Program-made: the position numbers and the translations under genes
Notes under the pieces: generated by a model
Databases searched by the model: none
What the model was told of the DNA's origin: nothing
Seen by the model: the letters and a program-made list of their open reading frames with translations, nothing else
Shown here: positions 1-64,000 of the stretch, in pieces
How the letters are laid out: every line of letters begins with the position of its first letter
How positions within the stretch are numbered: the stretch's first letter is position 1
NCBI GenBank assembly: GCA_002245135.1
Contig: NGBS01001172.1
Span: 100,632 to 164,631 of the forward strand
Source: Proteromonas lacertae
Lineage: Eukaryota; Sar; Bigyra; Opalinata; Proteromonadidae
Direction: 5' to 3'
DNA: 64,000 nucleotides

Positions 1-798
1 AAGAAACAAAACCGATTATTGAAGAAATGTTTCTTAAGTTGGTATAATGATATGAAAAATGAAAAATGTGAAAAAGAGGAGAAAAATGATAAAGAATTTA
101 TGGACAATTGTAATATACAGTCGATAGAGAATGATTTAATATATGAAGGATTAAATAATGATGATTTGGAGAAGAATAAAAATAAAGAAAACATTAAAAA
201 ACTATCAGTTTCACTTTTGAACAGAAATTTAGATAATATGTGTAAGAGAATAACCAAACAAGCTTTTAACAAATGGATAAAGTTAGTAAATGATGAAAAT
301 AAACAAAAAAATAAGAAAGTATTGGAGAAGACTGAAATAACAATGACTTATGAAAGTAAACCAATGAAATTTCAGAATTATTGTACAGAATATAATGCAT
401 TATTATGTAATGAAGACAATGATAATAAAGAGGTTAAATTACACTATAATGAATGTGATATATGTGAATTAATAGATGATAATAATCATGAAGATGAGGA
501 GTTAGAATATGTTGAATATAAAGAGATAATATGTGAAGATAAGAATGAATATGAAAATGAAAATAATATTAACAGTAATGTAATTGATACTGTTGATAAT
601 TTATCGTTTAATGTAATAAATCCTGAAACAGAGATAAAAAATCCAAAGTTCCATAATGGAATATGTAATAAAATACCATCAGATATGAAAGTAGAAGAAG
701 TTGATGTGTCATTTGTTACTACTGCATCTCTTTCATTAATAACATTATATCCTTTTGTAATTATAATCTATTTAGTTAGTATCTTTAATGATATTTAA
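1..798 (+). CDS. Sfi1-repeat (centrin-binding) protein, C-terminal part, 5' end outside window
   Basis: The frame is open from the first base, so this is the 3' part of a longer gene. Two segments fit the Sfi1 repeat pattern of LL, three residues, F, two residues, W: NRLLKKCFLSWY at the very start and KRITKQAFNKWI near residue 85. Sfi1-type proteins form long helices that bind centrins at spindle poles, basal bodies or centrioles. The rest is acidic, Asn-rich and low in complexity. The last 30 residues are strongly hydrophobic (LSLITLYPFVIIIYLVSIF), which looks like a C-terminal membrane anchor and is odd for an Sfi1 protein. An unrecognised final intron could instead have put non-coding bases into that tail. 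Only two repeats are visible, so the family call is moderate. Confidence 0.6.
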   Translation, partial: KKQNRLLKKCFLSWYNDMKNEKCEKEEKNDKEFMDNCNIQSIENDLIYEGLNNDDLEKNKNKENIKKLSVSLLNRNLDNMCKRITKQAFNKWIKLVNDENKQKNKKVLEKTEITMTYESKPMKFQNYCTEYNALLCNEDNDNKEVKLHYNECDICELIDDNNHEDEELEYVEYKEIICEDKNEYENENNINSNVIDTVDNLSFNVINPETEIKNPKFHNGICNKIPSDMKVEEVDVSFVTTASLSLITLYPFVIIIYLVSIFNDI

Positions 799-951
799 TG
801 TAATTGTGATAATAATCTTGTTGAAATCTTCAATTCCCAATCAATATGGAGTTAGTAGATATTATAGAAATTGGTAAAAGATAAAAAATAACAAAGAAAT
901 ATTATTATTATTGTAATTCTTTTATTTTATTAATGTTGTTGTTTGTAATAA

Positions 952-1870
952 TTAATAATAATTTTCCATTCTAACTCTTCCTGGAGTATATCCATCTTTT
1001 ACATTATTAATATCACCATCTTCTTCTTCTTTATATGGATGTTTCTTTCTATCTTCTCTTATCCAACTTTCAACATTGTCAAGTATTGTTCCTCTCTATA
1101 TTAAATGTTAATAAAAACAATATTATAAATACAATTCCAACAGATTTACTAATCATTCTTCCTATTCTTCCTTCAGATAAATACATAATGTGAGTAAACC
1201 AACCTTCTAATCCATCAAATATATGAGTTGCATAGACAATTGTTACTCCAACTTCTTCAGTTTTAAGATATTCTAACAAATCTTGTCTTGTTACAATATC
1301 AATATCTGTAGTTACTTCATCTAGTAATAATACTTTGAATGGTTTCAATAATCCTAAGAATATTTGAACTCTTCTCCTCTGACCATCTGATACTCTATGC
1401 ATTCTCCAAGATGGTTGAATTCCTAACAGTTTCATTAATCTATCTCTTCTTTCTGGATATCTGTCCTGCCAATCTGTCATTAAATCTCTTACTGGAATAT
1501 CAGATAGTAGAGGTTGTGAATAACCACTAAATGCAACTGTTGTCCTTCCCCAGTTACTTTCTATTAAAGTTAAATCATTATTTAATGTTGTATCAAAGTA
1601 TGGATCTTTTCCAAGCACAGCTACTGATCCTCCTAACACTTTTGATTTGCCAGATAGAATATGAAGCAAAGTACTCTATAAATAATACTTCAGAAATATT
1701 TACTTTACCAACTCCATTATCACCAGTCAATATACATCTATCCCCTTCACTTAATACAAAAGAAACGTCATCAAAACAATTCTTTTGGTCTCTATATGCA
1801 AATTGTATATGATCAATCTAATATAAAACTATTAAAAATTAAAATATACAGAAATCGTAATTGCACTCAT
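952..1870 (-). CDS. CAF16-like soluble ABC ATPase
   Basis: Four exons (1850-1870, 1704-1817, 1150-1675, 952-1091) give about 266 aa. The start reads MSAITISIDHIQFAYRD. A 28-nt intron at 1676-1703 splits the Walker A motif, which is GDNGVGKST after joining. The signature is VSDGQRRRVQ, Walker B is VLLLDEVTTDID, and the switch histidine lies in YATHIFDGLEGW. There are no membrane segments. This matches the single-domain CAF16/ABCI subfamily (yeast CAF16 is linked to the CCR4-NOT complex), which has an unusual signature and a DGLExW segment after the H-loop. The last join, a 58-nt intron at 1092-1149 ending in a run of AG repeats, was chosen because only that AG keeps the frame. The role here is inferred from the family only. 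Confidence 0.85.
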
Positions 1871-1992
1871 CAGAAAATGAAAAAATACAAAAAACAATTC
1901 AAAAATTTATCCGTTTTCAATTTTGAAAAATTGATAAAAAAACAACATATATTAAGAATCGATAGAAAATAATAATAATAATAATTTCCAAA

Positions 1993-4900
1993 TTAATCTC
2001 TATACACAGCATAGAATCCCCAAGAGCTATATTTCCTAGTATGATAACTCATACAATCTTCAACGAAATACCTTCTCATCTTATTCATTCTATTGACATT
2101 CAAATGCAATCTCTTTCCACGATATAATTTCACATCTTCTTCTTCAAAATCATCACAATAAATAGGTTCACTCAAAAACATTTGTGTTTCTGTAGTTTTA
2201 ATAATTGAATGGAAATCAACTCTAAATAAAAACGACATTCCACAACATTCAACTGCATGCTGTTCGAAACCATTGGATGGTAATTCTAATGTAGGTTGAG
2301 ATAACTATAATAATATAATGACGATAATAATACATTCATTTTTGAACCACAAGATAAGCATATTATATTAATATTACTTTTATCATCATCTTTATGATTA
2401 TCTTTAAACTATCAACAAAAAATGATAAAATATATTATAATATATATATATATATACTCTCTGAAGTGATAAAAACAATGAAATAATATCATTTGGTAAT
2501 TGCATCATTGGTAATGGATCTTTATACATAAACAACGGATGAATATATTTCTTTCTCTCACAAAATAAGTTCATATAAAAATTGATATTGTCATTTTGTA
2601 ATATATTTTCTAATCTTGGTAATTGACAATAATCTAATATTTCATCAAACATTGTTAAATTGGGTAAATCAGAATCATCATTGTTCTTTATTATATATGT
2701 TAATATTCCCATTTGTCTAATTGAAGGTGTAAGAATTGATTTAATTGCATAATAGAATTTTTCTTCACTCTATTCATTTTATAATAAAATAATATACTTC
2801 CCACCATCCCATATATTGATTATAATAATCTGACGAATATTTCATATATTTCTTATAGTTAAAAGTAGCATTCTTCTCTCTCAAAATACTTAATATGAAT
2901 TTATATCGATCAGGAATTGGATAATTCATATAATCTAATAAATAATAATAACAAAAACAAAATATACCAATATTACTAGGGGTTATTAGATGTAATATCA
3001 ATAATGAATCATATATAATAAACACATAAGCCAATTGAGAAGCAATTTCACAGGCTTTAATAATACCATCTGATGTAACAAGATGGTTTAAAAATATGAA
3101 AAAGAATGATATTATGCTATGACACATATTTTCATTTATTGATGCAAAATAGAATGAAAATGGTTCAGTATTGTAATACATACAACTTAAATTATGTTCA
3201 AATACTTTATTCATTAATAATTGAAGTAATTTTCTATGTTCATGTTTAATTCCAATTTTTGTACCATCTTTAAATAATAAAGCAGATTGTTGAATAGCTG
3301 TATCTTCTCTCATTGCAATTTCCAATGTTTCAATTGAACCAATCATTTGTAAGCATTTTGATAATAACAGTTTATATTGACTTCTATCATATACTCTTTT
3401 CATTATTTTTGTATCACTTCCTACATCTAATACATATTCAATTTCTAAGTTATGATCATCATCGTCATCATCATGTTCTTGTTGAATAAACAGATCACAT
3501 ATGAAATCTAAATCATTATCTCCTGCTATTCCCTTTCTATTCATATCAATAGAATATTTTAATAAATCATCTAAACATGTGATCTTTTGGTTGAATTTTG
3601 TTTCAACTTCATTTGATTTCATTCTCATATCTTTATCAATTTCATCAAAATTGACTATATCCATATAGAAATTACATTTTCTTCTACAAGCTGGGCAAGT
3701 AAAAGTATCAATCAAACTCTTTTCCAATTGATCAAAACATTTTCTGTGTAAATAATGATTACAACCAACATAATGAAATGATGGGAAACATCCAAATATC
3801 TTTCTAAATGAAGAATATTTGATACTCAAAGTTGTTTCATCATCAAACACTATACAAACATATATATTTATATATACAATGATTCTGATCTCTTTTAAGA
3901 TTGTTATTCCATACTGAATAATACATATAATCAGATATATAAGATTCATCCAAAGTTCCAATTAACAAGAATTGTAATTCATCTTCACCATATAATGGAG
4001 TTTCTTTAGTACAATAACTACAAGTTGCATATTCAATATGTTTAATATCTTTAGTAGCATCTTCTTCTTCACCATCATCTTCTTCTTCCATTTTTGAAGT
4101 GATTAATTTTGACACTTTTTCACTTTTTAATTTCATTCTTTTCAAAGCAGCATCTCTAGATTTTGTGGCTCTTTTCTTTTTCTCTGTATTTTCAGAGATT
4201 GATAAACTATAATAACATATATAAATAAATAAATATATACTTTCCTAATGCATTTGCTAAAACAGTTGAAGCATTAATCAATTCCTCACATATTTTACTG
4301 ATATTCTTTATATTCTCAAATATATCATTGATATAATTATGATATATTTCCAACTTACTGGATGAATTAATATCTAATAACAATAAGAACAGTGATTTAT
4401 TAGTAACAGTTACATCAGAGAAGAAATTAACAAGGAAATTATCAACAGTATAAGTAGGAACACCTTCATCACTTAGTATAATTGAATCATTAATCATAGA
4501 AGCATTAAATTCAACATTTCTTGGATCTTCTTTAGATTTTATCAAAGTATATTCAACACAAGTATGAATAAGATATAACGAATAAGAGAATAGGACTTCA
4601 GTAACATAGGGTGAAGTGACAAATGCATTGAATACAACAGTGTATAACAATTTGTGTAGATTACAGGAGTTGCAGAAATAGCCAGTAATTGGACTATTTA
4701 TATATTATATATATAATATATAATATACACAATTTGATCTAATTTAAGTGGTGGACAAGGCAAACAATTCTTTGGTTTATGATTACTATCTAAATAACTC
4801 AAATATTTATCATTTAATGATCCAATCTGTGATAATCCCAAGTTTGGTAAGAAAGGATCAACATATTTCCATGATTCATCTTTTAATTCGAAATAACCAC

Positions 4901-7299
4901 TTTCATTCTCTGGTTGTATGTGATTGCAGATTTCATAGATTATATCTTTCACTTGATGATTTTCACTTACTGATTTTGGTAGAACTTCTATATATATATA
5001 TATATTAATAAAAACATACGACAAATAGCAGAGAATTTAGTTTTGAAACATGAGAACCAAGTTGCTAAGTAGCTAATAATATCATCTCTATCAAATTTCT
5101 TTTTATAAGTATTCTTTCTCATTATTATTCCAATAAAATACAATTGAAATAGAGCCAATTCATTGTGATGAGTCATATCAACATTATCATAATGAGAATG
5201 TTCTAAAAGGTAAGAAGTAAATGTTTTATTTGCCATAGTAAATGGTTTATTATTTCTTTTGTATGTATTTACATCAACATCACATCTGAATGAAAATTGA
5301 TTATGAAATACCTTCAATATATCTTGAATAACTGTATTAGCTGGAACTTTACTTGAAGCAATCTATAATAATGAAATGAAATATAATAATTATAATTTAT
5401 ACTTGTAATGTAAAGAATGTAGATAATAAAACACATTCACAATAATATTGATCATTATAATATGGAATAAGTTCTTGCAAATCAACATTTCTAGGCCATA
5501 ATGATGATAAAACTTGATAATAATAAGCAAAGAATCTAACACACATTATTTCTATTAAGTTACAGTCAAATTCAGTGAATAATTGCTTGATTATTTTAAT
5601 AATTTCTTCTTTACTAAAGAAACTGATTAAAGTTGATAATATTGTGTTTAAAGCTAAGTTTGAACTACATTTTAGTATTGTTATTGGCAAATTTCTCATT
5701 CCATCCTCATTCCAATAACAATGTTCTTTATTCCATCTTCTTATATTTTCCACTATTCTTTTTATTCCCTTCACTAATATTTCTTTAGCAATTTCTGGAT
5801 CTTTTTCATATAAACCTTCAAATTGTGTGGTTAATCTTGTTCTACACGAATTAACTTGAATTAAGGGGAAGTTTTCATCAAATGTGGATCTTCTATTGGC
5901 TGGAATAATTCTAAGTATTGATGGAATAAATTGATGTGGATCAGTAAACTAAATAAATATAATATATAATATAATATAAATACATGAAAATAATAAACTA
6001 TATCCATTAATCTCTCCATCACTCCTTCTTCTCTTACATAAATATTAAATGTTTCAGTTTCACCTAACAACATCAAAAAATCACTAAATATTCGGTCGTG
6101 TGTTAGTTCTTTATAACTATCATAATCTAAAGCAAGCATTGACTTAGCATTCAACTCAAATTTATCAAACAAAGTAGAGTTAGGATATACCATTCTATAT
6201 TTGCCTTTAAAATATTCAATTACTTCATAGCTTATTTTATCTAAAAATCCATTCCTAAGTAAATATTTATCATCTGATTCAGGATCATTAAACAATTGAC
6301 AAACGATTCTATCTAAAAAAACTTCAGTATTTGTAGAATAAGCTTCATATGAATTACTGACATATTTACTATTCTTTTGTTTTATACCTATTTCATGTGA
6401 CATTTTTTTGATGAAATCGAAGTAATGATTTGTAAAACATGGCGTAAATATCGCCTTCCATGGTTTATCCAATAAACTTAACAACAGATCACTCATACTA
6501 TCAAGATATAAATCATTACATTTGTCTTTAGTTAGACTGTATAATATTCCATCTAGATTTGTATGTTCATGTCTGAAGTTGTTAAAAGATGTTGATATTT
6601 CATGTTTTATTATATAATCAGGTGATGATGTCTGTGAATTAAACCACTTTTGGACAATAACAGCGAAATTGGAAGAATAACTTACTATTTTATTAACATA
6701 TTCGATTGCTGATTTTAATACAGGTGTAGCTGTATCTGGTATTATTTCTGCTGAGATTGAGTATAAATAGAAGTAAATATATTCACAGATTGTATCTAAT
6801 ACGAGTTTAGATCTTTCTTGCAAATCTGGTGGAAATGGTTCTGGATTTTTCTTCACTCTATGTCTTTCACACCATGTATTCTGGCTCCAACAGACATCTC
6901 CACAATCACAACATCCGCCAACATTTGCATGATACATTACATAGTCATGACCCTAAATATTTACATATAAATAAGGAATAAATACAATATGATTATTAGG
7001 ATCAAAACATTCTAAACACATACAACTTGTTTCAGTAAGACCACACTGTTTGCATCTAAATCCATAATGCTCATTAGGGTAAACTGAATTACATCTGTTT
7101 GTACTTTTATACTTCTGACTAATCTTTTCAAACTCCACAGATGGATTTCCATTACAAATGTATTTATCCTGTTATTATAAAAAAATAAATAAAATACAAC
7201 TTCTTTGAAATTTATGGGTTGAATGCTCCTTAACTCCTTTGACACACCAAAACTTACAGCAAGACCATCGACCAAGTACTTAGTAATATTATCTTGCAT
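1993..7299 (-). CDS. UBR-box N-recognin E3 ubiquitin ligase
   Basis: About 12 exons separated by introns of roughly 28-50 nt encode some 1,640 aa. The UBR box (about 6,890-7,135) carries the zinc-binding series C, CKQCG, CLECF, NH, then GGCCDCGD and CERHR. This is the N-degron pocket of UBR1-type ligases. A RING-like module (about 3,680-4,040) has CSYC at one end and HYLHRKC plus CPACRRKC at the other, with a long insert. The extreme C-terminus (RGKRLHLNVNRMNKMRRYF) resembles the UBR1 C-terminal cap. I did not recognise a ClpS-like type-2 pocket. The first ATG after the last upstream stop is at 7299, 78 bp from the divergent start at 7377; a short upstream exon cannot be excluded. Predicted role: recognition of destabilising N-termini and ubiquitin transfer in the cytosol or nucleus. 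Confidence 0.85.
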
Positions 7300-7376
7300 T
7301 GAATCCCGAGATAAATGTAGAATTAGTTTTTGTGAAGTCAAGCCTGTCTCGAACCAAATTTTTCAATTTTTTGTAT

Positions 7377-7745
7377 ATGAAGAGGAATCTATTGATTATT
7401 ATTCTTATTTATGTATATGTGCATGTATTTTATTTATAGATATCATATTTTCATTATATTACTGCCACACGTTATAGATATAGTATATAATTATTATTAA
7501 TACATATTTTAGAACCAGATAAAGGCCGTACTAAAACACAACTGAAATATCTCTGTTTATTTGTGTTTTTGCTACTATTTTTGCCACTACTGTTGATTTT
7601 CTGTTATAGAACAATTACAGATCCAATTTTTCCTAAAGTGTGTCATGATATATGGGAATCATTGAAATACAAAGTTTCGTTTTTCTTGCGAGATAAAAAG
7701 AAGAAGAAGAAATCAACTCATCATCGCCATTATCATAATGAATAG
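7377..7745 (+). CDS. small membrane protein, unknown function
   Basis: Three exons (7377-7412, 7440-7482, 7513-7745) joined across introns of 27 and 30 nt give 103 aa, with a summed length divisible by three. The first 20 residues form a hydrophobic signal peptide or signal anchor (MKRNLLIIILIYISYFHY). A second hydrophobic segment (YLCLFVFLLLFLPLLLIFCY) lies near residues 40-60. The tail is basic, with a run of six lysines followed by histidines. The start is divergent from the UBR gene and shares a gap of about 80 bp. I recognise no family. The matching splice phases and the hydrophobic pattern support a real gene, but the absence of a homologue keeps confidence moderate. Confidence 0.55.
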
Positions 7746-7899
7746 TAACTTTAGTTTAATATTTTTTTTCCTCCAATTTTAATAGTATTTATGAATTTAT
7801 GAATTGATTTTTGTGTTTCAAAAAATGAGTGAGTGAAAAAGAAGTTAACCGAAATTTTTGTAAACCAATTAGAAATTTAAAAATTCTGAATATTTTGAA

Positions 7900-8570
7900 A
7901 TGCCATTCTCTAAAACAACAGAATCATCACAGATGCAAGAGTATTATTAATGTATTAACACATATAGTGCTTTATGTGGGAAACCATTAAAAGAAGAACG
8001 TCATTACAAAGTTCAAAACGATAAAGGTTCACAAATGGCAAAGTATACTTATGTATGTTATTGTGTTATGATAGTATTTTCAGTGGTGAAGCATATGAAC
8101 AAAAAGCACCAGCTGCTAGACAAAGAGATCAAATGGATGAGTATATAGTTTAGTTTGTTTAATATAATGTTTATAGTATATTCAGTGATAATACTGAACC
8201 ACCTCCACCATACAAATCAAAATCACAAAATCATGGAAGACCAGATTCAATTATTTTTGGTGAATCAGGAGCATCATCCACTCAACAAGAAAATGAAAGA
8301 AGATTAAGATCACCAGTGAGACATGACGAACCAAAAGAAGGAGTATTCAGAGAAGATCCAAAAGGGTATAGAAATGTAGGATCTAGTCCTTATAAGCCAA
8401 AAGATACAGAAAATTTATTCTATGGCTATCAGGAACCACCACCAAAAAGATCAATCAAACCTGTTGAAGAAAATCATATAATAAATGCACCAGCTGAAGA
8501 AAATCAACGTCGTGCAATAAGAGGAGTTGAAACTACATGTAATGTTGACCATTTAGGAAATGATTGGTAG
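7900..8570 (+). CDS. disordered basic protein, unknown function
   Basis: Four exons with introns of 27, 41 and 45 nt join in frame to 185 aa, starting MPFSKTTESSQ. The product is hydrophilic and rich in K, E, R and P, with no membrane segment or folded-domain signature. Two similar short motifs, SIIFGE and NLFYG, sit in otherwise low-complexity sequence, next to the conserved-looking segment EGVFREDPKGYRN. A loose resemblance to Jupiter/HN1-type microtubule-associated proteins (repeated short FG-like motifs) was considered but is too weak to use. The gene points away from the upstream small membrane protein and converges on the METTL21-like gene. Confidence 0.6.
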
Positions 8571-8686
8571 ATAACATAATTTTTAACTATTACTTTAGAA
8601 TAAGTGTTTTATTATTACTATATAAAGTTTATTAAATATTTATTGTGTGTTGTTGTTGGATAATTAAACAAATAATAAGGTTAAAA

Positions 8687-9481
8687 TCATTTTAATTTTA
8701 ATTTATAAATTGATATTATTTTTGCTTCATATTTTGGATGGTAATTCTCATGAGGTATTTGTTCTACAACAAATGTTTCATTCAATAATCCAAAGAACAT
8801 ATTATCACTATGTATACTACGCGTTTGATGGCTTATATAAATATCTACATCTTTATTATTATTTGTTGCTAAGAGATTTAATACATTTATTAAAGGTTTT
8901 ATTAGGTCTTCAACCCCTATTTATGCTAATAAAAATATTGGTATAGATACAAACAACATCTGAAGCTATTATTGTGTCATATTTTGGTAATGTATTCATA
9001 TCTGGTGGTTTAAACCAATCAAATACCTTAGCTTTTATTGTAGTATCTTTATCATAATTATATCTATTTAATTCTATATTGTTATTCATATTATCTAATG
9101 CATATGGTAAATCCGTTATTTCAACTAATTTTGCATTTAATAATGCACATGATATTCCAACCACACCTGTTCCACTTCCTAATTCCAATACATTTCTATT
9201 CTTGAAATAATCACTCATTGAATGTTCAAAATATTTTGATAATACAATTGACTATAAAATAAAATTATCTTCAATATTATCTATACTCCATCCCATACTG
9301 TTAATGCAGTTCCTTGACCAGAGTTAGGAACTTCCTTTATTAATAATGGTTTATCATTGATTTGAAATGATCCATCTTCTAAATTATCATAGAACACTAT
9401 TATAAAATAATAATTAACAATTTAGGTACATTTTCCCATTAATAATAGCATTCCATTTATAGTTTCTTCTTGTTCACTCAT
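8687..9481 (-). CDS. METTL21-family protein-lysine methyltransferase
   Basis: Four exons with introns of 33, 35 and 34 nt give exactly 230 aa, a normal length for family 16 (METTL21-type) methyltransferases. The SAM-binding motif I reads VLELGSGTGVVGI, motif II has ITDLPYALDNM, and after splicing the family motif reads ASDVVWVEDLIKPL. A tryptophan just before motif I (TALTVWDGS) is also typical. Relatives trimethylate lysines on chaperones, translation factors or other non-histone proteins; the substrate cannot be told from sequence. The start lies 120 bp from the divergent lysine-synthesis gene at 9602. Confidence 0.88.
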
Positions 9482-9543
9482 TACTAATATTATATACACC
9501 AAATAATATACCACAGATAAAGAAAAAGCAAAATAGAAAAAAG

Positions 9544-9589
9544 AATTCAAACATCTCTCAAACTCAAGGTTCGAATTCCTGTTTGAATT
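9544..9589. promoter_or_regulatory. inverted repeat in a divergent promoter
   Basis: AATTCAAAC (9544-9552) and GTTTGAATT (9581-9589) form a perfect 9-bp inverted repeat with 28 bases between. It sits in the 120-bp gap between the METTL21-like start (9481) and the lysine-synthesis start (9602). It could be a binding site or an RNA hairpin in the lysAC 5' UTR, ending 13 nt before its ATG. Confidence 0.35.
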
Positions 9590-9601
9590 TGGTTTTAAAA
9601 A

Positions 9602-12600
9602 ATGGCTCATTTATTCCAAAAGACGCTTTGGTTGGAAAGACCATGGGTTACATTGAAGTATGGTGGAACAAGTGTTGCTACTCTCAAGAGCTGGAGTGGA
9701 ATTTGTAATCATGTTAGAGATTTGTTAAGTACAAATCGTATATGGCTAACAGTTTCTGCAATTAGCCAAGTATATCAATTGTATATAATAATTTTAGGTA
9801 ACAAATCACTTGGAACAAGCAATTAAAGAAAGTCTAAATAATAAAACAGAAGAGATTAATTTATCATCATATAATTGGATAGTAGATAGACACAATCAAC
9901 TGATTAGTGGTATATTTATTCCAAATAATTGTGTTAGAAGCAAATCTTGATACTGACAGTCCAGGTGTTCAAAACTGTTTTAAATTCTTAAAAGAATTGA
10001 AGAGACTACTAGAAGGTGTATATTTAACCAACGAAATCTCTCCAAAGTTACGAGCAAAGATATTATCAATTGGAGAACTTTGTAGTTCAAATTTAGGCAA
10101 AGAAATACTTCATAAAACACTTAAGGAAGATGTATTATGGACAGATTCAAGGAAATTACTAATTAGTAAAACAAACAATAGTCAAACCAACACAATAGAT
10201 GCTGATAGTTATTTAGAAGCAGATATTGAACCAAAATGTAAAAGTGAATATATTGAGAATAATATTGTGGAAAATAATAGTATAGTAATAAGTCAAGTAT
10301 AAATTATATAATATATATTATTACATAGGGTTTTATCTGTAGTAATGCCAATGGTGAAACGTGTTTACTTGGAAGAGGAGGTAGTGATACATCTGCTAGT
10401 CTTTACAGTGTATTAATTAACGCCTGTAGATGTGAAATATGGACTGACGTTCATGGAATGTTCTCCAGTGATCCAAAGATAGTTACAGATGCATTATTAA
10501 TCAAAGAAATATCTTATAGACAAGCACAAGAGCTAGCTACATTAGGTGCAAAAGTATTACATCCACGTTGTATTGGTCCAGTTTATATGTATAATATTCC
10601 CTTAGAAATAAGAAATACGTTTGATCCAAATACTGATAATAAAACAGTGATTTCTAATTTTGATAATAGTAATAATAAAAGTAAAATTATCGGTGTAGTA
10701 AGTAGGAAGAAATGTATTATCATTAATATATTAAGTAAATTCGTGGACCATAGTACACCTGGTTATTTAAAAGGTGTATTTAGTACAGTTCATAGTTTTG
10801 GTATTTCTGTTGATTTGGTTGCTACTTCTACATTCTCAGTAACTATTGTTATTGAACATATCCCTGGTGGTGGTGTTGATGGTATGATATTTAAAAGAAT
10901 GTTACCATTGTTGGAGAATCATGGACAAGTTAGTTATATTTATCCAGTTTCCATTGTTTCAATAGTTGGATATAAATTGAGATCTTGTTTGCCAAGGATA
11001 GGAAAAGCATTAAATGTATAATATATATATATATATAATATAATATAATAATGAAATAGATATTTCAATCTTATAATATTCACTTATTAACTGAGTCATC
11101 TGAAGATTTGAATTTTTCATTTGTAGTTGAAGAAAGTATTTGTGATCAATTAGTTCAATTATTACACAAACAATTCTTTCCAACGGATACTGCTACAAGT
11201 TCAGATAAAACATTTGGCTTGTCTTGGTCAAAACTCCACAATATAGGAAGTATATAAAAATATATAATATATTATTATTTATTTATTTTATTTTATAGAA
11301 GAAACTGATTTTTCACCTTTACCATCTCCAACTCCTACTATCTCTAATAATCTCTCTATTTGTTCAACACCTCGTTCACCTGATTTTATAGACAGTGAAT
11401 CAGAAACTCCACGTCCAAATGCATCTGATTGGAATAATACTCAGAATAATAACAGATATAAGTCAGAATGGTGGTGTGATGGTGATATGAGAGATACTAT
11501 ATTAGAGATTGGTAAAGATAAATTACCACATTATATATATAATTTACCTGTTATTGAGAGTGAAGTATCTTATTTAAAGTCTTCTTTAGTGAATGTGGAT
11601 GAGATTTATTATTCAGTTAAAGCAAATTCACATCCAAGGATTATTAAACTATTAGATAAATTGGTATATATATATATATATATATATATATAATGATTAT
11701 TATTTATATATTTAATAGAATGTTCATTTTCAATGTAATACATACGAACAAGTTCAATATCTTTTATCATTATTACCACATTCAAAGATTCTATTTACTC
11801 CATTCATGAATCCTATAGAAAATATCAAAAATGTACTTCTTTTAAATAAGAATGTTGAAATAGCTATTGATTCAATAGATACACTATTAGAAGTACAAAA
11901 ACTACAAGAAGAGAATAAAGATAATGAGAAATTGAATAATTTATCATTCGCTATAAGAATCAATTGTATTGATGATCCAATATATGCTGGTGTTCCATTA
12001 TCCAAAATAAATGAATTATTTGAATTAATAGAAAAGATGAATATCACAATAATCGGTTTACATACGCATATACCAAGTAAATTATATAACAATGATACTT
12101 ATTCTAATATAAGCAAAATATTTATAGATATAATCAAATCTCATAAAGATAATATGAAATTAAAATGGGTAAGTTTAGGTGGTGGTTTATCAGTATATAC
12201 TGGTTGGGATTCATCGAAAAGATCTTCAATTTTAGATATTCAAAGAATAGAAATGGCTGTTACACTATTCAAATCACAATTAATAAGTTATTTTCCAAAA
12301 TGTCAAATTAGAATTGAACCTGGAAAATATATTGTAGCAAAAAGTGGAATTTTTATTTCTTCTGTTGTTTCTATTCAACAGAGAGGTCAGAAGAGATATA
12401 TTGCATTGAATACAGGTATTAATAACTTTGTCAATACAATGTACTTAAATGAATACCATACAGCTCACAATTTAACAAAATGGAGTTCATCTTCGATTGA
12501 AAGTAGTGAATCGAATGATAATACGAAGTTTCAAGTGTATCAAGTGATTGGTAATAATGAGGATAATCAAATATTGGCTAGTGATAGACTATTCCCAATG

Positions 12601-12732
12601 GATACTTCTGTGAATGATATAATCATAATGGAGCATAGTGGAGCGTATTGTAGCGTGTTTAAATCAAGATACTGTATGAGTACAGCTTCAGATGAAATAT
12701 GTTTGAATGATTATGGTGAAATTCTTAGTTAA
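9602..12732 (+). CDS. lysAC: bifunctional aspartate kinase / diaminopimelate decarboxylase
   Basis: Seven exons with introns of about 28, 28, 32, 44, 49 and 53 nt form one reading frame of about 965 aa. The N-terminal half is an aspartate kinase: LKYGGTSVATL is the nucleotide motif and GRGGSDTSASLY the active-site loop. ACT-like regulatory segments follow (VSRKKCIIINILS and IFQSYNIHLLTES). A Ser/Pro-rich linker then leads to a fold-III decarboxylase, with the PLP lysine in YYSVKANSHP, a glycine loop SLGGGLSVYTG, IEPGKYIVAKSG, and the C-terminal EHSGAYCSVF. Together these would catalyse the first and last steps of the diaminopimelate route to lysine. The same fusion order is known in Xanthomonadales-type LysAC, so bacterial acquisition is plausible, but the gene is fully intron-adapted. 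The usual CESGD-type decarboxylase motif is not apparent. Confidence 0.9.
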
Positions 12733-13100
12733 TGACATTTTAGTATATGTTTTCCCTCTTTTTGTATGATGTGTAATAAGATTTATTATTATTGAGTGAG
12801 TATAAGCTGTTTTTGTGGTTTGTTTGAAATTGTCCAAAAATTAAAATAAAAATAGAGTGGTTTTAGAAAAGAGATTTGTCTGAGTTTGACACTGTCCGGT
12901 ATTTGGGTGTAGGCTTAAATTGATTTCGAGGCTATATTGAAATACTTAGTCTATATAATAGGTGTAGTCCACATTATACTTGGTTCATTTTGGTATATTT
13001 TTATATGATCTAGATGTTTTTTATTGTCATTTTTACTGTTTTTCAATCTTTCTTGATTTATACTACACATCTGAACATTTTTTTATATTTAATATAGGCA
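12733..13100. promoter_or_regulatory. gene-free stretch upstream of eL33; probable promoter and 5' UTR intron
   Basis: No ORF, tRNA or recognisable RNA gene was found. The part from 12,870 to 12,980 is less AT-rich than its surroundings. A GTATAT at about 12,992 and a TATAG directly before the eL33 start (13,092-13,098) could bound a 5' UTR intron of about 105 nt. That would parallel the long start-proximal intron of the uS11 gene. Confidence 0.35.
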
Positions 13101-13513
13101 ATGTCAACTGAAAAGACCCAAAACAAACAAATCAACAGGTATATTATCTTTATTTTTATTTATTTATGATAGATTATACTCAAGAGGTGTATTCTTAGGT
13201 TATCAAAGGTATTTTTGAATTGGTTTATTATTTTTTGAATAGAAACCGAGAAAGTCAACATTTAAAAACCTGTTTAATCAAAATCGAAGGTGTAAACACA
13301 AAGAAAGACACTGAATACTATTTAGGTAAAAGAGTTGCTTACGTTTACAGAGCTAAGAACCACAAAACAGGAGGTAACTACAGAGTTATTTGGGGACGTG
13401 TTAGAAGACCACACGGTAATGGTGGTGTAGTAAGAGCATCATTCAATCCAACTTTACCACCATGCGCTATGGGAAAACGTGTCAGAGTTATGTTATACCC
13501 AAGCAGAGTTTAA
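13101..13513 (+). CDS. RPL35A: cytosolic ribosomal protein eL33 (L35a)
   Basis: Three exons with two introns of 34 nt each (first at 13139-13172) encode 114 aa, a normal length for the family. The sequence runs LYSRGVFLGYQRNRE, then the KIEGVNTKKDTEYYLGKR motif, GRVRRPHGNGGVVRASF and a C-terminal GKRVRVMLYPSRV, all diagnostic for eL33, a large-subunit protein near the E site. Both introns fall early, within the first 25 codons. Codon use in the last exon is richer in C-ending codons than in neighbouring genes, as expected for a highly expressed gene. Confidence 0.97.
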
Positions 13514-13634
13514 GTTTAATTAATGCTGAGCCAAGTTATATTCATCTATTGTTTCTTTTAATGAGATTTAAAAATAAAACACACATAAAATTTACAATCA
13601 TTTGTACAACATAATAGATTTAATTGTTTGTTAT

Positions 13635-15191
13635 TTACTCTTTCTTTTCTTTCCTCTCAGATTTAACCATATAAACTGAAACAAAGTAAACTAATGCAAA
13701 TGCAATATGTCCTCCAAATCTCAATTTCTTCCACACTAACCATGATGATTCAAGTGTTAATAATGCAAAAGAAACACTAAGATAATTGGTCATACTCAAA
13801 GTCATGAAGAAAGCAACAAAATTGTAAATTGCAACTAATACTTTATTATCTTTTACTTTTGGCCAAATCTTCTTATATTTAATTCTTTCGATATTTTGAC
13901 AAATGGCGATAGAGATAAAGAACAAATAATAACCTGAATAAACGCCATGCCAAAATGAAGAAGTCAAATAAACAGCCATCATACTGTTATTATTTCTAGA
14001 ATAAACATAATTCTGCAACCAAACTTGAGTTCTAATATTCCAAGCTTTGCTTGCATCTTTAATAGTTGTTGGAACTTCAAAGGATAATGCTAGGCAGTTT
14101 TTAGCTTCATTCCATAGCGGTTCTCCGTTTTTATCATATCCTGAAAATCCAACTCCTCCAAGTATACTACAGCCTTCGACCAAATACCATCCTAAGAAAT
14201 ATTTACTTCGATGGTTTAATGCAAAAGTTGGGAAAAATAATAAGAAATATTTAAATCCATTTAATTTCAAATATTCTGGAGAAATGATTTTTTCTACTGG
14301 GAAATAAGCAGCTCCAATTAAATACAATACAGCAGCAGATTAAACAATAACCTAAAGCTTGCATTGAATAATACACTCTTTTAGCTGGAATTTGATGATT
14401 GCTGAATCTATATTCCATACCATCAATATATATTTTATATTCAACAGCTGGACCAGCTATACAAGTTGGGAAATAAAACACATAACCTAAATATTCAAAT
14501 ATAGATGGTAATTTTTGAATTGAATATTCTATTCTTCGTTTATATACAGCGTTGTCTTTTCTATTTGGATCATCAGCTTTGTGTTGATTATCTGCTAAGT
14601 CTATAGTACCATCTGAATAGTTATAAGCTAATGAAGATAGTTTTATAACAATTACCATTAATGAACCTGATATATCCATTCTCCATGATGCAAAATCAAA
14701 GAAATATCGATAAATATGACTATTTAATTTAAATATAATTATATATATATATATATATATATAATTATACACAGATGTTAGACACGCCATATTGAATAGG
14801 ATTATAACTTTTGGGCAGATATGACGAGGTAAAATTATCATCATTAAGTAAGATATTATTGCAACTAATAAAGAGAAGATGTATTGTCTTCCACACAAAC
14901 TTTGAATGATAATTATTCCATAGAAGAATGACAAAAAGTGTTTTAGTGTAATATTTTTGATTGTGGAATGAAAATATGCTAACGGATAAGCAATTGCCAT
15001 CAAAACAAAAAATTTCAACTATAGAGATATGATAATAAAAATAATACTTGATCTGATGGTAAACCTATTACTGTTTCCATATTATCGAAGAAATCATCGA
15101 TTATTTTGGGTTTAGCAAACACTGTATAATCGATAAGCTAAAATATAACATATGCAGGAAATACATCATATAATTTATTGACAAAATCCAT
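13635..15191 (-). CDS. MBOAT-family lysophospholipid acyltransferase, one uncertain join
   Basis: The start reads MDFVNKLYD, with introns at about 15,139 (27 nt), 15,019 (29 nt) and 14,715-14,765 (AT-repeat rich). Multiple membrane segments are present, with the family signatures CIAGPAVEYKIY, KYFLGWYLVEG, WNIRTQVWLQNYVY (conserved Asn) and SSFWHGVYSGYY (catalytic His). These match LPCAT/LPEAT/ALE1-type enzymes that re-acylate lysophospholipids in the ER. Near 14,340 the frame changes. A 34-nt GTATT...CCCAG intron restores the frame but removes a hydrophobic stretch, whereas a one-base shift would keep AAVLYLIGAAYFPVEKI, which looks like a real family segment. The C-terminus is Lys/Glu rich (KSERKEKKE), like an ER-retention tail. 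Confidence 0.85.
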
Positions 15192-15268
15192 TTTAATTAA
15201 AGATCAAGCCTAATGTCAAGTCAATCTTATAGCCAAACTCACATCAAGCCTTCTGGAACACAAAAAAG

Positions 15269-16620
15269 ATGAAAACTATCATTTTAATTCTTGCCTTAAC
15301 CTGCTCAGTTTTTGCCCTCAACAATGGCTTGGCTTTAACACCACCGATGGTATAATATTCTCGTTATATAATTGATAGGGTTGGTTATCCTGGGAATGGT
15401 ATTTTGAATTAGCACTTATATTGTTAGGTTCAGATGTGAAGTTGATTGTAAAAAACACCCAACTGCATGCATTGATGAAAATTTATTTGTTTCTATGATT
15501 GATACATTAGTTAATGATGGTTGGTTAGAAGCAGGATATAGAGTAAATATTTTGTTTATGTATTTTTCAATAGCAAATTAATATTGATGATTGTTGGATG
15601 TCTTCAGTCAGAAACGAAACTGGCTTTTTAACTGCTAATGCAACTCGTTTCCCAAATGGTATTCAATGGTTATCAAGATATGCACACAACAAATCAGTCG
15701 AATTAGGTATCTATGAAGATTTTGGAACATACACCTGCCAAGGTTATCCAGGTTCAATGGGATACATTGAACAAGATGCAGCTGTGTTTGCTGAATGGGA
15801 AACTGATAGTTTAAAACTTGATGGTTGTTACGCTCCAGTATAATTAATTTAATTCTATAATTTAGTTGGAAGCTATGCGTGATGGTTATACCAACATGTC
15901 AATTGCCTTAAATAAGACAGGAAGACCAATCTTATATGCTTGTTCATGGCCAGCTTATGAAGCATCAGCTCCATTCCCATATTTAGAACAAATCTGTAAC
16001 TTATGGAGACCATACGATGATATTGAACATACATGGGAAAGTGTAAGTGATATTATCAGACAATGGGGAGATATGCAAACAAGGTATAGATATTTATAAA
16101 TATAATTAATAATTTCTATAGATATGCTCCAGCTAATGGTCCAGGTCATTGGGTTGATCCAGATATGTTAGTCATTGGTTCAACAGGTGATGGATTAGGT
16201 CCAAACGAATACAAGTCACAAATGGCATTATGGGCAATGTTCGCAGCTCCATTATATATGAGTCACGATTTAAGAAATACCAGTGAAGATGCTAGAAAGA
16301 TATTAATGAATAAAGATATCATTGAAGTTGATCAAGATCCCTTAGGTGTTGCTGCTAGAATGTACTTTAGAAATGATGAACATGAAGTATGGGCAAGACC
16401 ATTATTCAATGGTGATTGGGCTGTTGCATTATTCAATAAACAAGGAAAGACAATGAAAATTGAGTTTGATCCTCATGATGTAGGTATTAATGTTAAAACT
16501 TCAATTACATTGAAAGATTTAGAAAAACATGAAGTTGTTGGTGAATTAAAACCAAAACAAACATGGAAGGTTGATGTAGAATCTCATGAAACAAAGATTT
16601 ACAGAATCTCTTTCAATTAA
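15269..16620 (+). CDS. secreted alpha-galactosidase, GH27
   Basis: Six exons with introns of 29, 29, 31, 28 and 38 nt join in frame to 398 aa. A signal peptide (MKTIILILALTCSVFA) is followed by the GH27 start NGLALTPPMGWLSW, then INIDDCWM. The nucleophile region is DSLKLDGCY and the acid/base region is CNLWRPYDDIEHTW. GHWVDPDMLVIG and SHDLRN also match, and a C-terminal beta domain is complete. The enzyme should hydrolyse terminal alpha-galactose, or N-acetylgalactosamine, outside the cell or in lysosomes. It starts only 78 bp from the divergent MBOAT gene. Confidence 0.95.
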
Positions 16621-16735
16621 ATGTGATTTGAAGTTAAATTACTGATAAAATAAATGAAAATTGTTTTGTATTGGGGATTATTCATTAAAAAAACAAATAT
16701 AATGAGAGAGAGAATAGTATGAATTAATGTTATAA

Positions 16736-18686
16736 TTAATTATATTCTCTAGCAGTTTCACAACCATTACCAGTATATCCATCAAAACAAGTACATAAAC
16801 CAGTATTATAATCACATATACCACGACCACTACAATCAATGTGATAACTATCAAGTCCATTCTTAGATGATGGACATTCTTTCAATGAACAATCTGGACC
16901 TCTAAATCCTTTATCACATTTACATGCCATTAATCTTGCTTCACCAAAACTATTACTAGTTCCAAATCCTTCATACTCTTTATCTTTATCATTATATAAT
17001 TCAGTAGTTGAAACACATCTTCCTTTATCATTACAATTATTTGGACAACTTATTCTTTGACATGCATCACCATCAAAACCTGGTAAACATTGACATTGTC
17101 CTGTAGTTCTATCACATTCACCTACACCACTGCATTCAACTGGAACATGTGAACCATCACCTACGAATTGGAATAAATATGAATAATGATTATGACTACT
17201 TTCACTGTTGAAATGATATGGTCTATTGAAGAATAATTGAACTTTTCCTTTTCCTGCTTCTACTATTTTATAATCTCTAATTGTCAATTGAACTAAATGT
17301 GCATAACAACCATGATCTTCAACCCAAATTGTACTATCTCCTCCTCCAGATGGTGTAGCAGTAACACCAACACCTGATTTATCTTCAACTTCTCTAGTGG
17401 TGATTAATCTAATAACATTGACATGAGCACCATAACTGATATATTGGAAGAATTCACCAAATGATTTTAATGATTCATCAGGTTTCATATTTTTATAACA
17501 ATTCAAACCAGGACAACTTTTACTAAAATCAATTATTACTGTGTCATTTAATTCATTATATACTTCAGTTGGATCAAATGTATTAGCATCTGTTATTACT
17601 GTTCCTAAGTTATCTTCAGATGCAAGTCCAGATGGTACAAAATATCCCAATGCAGATTCATAATTATTTTTACCTAAGTAATATTTACCTTCTACTTTAC
17701 CCATTAAATGATATATTTCACTTGCTTCTAATGTTACATTTCTTCTTATATTGTATTTGTGACTATAACCACCTTCTAATAAGAAACACTTATCATTTAC
17801 ACCATTATTATTCAACGATTCTGTTTCAATTTTTATACATTGGTTTGTATTAGTAACACATTTAACTCCATATAATTTCCCTGTATATTGTATTACTTCA
17901 GATGACTCTGATTTAATACATCCAATCTTAACATCCAGTTTTTTATCATCTGGTAATGGTGTTGTTGTGGGTGTTGGTATTGGTATTTCATTTGAATTAA
18001 ATAGATAATTAGTTAAAATCATACTCAAATCATGTCTTAATGTTACTTCACCTTTACTATTACCATTTGCCTTTGATAGTTGGAAGTTAACGAATAATGA
18101 TAGATCTTTCCTAATATAATCAATATAACAATAAAGTTGATCCTTTTCTTCAGTTTCTTCAGAATCAATATCTAAAATACCATACAAATAATTCTTAGAA
18201 TAATTGAGGATAGTATAAGCTTTTCTGAATAATCTCTTTGAGGATTTTGCATAACATGACATTGAACCACCTAAACTGTAATCTTCCAATGCTGGATCAA
18301 TTGCACTAACTTCCAATACTTCAATGTAACTCACATTTGGTAAATTAACACCACATTTATAACTATCACCTGTTTCACCACAATTTCCAACTTTTTTCAT
18401 TGTAAACTCTGGACCAGCGTTTTTATACCATTCATCAATGTCTGGTTTTGATGAGAATCCAAATGCTTTTGGACATGTTCCTAAAAATTAGCTTTAAAAA
18501 TATACTTAGTGAACAATCTGGACCAGTATAAGTGAATTCATTAAAATAAGCACCATTCAAAGCCAATCCTGTCTGTTTGTAACAACTACAAGATCCATCA
18601 CTGTTACACTTACCGTGACCACTACAATTGTTTGGGCATGCACACCAGCAAGCAATAAAATATAGGAACAATATTCTAAGCTGCAT
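16736..18686 (-). CDS. secreted EGF-module protein, tenascin-like
   Basis: One 25-nt intron near 18,485 separates two exons; the spliced product is 641 aa. The signal peptide is MQLRILFLYFIACWC. An N-terminal EGF-like module (CPNNCSGHGKCNSDGSC) is followed by about 430 residues of unrecognised Cys-containing sequence, probably beta-rich. Three C-terminal EGF-like modules follow, with CSGVGECDRTTGQC, CPNNCNDKGRCV and CSGRGICDYNTGLC. There is no transmembrane segment at the end, so the protein is probably released or peripherally bound. Family members act in adhesion or extracellular matrix; no specific function can be given. Confidence 0.8.
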
Positions 18687-18964
18687 TTAACCTCTTAAAA
18701 ATAGAATTAAGAAAATAAAAGAATTCTATTGGTTAAAATCAAACGAAACGATTAAAAGTTTATTTTCTTCTTAGACTCTCACCAATCCACCGTTAATTAA
18801 TAAAAATGTCATAATATTATTCAGTCATCAATGTTACACCATTTTATCAAGAAAAATTAAAGATATATGATGATTATGTGTTAAATTCATTAAAATCTCG
18901 AATAATATCTTTAAAAAATATAAATAACATTAACTTTACAATGTAATTATTTCCCCCTATTTCT

Positions 18965-20458
18965 TCACTCCAAATCTGGCTGTCTCAATATCCCACCTTC
19001 TTGTGAAGATGATGAAGGTGGTTGTGGAACAACAGGCTGTGTAGCTGTATTACTCACTCCGCTATTATAATTAGACATTCTACTAGCAACGTTCGATCTA
19101 GTTTCATCCACATCAGGACAAACTCCATTTATTCTAGCAAATAATAATCTCAATACTCTTTCTCTATCTTCCCAAGTCAAATCTCTCAAATCAATTTTAT
19201 CTGATGGTTTTATAGGTATTCTAGATTCTTGATAAGCTTCTTCTCTAATTTGATTGGCTGTTTTTATCATTGGGAATTTGGCTGTGTTATTTCTCATTGC
19301 TTCTTTTACTGATTTATTATAGTCATTTAACATTTCTTGATATCTATTTTGTCTTTCATGTAAAATTTCACTTTTCACTTGATCTAATGCATCAATAAAG
19401 TATTGTTCTACTTCTGTACGTTGATCTAATATAGTTTGTGATAGTTGTCTTAATCCTTTTAATTCTTTATTTTTTAGTTGAACTAAATGATGTAAACCAT
19501 CAATTTCTATTCTTAGATCATCTTCAGATTTACGTTGTTTTAATTCAGCAACATTTTTTTCTCTCTATTCATAAAAATAGAATTATATTTAAATATAAAA
19601 AGAAAAAAAGAATAATATATATACTTGAAATTCATTATATTGCTCCTTCATCTTTGATTCAGTCTGGTGCAATCTCTCAGTTAAGTCTTTAATCTGCTGA
19701 TTCTTCTTCAAACTTTCTTGAGCATATAAAGTCTCCTTCTCTTTACATATTGATAATTCACGAACTAACTGTTTATTATTAGTATCTAATTCTAAATTAA
19801 TTCTCTGTAATTCACCTGTTTGACCCATTTGAAACTTCAATTCTTCAGCCATTCGACGATTATCTGCTACTATCTTTCTTGTATCAGCATCTAAGTTCTT
19901 TTGAGCTTCTACTCTTGCTTCACGTGATAAATCAACTAATTTCTTTTCTGTTTCTTTTTGGAGACGACTTAAATCTAATAAATGTTTTCTTTCTTCCTCT
20001 CTTAGATCTTTTTCGAATTGTATCTTTTGTTTTGCACAGGTTTCTCGTAGATTGGCTAATTCTGTTTCTATTGATACTTTCATTTTTCTAAATTCTACTA
20101 AAGTTTCTAATTCATCTTGGGCTGCTGTTAATTGACGTTTTAGTTCATTTTGAATTTGTTCTGCATCTGCTTTAAGTTCTGCAATCTGCGCCTCATAAGA
20201 TTCTTTTTGAGATTTTAAATTATTCATATTCTCAACCTGCAATTTTAAAATTTTATCATTAAGTGTATCGATTATGTTATCTTTCTTTTCCAATTCCAAC
20301 TGAAAATAACCAACAAATTCATGAGTATCCTTTTGACCGTTCTCTTGTTCTCTCTTCAATCGAAAGTTCTCTTCTTTTAAATCTTCCACTCTATTCTGTA
20401 GAGTCAATAACTTATTGTCTTGTGTTTGATTACTAAATTTTTGAGCTATTTGATCCAT
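18965..20458 (-). CDS. BBOF1: basal body-orientation factor 1 (BBOF1/CCDC176) homologue
   Basis: Two exons separated by a 60-nt intron (19565-19624) give 477 aa, nearly all coiled coil. The C-terminal third carries the family signature: DQRTEVEQYFIDALDQVKSE and, further on, DLTWEDRERVLRLLFARING, both close to BBOF1 of animals. BBOF1 is a ciliary microtubule-associated protein needed for basal-body alignment and axoneme stability. The start used is MDQIAQKFSNQ; the frame is open a little further upstream but without ATG. Together with the MOK kinase in this window it argues for motile cilia or flagella. Confidence 0.85.
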
Positions 20459-20639
20459 AATTTCAATTTTTGAATTTTGAAAAACCGAAAATATCAAGCC
20501 AAGTTTTTTCAATTTTTTCTTTTTTTCTCATTATTATGAGGTTATAATTATAAAATAAACATATAAATCAATAGTCAATAAGCAATTAATAGTATAATAA
20601 TAATAATAATATAATGTAGAATGATATTCAAATTTAACT

Positions 20640-21212
20640 TCAATTTGAAGTTATTCTTTCAAGATTATTGTTGATTTTGTCAATTAAATCCATCTTATTA
20701 TCACTCTTTTTATAACTTCCTCCAACAGATGCTAACATTCTCCTCAATTGACATAAAGGAATATCATCATAAAAATAATCATCTCTTAAGATTTTCTTGA
20801 AATGATTTCTATTAATTACAATAGAATATTACATCATATTATATATATACGGAATTGTTTTAATACAATAACAAATTATTTCTTTTCGACTTTTAACAAG
20901 AGGATATTCCAACTTCCAATCACTTAAATATCTCCAAATACTATAATTACAAGCATCATTACTAAAACTATATAACCATAATTCTAAATCACTCCATCTC
21001 TCTATATTCTTTAATAAATTCACATCTTTATCATTTATCTTGATATTTTCACATTCTCTATTTTCATTATCTGGATCAAATAATCTATAACTCAACCATC
21101 CCCAAAAATCATTCCAACTAACATTTCCATCTTTTGATGATATAATATCAACAATATAATCTAAATTATTTGGACATTCTAATTTAGATAGTCTATATAT
21201 ATCACTTATCAT
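20640..21212 (-). CDS. EF-hand-like/SAP-like ORF, possibly the C-terminal part of the adjacent lipase gene
   Basis: The ORF starts MISDIYRLSKLEC and contains a degenerate EF-loop-like segment (SSKDGNVSWNDFWGWL). A 43-nt intron near 20,850 leads into a C-terminal SAP-like helix-turn-helix, IPLCQLRRMLASVGG followed by KMDLIDKI. Its first codons overlap the end of the lipase ORF by 11 nt in another frame. Such an overlap of same-strand genes is improbable in a eukaryote, so this may be the end of one lipase fusion protein interrupted by a one-base shift in an A-run (GAAAATGATAAG). No function is assigned. Confidence 0.5.
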
Positions 21213-22985
21213 TTTCTTGCATTCTCTTTATTGATATTTTATCATCATCATCACTATCATAATTATCAAATATCATTCTTGCAGCTTCCTTGATTGTTTC
21301 TAGTTTCTTTATATCTTCTTCAATTATCTTTCTATCATCTCCTTCCAAATAATCAGTTATCTTATTCAACATAAAAAATGCACCTAAGCCTACTAAAACT
21401 CCACCACAAGCACATCCAACTGCACTTGCTAAACCTGCTAATAATGATCCAACCAAATAACCACAATAACCACTAATACCTGCATTAACTACAGTAATTG
21501 AATTGTGTTTAATATTACTCCAGAATTCCTTTCTATACAATTTCTCTTCAGATTTACTTCGAAATCTTTTTCCTGATTTACTTTTTACATAATCACGACC
21601 TATACTAAAAACATAATTAATTAATGACATTGAAGCAGATACTTTTATATAACTCTTTATATTTTTTAAAACACTTAAATCTATTCCCATTTTAATTATA
21701 TCATAGACTATTTTTGTTATATCCAACGGTTTTGATCTTAATAATTGACTTCTACAATTATTTGTAAATATATCTTTTTGTTTTGCTGTTAGTTTGTCAA
21801 GTCCTTTATAATCTATTCTATTATCATTCATCATTTCTTCATATGATAATGTAGGTATATTTCCTTCTTTCATTTCTTTGTTATAATTCATAAACAAATA
21901 ATCATACATTCCTCTTGGCATTACTTTATACCCATTATCAATTAAACAATACCTAGGAACTCTACTGTTAGTAATTAGATTAATAATATTATTACTTGGT
22001 TCTTTATTGTCATTTTTAAGTTCTATCATACTTCTATTATAACTCTTTAGTTTTTCCTCATCAGTCAGTGTGTCAAATGCTTCTACTTTATAGGATTCTA
22101 ATCTGTTATAAGTCATTCTTGCACAACAATAATAGACAGTTTCATATGGAGTATAAATTGGTAATTTTAATCTTGTATATAAATCCATGTCTGGTGAAGA
22201 TTTCTATTTTAAATAATAAATTATTAAAATTACATACACAATCGAAATATTGTTGAATAAACTTATCATAATATCTAAAAAAATGATTTTTCCAATACTG
22301 AATTTTTATATCACATCTATATATTATTCTTTCTTCACTTTTCTGTCTTTCTAATGATAAATAATTATCTTCATGGCGAATAAAATAATAAACACCCAAA
22401 GGCAAGTATGTTCCAACAACACTTGGAACTACAAGATATGGGAGATAAGGAACAATATCATAATCATCAATGAAATGGATGAAATGTTTATACATTAATT
22501 TATCTTTCGCATAATTCAATATCTCTTCTGAAAAAGCAAATGGACTTCCAAATGTTATACAACTATATATTAAACAATCATAAAATATACTATATATTAT
22601 CACTATTAAGATGATTCTTTAATAAATTGAATGTACAGATAGTAGCAGCAGCTCCTCCTAATGAATGACCGCCAATTATCAATAATTTACCTTTTCTCAC
22701 TGCGTCATTGTAGATTTCTTCGATATTTTTAACTTCATTTGCTCTCTGAGTAAATCCTTTATATGTATAACCGTTTTTTACCAATATAGAATAGTCAGGA
22801 AGACAATTCAGATCTGTGAGGTAGTCTTCAATATATTCAGACGATCTGAATGTAACATATACAGCATCGTCTGTTTCAAATCTATAATAGTAATTTTCTT
22901 TGTGCGATGAGCAAAATCTGCAACATTCTAACTGTTTTAATATATTTGCAATTTTGAAGTTATAATCTAAAAAATATTGGTCCAT
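21202..22985 (-). CDS. class-3 (fungal-type) lipase-like protein with C-terminal membrane segment
   Basis: Three exons (introns near 22,590 and 22,205-22,240). The nucleophile elbow is LIIGGHSLGGAAAT. Downstream are ITFGSPFAFSEE and HFIDDYDIVPYLP, the usual positions of strand beta-6 and the catalytic Asp region of class-3 lipases. A glycine-rich hydrophobic stretch, GYLVGSLLAGLASAVGCACG, near the C-terminus probably spans or inserts into a membrane. An acidic tail follows. The ATG at 22985 follows TTTTCAG, so a further 5' exon is possible; an overlapping frame upstream also looks coding. Substrate unknown. Confidence 0.7.
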
Positions 22986-23453
22986 CTGAAAATATTTCTG
23001 GATTTATTGCTTGTGTGAATAGATATTGCGTTATAAAAACTGAAATGATTTTTCACACACTGAATGACACTCTTTCTACAACCATACGAAAAGATCTGTA
23101 TAAAATTTTTCAATGAAATACTTTGTATAACATTTTACTCATTATTTCACATATAAAAATTTCATATGCGGTAAGTATATCGAAGAGATATATTCCTTTT
23201 TTATTCAATCATCCCAAATAATAACATTTTTTAGTTTAATAAGCGTATATATACGTTATCTTCCCTTTTTTAATACAAAATACAAAAAGTGACAATTAGT
23301 AAACCATAAACATATATATTTCATATTTGTGTTAAATATCAATAAAAGATTATTGTTAAAAAAAAACCACAGACGATAAACATTTGTATAATGAGAAAAT
23401 CGAATAAAATGATAAATAACTCCTTAAACCGAATAATTTTAAACCGACTTTTT
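22986..23453. promoter_or_regulatory. gene-free divergent intergenic region
   Basis: This is the longest gap in the window, lying between two divergent genes. I see no coding frame or RNA gene. It is AT-rich with several T-runs and contains a perfect 12-bp palindrome, CGTATATATACG, at 23244-23255. It presumably holds both promoters. Confidence 0.4.
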
Positions 23454-24142
23454 ATGAATATTAATTTTAAGATAAAAGAAAAGGCTGAACAAGTATAAAT
23501 TAACTTATTTCATTATTAAATAGAAAAAAAGAATCAATTTTGCATTTGAAGATAGTAGTGATGAAGAGATTGATAATTCAAAACAAATTAAAACCAGTAT
23601 AATCTAGTAAATTACTCATCATAGAAGATACTGAAGAACTAGTACCAAATTTATCTACAGATGAATTAAAGAATAAAGGAGATGATTTTGCTGAAGCTGG
23701 TAATTATATGAGTGCTTTAAAATATTGGAGACGTGCTGTTGAAATGTCTCCCAACTTATATAAAATTCATGAATCAATGGCACAAGTGCTTTTAGAATTA
23801 GGTGAAACATTTGAAGCAATAAAGGAAGCAACCAAAGCCACGGAGATAGAACCTACTTGGGGTGATGGATTTATAACACTAGCAAGATGTCAAAGGAATT
23901 TTGGAGAGATAGAATTGAGTTTAGAATCATTTGAAAAGGTATTCTTTTGCCAATTATCGTATAGGGACTGAGTCTTATGGAAAATGCAAATGAATATGAA
24001 AATGAAATACAAGAAATAAGAGATTTAATAAGAGTATTGTTTATTTTTATAGTTAATGAATTTATAGATTAGAGACATGTATGCAGAAGAAGATGAAAGT
24101 ATAAAACATAGGAGATGTGTTGTTAAAGATGAAATATTTTGA
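23454..24142 (+). CDS. TTC33-like tetratricopeptide protein
   Basis: Five exons with introns of 31, 28, 26 and 34 nt sum to exactly 189 aa. An acidic N-terminal segment (FAFEDSSDEEIDN) precedes three TPR-like helix pairs: LKNKGDDFAEAGNYMSALKY, PNLYKIHESMAQVLLELGET and PTWGDGFITLARCQRNFGEI. The length, the three-repeat layout and the motif order resemble animal TTC33 (osmosis-responsive factor). TPR proteins are interaction scaffolds; no partner can be inferred. Confidence 0.75.
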
Positions 24143-24419
24143 TTTTTATGTAGATTTATTAATTTAACTGTAGATTTATAATTTTACTTTATATTTTGCT
24201 TGTATTAATGTATTATATATGTTACAATACTATATATTATTTACAATAAAAATATCAAAAAATCATTCTTTATTCACATGTTTAATCCTAATTTCATTCT
24301 CAGTATAGACTTATTAGCTCTGTAGCTATAATATAATATAATTAATATGTAATTTTAATTTCAGCTTGGTTGAAAAATGTAGTTTTAAGTTCATCCAATT
24401 ATTTTTTTCAATTTTATTG
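24143..24419. other. intergenic, no feature seen
   Basis: AT-rich spacer between two same-strand genes. It holds the 3' end of the TTC33-like gene and the promoter of the CstF-64 gene, with a T-run plus TTCAATTTT just before the start codon at 24420. No ORF or RNA gene was recognised. Confidence 0.4.
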
Positions 24420-25501
24420 ATGAATAAGAGCAATCCGCTTTGTGAGGTTTATGGTATAAATCAATTCGATGTATTTAATTAGTTGGGAATTTACCACATG
24501 AAAACCCTGAGAATGGTTTGATTGAGTTATTGAGTCAAGCAGGTAAAGTTATAAAATTTAAGTATGATCTATTGGAATATTTAATGTTAGTATGAAGAAA
24601 AATCCAGATGGAACACCATCAGGCTTTGGTTTTTGTGAATATGATAGTCCAGAAACAGCCCAAAATGCTGTAAAGATATTGCAAGGTGTTAAATACAATC
24701 AAAGAACATTAAAAATAGGTTATTCAGACAAAACAAAGTCTTCTCGAGGAGATAGTACAATTCCTTTAGAGAGTAAATCTCTTAAAGATCTTTTAAAAGA
24801 ATTAGTCGATTCAATACCCAATAGAGAATTAACAAACATAATTCGTAAGTGGGAAGACATTAGAGATCATAATGCACTGTATTATGACTATATGAAAGAT
24901 TTTCCTCAATTAAAAAGAGCCTTACAACAGTTTGAACAAAGTTTCAGAAATATAAGTTCAGGACCACAGAAAAGGAAAAGAGAAGATAGAAATTCTTCAT
25001 CATCTCAACAACAAGATAGATATTATCCAGACTCATCATCATATTCACAACCTTCTAAACGATATAATAATAATAATAATAATGGTCCAGAATATTCATA
25101 TCCACCACCACCGCAACAACAACAACCATATCCATATAATAATGACCCTTGTATATGTTATATATATATATTAATTATTATTAGATGCATCAGTTGTACC
25201 TCCACCCTATTACTATGATAGATCTGACTCTATAAATGTTGATCAATCGTCAATTCCTCCTCCTTCATATAATGATCCTTATTCTGTTCCACCAATGCAA
25301 CCACCACCTTCATCTATAACAGCAACATCAACTCAACCACCTCCTCCAATGCCTAGTAATTATGATCCAAGAAATCCACCTTATTATCCTACAAATAGTC
25401 AAGATAATAGTGTTTCTGATCAAAGCACGTATTATCCACCTGTTCCTCCACCAAATCCGCCTGATAGCAGTTATAAAATACCATCTGATCCAAGATTATA
25501 A
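24420..25501 (+). CDS. CSTF2: cleavage stimulation factor 64-kDa subunit-like RNA-binding protein
   Basis: Four exons with introns of 29, 29 and 34 nt give 329 aa. The N-terminal RRM has RNP2 VYVGNLPHENPE and RNP1 SGFGFCEYDSPETA, preceded by an unusually short loop. A hinge-like helical segment follows (LKELVDSIPNRELTNIIRKW, then DFPQLKRAL), as in CstF-64 and Rna15, where it contacts CstF-77. The rest is P/Q/Y-rich and disordered. I do not recognise the C-terminal Pcf11-binding domain. Expected role: binding of U/GU-rich elements in 3'-end processing. Confidence 0.78.
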
Positions 25502-25668
25502 TCATTTTTAATGAATTTCTTGAATTTACTGTTAAATTTTGAAATTAGTTTGAAACTATTCTTTTTCTAGTTTAAATATCTTTATTATGTTTACATTGTT
25601 TAATGATTATGATATTTTTGTATTTAGTTGTTATATGGAATGATTAATATAAGTAAATATAATATGGA

Positions 25669-26571
25669 ATGTTTATAAACATTTTTGACATAAAAATTCA
25701 TTATGTAAATTACTGTAAACAAGCTTATTTGAAATTATTTTCATTTTCAACATATACTTCTCGCATGCTGAAAATGTTGAGATTTGGTCGTGTCAAAGTT
25801 TATATCACACAACATAGTGGAGATCCCGGTAGAAGCTGCACTGTAATTAAGGAAGGATTGTCAAATTCTTGTGCAAACTTTGTTGAAGAAGAAAAAATAT
25901 TAAAGATGTTGGAGCCTGATGGTAAAACTCCAAGATGTTACAGCTTAAAAGACAATAACAACAAATTCACACTAGAGATGGAATATTTACTTGGGGATGA
26001 CCTACTACAGTCGAATTTAGATGATATAGAAAGACTATGTGGAAGAAGAAGATTAATACGTTATTTAGTAGATAATCTTCATTATCTACACCAGCATCAC
26101 ATTATACACATGGATTATACCCCTGATAACCTTATGTGGACTAATAAAAGCTGTGAAAAGCTGAATATCATCGATTTTGGCATTAGTTACGAATTTCAAG
26201 AAGATGATGGTAGTTACATGACTAAATACAACCACAGTTTTGGTAAATATGAATTCTATGCTCCAGAGTTTCTATCAGAAAATAGCTTCGATGGTAGAAG
26301 ATATGATATATTCTGTTTAGGTTTAATGATATTTTATTACCTTACAGGAGAAGAATTTTTCTATAATATCAATGGAAACAATTATAAAGATAAGTTACAA
26401 GACCTTCAATACTATAATGTGAAAGATTATATACATCATTTACACCCTTATGTCCAATTATCCGAAGATGAGATTGATTTCCTGTCTAAATGTTTAGATC
26501 CAGATAATAGTAATAGGCCATTAACCAATCATTTGATAGAACATATCTTTTACACATCATTACCAAATTAA
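25669..26571 (+). CDS. divergent protein kinase-like protein, intronless
   Basis: A single 300-aa ORF with no introns. Kinase landmarks are VIKEG (ATP lysine), HMDYTPDNLMW replacing HRDLKPEN (catalytic Asp and Asn kept), NIIDFGISYEF (DFG kept), FYAPEF (APE) and DIFCLGLMIFYYLTGEE (subdomain IX). No glycine-rich loop is obvious, so ATP binding may be unusual. The C-terminal lobe is complete. An internal start at MLKMLRFGRVK is also possible, because the first 30 residues look non-conserved. It is one of the few intronless genes here and has somewhat less AT-biased codons, which might reflect retroposition or transfer. Confidence 0.75.
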   Translation: MFINIFDIKIHYVNYCKQAYLKLFSFSTYTSRMLKMLRFGRVKVYITQHSGDPGRSCTVIKEGLSNSCANFVEEEKILKMLEPDGKTPRCYSLKDNNNKFTLEMEYLLGDDLLQSNLDDIERLCGRRRLIRYLVDNLHYLHQHHIIHMDYTPDNLMWTNKSCEKLNIIDFGISYEFQEDDGSYMTKYNHSFGKYEFYAPEFLSENSFDGRRYDIFCLGLMIFYYLTGEEFFYNINGNNYKDKLQDLQYYNVKDYIHHLHPYVQLSEDEIDFLSKCLDPDNSNRPLTNHLIEHIFYTSLPN

Positions 26572-26745
26572 TCATTCGAAGTGATTAGTGTGTAACATAC
26601 TTGTGAAAATATATTTATTAAGATTAAGATTTATTTTTATTAACATTTTTTGTATATTGTTATATAAAAATCCAATAAAAAGCATAATTAAAAATAATTT
26701 GTTTATTTGATAAATCATTAATAACTATTTAAAAAATAAACAAAT

Positions 26746-28645
26746 CTAATCAACTTTAATTGATTGATAAATCTTTCTAGTGAACCAGAAGCATGAATAG
26801 AATCCAACTGAACCTGTAATAAGGAACACTATAAAACTTAAAATAAACATATTTCCAAAATAAACACCTAAAGTTGTTAATTTGTTAATTGCTAATTTAG
26901 ATGCATAAAAGAATGAATATCCAAAAATATAAAATGAAATAGATCCACCTGTTAATACAGATCTCCACCACCAATGCCAATCTTCACCAATTAATTGGAA
27001 GTAACATAAAACAATAGAAACTTCAGCTGATGAAATAACAGTCAAAGTATATATCACAAATAATAAACCAAACACATAAAATACTTGATGTAGCCATATT
27101 GAACTCATAACAAAGTATAATTCTAAGAATAATCCACCGAATGGTAATAATCCAGCTAACAATACGGATGGGATAGTTGTCATATACCAAGGTTGATCAA
27201 TAATCTGACGAGGAATTTGGTTGGTTTTAACTGCAACTTCATATGGAGCTTGTCTAAAACCAAAAAATGCACCAATTAAAACTAATGGTGCAGAAACACC
27301 AATCCATAATAAGATTAATGAGATTAAACTTAAGAATGGAATAGCTCTTGTTGATCCTAAATACCAGAAGAAGAAGTTGATGAAAAATGTAATTGTAAAC
27401 ACAATACCTGGTACAAACATAGCAACCCAAACTGTTAATGTCTTCCAATTAGTACCTCTGAAGAATTTATATAATCGAGCAGCAAAATAACCAGCTAAAC
27501 TTGATAAAAATACGAATAAAAACAAAGCAGCTGTTAATAATGATCCTCTTACAGCTGGTGTTACAAATCCTAAACAGAAGAAGAATAATACAATAAATGC
27601 CATCCAGAAGAGTTGAACTCCTGATCCCATCATTATAGCAAATAACATTGGATGATTAACTGGGGGTCTGAAAACATCACCGTGCACCAACTTCCAACCA
27701 CTTTCTTCTTCAATTTCTTCTTTAGATTCTTCGATTTGAATGTAATTATTGTATCTTGCTATATCTTGATAGACTGTTCTAATCATAATTAAAGCAACTA
27801 CTACAGTTAAGAAAACAGCGATTAAAATAGAATTACCTAATGTAAACCAATGAATTTCAGCGCCTGGTACATTTCTTAAGTATAAATCCCATCTGGAAGC
27901 CCATTCTATTGTTGCATCTTCACTCCATTCAACACTGTAACTGAATGGTATATTCATTGGAGTTTGTTGTAAAGGAATTGATAATCTACTTTCTCCACCT
28001 GTTATTTTAGTATCTGCATTACATGTGTTTGCACCGTGTTGAATTGAAGATGGTAATATCTCAAAGCCAACTACTCTATAAGTATTAGTTTCAGTTTTGT
28101 GGTATTTAATGACGAATGATAAATGGTTGTTTAAATAGTAATTTTCATCGACAATTGTACCTAATACATAACCTCTTTCGTAGTAATAATCCTTAGCTTT
28201 TGTGGTTGGTTCTCTGAAGTAGATTTTTTCACCTGCTGGTAATTCATCGACTAATAAATTACCTCTGTATTCTTCCTTGATTAATTTTCTAAATCTGTTA
28301 AGGCCTTTTGGGGTGACTTCTCTACTACAGACTATAGCACAGTTGATGTTTTCCAACATGTGTAATTGATATACGGAAGTTTCAATACGATCACCACTTA
28401 AGATTGAACCTAAACTACCAGATATTTCGTATTTAGTCTCTGGACGACATACTGGAACTGAATAGTAAGGTAATGGAATTTGAGTCTTACTGGATGTTAA
28501 TTTATTAACAAATACTTCAACCTATTGAGCTAAATCATAAATATTATACTTTATCGCCTTGTGCATAATCAACTGGTTGAACACCAGGTAATTTAAAGCA
28601 CACAGCTACTGAAATCCAACAGACAAGCAATATAGTAAATCTCAT
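26746..28645 (-). CDS. TM9SF: transmembrane 9 superfamily (EMP70) protein
   Basis: Two exons joined across a 28-nt intron near 28,520 give 623 aa, a normal family length. A signal peptide (MRFTILLVCWISVAVCF) leads into the lumenal domain GVQPVDYAQGDKVEVFVNKL, which is the family hallmark. Nine hydrophobic segments follow, and the protein ends KIYQSIKVD, the C-terminal KxD Golgi-retention signal of TM9SF proteins. These proteins sit in Golgi and endosomal membranes and act in sorting of membrane proteins, adhesion and phagocytosis. Confidence 0.95.
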
Positions 28646-28989
28646 CCTTCTTCTGACTATAAATATTATAATATATTTTTATAACGTAAATTTAGGTGGG
28701 AAAAAAAGAGTTAGGAGAAAGACTATTATATGGAACTAATTAACAAAAAATCAGAGATTAAAATAAAATAGAGTAATAGAATAAATAGAACGTATATGAT
28801 ACTTTTATTTTGAAAATAATGAAAATTTGCTCCACAGATTTACTTTTGTGGTGGTGAAGTGAAGTCAAACGAGTTTGATTTCTTAATCCTTTTTTTCTTC
28901 TTCTGTAAGTGTTATGACACCTTTATTGTTGCATTATTTTAGACATAATTAAATAAACATTAGATATAATAAAAATATATTTCTCTATT

Positions 28990-30146
28990 CTAACTGGAGA
29001 CTGTTTCTTTTGGATTTTCAGTATTTTCTGGTTTGTCATTTGCAGAATCTTCACCTTCTGCTGGTTTTACTCCATTTGTTAAGTCTTCTTTCAGTTTTTT
29101 TCTTTCCTCCTATTAATAAAGTAAAATGAAAATCACAAAAAAAGCATACTTGTAGTGTAGAACAAAGACGTTTCAATGTTTCAATCTGTTTAGTCAACTG
29201 TACAATCTGATTAGCTTGATCTCTTTTATTCAACTCATTCTCAATCAATAATTTATCAGATTTCACCGATTTCTCCTTCAAATTATTATTCTCAATAGTC
29301 AACTGCTTTATTTGTTTTTGATACTCTGTCAATGCATCCTTATTCTTAGTAATTAACTCAGTAATTTCACCATATTTATCACTATAAGTTTTCAATTGTT
29401 CTTTTAAGATTTCTTCTCGTTTTTGTGATTGTTCTAGTTGTTCCTGCATTAATTTCGCTTTATCTATTAATTGATTGGATATATTAATATGTTGCTCTAA
29501 TTTTGTATTCGCCATTTCTTTTTCTAATTCCAATTTCTTAATTGTTGTTAATTGTTGTTGTTCTTTCAATTCTTGACCTTTTACTACAGTTTCTATCTTC
29601 TTCTGTGTTTCTTCGTTGTTTTTGATACATTGTAAACGCTTCTCTTCTTCATCTTTTATCTTTGATGCTAACTCTTGGAAAGAAGTTTCGAATTTTTGTT
29701 GAATTTCTGTTCTACGTTGAGTTTCTAAGGATATGTCTTTCTTATATTTTTCTTCTGATGCTTTATAACGTTCTTGAAGAGTCTTACAAAGACTCTCAAG
29801 CTTGTTATTCAAAGATTTGGATTGATCTAATTGTGAAGCAACTATAGAATAATTTATATAAATATTGAATAATGATACGTCCATCTATTCTTTCAGCAAG
29901 TGTAACATTTGTTTGAACAATCTTTATATTATCTTGTCTAGATTTAATTAATTCTAATCCCTAAGCATAATATGATATATCGTTGTTATACAATCTGTTT
30001 AATCAATCCTTCCAAAAGCTTACATCTTTCACAATCAGATCCAGATTTAGGCTTAGGACATTTCTTATTCGTAAGTTCAATTATTTGTTGTTCATTCTGA
30101 AAGTTTAATTCTATAGAATGATAAAATATGTGGTATTACCTGACAT
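28990..30146 (-). CDS. taxilin-family coiled-coil protein
   Basis: Five exons with introns of 29, 31, 37 and 40 nt join to 339 aa. The central coiled coil begins with KLESLCKTLQERYK and ends with LKRLCSTLQEERKKLKE, the paired leucine-rich LC..LQ signatures that flank the taxilin domain. An N-terminal segment has a small cysteine cluster (KKCPKP, SDCERCK). The tail is acidic. Taxilins bind syntaxins and act in vesicle traffic; some locate to centrosomes or cilia. The family call rests on these flanking motifs. Confidence 0.85.
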
Positions 30147-30291
30147 AGAGTAAAATGAAAAATTTAAATTTGAATTTGAAATGCAAAATTGAATTGAATG
30201 AAATGTAGAAAAAGTCAAATTTATAATAATTTATAGTGTATTTCTGATAGAAGTAAACACAAATCCTAAAAAATCAGCAAAATGTATTGGA

Positions 30292-32682
30292 TTATTTATA
30301 ATTAAATACCTGGTAAGTATAGAATATATTATCACGTGCTCCGAAACATACGCATGAATTATAACATACTGGTGATGAAAATACATTAGCATTCGTAGAA
30401 ATATCCTGTTTTATCTCTAATCTTTTGTTTTTCTCTTTATAACAAACCATACAACTATTTCTATTAGCTGTTGTAAAGACTATGTAATAGGATGTTTCAC
30501 TAGTTTTTACTATAAAAGGAATGCAACTAACTACAAATATATAGTGAAATATATATACTCTTTGCACCATCACATATCAAACTACTTTCAACAATCGTAT
30601 CTCTGTACCAACACACTGTATGTAACCTTCCAGCTGTTGTAGTTATTAGTAAATTATTACAGTTTATTGGATCTATAACAGGACTACTATAAATCTATTC
30701 ATATATATACATTATGATATACATCTTCATTTAAATTAATATTCCTTATCTTTACTCCATTTATATTCAAGATATATACAGTTCCAGTAACAACAGGAAT
30801 ACACAAAAATCGAAATGTTGAATTATATACTGGAGTAGCAAAAATAGCTCCTAATAAATTACATAACCATCTCTGTTGTAGAATATTTTGTTTAGTTTTA
30901 TTTATTATAAACAGATATACATTTCCTATTATTGTACAAGCACACAAATAAATATTATCAATAATAATTGGTTGTGAAAAAATGTCATGTTTCACTGGCT
31001 TTCTTTCTACAATCTTTAAGGTTTTACTAGATATCACTACAATTTCATGAGCGTAAGTTCCATAGAATAAATAATTATTTGTAACTGCAGGTGGTGATCT
31101 TAGCATATATGTATCAACATTTTCCAGATTATTTAAATTAATTCTTGCTTCAATATATCCTGTTGCAGCATTTACAACGTTGATAAATCCACTATAACTA
31201 CCAGCAAATAAATATTTATTGTTTTTTGTGATTGCTAAAGATGATTCTATTCTTTCATTAAAGTTTTGTTTAGTTATGATTCTTTTACATGTAAAACATT
31301 GAATAACTAAAATGCCAGAATGACTAGCAATAGCAACATTTATATTATTTGCACAAGAATTGCATGCATTCTTTACACTGTATATTACAGGTGAACAATC
31401 TACACATTTATCCATAACAATACTATCAACATGTGTAGGTTTCTGATAATTAAAATACTTATTGGTAATTTCTATCATACCACCTTTTGTTATACTAAAT
31501 GCATCTTTATCTTCTGAATCTTTATTCATTTGATTACTTCGCCGTTTTCCTAATTCATTTTGTTTCTTTTCTCGCTTTCTAGATAATTGTGTTCCTAGAC
31601 GTCTTTTTATGCTTTCATCATTTTTTAGTGCTATTATTCGTTCATGTTCTGCTCTTCTATTATTTTCTATTTCTTTACTCTTTTCTTCATATTCTTTCAT
31701 CATTCTTTCTGTTGATTCTTCTTTTGAAAATACCTTCACTGTATTTTCATTACCACTCACATTTGATTCTTCTATTTTTTCTATTTTTACTTCATTCACA
31801 CTTTCTTTTTCCTTTACATTTATATTATTATCATTATTTTCTTCTAAAATTTCACTAGTTTTTTCTCTTTTTACTTTTTTTAGTATTTCTTCTTCACTTT
31901 CTTCCCTTTTTCTTTTAACAGCTGTATCATCATTTTTATTAAGTTTATCATATATATACTCACTTAATCCCTTTGGAGTTTTTTTAGTTTTATATTCATT
32001 ACTACCTATATCTACATCAAAATATGTTTTAATCATATATAATAACTCATAAAATAGAAATGAATCACCACCTAATTCATTAAAATCAGAATCTTCATAT
32101 ATATCTTCAGTTTTACACAAATTCATAAACATTTTTATCATATTTCCATATATAGAATCATAAGATGTCTTGTCTATTAATTCTTTTTCCATTCTAAACT
32201 TAATTTCTTTTGAATACATCTGATCTAACAGTTTATATTTAATTTTTCCATTCTTTCTTGGTATATTTTCAACAACATAAATATTGTTGACTGTTGGTAA
32301 TTCTATATAATTCTTTTGTATATTATTCCTTATAAAATTGTACACTATTTCAGGAGTAACAGGTTCTTTAGATTTTGGTAATGGAACAACACAAGATATT
32401 ATTCTACCAGTATATTGAGATATAAATGTGATATTATCTACTAAATATGACAATTTCTTTAAGCAATTATCAATTATGTAAGTTCTTATAAACTTTCCAT
32501 TTTTCTTTTTTTCTTGATATTTACTTGTTCTACCTAAATAAAAGTACAATTTCTTTTGATTTACCACTTTTGAAAATACTATATCACCTACTAAATAATA
32601 ATTATCAACAGTTAAATGTTCTTTATTCAATCTATTGCTATTATAACTAACACAGGCTAAGTCACTTTTAATTCCACTATCA

Positions 32683-32715
<33 letters not shown>

Positions 32716-33952
32716 TCCACATTCAATGACATTCTTGTATGGTAGTTTTATTTCATCAATTTGAACTATCTTTATGATAATCTCTTCATCTAATGGCATT
32801 CCGATTGGTACTAATCCATCTTTTATCCCTTTCACATCATCACAATCATAATATAAAAAATCACCAGATGTCTCAGTAGCTATAATATAATAATAATAAT
32901 AATTAAATCTATCAATACATCCATACAAATTCAATAATTTACAGGTTGGAATAACATCTTTAAATTGAATAGCTGTATCATATGACAATTCTTCTCCACT
33001 GGAAATGACTAATAACAAAGACATTATACAGTAAGCTGAATTATGAGAAACAGTATATTTCAATATATTCTAATAAAGATCAATAATAACATTATACATC
33101 AAGTAATGAAGGAAATACAGTTATTCTAGTAATATAATGATGTTTTATTGTGTCAATAAAATGTTTAGCATCAAATATATTATTCTTTTCATGATATATG
33201 ATTATTTCTACGCCTTGACACAATGGTCCTAGTATTTCCCAATAACTATCAACAAAGGATAAAGAACAGCGATGTAAACATTTATCACTTTCTGTAAATG
33301 GATATTTTTTCCACATCCACTTAAATCTATGCATCATTCCCTTTATATTACAATAAACAACTGCTAAATCACTTGTAGTACCAGATGAAAATTGAATATA
33401 GTCATACGTATTAGCTGCTAATGGAGTATGTAGAGGAGCTTCTCTTTTTTCAAGTGATGAAAATACTTCTTTTACTTTTTCATGCATTATTGTAAAATCA
33501 CTAAAAGTTACTGTATATCTACTGGTTAATTTTTCGTCACATATAATTAGAGGTATTTCATACATATCAAGCAGTGTATTTATCTTTGCATTACAGTGGT
33601 CTATATACTATTATAGATTCATTAAAATGTACCTTTACTCATCATGCAAAATTTAATATTTAACTTTAAACATGCGAATAGAAGAGTTACAGCTTGATAT
33701 GATCTCTAAAATATATACTCATTCTTATAATACCGACGAAACAATTATTACGATATCATATGGGTGAAGTTCTGCTAAGCTTAGTAAACAGCTGGAATAA
33801 ACATTGATTAATTTTTGTAAATAGCTAAAACTGTAAGTTTTATTATCTAAATTATTGAAACATTACATTATACTGTCTAAAAGTGCAATTTTTTTCGATT
33901 TTAATGTAGCATGATAGTCAAAGATGTTAAATAAGTCTTCTCCATCCCCCAT
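30292..33952 (-). CDS. AASDH: AASDH-like acyl-adenylating enzyme with carrier and beta-propeller domains
   Basis: About nine exons give some 1,140 aa. The N-terminal adenylation domain has YIQFSSGTTS (phosphate loop), RCSLSFVDSYWEI and, after removing a 39-nt intron at about 32,880, NLYGSTETSGD. A carrier domain follows, with the phosphopantetheine serine in FNELGGDSFLFYELL, then a long Lys/Glu-rich linker, then PQQ/WD-like blades such as YLFAGSYSGFINVVN. This order (AMP-binding, carrier, propeller) is that of AASDH (U26), a beta-alanine-activating enzyme in animals. The phosphate loop lacks the usual PKG. The C-terminus is uncertain: a stop occurs at 30292, but a 42-nt intron could extend it to about 30,237. 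Confidence 0.85.
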
Positions 33953-34113
33953 TTCTGAAATACAAAAGAAAAGTGTATTTATTGTATTATCATTTCGCCA
34001 TAACAATACGATTAATATGAATTATTTTTATTCAAACAATATCATAACAAAACAAAAATTACTCCCAACACAAAAATAATAATAACTAATCATCCATTTA
34101 TGTTGTATCTCGC

Positions 34114-34741
<628 letters not shown>

Positions 34742-34889
34742 TTTAGTACTTATAAAGTAAGAATTAAATGGATGATAATGCTGTTTTAATTTATATAGAA
34801 AATTCCTATATAAATTGGGAAATGCATTAATCCCTATATAAAAAAGCTTGACCAAAACTGTTTCAAACTTCTTTAAAGTCTTTTTTTTA

Positions 34890-37800
34890 ATGAATAAAAA
34901 GCTCCATTTGAATGGAAAGTTGAAAAGAAAGGGTACTAAGAAGAGTACCATTCCAAAGCCACGATTACCAGGCCCTCCAGGCCAAGTTCCTCAAAATATA
35001 TCTTCTCCTGATGGTAATCCAGATGTGTTAGATGATGTAAATGGAGGTGGAGAAAATTTTGAACCACCTATTTCACCTATAGTAGGGTCATTAAGTGACA
35101 ATGAGGAGACTGAAGGTAATGAAGAAAATACTGAAGAAGATGAACAACCTAAAACACCACCAATACCAGAAGATAATTTAAATAACAATTCTCCTCCAAA
35201 AGAAACAAATGAGCCTACCGCTGCACCAATTGAATCACCAAATAAACCAATAACGCCACCAATTCCAGATGAAGAAAATAATAATACTAATCCAATAGAA
35301 ATTCCTCCAGAAGAGAGTATTGACAATAATGACAATATAACCTCACCAATAGAACCACCTACTGAAGAAAATGAATTAGAAAAACCTGGAGAAAATGTAG
35401 ATAATATAAATAATGAACAAGAAGATAATAATAATAATAATTTAAATGAAATCTTACCTCCAGTTGATCCAATAGTAGTAAGTGAACCATTACAACCTCA
35501 ACAACAACAAGAAGAACAACAGGAAGGAGTAGAAAATACAACTCCACCTGTAGAACCACTATCATCAGTTCAACCAGCAGTAAATGATTTTATACAGCCA
35601 AATACACCTCCATTAGAATCATCACCACCACCAAAACAACAACAGCAGCAGAATGATGATAGTATAATAGAAAAACCAGTAGATTTCCTACCAGAATCAG
35701 AATATGGAGAAGGTGATAACTATACAGAACCATCCGCACAGTTATTGTTTGATAATCATGATGATAATGATATATACAATGATAATCCACCTCCATTGCA
35801 ACAACCATTATTTGTAGAAGATCCTCCAGTAGATGAAGAGGAAGAACAACAACAGAGTAATGAAGAGAATAATTTCAATATAATACCTCCATTACCATTA
35901 GATGATAATTTCAATAACTTTAACAATAATTATGAAAATATTCCATCATCATCTTCACCATTACAACAACAATTACCATTGGAACAGTCTCCTATTCAAC
36001 AACAACAGCAGCAACAACAACAACAACTTCCTTTATTTGTTCCATCAATGGAAGAAGATAAACCACTTATCTATGAACCAACTACAATTGATCAACTAAT
36101 GCAACAACAACAACAACAACAACAATCTCCTATTTCTCCTACTCATAGTGTATTACCTCCTTATTATCCACCTAACTCTGTCAATCCAATCTATCCACAA
36201 CAACAACCATCACAATATCCACCAATAGTACAACCTAATAATAATAATAATAATAATAATTTATACTCTCAATATAGTACTCCTCCTAATGAAAGACCAT
36301 TACCTCCACCACTAGTCAGCCATACAACTACACAAACATCACCACGATTTGAAATACAGCAGCAGCAACAACAACAACAAAAGGCAATACAACGATCTGT
36401 ATTACCACTATTAGATCCAACGTCCTTAGAAGAAGTAGCTGCTTATTATGAGAAAGAATTATTCGCTTTATTTAACTTTTATACATCCTTACAAAGTGGT
36501 AAAAGAGCTAATCCGAATGAAATACAAACTGTGAATTTAGCTGAGTTTATTAAATGTTTGAAAGATTTTGATGTTTATAATCCAACTACAAAAATCAATA
36601 GAATCATAGTAGCTGATTTATTTAGACAATTTTACAATCCAAATATTAATATAAAAATCAATACATTAACCTATGAACAATTCTCATTGTGTTTCTGTAA
36701 ATGCATGGCATATGTAATATCAGATTATCCATTCACAATTCGATTTACTTCAGAACCAGAATTAGCATCAGTAATGGTATGGTTGTTAGAATTAGATAAT
36801 AGAATATGGTTTAAAAAGAGATGTAAGAATTTCGCTGTATTTAGTACAGGTGATGGTGATAATAATGGTCATATTAACAAATATTTATCACCTTCAACAA
36901 AAGTACAACCAACATCTGTTAATTGTAGTAGCAATGTTATTCAATATAGATTGAATGTATTAAAAGATAATTGTTCACAAGTTCAAAGTGAATGGATTGA
37001 TTTACCAACACTATTCCCATCATATACGAATGAAGTTGATTCTCATATTTCACCTATTAATAAACCACACCCACCAATATCACAACAACAACAACAACAA
37101 CAACAAAATGGTGGTTTAGGAAGATTCAAATCTCCCAGAACAATTGGTTATGAAAAGAGAATGAAAGTGGAGATGATGGTGAATGGAAATGATGAAAATG
37201 ATATGTTACAATATATTCAACAACAACAACAACAACAACAAATGCAGATACAACAACAACAACAGATGAATAAAAGACAATTTAAGCAATTGCAATACAG
37301 AATAGCACCTACATTGAATATAGCACAACAAGCTGTTAGTAGAATCCCTTATAAACCTCCTAACATGTATAGTGAACAACAATCTAACTTAAACAGAAAT
37401 ATTAATAGTAATAATAACAATGGTAGTTTAATCACTTGGAATGAAATTAATAACTTCTCATTAGATAATATGCAGAATGTATTGACAATGAATAATGAAG
37501 TAGATCAACAACAATCAATTGATCAAAGAAATCCAAAGAATAGAGTAATTCAAAAGTATATTAATCAGAATATAGCTACATCACCATACAATGCTATTAA
37601 ACCTCAACAAATGATGATGATGATGTCACCACCCTTTAAACCATCTCCAGTTCAACAACAATTGCCAGTATATCAACCGCCATCATTAGCTAAATTACAG
37701 CAACCAATTCCAGGTAATTCATTCTCAGAACCACCTTCAGAACTTCCATCTGGTAGATCTATACAACATAGTCCAGTAATTGTAGCAAAGAAACAAGCAA

Positions 37801-38030
37801 AGAAACCAGTATCAAGTGCTGATAAACCAAGTAAATTAGCTAAAGGAAAGAAGAAGAATAATTTTGGTTATAAACCTAAAGAAAAGCCTAATGGTTATAG
37901 AGATGTGTATAAAATGAAGAATAATAAACTAAACTCTGAGGATAATAATAATAAGGCTGTACCAAAACTACCTGTTGTAGATGTAGTAACTGAAGAAGAA
38001 CCACCAATTAAAGTGAAGAAAAGTAGAGAG

Positions 38031-38065
<35 letters not shown>

Positions 38066-38150
38066 ATATAGTATTGCAAGAGAAATGGCAAGAAGAGCAA
38101 TAGAAGTAGCAAGAGAACAGAAATTGAAAGAGAAAGGATTTCGTGGTTGA
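34890..38150 (+). CDS. large Q/N/P-rich protein with a central helical domain, unknown function
   Basis: The first ATG gives MNKKLHLNGKLKRKG. About 530 residues are low-complexity Gln, Asn, Pro and Glu, then a folded segment of about 140 residues begins LLDPTSLEEVAAYYEKELFA and includes VNLAEFIKCLKDFDVYN and TYEQFSLCFCKCMAYVI, which look like an EF-hand-like helical pair without clear calcium loops. More Q-rich sequence follows, and the end is basic and helical (AREMARRAIEVAREQKLKEK). A 42-nt AT-repeat intron (38030-38071) is likely; because its length is divisible by three and it has no stop, the unspliced message also stays open. I recognise no family. Confidence 0.8.
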
Positions 38151-38313
38151 TTTAATTTATTGTTATTAGTTAATATAAATTCCTTTATATTTATTGTTCA
38201 AATAATCATTTCTATTGTGAATTAATTAATATTTGTTGTTTGTTATATGAAGTTTTTTAAAAATAAACAAAAAATTCATAATAACATGAATATTATCTAT
38301 TATTTTATTATTT

Positions 38314-39803
38314 CTATTTAGGAATTAATTCTTCTTCATTTTCATGTTGTGGAGGATCTTTTGGTCTGAATAAGAATATCAATAGAAAGGATAAGGTTGT
38401 ACAAACACCAACCATTATGAAAATACCTTGTAAACCAACTGCAGACATTAAAGACTGTGAAAATATAGCAGAAGCAAGACTTGCAACAACTATTCAAATA
38501 ATAATAAATAAAATAATATAATTACTTTGAGATGTGAATATCATTCCATAAATAACACTAAAATACTTCTGTCCAAATGTATTAGCAGTGGTAGTTGGGA
38601 ATAAAGCAAACATTCCTCCAATACAGAAGTATATTAATGAAACATATCCATCATACACCACTTTATTCTTCATGAAGTAGAATGTATATTGACAAATCAT
38701 CATCAATAATAATATACAAGACATTGTATAATGAAAACCGATCGAATCACCAACAGAACCCCAAATGATTCTACCAGCAGCATTAAATACTGAAGAGATT
38801 GATCCAACCCATGTTAAAAACTGATCATCAGTTGTTACTCTATCAGATCCTTCTTGCTATACATTCAATAAAATAAAAAGAAATAATGTATATTATATAC
38901 TTTCCAATAAGATGATGTAATAGTAACAGCAACTCCTCCAAAGGCAAACATTGCCCATTCAACCCAAAATGCCAATGTTTTCAATACTTCACCTGGTTTA
39001 TAATACTTATCAATAGTTGTTCTTGGAGATACAAAATCTAGTAAAGAAGGTCGTTTTTCACCATCTTCTAATCCTTCATCTGATTTTACAGGTTTTACAT
39101 CTTCAGGAGTATATCCTTCTGGAGGCGATGTTATTAATATCCATCCAATTATCTGCATACATAGATAAGTACCACCTAAAATTAAGAATAACTTGGGAAT
39201 ATTTTTCACTTGTTCATCTGAATAAAAACCATCTTCAGCTGGTTTTTCATTGTTTGGATTAATGATTGCTAATTGTACTTGATTGAATATAAATGAACCA
39301 GCACCAAATCCAGCAACAATAATTCCATTCACTAATCCTTTGTGATTTGGTAACCACTTCATTGAGACTGACATTGGAGTACTGTAGGTAATACCAACAC
39401 CACATCCTGTCATAAATCCATATACTATTGTAAATGGCCAAAAACTCTTGCACAAAGCTGATGATATTAAAACACTTCCACTCATTATTAAACATCCTAG
39501 TCCAAGTGAATATTTTGGACCAAATCGTTTTTCTATTTTCCCTCCCATCCACATACAGCATGCCTATGCGATATTAGAAGAATTTTAAAAATACTTGTCC
39601 TGTAATAGCTAATGCAAATGGCCATGTATATACACTTTTAGTAATATCCTAAATTATATTAGTTTCAAACATACTGGACTTCCATGATGCTTAACGTATG
39701 AAATTAAATACAACGTCAAGTTTCCCCATGTATACACGGTTCCTAGAGTAAGATGGATTAATACACCACCTAATAATGCGGCTATTGCTCTCCAATGTAT
39801 CAT
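38314..39803 (-). CDS. oxalate/formate antiporter (OFA) family MFS transporter
   Basis: Five exons with introns of 26, 31, 44 and 36 nt sum to exactly 450 aa. The start MIHWRAIAALLGGVLIHLTL and the following GTVYTWGNL are typical of OFA transporters. So are CMWMGGKIEKRFGPKYSL between helices 2 and 3 and GCGVGITYSTPMSVSMKW. Twelve membrane segments can be traced. OFA proteins exchange or import small carboxylates such as formate, oxalate, pyruvate or lactate; the substrate here is unknown. The C-terminal tail is short and acidic. Confidence 0.9.
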
Positions 39804-39833
39804 TTCAGATATGGGAATACAAATCAATGGATA

Positions 39834-39845
39834 CGAAAATTTTCG
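39834..39845. promoter_or_regulatory. CGAAAATTTTCG palindrome between divergent genes
   Basis: A perfect 12-bp palindrome 31 bp upstream of the OFA transporter start (39803) and about 210 bp from the SUMO-ligase start. A near copy, TGAAAATTTTCG, lies at about 42,085-42,096, 36 bp upstream of the LMW-PTP-like start at 42049. Two copies at similar distance from start codons suggest a promoter element; no factor is known. Confidence 0.35.
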
Positions 39846-40052
39846 TTCATATTAAAAGCACCAGGTGCTCTATGAAAAATTGCAATTGATTCTATGTGAT
39901 GAATTTGAATATATGAACATGTTTTATAAATAATACACTGCAATCATACACTGACTCACTCATAATGCGAAAATATTCTATTTCTGCTAATTTTGATCGT
40001 TTCAAAATTATTGAAAAGAGTTTATTTCTTTTTAAACCAGCTTTTATACAGA

Positions 40053-41382
40053 ATGGATGATAAGAGAAAAACAGAACTGCTAGAAGCTTTACCTTTAAGT
40101 GAAATACGCAGCATTTGTGAGGATTTTGATATAAAGTGTAAATCAAGCATTAGATTTTATATAATAAAAGATATTTTAGGATTATATGAAGGTATATACA
40201 CATTATACAAACATTATATAGAGTGGAATAATGAATGATGTTAAAGTAACAGAAAGAATAAGAGCCGCTTATATGCTCACATCAACTAAGATTAAACAAG
40301 AAGTGCAGCAGAAATTTTATCGAGCTAAAAACATACCTCCAGGAAATATAATTTGTAATAAATGCAAAAATCCTGATAATTTACTACCGCTTATACAATG
40401 TGCCACATGTGGATGTTGGTACCATGGTGATTGTGTGAAAATACCACAGTCATACCTATCCAATCCACCAGAAAATATAGCTCAAGGTAAATGGAATTGT
40501 AAATGGTGTTATGAAAATAATGTAGATCCTTTTAATCAAATACAACAATATCTTACTAGTTTTATGCTAGATAGAAACTATTTAATCACTCAAGTTACCT
40601 TCAATATAAATCAACAAAATCTAAAGACAATAATAGAGAATAAATATTCAATAGTAATACGCCTGTATGATATATATAATGGCAATGATAAGATAGATTA
40701 TGATAATTTGATTGTACAAATAAATGGTCAAACTATAAGAATAGATGATAGTAGAATATACAAGTTCTTAAAATGTGATACAAATAACCTTCAATTTAGA
40801 TATAAAACAATCCCTTCTAATGTAATATATAGTGGATCAGTGTTGTGTACAAAGTTATATAGAACAAATCAGCTAGTACAAATGATTAGAACTGAGAAAT
40901 GCTTTAATTTAGAAAATTCAACTAAATTTGTGAAATCTTTTTTTAAGAGTGATGATGATGGTGCTAATCTTGTACATTTGGATATTTCTACACATTGTCC
41001 TTTAGGCTTGACTAGGATTCAAACTCCTGTAAGAGGATTATATTGTAAACACATTCAATGCTTTGATTTATACAATTATTTGTCATTAAACAATATCAAT
41101 TCTAAATGGATATGTCCTGTATGCAACCATTATTGTCCATTTAGTAAGATTTTTGTTGATCCGTTTTATAATGATATATTGAAGTCAAATGGAGAAATTA
41201 TTAGAATAAAACCTGATGGAAGTTGGGAAGTTGAAGAAGAAGAAGAGAGAGAGGAGGAAAATGAAGATAATGAGATAGAGAAGAGAAAGATTGAAGTTAT
41301 TGATATTATTGATATTGATGATGATGATGATGATGAAGTAAATAGAAGTAATATACAACCCAACAAATTAGTAAAAATATAA
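40053..41382 (+). CDS. SIZ/PIAS-type SUMO E3 ligase with SAP, PHD and SP-RING domains
   Basis: One intron near 40,191 (61 nt if the AACAG acceptor is used) gives 422 aa. Domains in order are an N-terminal SAP-like helix pair (LLEALPLSEIRSICEDFDI), a PHD finger (CNKCKNPDNLLPLIQCATCG then WYHGDCV), a PINIT-like region of about 130 aa, and an SP-RING with CPLGLTRIQTPVRGLYCKH, QCFDLYNYL and WICPVC. The tail has a SUMO-interaction-like stretch, VIDIIDIDDDDDDE. This is the architecture of plant SIZ1, whereas animal PIAS proteins lack the PHD. Expected role: transfer of SUMO to nuclear substrates. Confidence 0.9.
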
Positions 41383-41434
41383 TTTGAAAAAACTAATTCT
41401 AATTTATTATACACTAAATAACTTGATTATTGAT

Positions 41435-42049
41435 TTATATAAGCTCTCTTTTCGGCTTTGCAACTATTTCTTGATATATTGCTGGCATTGCAGCTAACAT
41501 CATCTGATATACTTGTTCAGCTCCTTCATCAGTATCTTTACAATAATAAAAATCTGGAACTTCTCTTGGTAGATTTGTTGATGGAGGAAAATACTCGCTA
41601 ATTAACTTGATTGGAGTTAATCCTCCATTCATTCCATATCGAGCTTTTAAATCTTCTATTCCACGTCTATCCTCTCTATACATAATAAATAAATGACATG
41701 AGTTATACTCATCAAAGCAAATAATAACTGTGCTAGTTGAAATATCAATTTTTGTGCCAATATGAGAATGGTTCTGCGAAATATCAAATCCATGTTTACG
41801 AGCTATTTTTTGAGCACTTGGATGCGGAAGTTCGCCATAATGCAAAAAAGATGTTCCAAAATTCTTCACAGTCACACCTAACTCAGGTGGAACTGGACTA
41901 CCTTTTAAATACAACTGTAATAAACCAGCACACAAAGGAGAGCGATCAATATTTGAATACGACACGAATGTATATGTTTTGAATCTGGTAGGTTCTATTA
42001 CAACCTTCTTCTTCTTCTTCTTCTTCTTACCTTTCTTTTTTAAAGGCAT
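41435..42049 (-). pseudogene. low-molecular-weight tyrosine phosphatase-like protein, probably a catalytically dead but intact ORF
   Basis: A single uninterrupted exon of 204 aa with a poly-lysine start (MPLKKKGKKKKKKKK). The fold matches LMW-PTP: a P-loop region, HPSAQKIARKHGFDIS, and a C-terminal VPDFYYCKDTDEGAEQVYQM corresponding to the DP(Y)Y..D acid loop. However, the active-site loop that should read C-x4-(C/I)-C-R-S reads VSYSNIDRSPL: the nucleophile Cys is Ser and the second Cys is Asp, while Arg-Ser is kept. The acid loop is PDFYY instead of DPYY. The gene itself is not broken and is probably expressed as a pseudophosphatase. The type field is set to mark loss of catalysis, not loss of the ORF. 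Confidence 0.75.
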
Positions 42050-42136
42050 TTTTCAATTTTAATAAAAAAACGTCTCTTGGTTTATGAAAATTTTCGTTTA
42101 CTCAATTTTAAAAAACAAAACAAAAAAACATATAGA

Positions 42137-44521
42137 CTAGTGAAAATAACAAATAATAATAATAGAAATTACTACTACCACTATACTGATTACCAATAAT
42201 GAATTTTTATTGCTTTTCTCTTTTGTTATAGTTAATTTTTCAACTTCTTTCACTTCATGATCTTTACAATTCAATAAAATATAAACATTATCTTTATTCA
42301 TCTTTATACCTAACGGAATTGCAGTTTTTCTTGCATCACAGCATCTCCATTTTTCTTCTTTTTCACCACATTTACAACTCACTTTTACTTCTTCATTACA
42401 ATTCAATATTCCATTACATTTACCTTTATGACATTTTTCATTGCAATAATGACCACATGGCAACTTTTTCATACATATATTATCACAACAGCAAATAGAT
42501 TCATTATTATCATTTATATATTCAATATATTCACTACATTTCAATTTTATATCATTTTTACCACAATAACATTTAAGCGAATAAATAACATCACATTCTG
42601 GACATTCTCCACTGTGGCATTTTCCTATTTTACACTCATGCTTACATTTACGTATTTTCATACATTTCATATTGCATTCTTCACAGCAACAATCATATTC
42701 ATCAATTGTTTTTATTTCTGGATAGTTTATATTGTGACATTTTAATTGGCATTTCTATAATAACAATAATTAATAATTATATATATATATATTATATACG
42801 TGATTTCCACATTTCAATAGTTTATTACATTTTCCATCACAACTAAAATACTTTTGATCAGAACATTTCATTTCTTTTGAGATATGATTTCCAACACATT
42901 TTCTACTCACTTTAACACTACATAATTCACAATCTTCTTTAATATATCTAATTTCATCTCTTTCTAAATAATTTCTTAAATCTTTACTCTTCTCTGGATC
43001 TATTACTATTGCATCATGACACATCTTTGGACATAAATGATTACATCCTTTTAATGGTAATTGACATGGTAAATTACACTGTGGACAACTTCCTTTGTGA
43101 CATAAATGATATTGTATTTCTTTATGATGACATAAAGATGGTTTTCTACATCTCATTATACATCGAATATCATAATTATTATTAAATTTATTATAAGCAA
43201 TACATGGAATTGTAATTCGAGTATATCCACAATCACAGCTAATTTCATATTTTTCTTTACAATCATCACATTTACCACTATGGCATTTACTCTTACATCG
43301 ATGTTTACCACAGTTTAATATTTTATCACATATCAATTCACATATATGATTATTTTCATTATTATTACAACATTTCTTATTACATTTATGTCTTCCACAG
43401 TTTTTCATTGTATTACATTTTATATTACATCGAAATATTTCATTACTACAAATCACCTCTTTTGTAGTTTTGCCACATAAACATTGTTTCTTAATTACTT
43501 TATAACATTTATCACAATCTCCATAATGACATTTTCTTTCACAATAATGAAGATTACAAGATAATAACTAAAATAATAAAAAATAAAAAATAAAAAATGA
43601 AATTTATATTTTATACTTTATTACATATATTATCACATGTTGGAACTTCTTCTTCTAAACAATTATAATGAACATATTTCGTTTTACTGCATGGACAATA
43701 TCTTTCTTCATATAATTCACATTTTTTACATTCACCAATTTTGTGACATTTTAAATCACATTTATGATTTCCACATTCTAACATTTTATTACAAATTCTA
43801 TCACATTGAAAACTATTAATATTACAGCTTACTTCTTTTGTTTCATTTCCGCAATTACATGTTATTGTATGAGTTTTGTTACATTTTATACAATTACCAG
43901 GATGACATTTTAATATACATCGATGTCCACATTCTAAAACTTTATTACAGATTTCTGTACAGAAAAATTCATGTTTTTCATTTCCACATATTATTTCTTT
44001 ACTGTTTTTACCACAATAGCATTTTATTTCTATTTTTTCACTACATTTATTACATTCATCTTTATGACAAATCTTTTTACAATTATGACCACATTTTAAC
44101 ACCTTCCCACAGACTTCTCCACAGATATTTCCATTGTGTTTACTATTCATATCATATATATGTTTTCCACAGTAACAACTACATTTGGCTTCTTCAGAAT
44201 ATTCAAATCGACAATTTGGACTATTGCATTATTATTCATTCAATATATACCAGTACCATGTTTTAGAGGAATATACATCTTCACTATTTACATTTGGCAT
44301 ATTAACAACGAGATATGTCTTCAGATTATTCTTTGACCTATATTAAAATATATACATGTATTATACCATTCAAAAATGCATTTATAATGAAATAATACTC
44401 TACAACAATGACAACTCCATATCAAATCAGTATCTTCTATCTACTTACAATAGATTCATGCATGATATACTCCTTCTAAACAAATTAAACATGATACAGA
44501 AGATATAACTCTTTCTGCCAT
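42137..44521 (-). CDS. NFXL1: NF-X1-type zinc-finger protein with N-terminal RING and C-terminal membrane anchor (NFXL1-like)
   Basis: About six exons encode roughly 730 aa. The N-terminus has a split RING: SCLICLEG, then WSCHCCRVLFHYKCIFEW, and WYCPNCRFEYSEEA after splicing. About ten NF-X1 fingers follow, for example KCGHNCKKICHKDECNKC, ECGHRCILKCHPGNCIKC and NCGKHRCKSKCHSGKCDDC. The extreme C-terminus is a hydrophobic helix (SLLVISIVVVVISIIIICYF), so the protein is tail-anchored, as in NFXL1. NF-X1 proteins act as E3 ligases or nucleic-acid-binding regulators; tail anchoring favours an ER or other membrane location. The start is only 50 bp from the divergent kinase-LRR gene. Confidence 0.9.
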
Positions 44522-44570
44522 TTTCATTCAGAAATTGAGTAACGAATATATTTTTGAAACAATCCAAAAA

Positions 44571-47333
44571 ATGTCTTTGAAAAATGAAGGTATTGCTGAT
44601 TATTTAAAAATGCGATATAACATTGATTGTAATGTATGAATAATGAATAATATGAAAATAGGATTATAAGGTGTTAAGAGAGAGAATAACTGAGTTGAGT
44701 GTTTTTAGCAAAAGTGATACGAAAGTGTTAAAAATATTGAAAGTAGATAATGTAAGAAAGCCATTACTAAGACGTATTGAGGATAAATACTTTTTGATGA
44801 GTGATTTTTCTGTTCAAATCATTATACCATCTCGCATATTTATTGATGAATTAAACAAATATATGTTATTGGAGAGAGAATGTTATACACGAGATTTAGA
44901 AGAAATGATTCAAAATAACACATTATCAGACAATAAGATAGATATAATGATATGTTCATTATGTGATATGTTGATGATATTGAGTGAAAATGACTTAGTA
45001 GTAGATAATTTGAAGAGTAGTAACATAATTATGGAAAATGATAGAATCAAGTTATGTGATTTATACTTAAACACATTCAGAAAGGAAGAAGATATGAGGT
45101 TGTATGATATGTGCTTTAAAACCCCAGAAGAATTGAATGGTTTGGAATATGATGAGAGAAGTGTGATTTGGTCAATTGGTTGTATATTATATGAAATGAT
45201 TTGTAAGAAATTACCATTCAATGAAGATAATAATATGAATAAAACTCTGAGTAATATTATGAGATGTAAATACAGTTTAGATGTAGAATGTGATAATATG
45301 ATGAAAGAGATGATAGACAGAATATTAAAAATGAAAAGTGAAGATAGAATGAGTTTAAAAGAGTTGAAAAAAGAGATGATAAAAATAAGTGAAATATTGA
45401 GAGATGAAGGTGATAATTTGATGATATATGAAGAAAGAAAAGAGTTATTGTTTAATAATGATAATGCAATTATTACACTTCCTATTATCCAGAATATTGT
45501 CTTGATAGTCTTAATTGGTTATCACATCTAGATGAATTGATAAAATACTATAATCATAATCCAAATGAAAGAATATTATTATTATTATTGATGATGGAAT
45601 TATATAAAAGAGATAAATCAATTTATGATAAACTGAAATTTCAAATCCATCATCATTGTAAAGAAGGATTAAAAGAATGTTATTTAGATAAAATGTTATT
45701 TAATATAAAAAGAGATAGATATATTAATGAGATTAGATACATAATAAATACACACAGCATGTGTTTATGTGAAGAAGGAATCAATTATTTCTTTAGTATA
45801 ATGAAACAATTTAATCCTGTAATACTCCAATTATGTGAGTTTAGTGTTGCAATCCAACTTCAACCATTATTAGCATCTTATTTGTCAAGATTATCAAATT
45901 TAAAAGTCTTAGATTTATGGATTTGTAATCTTAACTTTTATTTTGTTGAATCATTAGTTAAATCAATTCCATTCATGAAATAGCAAATCCAATTGGTCCA
46001 AAAGGGTTCAGATTGTTACTTCCATATTTATATTTATTAATTAATGAGAAAAACGAATTATATTTAAAAGAAATGAATTTAAATGACGAATCAATGATGT
46101 TATTATCAGAAGAGTTATATAAATATCCAAATCTTTACAGTATAGATATTAAAAATAATAAAAATATTCATTCAAGAGGATTTAAAGTTTTATTTTCAAT
46201 ATTTCTAATTTCAAATATCAAATTTGATTTTAATGGAAGTAAAGAATTACTGATAGATAAAGACATTCCAACTTACAACTGGATTAAAATATCTATTAGA
46301 TGGTTTAAAGAAGATTAATGAAAAGATAAAGCTTAATATAAGTAGCAATGAAATAGATTCAGATGGAATAGAATATCTGATGAATTATATGAAAGAAAAT
46401 GGCAATATTGATGGGTAATTATTCATAGTATATTTATTATGAATTATATTCTTTAATTAGACAATCCAATTGGTAACGATGGATTTAAATTATTTGAAAA
46501 CGATTTAAAAATGTTTTATTGTATTAGAATGGATATGAATAATATATGTATAGATGATAAAAGTGTAGAATTATTAGAAGATAAAATAGATTCAATTTTA
46601 TGCGAAAAAATTAATCTAAATGGAAATAACATAACAATAAGTGGATTAAAATTAATATGTAATAAATCATTAGAAAAAGAAGAATATCCATTTATAAACA
46701 TGAAATGTTCATCATGGACAAATGAAGAATTGGAGTATTATTTGAATTATTGTATTAAGAAGAAAGGAAGAGTTTATAGAAATTATGATTTTTCAAGTAT
46801 AAATTCTGATAATATATCTTCAAATAGATTTAAATATCAATGATTCTCATATTTCATTAATTAAACAAATTTATTATGAGAAATTAGATTTATCCAACAA
46901 TAACATTACTTCAACAGGATTAATAGAATTAATGAAGTGTTTAAAAAATTGTTCAGAAAAGTATATATCAATATTTAATAATCCAATTGGAGATGAAGGA
47001 ATAGAGATAATTTGTAAAAATATAGATATATTTATTGATTATCCATCAGTATTAAATCTCTCATGTATTGGTATGAGTGAAAAGGGATTAATAACATTAA
47101 TAAAAAGATTAAAAAATTATGAGCCATTAAGAAAGATAAATTTATCAGGAAATGTATTAAATGAAAGAGAATTGAGGATAATGAAAGAAAATGAAGAATT
47201 ATTTGATTGTTTAGAAGAATTATCAATAACAGTGAAAGAAGATATAGATAGATCTATATTAGAATCATTTTTAGAAACATTTTCATCAATTGAAATAATA
47301 CATTTAGATGGAATAAATAAAGATGTTATATAA
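44571..47333 (+). pseudogene. pseudokinase-leucine-rich-repeat gene with several frame breaks
   Basis: Start MSLKNEGIADYLK, then a 28-nt intron and a kinase-like domain in which key residues are lost: the HRD-loop position reads LVVDNLKSSNI and DFG reads KLCDLYL, while TPEEL and WSIGCILYEM are kept. Ribonuclease-inhibitor-type leucine-rich repeats follow (NPIGPKGFRLLL, NPIGNDGFKLF, LDLSNNNITSTGL, NPIGDEGIEII). One join is a clear 31-nt intron at about 46,792-46,822. Breaks near 45,500, 45,980, 46,280 and 46,415 are not explained by ordinary GTAT..ATAG introns. The gene may be decaying, may use unusual introns, or may contain sequence errors. If active it would be a signalling scaffold. Confidence 0.6.
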
Positions 47334-47622
47334 CAATTATGCAACAAAATATAATAAATATGATTGTTGTTATATTTAATGTGTATGACAAAATTAATTA
47401 AAACCATCAACACTACAATTTAATATTTCCTATTTCAGTAAAATGTGTTGCTAATATTTACAACAGACTAATATAAAAAACACTACACTGATAGCAGACA
47501 AGAATTAGATTGACTGAGTCATCTCATTATCATAAAGCTACTGAGAAAAAATGAATTGTATCAAGCTTAAACTTGATTAAAATTGACCATAATGTGTGGA
47601 CAAAATTAGGTGCATTTTTTGA

Positions 47623-48605
47623 ATGTTTTTGATTTATTTTGTGTTAGTTTATTATTTATTACATATACATGTTAGAGGCGAAGAGATAGTTGATAATATA
47701 GATATTAGAAACTATTTATCAAGTCAGAATCCTGTTTGGTTAGAAGAATCAAGTGAAATAGATAAAGCTACAAAGAATTGGTATGATTACCCATTCAATG
47801 GTAATGGTAAAATTGGTGTTTTGTGTTATACAGAGAGTTTGGACCGATCTTCTTCATTAGTAGTTAAAATAAGTAACAGTAATTTATTTAGATATACAAA
47901 CACTTCTAGAGCAGTTAATGATGAAAAGTATATTGTTTTTATTAATATATAGCCAAAATGATCAGCAGCGAGTTCCTGTTGGTAATTTACTTATAAAAGT
48001 ATCAGGAAAAATGAATAGTAGTGATATAAGAATAATACTTTATGATGGAAGTATAGAAGGGTATTTAAATACAACATTAGGAAGTCTTACCTTTGTTTTA
48101 TATGTTGATTATGTATATGATGTAATTAGAGTCAGTATAAAGACAGGTGGAAATGAAAAGTCACCTCAAATATCATTTGATTACAATAATTCGATAAAAT
48201 ATAAAAATATTGAGATAGGTATAAAAGAAATAGAATCTAAGAATTATTACTATAATTATTTCCAATTAAAAAACTTAGAAGAATATTCAGTAGTTTATAG
48301 TTATGAACAAGTAAAAGTAAATCATATAGAATATTATATCACAATAAGTGATATGTATAGTGAAAGTAAATCCTCAAAAGATGCTGGTATAAAAACAATA
48401 AGAGAATATATAAAAGAAAATACAAATAATAATATATTATATGAAAAACATAAAGAGAAATGGAATAAATATTTTTCAAAGAGTTATCTATCAATGAGTG
48501 ATAAAAGATTGGAGGGTTTCTATTGGATAGAATTATATAAGATGAGATGTACAATAAGATGTAAAAATGATAAGAATAGTTTGATAGATAATATGGGAAT
48601 GTATA

Positions 48606-48659
<54 letters not shown>

Positions 48660-50172
48660 GAATAGATGGTATGTGAGTGATAAATATCCTAAAATAGAAA
48701 TAAATTATAAATTTATATTAAAATATATTCCATTGTTGACTACTATTAATGATAATGAGTTATTTCAATCATTTATAGATGTAATAGAAGAGAATAAGGA
48801 TGAATTATTAGATTCTGTTCCTTCAAACTATAAAGATGATTCAATGTGTTTAAATAGGAATATAAATTGGTTTTTAGAATCTGAATGTAGTAGTAGTTTA
48901 TATAACAATTGTAGTATTTCTGGAACTTTAGGAAATTTAAATTTAGTTTCATTTTTATTGTGGAAGTATTATCAATATACATTGAATAATACATTTCTAG
49001 AGAATACATTGTATCCAATTCTAACTAAATCTACTAATTATTATTTACATTTCACTAACATAAGAGATGATGATCATGATGGTGATATATATCATATAAT
49101 AGTAAAAGATACAAACGAGTATGATTTGAATAGAGATATTTCCTTATTGAGATGGAGTTGCAATACAATAGTCCGAATTAGTTCAATATTAAGCCGAAAT
49201 GATGAAATTACTACAAAATGTGAGAGTATTATACCAAATCTTACAAATTATACAATTGATTCAGATGATGATTTATTTAAGTATAAATCTGTAGATGATC
49301 TATTTATGTTTTATCCATTGAATATGATAAACTATGAAGATGAAAGTAAAGAAGATAAGAAGGTGATAAAAAACACCATAAATCATTTCATTAATACAGA
49401 AGTGAGTGATGTTCCATCATCTATTGTAATGTCATCAATTCTATCTCAATATTTACCTGAAGAAAAGAACAATTCAATGAAATTACTGTTGAGATTATTA
49501 GATTCATCAAAAATAGGATTGTCTACAATGTCTTTGGATGGAGATAATGAACCTGATATATCATCTTCACTGGGATACATCACTGCCTTAAGGAATATGA
49601 TTCTTTATAGTGATAAGAATAATATAGTGAATATATTCCCCATTAGAGTGAATGAAACAAAAAGTGTTACTTTTAAGAACTTTAGGGTTGAAAATGGTTT
49701 TATTATTTCTGGTGAAATGAGAGAGTTTCAGACTCAATGGATTAATATAAAGTCTACAATTGTTGATGGAAATATTACAATAGAAGTTGATGATTTGGAT
49801 GATATTGATTATGAACCTAAGAATAGAAATATTATTACTAAAATTGAGAAAAATAGGTTTTTAGTGTTTTTGAAAGTTAATGAAAGTATAACATTATATC
49901 CAAAAGGAACAACTCCAGAAATAGCAATTCACTATGTTTCTGATCATAAAAGGCAATTAAATTATTGGGGTTCGAAAAATAAACCTTTTCCTATACCCGA
50001 TTTTCCAGAGATAAAGATAGAATCAAATCCTGAACAGTTTGACACTTCCATTTATTCTGTTTGTATCATTTTTACATTGACTGGATCTACTCTTATATAT
50101 GTATCTATATCAATGAGGAGAAATTCAAGACTGAGAAAGAAATACACATCTATTCCTGATGAATTAGAATAA
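47623..50172 (+). CDS. membrane-anchored GH95/DUF5703-like glycosidase-fold protein
   Basis: Three exons: introns at about 47,929 (25 nt) and 48601-48665 (65 nt, filled by a TTA microsatellite). A signal peptide (MFLIYFVLVYYLLHIHV) precedes a beta-sandwich-like domain with NWYDYPFNGNGKIGVLCY and PVGNLLIKVSG, reminiscent of DUF5703/GH95 N-terminal domains. A long helical part resembling an (alpha/alpha)6 barrel follows. A single C-terminal membrane helix (VCIIFTLTGSTLIYVSI) with a basic cytoplasmic tail makes it a type I membrane protein. The family assignment rests on the N-terminal motif and overall layout. Catalytic residues were not identified, and enzymatic activity is uncertain. Confidence 0.6.
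48601..48665 (+). repeat. TTA trinucleotide microsatellite filling an intron
   Basis: About 18 copies of TTA/ATT run from about 48,606 to 48,659 between a GTATATAT donor and a GAATAG acceptor. The repeat accounts for the intron's length of 65 nt, about twice the local norm. Removing it joins GGA AT to A TGG TAT in frame. If retained, translation would give a leucine run and then a stop. Confidence 0.85.
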
Positions 50173-50324
50173 TATATATATATATATATAACGATGTTCT
50201 TAATATATATTTATGTTTATTAATTATATAGTTTAATATAATACAACAAAAATGAAATTAAGATCTCAGATAATAAATATTAATTACAGATTTGTGATTA
50301 ATTACACAGATTAAGAATATTATT

Positions 50325-50553
50325 TTAAATACCTATATTTCTTTTATGAGTCAATATATATTTCTGTGAATAAGGACTTATATATTTATTTCTCACCTGC
50401 CTTTTTCTCATATGATCATAATTCGATGAAGCGACAGATTGTATAGGCACAGGTGGTGGTTCTTCTTGAATCTTCTTACCCATTGGATCAACATTCAAAT
50501 GCATGGATTGCACTGGAACAGGCTGTTGTGATTTTCTCATTGAATTATTATAC

Positions 50554-50592
<39 letters not shown>

Positions 50593-51967
50593 ATTTTAGA
50601 AGGTGAAATTGATGGTAATATATTGGATTGATATTGACCTGAGCCTGACATTGATTGACCAACATTACCATTACCTCCACCATTTCCCATTATACTAGGT
50701 AGTTTAGTCGTTTGACTTGTCTTATATTTGTTCATAGGTGACATATTTTGTGTAACTGATGGTAATTTAGTGATTATATTGGATATATAGGAAGGTTCAG
50801 ATGTTCTTTTTTCTCCTAGCATCAATCTTTTTGAGTTTTGTTTTGATATTAATGATGGCTTTGGTTGCATTATTGGCTGTGGTTGGCCTGTCGGATTTGA
50901 AATATTTCCACTTCCACCTATTGTTGAAGATAACTGTTGTTGTTGTTGTTGTTGTTGAATAGAATGTTCTTCTTCTGCTGCAGCTTGTTGTCTTCTCAAA
51001 TCATTCTCATAATAACCTTTCAACCAAGGATGTTGTAAAGCTTGTCGAGCTGTTATTCTATCATCAGGATCATAAGCTAACATTTTTTCTATCAAATCAA
51101 TTGCCTCTAAACTTACATGTGGTAAATACCTTCTTATACCAACTCCCTGTTGAGGAGGAAAATATATATTATTATGACTCGCATAAGGTTTGAATTTATC
51201 GAGTGTACGTTGAGATGGTGTGCCTAAAATTGCATTTATTCGTTTTATTTGATCCATTTCATTAGAACCTGGAAATAGTGGATCAAAAGTGAAGATTTCA
51301 AATATTACACATCCCATTCCCCATATATCCATTTCTTGATTATAATAACCATCAGTTAATAAACATTCTGGTGCTCTGTACCATCTGGTGGATATGTATT
51401 CAGTATATGGCTGTTTACTGTGAATACTATGACAAGACCCAAAATCTGCTATTTTTACTACATTGTCTTTTACTAATATATTTTCTGGTTTGATATCTCT
51501 GTGAAAAATGCCATTTCGATGCATATGATCTAGGGCTTTTATTGCTTGGTATGACCATAATCGAATTAATTCCTCTGGTAAATGGTGACGTTTACCTTTA
51601 ATACATTCATACAGATTTCTATCCATTAGCTCAAACACTAATGCAAGCTTTCCTGTTGGTTGATCACTATATATAAAATAATAACATAAATTGTTTTATA
51701 CTATAAAACGTCTAATAGTCTAATTATATTGGGATGAGGTGACAATCGTCTTAATGCTTGTATTTCTCTTAAATTATTAACTTGTTCCACAGATGTGAAT
51801 GCATTTTTCATGCATTTAATTGCACAATATTTTCCATTACGTATACACTGTAAATTAGAATAGATAATATACTTGTGCTTTTATTACCTCTGAAAATGTC
51901 CCTTCTCCTTTCTTTTTGATCAGACGATATTCTAAGCAAATATAAAGATTCAAAAGATACTCTGCAT
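50325..51967 (-). CDS. MOK: MOK (RCK family) protein kinase
   Basis: Introns of 29, 25 and 35 nt, plus a possible 33-nt one near the end, give about 517 aa. The glycine loop is KKGEGTFSEV, the lysine lies in YCAIKCM, and EQVNNLREIQALRRLSPHPN is almost the exact MOK signature. HRDIKPENIL, ADFGS, the activation-loop TEY (QPYTEYISTRWYRAPECLL) and GTPSQRTLDKFKPY follow. The C-terminal half is disordered, with CAG/CAA-coded glutamine runs. MOK belongs with MAK and ICK, kinases that act on ciliary length and intraflagellar transport; it is activated by phosphorylation of the TEY motif. Confidence 0.93.
50553..50592 (-). repeat. CAA/CAG polyglutamine tract in the MOK gene
   Basis: Thirteen consecutive glutamine codons, nearly all CAA, in the disordered tail of the kinase. 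A second, shorter tract lies at about 50,935-50,956. Similar CAA runs are frequent in the 34.9-38.1 kb gene. Such pure runs are prone to length change. Confidence 0.85.
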
Positions 51968-52080
51968 ATCAAAAAAATTAAAAAGAAGAAAAAACGTTAC
52001 AAACAAAGCCGTAACGGGTTTATTTTTTATTTTAAATGGAACAAACACAAAATATTAACCATCAGATAATTATAATTGAC

Positions 52081-54144
52081 TTATGCATTCATAAGCAATG
52101 CTTCTTGGTCAGAGAGTATCTGTTTCTTATGTTTGGATTTAAATTCATAAACAACATAGACGATTATTGCAATGACAATAATACCACCAAAAACAACAGC
52201 TAATATAATAGCTAATGGAAGAGAACTTTTCCTATAAACATACATTAGATAAAAATATACTCACTGTATCTGAAATTGCCAATTATATCATAAGTGGTCA
52301 AAGCTCTATCATAGAAATTAATGGATTTAAGTGACACATGTTCAATATTAACAGTACATTTAGTATCATAGTCAATATCCTTCAATTGAGTCAAAAATTC
52401 CCATGTATTAGTACCAGTGATATTTTGACCATCCATAAAAATACCATCAACATAAATATAACTAATCATTGCTAAGCCATCAATCACAATAGAAACATCG
52501 TGTAAATCACCAGGAGTTAATACTTCCTCTGTTCTTACTACAATTTTAGATGTAGTATTAGCATAAGTAACATACATTGCATTTTTCAATATCTCTACTT
52601 TAAAACCTCGACAATCAATTAATGGAATTGAAGCTGTAGTGTTTTCTATAGATAATGATAGTTCAATAGTGGTTGATTCTCTTTTAGAAAGTGATGGTAA
52701 ATTCATAGAAGGGAATTCTGAATAAGGAGGTAAATATTCTTGAGTTACAGCTACTCTTTCCTATTATTAACAAAATATAAATATATTATTAATATACAGA
52801 TGAATATTTTTGATTAAACAAATTATTAATCAAAGAATTACTAATTTGATGAACTCTAGCAACAGCTTTATTACTTTCAGTAATATAATAATTACCATTA
52901 TGTTCAAATATATCAGGATAAGCAAAAGCTACTCCATAATCACTGTATAATAACAGTTCAGGTTGAGACCAAAGGATTGTTCCATCAGATTCTACACCTG
53001 CGGTTAACCACAATGGATTTCTACCCATAAATGGTTTAGCAAATGGTGCATTATAGAAAGGTAATAAATATTTACCATTTCCCATATAATATGGAGATAA
53101 TGGACTATCAGAGTTTACTAATCTTCGAGAACTTTTAACTTCTCTTTTGTTTGGTTTTTTACTGACTTTGTAGTAATAGGCGAATTGGTTGGAAGTGAAT
53201 GATTTCCCATTATCAGTACTGGTTGCGACGGATACAAAACCATTGTCTGTTCTCATTAAGAAATACATATCGTTGTTATTATAAAACTATTTTTAAAAAT
53301 TAAAAAAATTAAAATATATATATATATAATATATACCACAATATTTCCTTCTTGTGCACTGATTGTATTATTACCAGTACATCCTTCAGGACCTTCAGGT
53401 AAAGTATACCAAGTTGCATTTTCAGGATGATCTAACAAATCAGGTGAATATAGCAAAAAGTCTTGTATTTCTACAGCAGTAGTATTGGGAGGTAAATTAG
53501 TACGTTTGGAATATTGTACAAATATGTCTTTGTTATGTTGTACAGCTTTCCCTACACCATATCCTTCTAATTCTTCGCCTTTGAATTGATTACGTTTATC
53601 TAAGGCTTTTACTTCCATTGGGATTTTGTGACGGTCACTCCATGTTTTACCATCATCATCTGAATATCTGTAGAACTCACCTCCGATAAATGCAAAATTC
53701 TTTAATTCATTCCTTTCTAAATCTTGAGTGATATTGTTGAAGTTGTAGTTGTAAAATACAAATATTCTTCCTGTTGATGTTAGTAATGCACTTGCTCTTC
53801 CAGAAGCTAAACCAACTGGTTCTATATCAATTATTTCACCCCATGTCTTTCCTTGATCTATTAAATAACTTACTAAATTACATACCTTTGCTTAGTCTAC
53901 AAACTGTATGTTGATCTCTCATTGATTCACCAGTGCTAGAAACGTGGAATACCGACAACCAATTTCCATTTTTCAATACCAACATACCCACAGTATCCAT
54001 ATAGCTATTCTATATTACAGTATTAGAATACGTAAATTCTTTGTTGTCTACAATAACATTGCCTGTTTTAATGTCTCTATAATCCACATTTGCTAGACTG
54101 AGAGCAAAGAACGAGAAGATCAAAAGATAATGATAAAAAACCAT
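52081..54144 (-). CDS. type I membrane sialidase-like (BNR repeat) protein with lectin-like domain
   Basis: Six or seven exons give about 620 aa. A signal peptide (MVFYHYLLIFSFFALSLA) is followed by a sialidase-type propeller with three Asp boxes: SKDQGKTWGE, SDDDGKTWSD and STDNGKSFTS. A jelly-roll, laminin-G-like domain (residues about 390-560) follows, with DLHDVSIVIDG and LKSINFYDRALTTYD. A membrane helix (PLAIILAVVFGGIIVIAIIV) and a short basic tail end the protein. The propeller-plus-lectin layout resembles trypanosome trans-sialidases. The FRIP-type motif carrying the first catalytic Arg is missing: the position reads EFTYMDTVGML after removal of a 27-nt intron. It may bind rather than cleave sialic acid or another sugar. 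Confidence 0.78.
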
Positions 54145-54190
54145 TTCTATAACGAATCTATTTTTTGGAATGTTTTGTTTTTCAAAATCT

Positions 54191-55006
54191 ATGGATAGTA
54201 TCCTTATAAAATCATTTTCATTGGTATACTTATTTTATAGATAATGCATATATTCAGCTAAAGCAAAAAATTGATCTTGTTGCCTTTGATATGGATTTGA
54301 CTGTATTAAATATACATACCAGAGGTGCAGTATCAGTAAAGCCATTGAGTGTAGGTGAACACGGATATAGTATAGATTCTGCAGCAACCCATATTGTTGA
54401 TACTTTCAAAGAAATAGTACCAAATCTTCTAAATGCTGGGATAAAAGTAGGAATAGCAACAAATTCTGATAGCTACATGAAAGGCAATCAGAGAGATGAA
54501 AATGGGGATTATAGATTTACTTGTATATAGAATGATTATTATTATTATTACTAATTAGCAGGAGAAGCTTTAGTTAAAGAAATGTTAAAAAAAGCATTTC
54601 CAGGAAACAATGATATTTGCTCAAAAATCTATATCTGTGCATGGATGGGAAGAGAGTCAGGTTATATTGGAAAGAATAATCACATAGCAAGACTTTGGGA
54701 AAAATAATAGGCAAAGAAACAAACCAAGAGATTTTAGACGAAGAATCATTTTTACCTTATCATGATTCAGGTGAAGATTATTGGTCATATATGAAAGTAG
54801 ATGCACCAAAAGAAGAGTCATATTATTATAGGTAGAACCATGTTAGTTGATGATGATGAAAATAATCTGTGTATTAAGTTATATATTTATCTTATTGAAT
54901 AGTTTTGGCAGGTGAAAAAGGAATTAAAGTATGTCATGTGATGAAAAGAAAAGGCTTGACTAAAAAAGATTGGAATGATGGTGTTAATGTTGCGCTTAAA
55001 TCATAA
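54191..55006 (+). pseudogene. HAD-superfamily phosphatase-like gene, two unresolved frame breaks
   Basis: A short first exon (MDN) and a 44-nt intron lead into motif I, LVAFDMDLTVL. Motif II is GIKVGIATNSD, and motif IV, TMLVDDDENN, is close to the C-terminus, followed by GIKVCHVMKRKGL. All core HAD residues are present. Two places do not read through: near 54,690, where a one-base change would connect KNNHI to TLGKIIGKETNQ, and near 54,832, where a GTAG insertion or a very short intron of 15-19 nt breaks the frame before motif IV. Either these are unusual mini-introns or the gene is damaged. The substrate is unknown. The start is 47 bp from the divergent sialidase-like gene. Confidence 0.55.
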
Positions 55007-55058
55007 ATTATTATAATTTAGTCTATTTAATATAAAATAATAACATTCTTTTTAATAT

Positions 55059-57105
55059 TTAGTTTAATAAATTACCAATAAATCTATTCCATTCTAAAAG
55101 ACTATCTGCATTATTGAATAAAATCTCTCGATTTGATAACATTTTCTTCTTTTCTTCTTTGTAATATGTCTCATTGTTTATCAGTTTCATTGCGATTTCT
55201 ATATATTCTTTTTCATTCTTAGCTATTCTATTATTTATATAAATAACAAATTATTATACAATTCTTCCATATCGATTATCTTATAAAATGAACCACCTAA
55301 TCTACCTCGAATATCTTCTCCATAGTTTGTTACATATAATACACCAGCATTTATACTATCTATCGCTGTTTGACTTCCATCATATGGGAATGTATGTAAC
55401 ATCAAATCACTTAATGTCATTAAACCTAAAAATCGATTTCTTCCTTCTACTCTATTAATAAAGTGCATTTTTGTACTTTTAAAAATATTTTTCATATCTT
55501 CTTGAAAATATACATTTTCTACATCACTTTCTGGATTCAAGAATAAAAGTGATATTCTATTAGATAGTTTTGTGATTTGTTTTAATGTTTCTATAAATAT
55601 TGGAGAGTATTTGGTTATATCTTGATATATTCCCAATACAAATTCATCTTCATTTATGTCATACTCTTTTCTGTTTGTTTCTATATACTTATACTTTTCT
55701 TGATAATGAATTAAACCACGAAATAGAATTGGCTGTTCTGTGTAATGATATAATAGCTTTTCATGATTTTCAATTATATCACTACTTATGTAATAATCGA
55801 TATTATCACATCCACTTGTTATTGGATTTATTAAATGCATTATCTATTTAAAAAAATTATCAATTATGCTATACTTGATAATAAGCACTTCGACCCATTG
55901 ATAATAAATAACTTCCAATGGAATTATAAATGTCAGAAAATATTAATATATCTAATTCACATCTTGATAATATCTTCACACATTCATTAAATTCAATTGG
56001 CATTTTATACAATCTAAGAAATATAAACAACATAATTATATAATATACCCTTTCAAATATCTAAATATTGGATCATTTAATACATAATCCATTACAAACA
56101 AATAAATATCATAATCAAGTGAAAGTGATCGAATTAAAGATCGGATGTATTGAGCATGAACATGACCTGGATGGTAAAAACTAATAATAAATCCAATTCT
56201 ACTTCTAGTTCTATCTGGTGTATGTGGAAAACCTATTTGAGAAATATGAATAAGATAAAAATACGTTTTAAAGATGGATCAAGAAATGGTGAAACGAATG
56301 TATCAATCTTTAAATACTTCTTTAAAACATCATTTACATTCTTTACATATGGTAATGCAGGGTAATATTTATAGTTATAATAAAACAATGGATTTGATTC
56401 CATTAAAACTGAATAGTTTCTATTTATAAACATGTTTATTTTATACTTAGCAAATTTATGTTCATTCTTTAAATAAACTGCATTTCTTTGAATTCTATTG
56501 AAAGTCTCATCATATAATGCTTTGTTATATGTTAAACGAGGAATGTATAACAACGCACGAATTGTATATAAGTCATTATTCTTACATTTTTTCAAAATAA
56601 ATGAGTAAGATAAAACAGCATATTCATGACAACCATTATTCTCACAAAACCTAATATTGTTTATATAATATAGTGAAAACATAAATATATTTATATATAC
56701 ATTCCTTCTTCAAAAACAAGATCACACATCTCTTTAAGAGATTTATCATCAAAGTCATTGTATTTTTCTAGATACTTTTCTAATACTTCCTGTTTTGCTT
56801 TTATATTTTTTCCAAGAGTTTTTATTATTTGTATTATCAGTTTTACAGATATATTACATCTGTTTAAATACTTTTTGTATAAATCTAAAATGAAATCATT
56901 ATTGCTATCCTAAATTTTGAATAATAAAGTATATATACTTTTATATGCTCTTTAACTACTCGTATCAAAGCAACATCATTACAAACTAGACTATCTGGCT
57001 TTCTTTTTAAAAATTCTGATGTTCCAACTATTTTAATGTCAAATATGTTTATATACAATGAATTAATATTATATATAGTATTAATGTAATGTATAAAAAC
57101 TTCAT
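55059..57105 (-). CDS. GT41 (OGT/SPINDLY-like) glycosyltransferase with putative signal peptide
   Basis: About eight exons give roughly 590 aa. The C-terminal catalytic half has FVLGIYQDITKYSPIF, RISLLFLNPES, FLGLMTLSDLMLHTFPYDG, then QTAIDSINAGVLYVTNYGED and LIAKNEKEYIEIAMKL. These are the conserved blocks of O-GlcNAc transferase-like GT41 enzymes, including the sugar-nucleotide site. A 20-nt intron near 55,240 is needed to restore the last block and is the shortest I accept. The N-terminal half is helical and may contain degenerate TPR repeats. The first exon encodes a hydrophobic MKFLYITLILYIILIHFG, joined through a 29-nt intron. If real, this would send the enzyme to the secretory pathway, unlike cytosolic OGT. 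The start overlaps the divergent gene at 57089. Confidence 0.72.
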
Positions 57106-58087
57106 TAATGAAAAAAAAGCAAATAAAAAATTAGAAAGGCTTGATTTGTCAAGCTATGAAACGGATTTATATTTTCATTTTCATATTTTTATGAGTTCTG
57201 CAATATCGGTGATACTATCAATAGTTAATAATATTAAAAAGTACAGAGCTAGATCATTTTGTCAGTTTTTTTATATTTTTCTAATGTTTGTATAAATTTT
57301 AGGAATTATATCAAGATTTCATCACTCATTTTGCTTTTTCTATACATTGAGTTGAAAAGTGATATAATATACCGTTATTTGACTGATTATTCTAGGTTGA
57401 AATTGGAATATATATTGATTATGTGTTTAGACATTATTGCAACACTCATGATATTATTATTTTCACCGTTTGATCCTATTGTATTTGTTATCTCGTATTT
57501 TTCTTTTCTATGTGTAATAGGATAGCTATGGCGCTTATTGAAATAATTCCATCAGCAGCTGCATCAGCAAACAGTTATGAGATTGAAGAAATAGAAAAAA
57601 TAGTAGATTTATATTGTAAAAGTAATGCAACTATTACACCAGAAGTATATATATATATATAAATATATAGTGTGAAGATTTCAATAGAATAATAGGCTGC
57701 AAAAATCCACTGAAAGAATATGATGATTATTTCAATGAAAAAAGGAATTATCATATTGTTACTTGTGCTATTTATTTTGTTTTGAAAATTTTCCTGCTTT
57801 TTGCATCTGTGGTAGCAACTGTTACATTGTTAAAAAGAGAAGATAAAGTAAAACATGAGTGGATTTATTACTCTAAATGTTTTTTGCCTATAAATAATAA
57901 ATCACTAAGAAGATTAAAGAAATTGGAATATATGGAAATAGTAGTTTATATTTTATTAAATATATGTTCCGTTATTCCAATTGTTGTTGGTAGTATATTA
58001 TTGAACAAAAGACAGAAAATTGAATATGATTTTATACCCCAGAAATATGTTGTATTTTTAGTAATATATTTTATTCCATATGTATGA
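57089..58087 (+). CDS. polytopic membrane protein, unknown function
   Basis: Four exons with introns of 38, 26 and 26 nt sum to 302 aa. At least five or six hydrophobic segments are seen, for example IFMSSAISVILSIVN, ISSLILLFLYIEL, ILIMCLDIIATLMILL, IFLLFASVVATVTLL and IVVYILLNICSVIPIVVGS. A cysteine-containing soluble loop (YCKSNATITPECEDFNRIIGC) may be lumenal and disulfide-bonded. The first codons overlap the first codons of the GT41 gene on the other strand by 17 bp; an internal ATG at 57192 would avoid this. I recognise no family. It converges on the giant receptor gene. Confidence 0.55.
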
Positions 58088-58281
58088 TATATATTTCTTA
58101 ATTATGTATAATGCAAAAAGGTACTTTTTATGTATTTTTCTCTTAATATTATGAGATTGAAAGGTGAAATATCTCCTGCAAAGTTTTGTAAATAATTAAT
58201 ATATTCCATTTAATTTAATATTTCTTTTATAAGAAAAAGAAGAAAAAAACATTACACAACAATATAAAAAATGTAAATTAT

Positions 58282-61200
58282 TTAAGAAGATGATGAAGTA
58301 ACATCATTTTCTTCATTTTTTGATATTATAGAGATTTGGCTCATTTTTAAACTTTGAATTGATTTATTCTGAATAGTTGACATTAATGAAGTAGATCCTG
58401 CCAATTTAGTCTTTCGATTATTTTCATCAACTAAATCATCATGTTTAGAAAAGTAATAACGAAGTAATGTATTGACAAATATATAAACAAACAAAAACAC
58501 TGGTTCATCAACTGCTAGTATTTGATTTATCACTTCAAACTGTTCTTTATACAAATACATCACAATAAATCCATTGAATATCAGATATATCAGTAATGTC
58601 AAACAATTGATCAAATGTAAATATATCAGACTTTTATTTGGTAATACATAATATCTTGCTCTCCAAAATATTAGTAAAGAGAATAACAATATTGAAAGTA
58701 ATATCACCAATCTTAATACATAAAACACATCACCACCATCGCAATGTATTTGAACAGTAATAAATCGTAAATCATCTGACCATTTCTCTGATACTTGCAT
58801 ATGAATAGAATCAATACTTGATGAATCAAAACCCCAAAGTATTATTTCAGCTAATGGAAATACTAATATTAATGGAACAATGATTTTGGTTGGAATACTT
58901 GTAGTTAATATTGTACAATTTCGATATAAAAACAAATGGAGCAATTTTGCTATTTCAAAACTACAAAAGAACTCTAACATATAAATCCAATATATTTTCA
59001 CTCTATAGCAATCAGAATTATCTTCTAAATCATGATAAGGACGAGTAAAGAAGCTGAAACAGTTTAATGTGATTATAATATACAATAAAACTACATACAC
59101 TTTACCTTCTTTCGATAATCTTTCGAAGATTGGGATGTAATATATTGACAATAAAGACAAAACAGAAATAAATGTTTCAAAAAACAATAGAATTGGATTA
59201 ATAATTTCGATTGAATTATTTGATTTATTCATTACTCTTGTTGGACCAACATAACAATCTAATTTCTTTTCATTTGGAAAACCATAATATGGAACTGGGG
59301 GTGTTTTGAATATTGAGTTATAATATAATTTTAAACCATAATTAATAGTATCTGTAGATAATTGTAACACCTGTAATTCTCTAGTAAAATAATTAATTCC
59401 GTAAGGAGAAGTTAATGTTGATGATAATGTAGTAATGTTAAATTCATTATATAATAATCGATACAATTCTGGTTCAATATCATCCCAACAATTAAATGAT
59501 CTTTTACTATTGAACACTGTTTGTAAAAGTGTTAGAATTGAATAACTATATTCCATACTTTCAGTTATAACTTCATTGTTACTACTTACATACAATAAGT
59601 AATTTTGAAATATTACAGATGTTTTTGAATAGATTGAATGATAATAAGATTTGATTATAAAATGATTTGTAAAGATTGTATTAAATTCTGGTGGTGTATC
59701 ATACTCAAAATAACTAATGAATATATATCTATATTTTTCATTTTCATCTGATGATAACTTAGAATATTCTACTGTCAATTCATTCATTGCATAATTACCA
59801 CCTAATACTGATACAACGTATGAAAAGTTATTATGTGAATATCTTTTATACATATCAGCAAAACTGAAATTTTCATCATAATATTCTACATATGTATTAA
59901 TAGTTTCTATATCTTTAAACTGTTTATCAAATGCATATTTCATTACAGTATCATTTCTATATATTAATAATATCACATGATGTTCATTTGTTTTAGTTAT
60001 TAAATACTCTACAGTATTCATCAATTGATTTGGTGTTGGAGCTATAGAGATATAATACTTATCACATTGATCACATCTTGTTTGAAATATTGGGAAATAA
60101 TAAGTATCATAATTCTTTATTATTGCACTTAAACTATTAACTTCAAAGAAAGGACTTCCACCTAAAACACCTACACAATTTGGTTGACTAATTACTCTCT
60201 CAAATTCTTTAACACCAATATTACGATTTTTATCTATTATTGAAATATAAAACACCCATCGATAATTTGTTATTGAACCAAATATACTTCTGAAATAATC
60301 ACAAGCAGCAAATAAAGTCATATACATATTGCTACTATATGTCTCAATTTCATAATATGGAATAATTGGATATACCAATATGAATAACTTTTCAGGTGGT
60401 ATTGGAACTATTGGATTTGAAACAGAACAATCACACGAATTTGTTGGAATTGACATTGAAAATGGTGAATATTGAGGATCTATAGAATACTCAACTCCCT
60501 GTTTTATTACTGTTCCATTAGCAAAGAAATGAGCAATATAAATTGGACGACTAAAATATCCATCGGCTGATAATGTATAACCATTTAATGTTCCTTCAAG
60601 AAATTGTTCATTTGGGAAGAAATTCTCATTCAGATAACTATCATAATTGAATCGATGTTTTCGCGCAACTGTTGATCTCCAAAATGTTAAAGCGTTCAAC
60701 GTATTTTCCAATAATGGTGGAACATTATAATACTTTAAAACAGGTTCATATATTACATTATGTAATTGCTCATATAAAACACTATTAATAGAAAATTCTT
60801 GATCTGATGAAGAGACTATAAAAGTATCATCAAAAAAAGATGGGCTAAACTCTTCTATCATTGTTTCAGTTACAAAAAATGAATATAATTTAGATTGTGA
60901 AGGAATATATTGTTTCACATTATTGTAATATGCAATACTTAAGAATAATTCTGTTGGAATATCCAATAAATTTAATATAAACGCAGGCAGTTTAGATTGA
61001 AGAATAACATTGGCATAAACATTATAAATACCACCAAGTTTTGTATCATATAAAGTAATTGAATGATTTGTTTCAGTTATAAACTTTGAAATCAATGGAA
61101 CAATTGAAGAAACAACTCTATCTGAATTATACAATATAACTGTATGATATAATCTCATTCCCCAATGAGTAAATATTATATTAACAAACTGTTCAGGTAA

Positions 61201-64000
61201 TGGATTAAATGATATTGTATTACATATACAATCCAATCTAGAACTCCAACCAGTATAAAATAAAACAGCATTCTTATCATATTCAAATAACAGATCAGAT
61301 ATTCGTTGCTTTTCTTCTGGAAATGTTCCACCGAAGAATACTTCAATTCTTGTACTTTTTAGTTCATTTTTCAAAGCTACATCATCTTGAGCTAAATCAA
61401 AATAATGAACATTTATATAATAATTATCAATATTATCATATTCATTGAAATATTCAACAGCAGTATAAAATGCTATTAAATAGGTGTTATAAAATATGGA
61501 GGATGAATAAAACAATGAATAGAAATAACCTATATCAACTATATTATTCTTATCAACAATTTCAGAAACACTATCACTAGATGCAGACATATGACACTTG
61601 TATAATTCATCATACATATAAAAATGAGAATAATAATCTATTACTTTCAATATGACTGAATATGCTGTTGAATTAATCGCATATATATAAGATGTATAAG
61701 AAAGTGTATGAATTGGTGTAATTATTCTGTTCTGATAAAAATAATCCAATAATAATGATGAATCCTTATACTGATTAGTAAAAATAGAAGCATTTAGCCA
61801 AACATTTGTCATATAAAACAATTCTAATGTTGAATCATACACAAGATTATCTTCACAATTGGTTGTCGACACATACATTTCTGATTGTAATGCACAAGAT
61901 TCTTCATCTGTTCTAGAACGGACCGAGTAAAGAACAACATCACTTGGTAATGTATAATATGATGTTAAATCTTTCAATAGTTTATATTCAATCATTGGAC
62001 AGAATATTTCATATTTTGTTCCTTCTTTTTTGTTTGCTCCAAATGAAAAAGTACTATTCAGATGTTCATGTGATGTATTAGTTGATATTGCATTAATAAA
62101 TACTGTTAATTCAGTAAATGGTAATACATATAATACTTTACAATATAAATACTTACTGCAATCTTTAGAAATAATCTCAATTACGTTTGATAATGTATGA
62201 TTCTCATCTATTCTATTAATACTGTACTTGAAATGAAATTCATCAAATGTATTTATGTAATATGTATTGATTCAGAATCTAAATCATTATTATATACTAT
62301 TGTAAAAAACATATCTAATGCATCTTCTTGAAATAAATACCATATAAAGTACTTTGAAGCAATTCTTATATTTTGTGATGTAAATATCAAATGTTTATTA
62401 CATAGAATATTATAATAAACATATGATGTAATCATAATTTTATCTGCTTTTTCTAAATATGGAATATAATCGATAGAACAATAAGGTTTTATGTGAGATA
62501 TTATAAACAATATATCATCGTTTAAAATAATATTCATATCTGGCAATAGACAACCATCTATTGTTTTTACCATTACATCAATTGTATCAAATATTTTATA
62601 ATAAGAATCATATCTAGTTTCAAATAAACCACGAATTGTATTTACTAATTGTATTTCAGATGGAGCTGTATCTAATGAAGGATCAATTATTGCTAACACA
62701 TATTGTCTTTTTCTATAACAATTTTCTCACCTAAATGATGTTGATGATCACATTGATACTCTATTCCACTTATTATCATCAAACAAATACCATGGTTTTG
62801 GTTCATTGGGAATTGGATCATCCAATATTGTTCTTAATGAACCATCTTCATATTGGTATATTCTGAAGAATCTAGTACCATAATTATTCTTTCGAATTGT
62901 TAATATTCCATCTGGTGCATGTATTACTATTGAATAGATTTTCTTATTAATTTCATTCACATCAACACTATCAGCTAATTTATTGCTCTATCCATAAAGT
63001 TCATACAATTATAACCTGAAGGGTATTCAGTAAATAGAATCCAGTGATAATCCAAAATACTTATCTAATCCATTAACATTCGATTCGTTTCTTCTGATCC
63101 TTGCCTATACAAAGTGCCAATAAAATATATCTTTTCCCACAAATTTGTTAGACTTGGTACATTTGGATTGTAATTATAGACTATTAATGTAAAACTATCA
63201 TATAAATCAAGTTTGTGTAAATAATTAATTGTGCTTAATAAAGTTGGTCCACTTATAATCAAATGAAACACTGTTCCATAAACATAATTACTTGTATGAG
63301 GTAATAAAAATGGTTCACATTCTCTATCTAATGGTATTGTTATTATCATGTAATCTACTTGATCTAAACCAGTTGTTCTTATCAAAGTATTCAAATTATT
63401 ACCATCCATTTGAGATATAAATATATGTTTTTCATTTAATTTTGAATTTGTTATAGCTTGGATTGATTTATACAAACTAAAATCACCACCTGTATAATAG
63501 AAATTTTCTTTACATTCCCACCGATTATTACATGACTATGCCATATTCTTTTACTCAAATACTTTTCTTTACTTAAATACTGACGAACATTTAATCTTTC
63601 ACATCCAACAATATGTGTTATATTATATCTTTCTATAACCTCATCAAAATAATCCATATTGCTATTTGTATCAACTACAATTGGTATAACTCTATACTTC
63701 TTGCCTAGAATATAATGAACTTCTCTTAAATAATTCAACTCACCAATTAGTAGTTTTATTCCTACATTTGCATATTCACCTGATAATGTATGAAAGAATG
63801 CAACATGAAAATTCAAATCACCTATTACATTCCATTCTCATCGTATGTACAGACCGAATGAGAATATACACCAAATGGATTTCTTAATGGATTGAATAAA
63901 AATGTATTATAAATTTGTATTTCTTTTGCTTCTGAATCATATTTATACATCATTGTTTTGTATAACATATAATGGTTATTTTGTAATGTCATTGCATCAT
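58282..64000 (-). CDS. giant receptor: tandem bacterial-type solute-binding domains plus class-C-like 7TM, 5' end outside window
   Basis: The 3' exon (58282-61995) alone codes 1,237 aa. A seven-helix domain (about 58,430-59,205) begins ILLFFETFISVLSLLS and ends NTLLRYYFSKHDD; a 50-residue cytoplasmic tail follows. Upstream lie repeated type-I periplasmic-binding domains of the amide/urea/branched-chain amino acid kind: about 59,270-60,400 (APTPNQLMNTVEYL), 60,420-61,550 (NAVLFYTGWSSRLD), 61,560-62,720 (NKHLIFTSQNIRIAS) and 62,750-63,830 (WECKENFYYTGGDFS). The end of another is cut by the window. Linkers share a D/N-P...P-F pattern (IDPQYSPF, FNPLRNPF). Frame changes near 62,250, 63,000 and 63,500 need short introns or are breaks. 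Class C GPCRs usually have one such domain. Confidence 0.75.

What the first reader, a model, noticed from the sequence alone, without database searches (positions are those of the whole stretch)
58282..64000. Receptor with four or more tandem bacterial-type solute-binding domains fused to a class-C-like 7TM domain
The sequence shows a C-terminal seven-helix region preceded by at least four segments carrying the same landmarks: a YTG-like or equivalent beta-strand, a PNQ/PEQ-like helix start, and a conserved D/N-P...P-F linker. A further domain end is visible at the window edge. Known class C GPCRs carry one Venus-flytrap domain per chain. A tandem array in one chain could sense several small ligands or act as a stalk. 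The tandem layout is the part I consider possibly undescribed.
Basis: partly seen in the sequence, partly recalled or inferred. Interest (0 to 1): 0.78.

Follow-up and report, generated by a model that had tools for sequence, protein, structure and literature searches.

The report
Receptor with stacked nutrient-binding domains
An unidentified eukaryote carries a large family of cell-surface receptors that string six or more bacterial-style nutrient-binding domains in a row in front of one seven-helix signalling domain, where the receptors I found described carry one.

Summary
In the window, four periplasmic-binding-protein (PBP) domains, the end of a fifth and a seven-helix domain lie on the minus strand. 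The window's frame breaks (about 62263-63829) look like assembly indels at a contig end: contig C394 carries the same gene in one open frame of 2613 codons, with six PBP domains and then the helices. The window copy is divergent: Pfam finds nothing in it, and its helices are placed mainly by alignment to relatives. Those relatives settle the type. The same genome has 116 loci with 7tm_3 matches (redundant contigs included). In 18 of 20 regions picked for strong or long matches, the main frame holds 6-8 Peripla_BP_5-type repeats of about 388 residues. An SRA-derived protein of 3886 aa has nine repeats plus 7tm_3. The repeats resemble UrtA/AmiC, the helices GABA-B receptors. Repeats keep their register: 123 of 130 match best at the same position in another chain. 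Distal repeats usually diverge fastest. I read this as a class C GPCR with a tandem Venus-flytrap ectodomain; my literature searches found no description of one. Ligands, dimerisation and signalling are inferred, not shown.

The parts
58282..62271 (-). Intact 3' open frame of the receptor gene (1329 aa), 100% identical (as rounded) over residues 3-1328 to contig C394, where the frame has 2613 codons
58477..59205 (-). Seven-helix domain, class C-like, divergent
   Evidence: Span of the six hydropathy segments, residues 1023-1265 of the window frame; alignment with 17 relatives that match 7tm_3, TM3/ECL2 cysteines kept; weak profile match E 4.6e-4, no Pfam match
59278..60336 (-). PBP domain D, next to the membrane
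   Evidence: profile E 6e-19; 8e-22 in the joined protein
60445..61479 (-). PBP domain C
   Evidence: profile E 4e-26; 2e-29 in the joined protein
61530..62700 (-). PBP domain B, approximate limits, split over two frames in the window
   Evidence: weak in the window (E 0.01); 4e-9 in the joined protein
62770..63830 (-). PBP domain A, approximate limits, split over three frames in the window
   Evidence: E 7e-8 and 0.01 for its pieces; 5e-28 in the joined protein
63840..64000 (-). C-terminal end of a fifth PBP domain, cut by the contig end; the domain lies in C394 (2e-11), with a sixth before it (3e-7)
62263..63829 (-). Stretch with eight small deletions against C394, read as assembly errors at the contig end
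   Evidence: similar noise in the same gene near the end of contig C1174

Best explanation
The window holds the 3' part of an intact gene for a class C (GABA-B-like) G-protein-coupled receptor whose ectodomain is a row of Venus-flytrap (type I PBP) domains of the UrtA/AmiC kind: at least six in this gene, six to nine in most relatives examined. Shown by sequence: domain types in relatives, one open frame, conserved register of the repeats, paralogue pairs with dN/dS below 1, distal repeats usually diverging fastest, G-alpha genes in the genome. Inferred: the membrane-next domain couples straight to the helices without a cysteine-rich domain, as in GABA-B receptors; the receptor dimerises through its proximal domains; closure of one or more flytraps on small ligands (nutrient- or prey-derived amino acids, amides or urea-like compounds) is passed down the row to the seven helices and a G protein. 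Distal domains would tune what is sensed and hold the sensor away from the membrane; proximal domains and helices would be the common output.
For: Six PBP domains then helices in one frame of the window gene. 18 of 20 fetched regions with 6-8 repeats in the main frame, 17 of 20 with the helices in that same frame. Pfam: Peripla_BP_5 and 7tm_3 in 17 of 17 aligned relatives. Five of eight SRA-derived homologues have repeats and helices in one frame, P0002 with nine repeats and a hydrophobic start. Repeat nearest to UrtA 7s6e (E 5e-18) and AmiC; helices nearest to GABA-B2 (E 2e-15). Register 123 of 130, shuffles 21.2 on average and at most 41. dN/dS 0.37-0.63 in 10 of 12 pairs. G-alpha present.
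Against: The window copy itself matches no Pfam family, and its helices are weak by profile. One of the two window repeats scored misses the register test. No transcript, expression, ligand or signalling data. In 3 of 20 regions the helices lie on the next frame. Two of 12 paralogue pairs have dN/dS 0.86 and 0.91. Pocket columns are better kept than chance at only one of seven positions (0.019, uncorrected for seven tests). The single-sequence structure prediction was useless (pLDDT 37). The fetched regions were picked for strong or long matches.
Confidence: 0.8

Rival explanations
1. Stalk: only one or two repeats bind ligand; the others are spacers that lift the sensor above the cell coat or present a variable surface. 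Signalling works as in an ordinary one-flytrap class C receptor.
For: Pocket columns are better kept than chance at one of seven positions only, and at position -3 they are more variable than average. Distal repeats usually diverge fastest.
Against: The register is conserved (123 of 130), which a plain spacer would not need; repeats keep domain cysteines and PBP length at most positions; some UrtA loop residues are kept at -4 and -5.
Confidence: 0.35
2. The window copy is a decayed pseudogene of such a receptor.
For: Frame breaks at about 62263-63829; divergent sequence without Pfam matches.
Against: C394 carries the same sequence in one frame of 2613 codons; the differences are eight small deletions confined to the last 1.75 kb of the contig, and the next 4 kb are identical as rounded; another contig end shows similar noise in the same gene.
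Confidence: 0.1
3. Separate neighbouring genes read as one: secreted PBP repeats next to a short seven-helix gene.
For: In 3 of 20 regions the helices lie on the next open frame; candidate introns there were not resolved.
Against: In the other 17 of 20 repeats and helices share one frame, as they do in five of eight SRA-derived proteins.
Confidence: 0.03

Closest known systems
GABA-B receptors (class C GPCR, 7tm_3)
   Same: Helices: best solved match GABA-B2, E 2e-15, then GABA-B1 and mGluR; no cysteine-rich domain reported by Pfam between flytrap and helices; conserved TM3/ECL2 cysteines
   Different: Six to nine flytraps per chain instead of one; at the cut-off used, the one repeat searched matches UrtA/AmiC and no class C ectodomain in the PDB
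UrtA urea-binding proteins and AmiC (Peripla_BP_5, type I PBP)
   Same: Full-length similarity of a repeat, E 5e-18 to 7s6e, including the YxG..PNQ stretch, the cysteine at UrtA 119 and the C-terminal CDW tail
   Different: Eukaryotic, in tandem and fused to a seven-helix domain; the recalled AmiC/UrtA pocket residues are kept partly, best at position -5
Class C receptors of fungi, gut fungi and dictyostelids (PMC3251606, PMC5168858, PMC10445921; passages read, section 10 of the last)
   Same: Class C helices behind binding-protein-type ectodomains; lineage expansions (78 in A. macrogynus; 51, 24 and 32 in three gut fungi)
   Different: [quoted passage not shown] N-termini up to about 1667 residues; the word 'tandem' does not occur in the three texts. 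Figures were not seen.
Bacterial sensors EvgS and CdgH (PMC5573083, PMC8174306, PMC5431781; search listing and abstract start only); BvgS recalled
   Same: Two binding-protein domains in a row ahead of a signalling module
   Different: Bacterial kinases or cyclases, two domains, no seven-helix domain

Membership tests
Class C GPCR (relatives in the same genome) | 7tm_3 domain over the Pfam cut-off | tested here: met
   17 of 17 aligned relatives match PF00003; L018, L019, L022 at 102-132 bits against a cut-off of 33.5
Class C GPCR (the window copy) | 7tm_3 domain | tested here: inconclusive
   No Pfam match; family 7TM model E 4.6e-4 on the joined protein but no hit in the six-frame scan; aligned with relatives, both cysteines kept
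Class C GPCR | Large N-terminal Venus-flytrap (type I PBP) domain | tested here: met
   Peripla_BP_5 in 17 of 17 relatives; family profile E 4e-26 and 6e-19 in the window
   Six in the window gene, 6-8 in 18 of 20 regions, nine in P0002
mGluR/CaSR branch | Cysteine-rich domain (NCD3G) between flytrap and helices | tested here: not met
   Not listed for L018, L019, L022 at E<=0.01 nor for 18 aligned members at E<=0.001
Class C GPCR | Couples to heterotrimeric G protein; works as a dimer | not testable with these tools
   G-alpha genes are present in the genome; coupling and dimerisation need experiments
UrtA/AmiC-type PBP | Full-length sequence similarity | tested here: met
   L019 repeat -4: 7s6e E 5e-18, 1qnl E 6e-11; Peripla_BP_5 matches
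UrtA/AmiC-type PBP | Small-molecule pocket residues (list recalled) | tested here: inconclusive
   Better kept than random columns only at -5 (0.019, seven positions tested), not at the other six

The most novel reading that the evidence does not exclude
A combinatorial chemoreceptor system: each receptor reads several ligands along a row of position-specific flytraps, and the repertoire diversifies by setting fast-changing distal arrays on shared, recombined proximal ends, a variable/constant design in a GPCR. One pair shows the pattern: L019 and L020 are 98-99% identical at third codon positions over repeats -2 and -1 and about 47-51% over the distal repeats; of the two other pairs profiled, L022/L035 shows no such jump and L019/L021 only a gradual rise.
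Probability: 0.3. Interest if true: 0.88.

Novelty: new variant of a known kind. Interest (0 to 1): 0.74.

Why it matters
It breaks the one-flytrap-per-chain layout of class C receptors and offers a natural family in which to ask how several binding domains in series drive one seven-helix switch. It adds UrtA/AmiC-type domains to the ectodomains named in the papers I saw, and the fixed register of the repeats suggests that each position has its own job. If the distal repeats bind, one polypeptide would integrate several nutrients or prey signals, a useful model for multi-input biosensors.

Tried and rejected
Pseudogene reading of the window: rejected after contig C394 showed an open frame. Contig C1174, first taken for an 81% paralogue, turned out to be the same gene with frame noise near a contig end; the dN/dS computed on it is meaningless and not used. 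Organism not identified: ribosomal protein L3 against PDB gave no clear affinity; the 18S was read but no reference set was on hand; Cochliopodium minus is alike in size and GC, but its longest scaffold is 649 kb and this genome has an 865 kb contig; Trichosphaerium (37.7% GC) does not fit; nothing in the passages of PMC11702301 fits. AlphaFold without alignment: pLDDT 37, discarded. Alignments A3 and A4 meant for folding were spoiled by repeat slippage and not folded. A GT-AG intron search in the three split members gave many candidates and no clear answer. One search was a wasted scan of 20 residues. The 116 loci drop nine matches under the cut-off and include redundant contigs: not a gene count.

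Literature: no tandem-flytrap GPCR in searches. Searches used Pfam names and returned nothing; the 25 of 45 papers listed were unrelated uses of ANF. Only open-licence PubMed Central papers are held; subscription papers and preprints were not searchable. Seen: passages of PMC5168858, PMC9198077, PMC11702301, PMC10521059 and PMC3251606; passages and section 10 of PMC10445921; listing and abstract start only for PMC5573083, PMC8174306, PMC5431781.

Full report
What is there. The window is the end of contig C1172 of an AT-rich eukaryotic assembly, 50.2 Mb in 1181 contigs. On the minus strand an open frame of 1329 codons runs from 62271 to 58282; Pfam finds nothing in it at E<=1. The genome has 132 matches to 7tm_3 (150 of 151 candidates scored). 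Of these, 123 are over the cut-off and fall into 116 loci, 81 of them without a stop inside the match; 32 of the 81 lie in frames of 2000 codons or more (redundant contigs included). It also has at least 112 matches to Peripla_BP_5; only 112 of 683 first-look candidates were scored.

The relatives. I fetched 20 regions, picked for strong matches or long frames, so they are not a random sample. The main frame holds 6-8 copies, partial ones included, of a repeat of about 388 residues in 18 of 20, and two copies in 2 of 20. In 17 of 20 the helices follow in the same frame; in 3 they lie on the next frame. Pfam independently gives 5, 8 and 8 Peripla_BP_5 stretches plus one 7tm_3 for L018, L019 and L022, and both families in 17 of 17 aligned relatives.

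The window gene. A profile built from 110 repeats of relatives, without window rows, hits the window frame at E 4e-26 and 6e-19 and its broken upstream part at E 7e-8, 0.01 and 0.01; 50 shuffled controls gave one hit, at E 3. I read the upstream breaks as assembly errors. Residues 3-1328 of the window frame are 100% identical, as rounded, to contig C394, where the frame is 2613 codons long. Over the contig end the two differ by 10 bases missing from the window, in eight places, and 2 mismatches in 1828 bp. A second contig end, C1174, shows similar noise in the same gene (1.8 kb read). Through C394 the gene has six PBP domains (E 3e-7, 2e-11, 5e-28, 4e-9, 2e-29, 8e-22, from the N-terminal side) and then the helices. 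Its start and any upstream exons were not examined. The helices of this copy are divergent: profile E 4.6e-4 on the joined protein, no hit in the six-frame scan, six hydrophobic segments over the threshold and a weaker one where TM3 aligns. They are placed mainly by the end-to-end alignment, in which the two cysteines that align at TM3 and ECL2 are invariant in 18 of 18 rows.

Independent support. Three searches of 5.8 billion proteins found eight homologues, all from SRA assemblies without names. Five of the eight carry repeats and helices in one frame; P0002, 3886 aa, begins with a hydrophobic, signal-like stretch and has nine repeats and 7tm_3. Against the 20 fetched frames and the window frame their best matches are 19% (P0004) to 83% (P0001) identical. 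P0005, searched against the whole genome, has its best match at 67-72%, so it is not from this genome. For P0001 and P0003 the same search did not complete and P0002 was too long, so how many species the eight represent is open. Separate assemblies with the same layout argue against an assembly chimaera.

What the parts are. One repeat (L019, fourth from the membrane) finds UrtA urea-binding proteins (7s6e, E 5e-18), 8tg1 and AmiC in the PDB, and no class C ectodomain at E<=0.001. The L019 helices find GABA-B2 first (E 2e-15), then GABA-B1 and mGluR. No cysteine-rich domain is reported. G-alpha genes are present.

How the array evolves. Repeats within one chain are about 15% identical, as are repeats at different positions of different chains. 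Yet 123 of 130 repeats have their best match in another chain at the same position counted from the membrane; shuffling positions within chains gives 21.2 on average and at most 41 in 200 trials. The seven misses are three repeats of L025, one of L028, one of the window and the two outermost of P0002, which have no counterpart in the set. The row is thus an old unit with distinct positions. Between paralogues the distal repeats are usually less alike (about 0.3-0.4 at -6 and -5) than the proximal one (0.5-0.7 at -1), though L032/L033 and L033/L030 are flat and L022/L035 is mixed. dN/dS is 0.37-0.63 in 10 of 12 pairs and 0.86 and 0.91 in the two least alike, with dS up to 0.9. L019 and L020 are 98-99% identical at third positions over repeats -2 and -1 and 47-51% over the distal repeats, a mosaic; of the two other pairs profiled, L022/L035 shows no such jump and L019/L021 rises gradually.

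Do the repeats bind? Pocket columns of AmiC/UrtA (list recalled) are better kept than random columns only at position -5 (W/Y, S/T, R, Y, T, Y; 0.019, not corrected for seven positions tested). At -4 the Y-P...G...C loop is kept, but the pocket set is not; at -3 the pocket columns are more variable than average. This fits one conserved site plus diversified sites, or one site plus spacers.

Mechanism. I judge a G-protein-coupled chemoreceptor with a serial flytrap ectodomain at 0.8, integration of several ligands at about even odds within that, and a stalk with few binding sites at 0.35. Signalling, dimerisation and ligands are inferred from the class, not shown.

Known or new. The papers seen in passages describe binding-protein ectodomains in fungal, gut-fungal and dictyostelid class C receptors and mention no tandem arrays (PMC3251606; PMC5168858; PMC10445921). 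Tandem flytraps turned up only for the bacterial sensors EvgS and CdgH (listing). My searches found no tandem-array GPCR. I rate it a new variant of a known kind.

Noticed in passing
62263-63829; also L042 (G000:C1174:1592-3391): Contig ends of this assembly carry small indels that break reading frames; some of the stop-containing 7tm_3 matches in the genome may be of this kind.
   Followed up: partly
10329-12732: Two neighbouring + strand frames that look by eye like an aspartate kinase and a diaminopimelate decarboxylase, perhaps a bifunctional lysine-pathway gene (not searched).
   Followed up: no
57253-58087: Hydrophobic + strand frames that converge on the receptor gene; no Pfam match at E<=1.
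   Followed up: no
55235-55843: Minus-strand frame with a sub-threshold match to Glyco_transf_41 (E 2e-4, 20 bits against a cut-off of 25).
   Followed up: no
G000:C1171:149811-150560 (+) and 153784-154533 (-): Two 7tm_3 matches of equal score and frame length on opposite strands 4 kb apart: an inverted duplication or an assembly hairpin.
   Followed up: no
L019, L020: Mosaic paralogues: near-identical silent sites over repeats -2 and -1, near-random over the distal repeats.
   Followed up: partly
L024, L026, L027, P0001, P0008: In all five the frame ends inside the last repeat on that frame; in the three loci the helices are on the next frame, perhaps a shared intron site.
   Followed up: partly
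L038 (G000:C357:300-2200): Tandem rDNA units of about 7.66 kb; the 18S read here looks divergent and would name the organism.
   Followed up: partly
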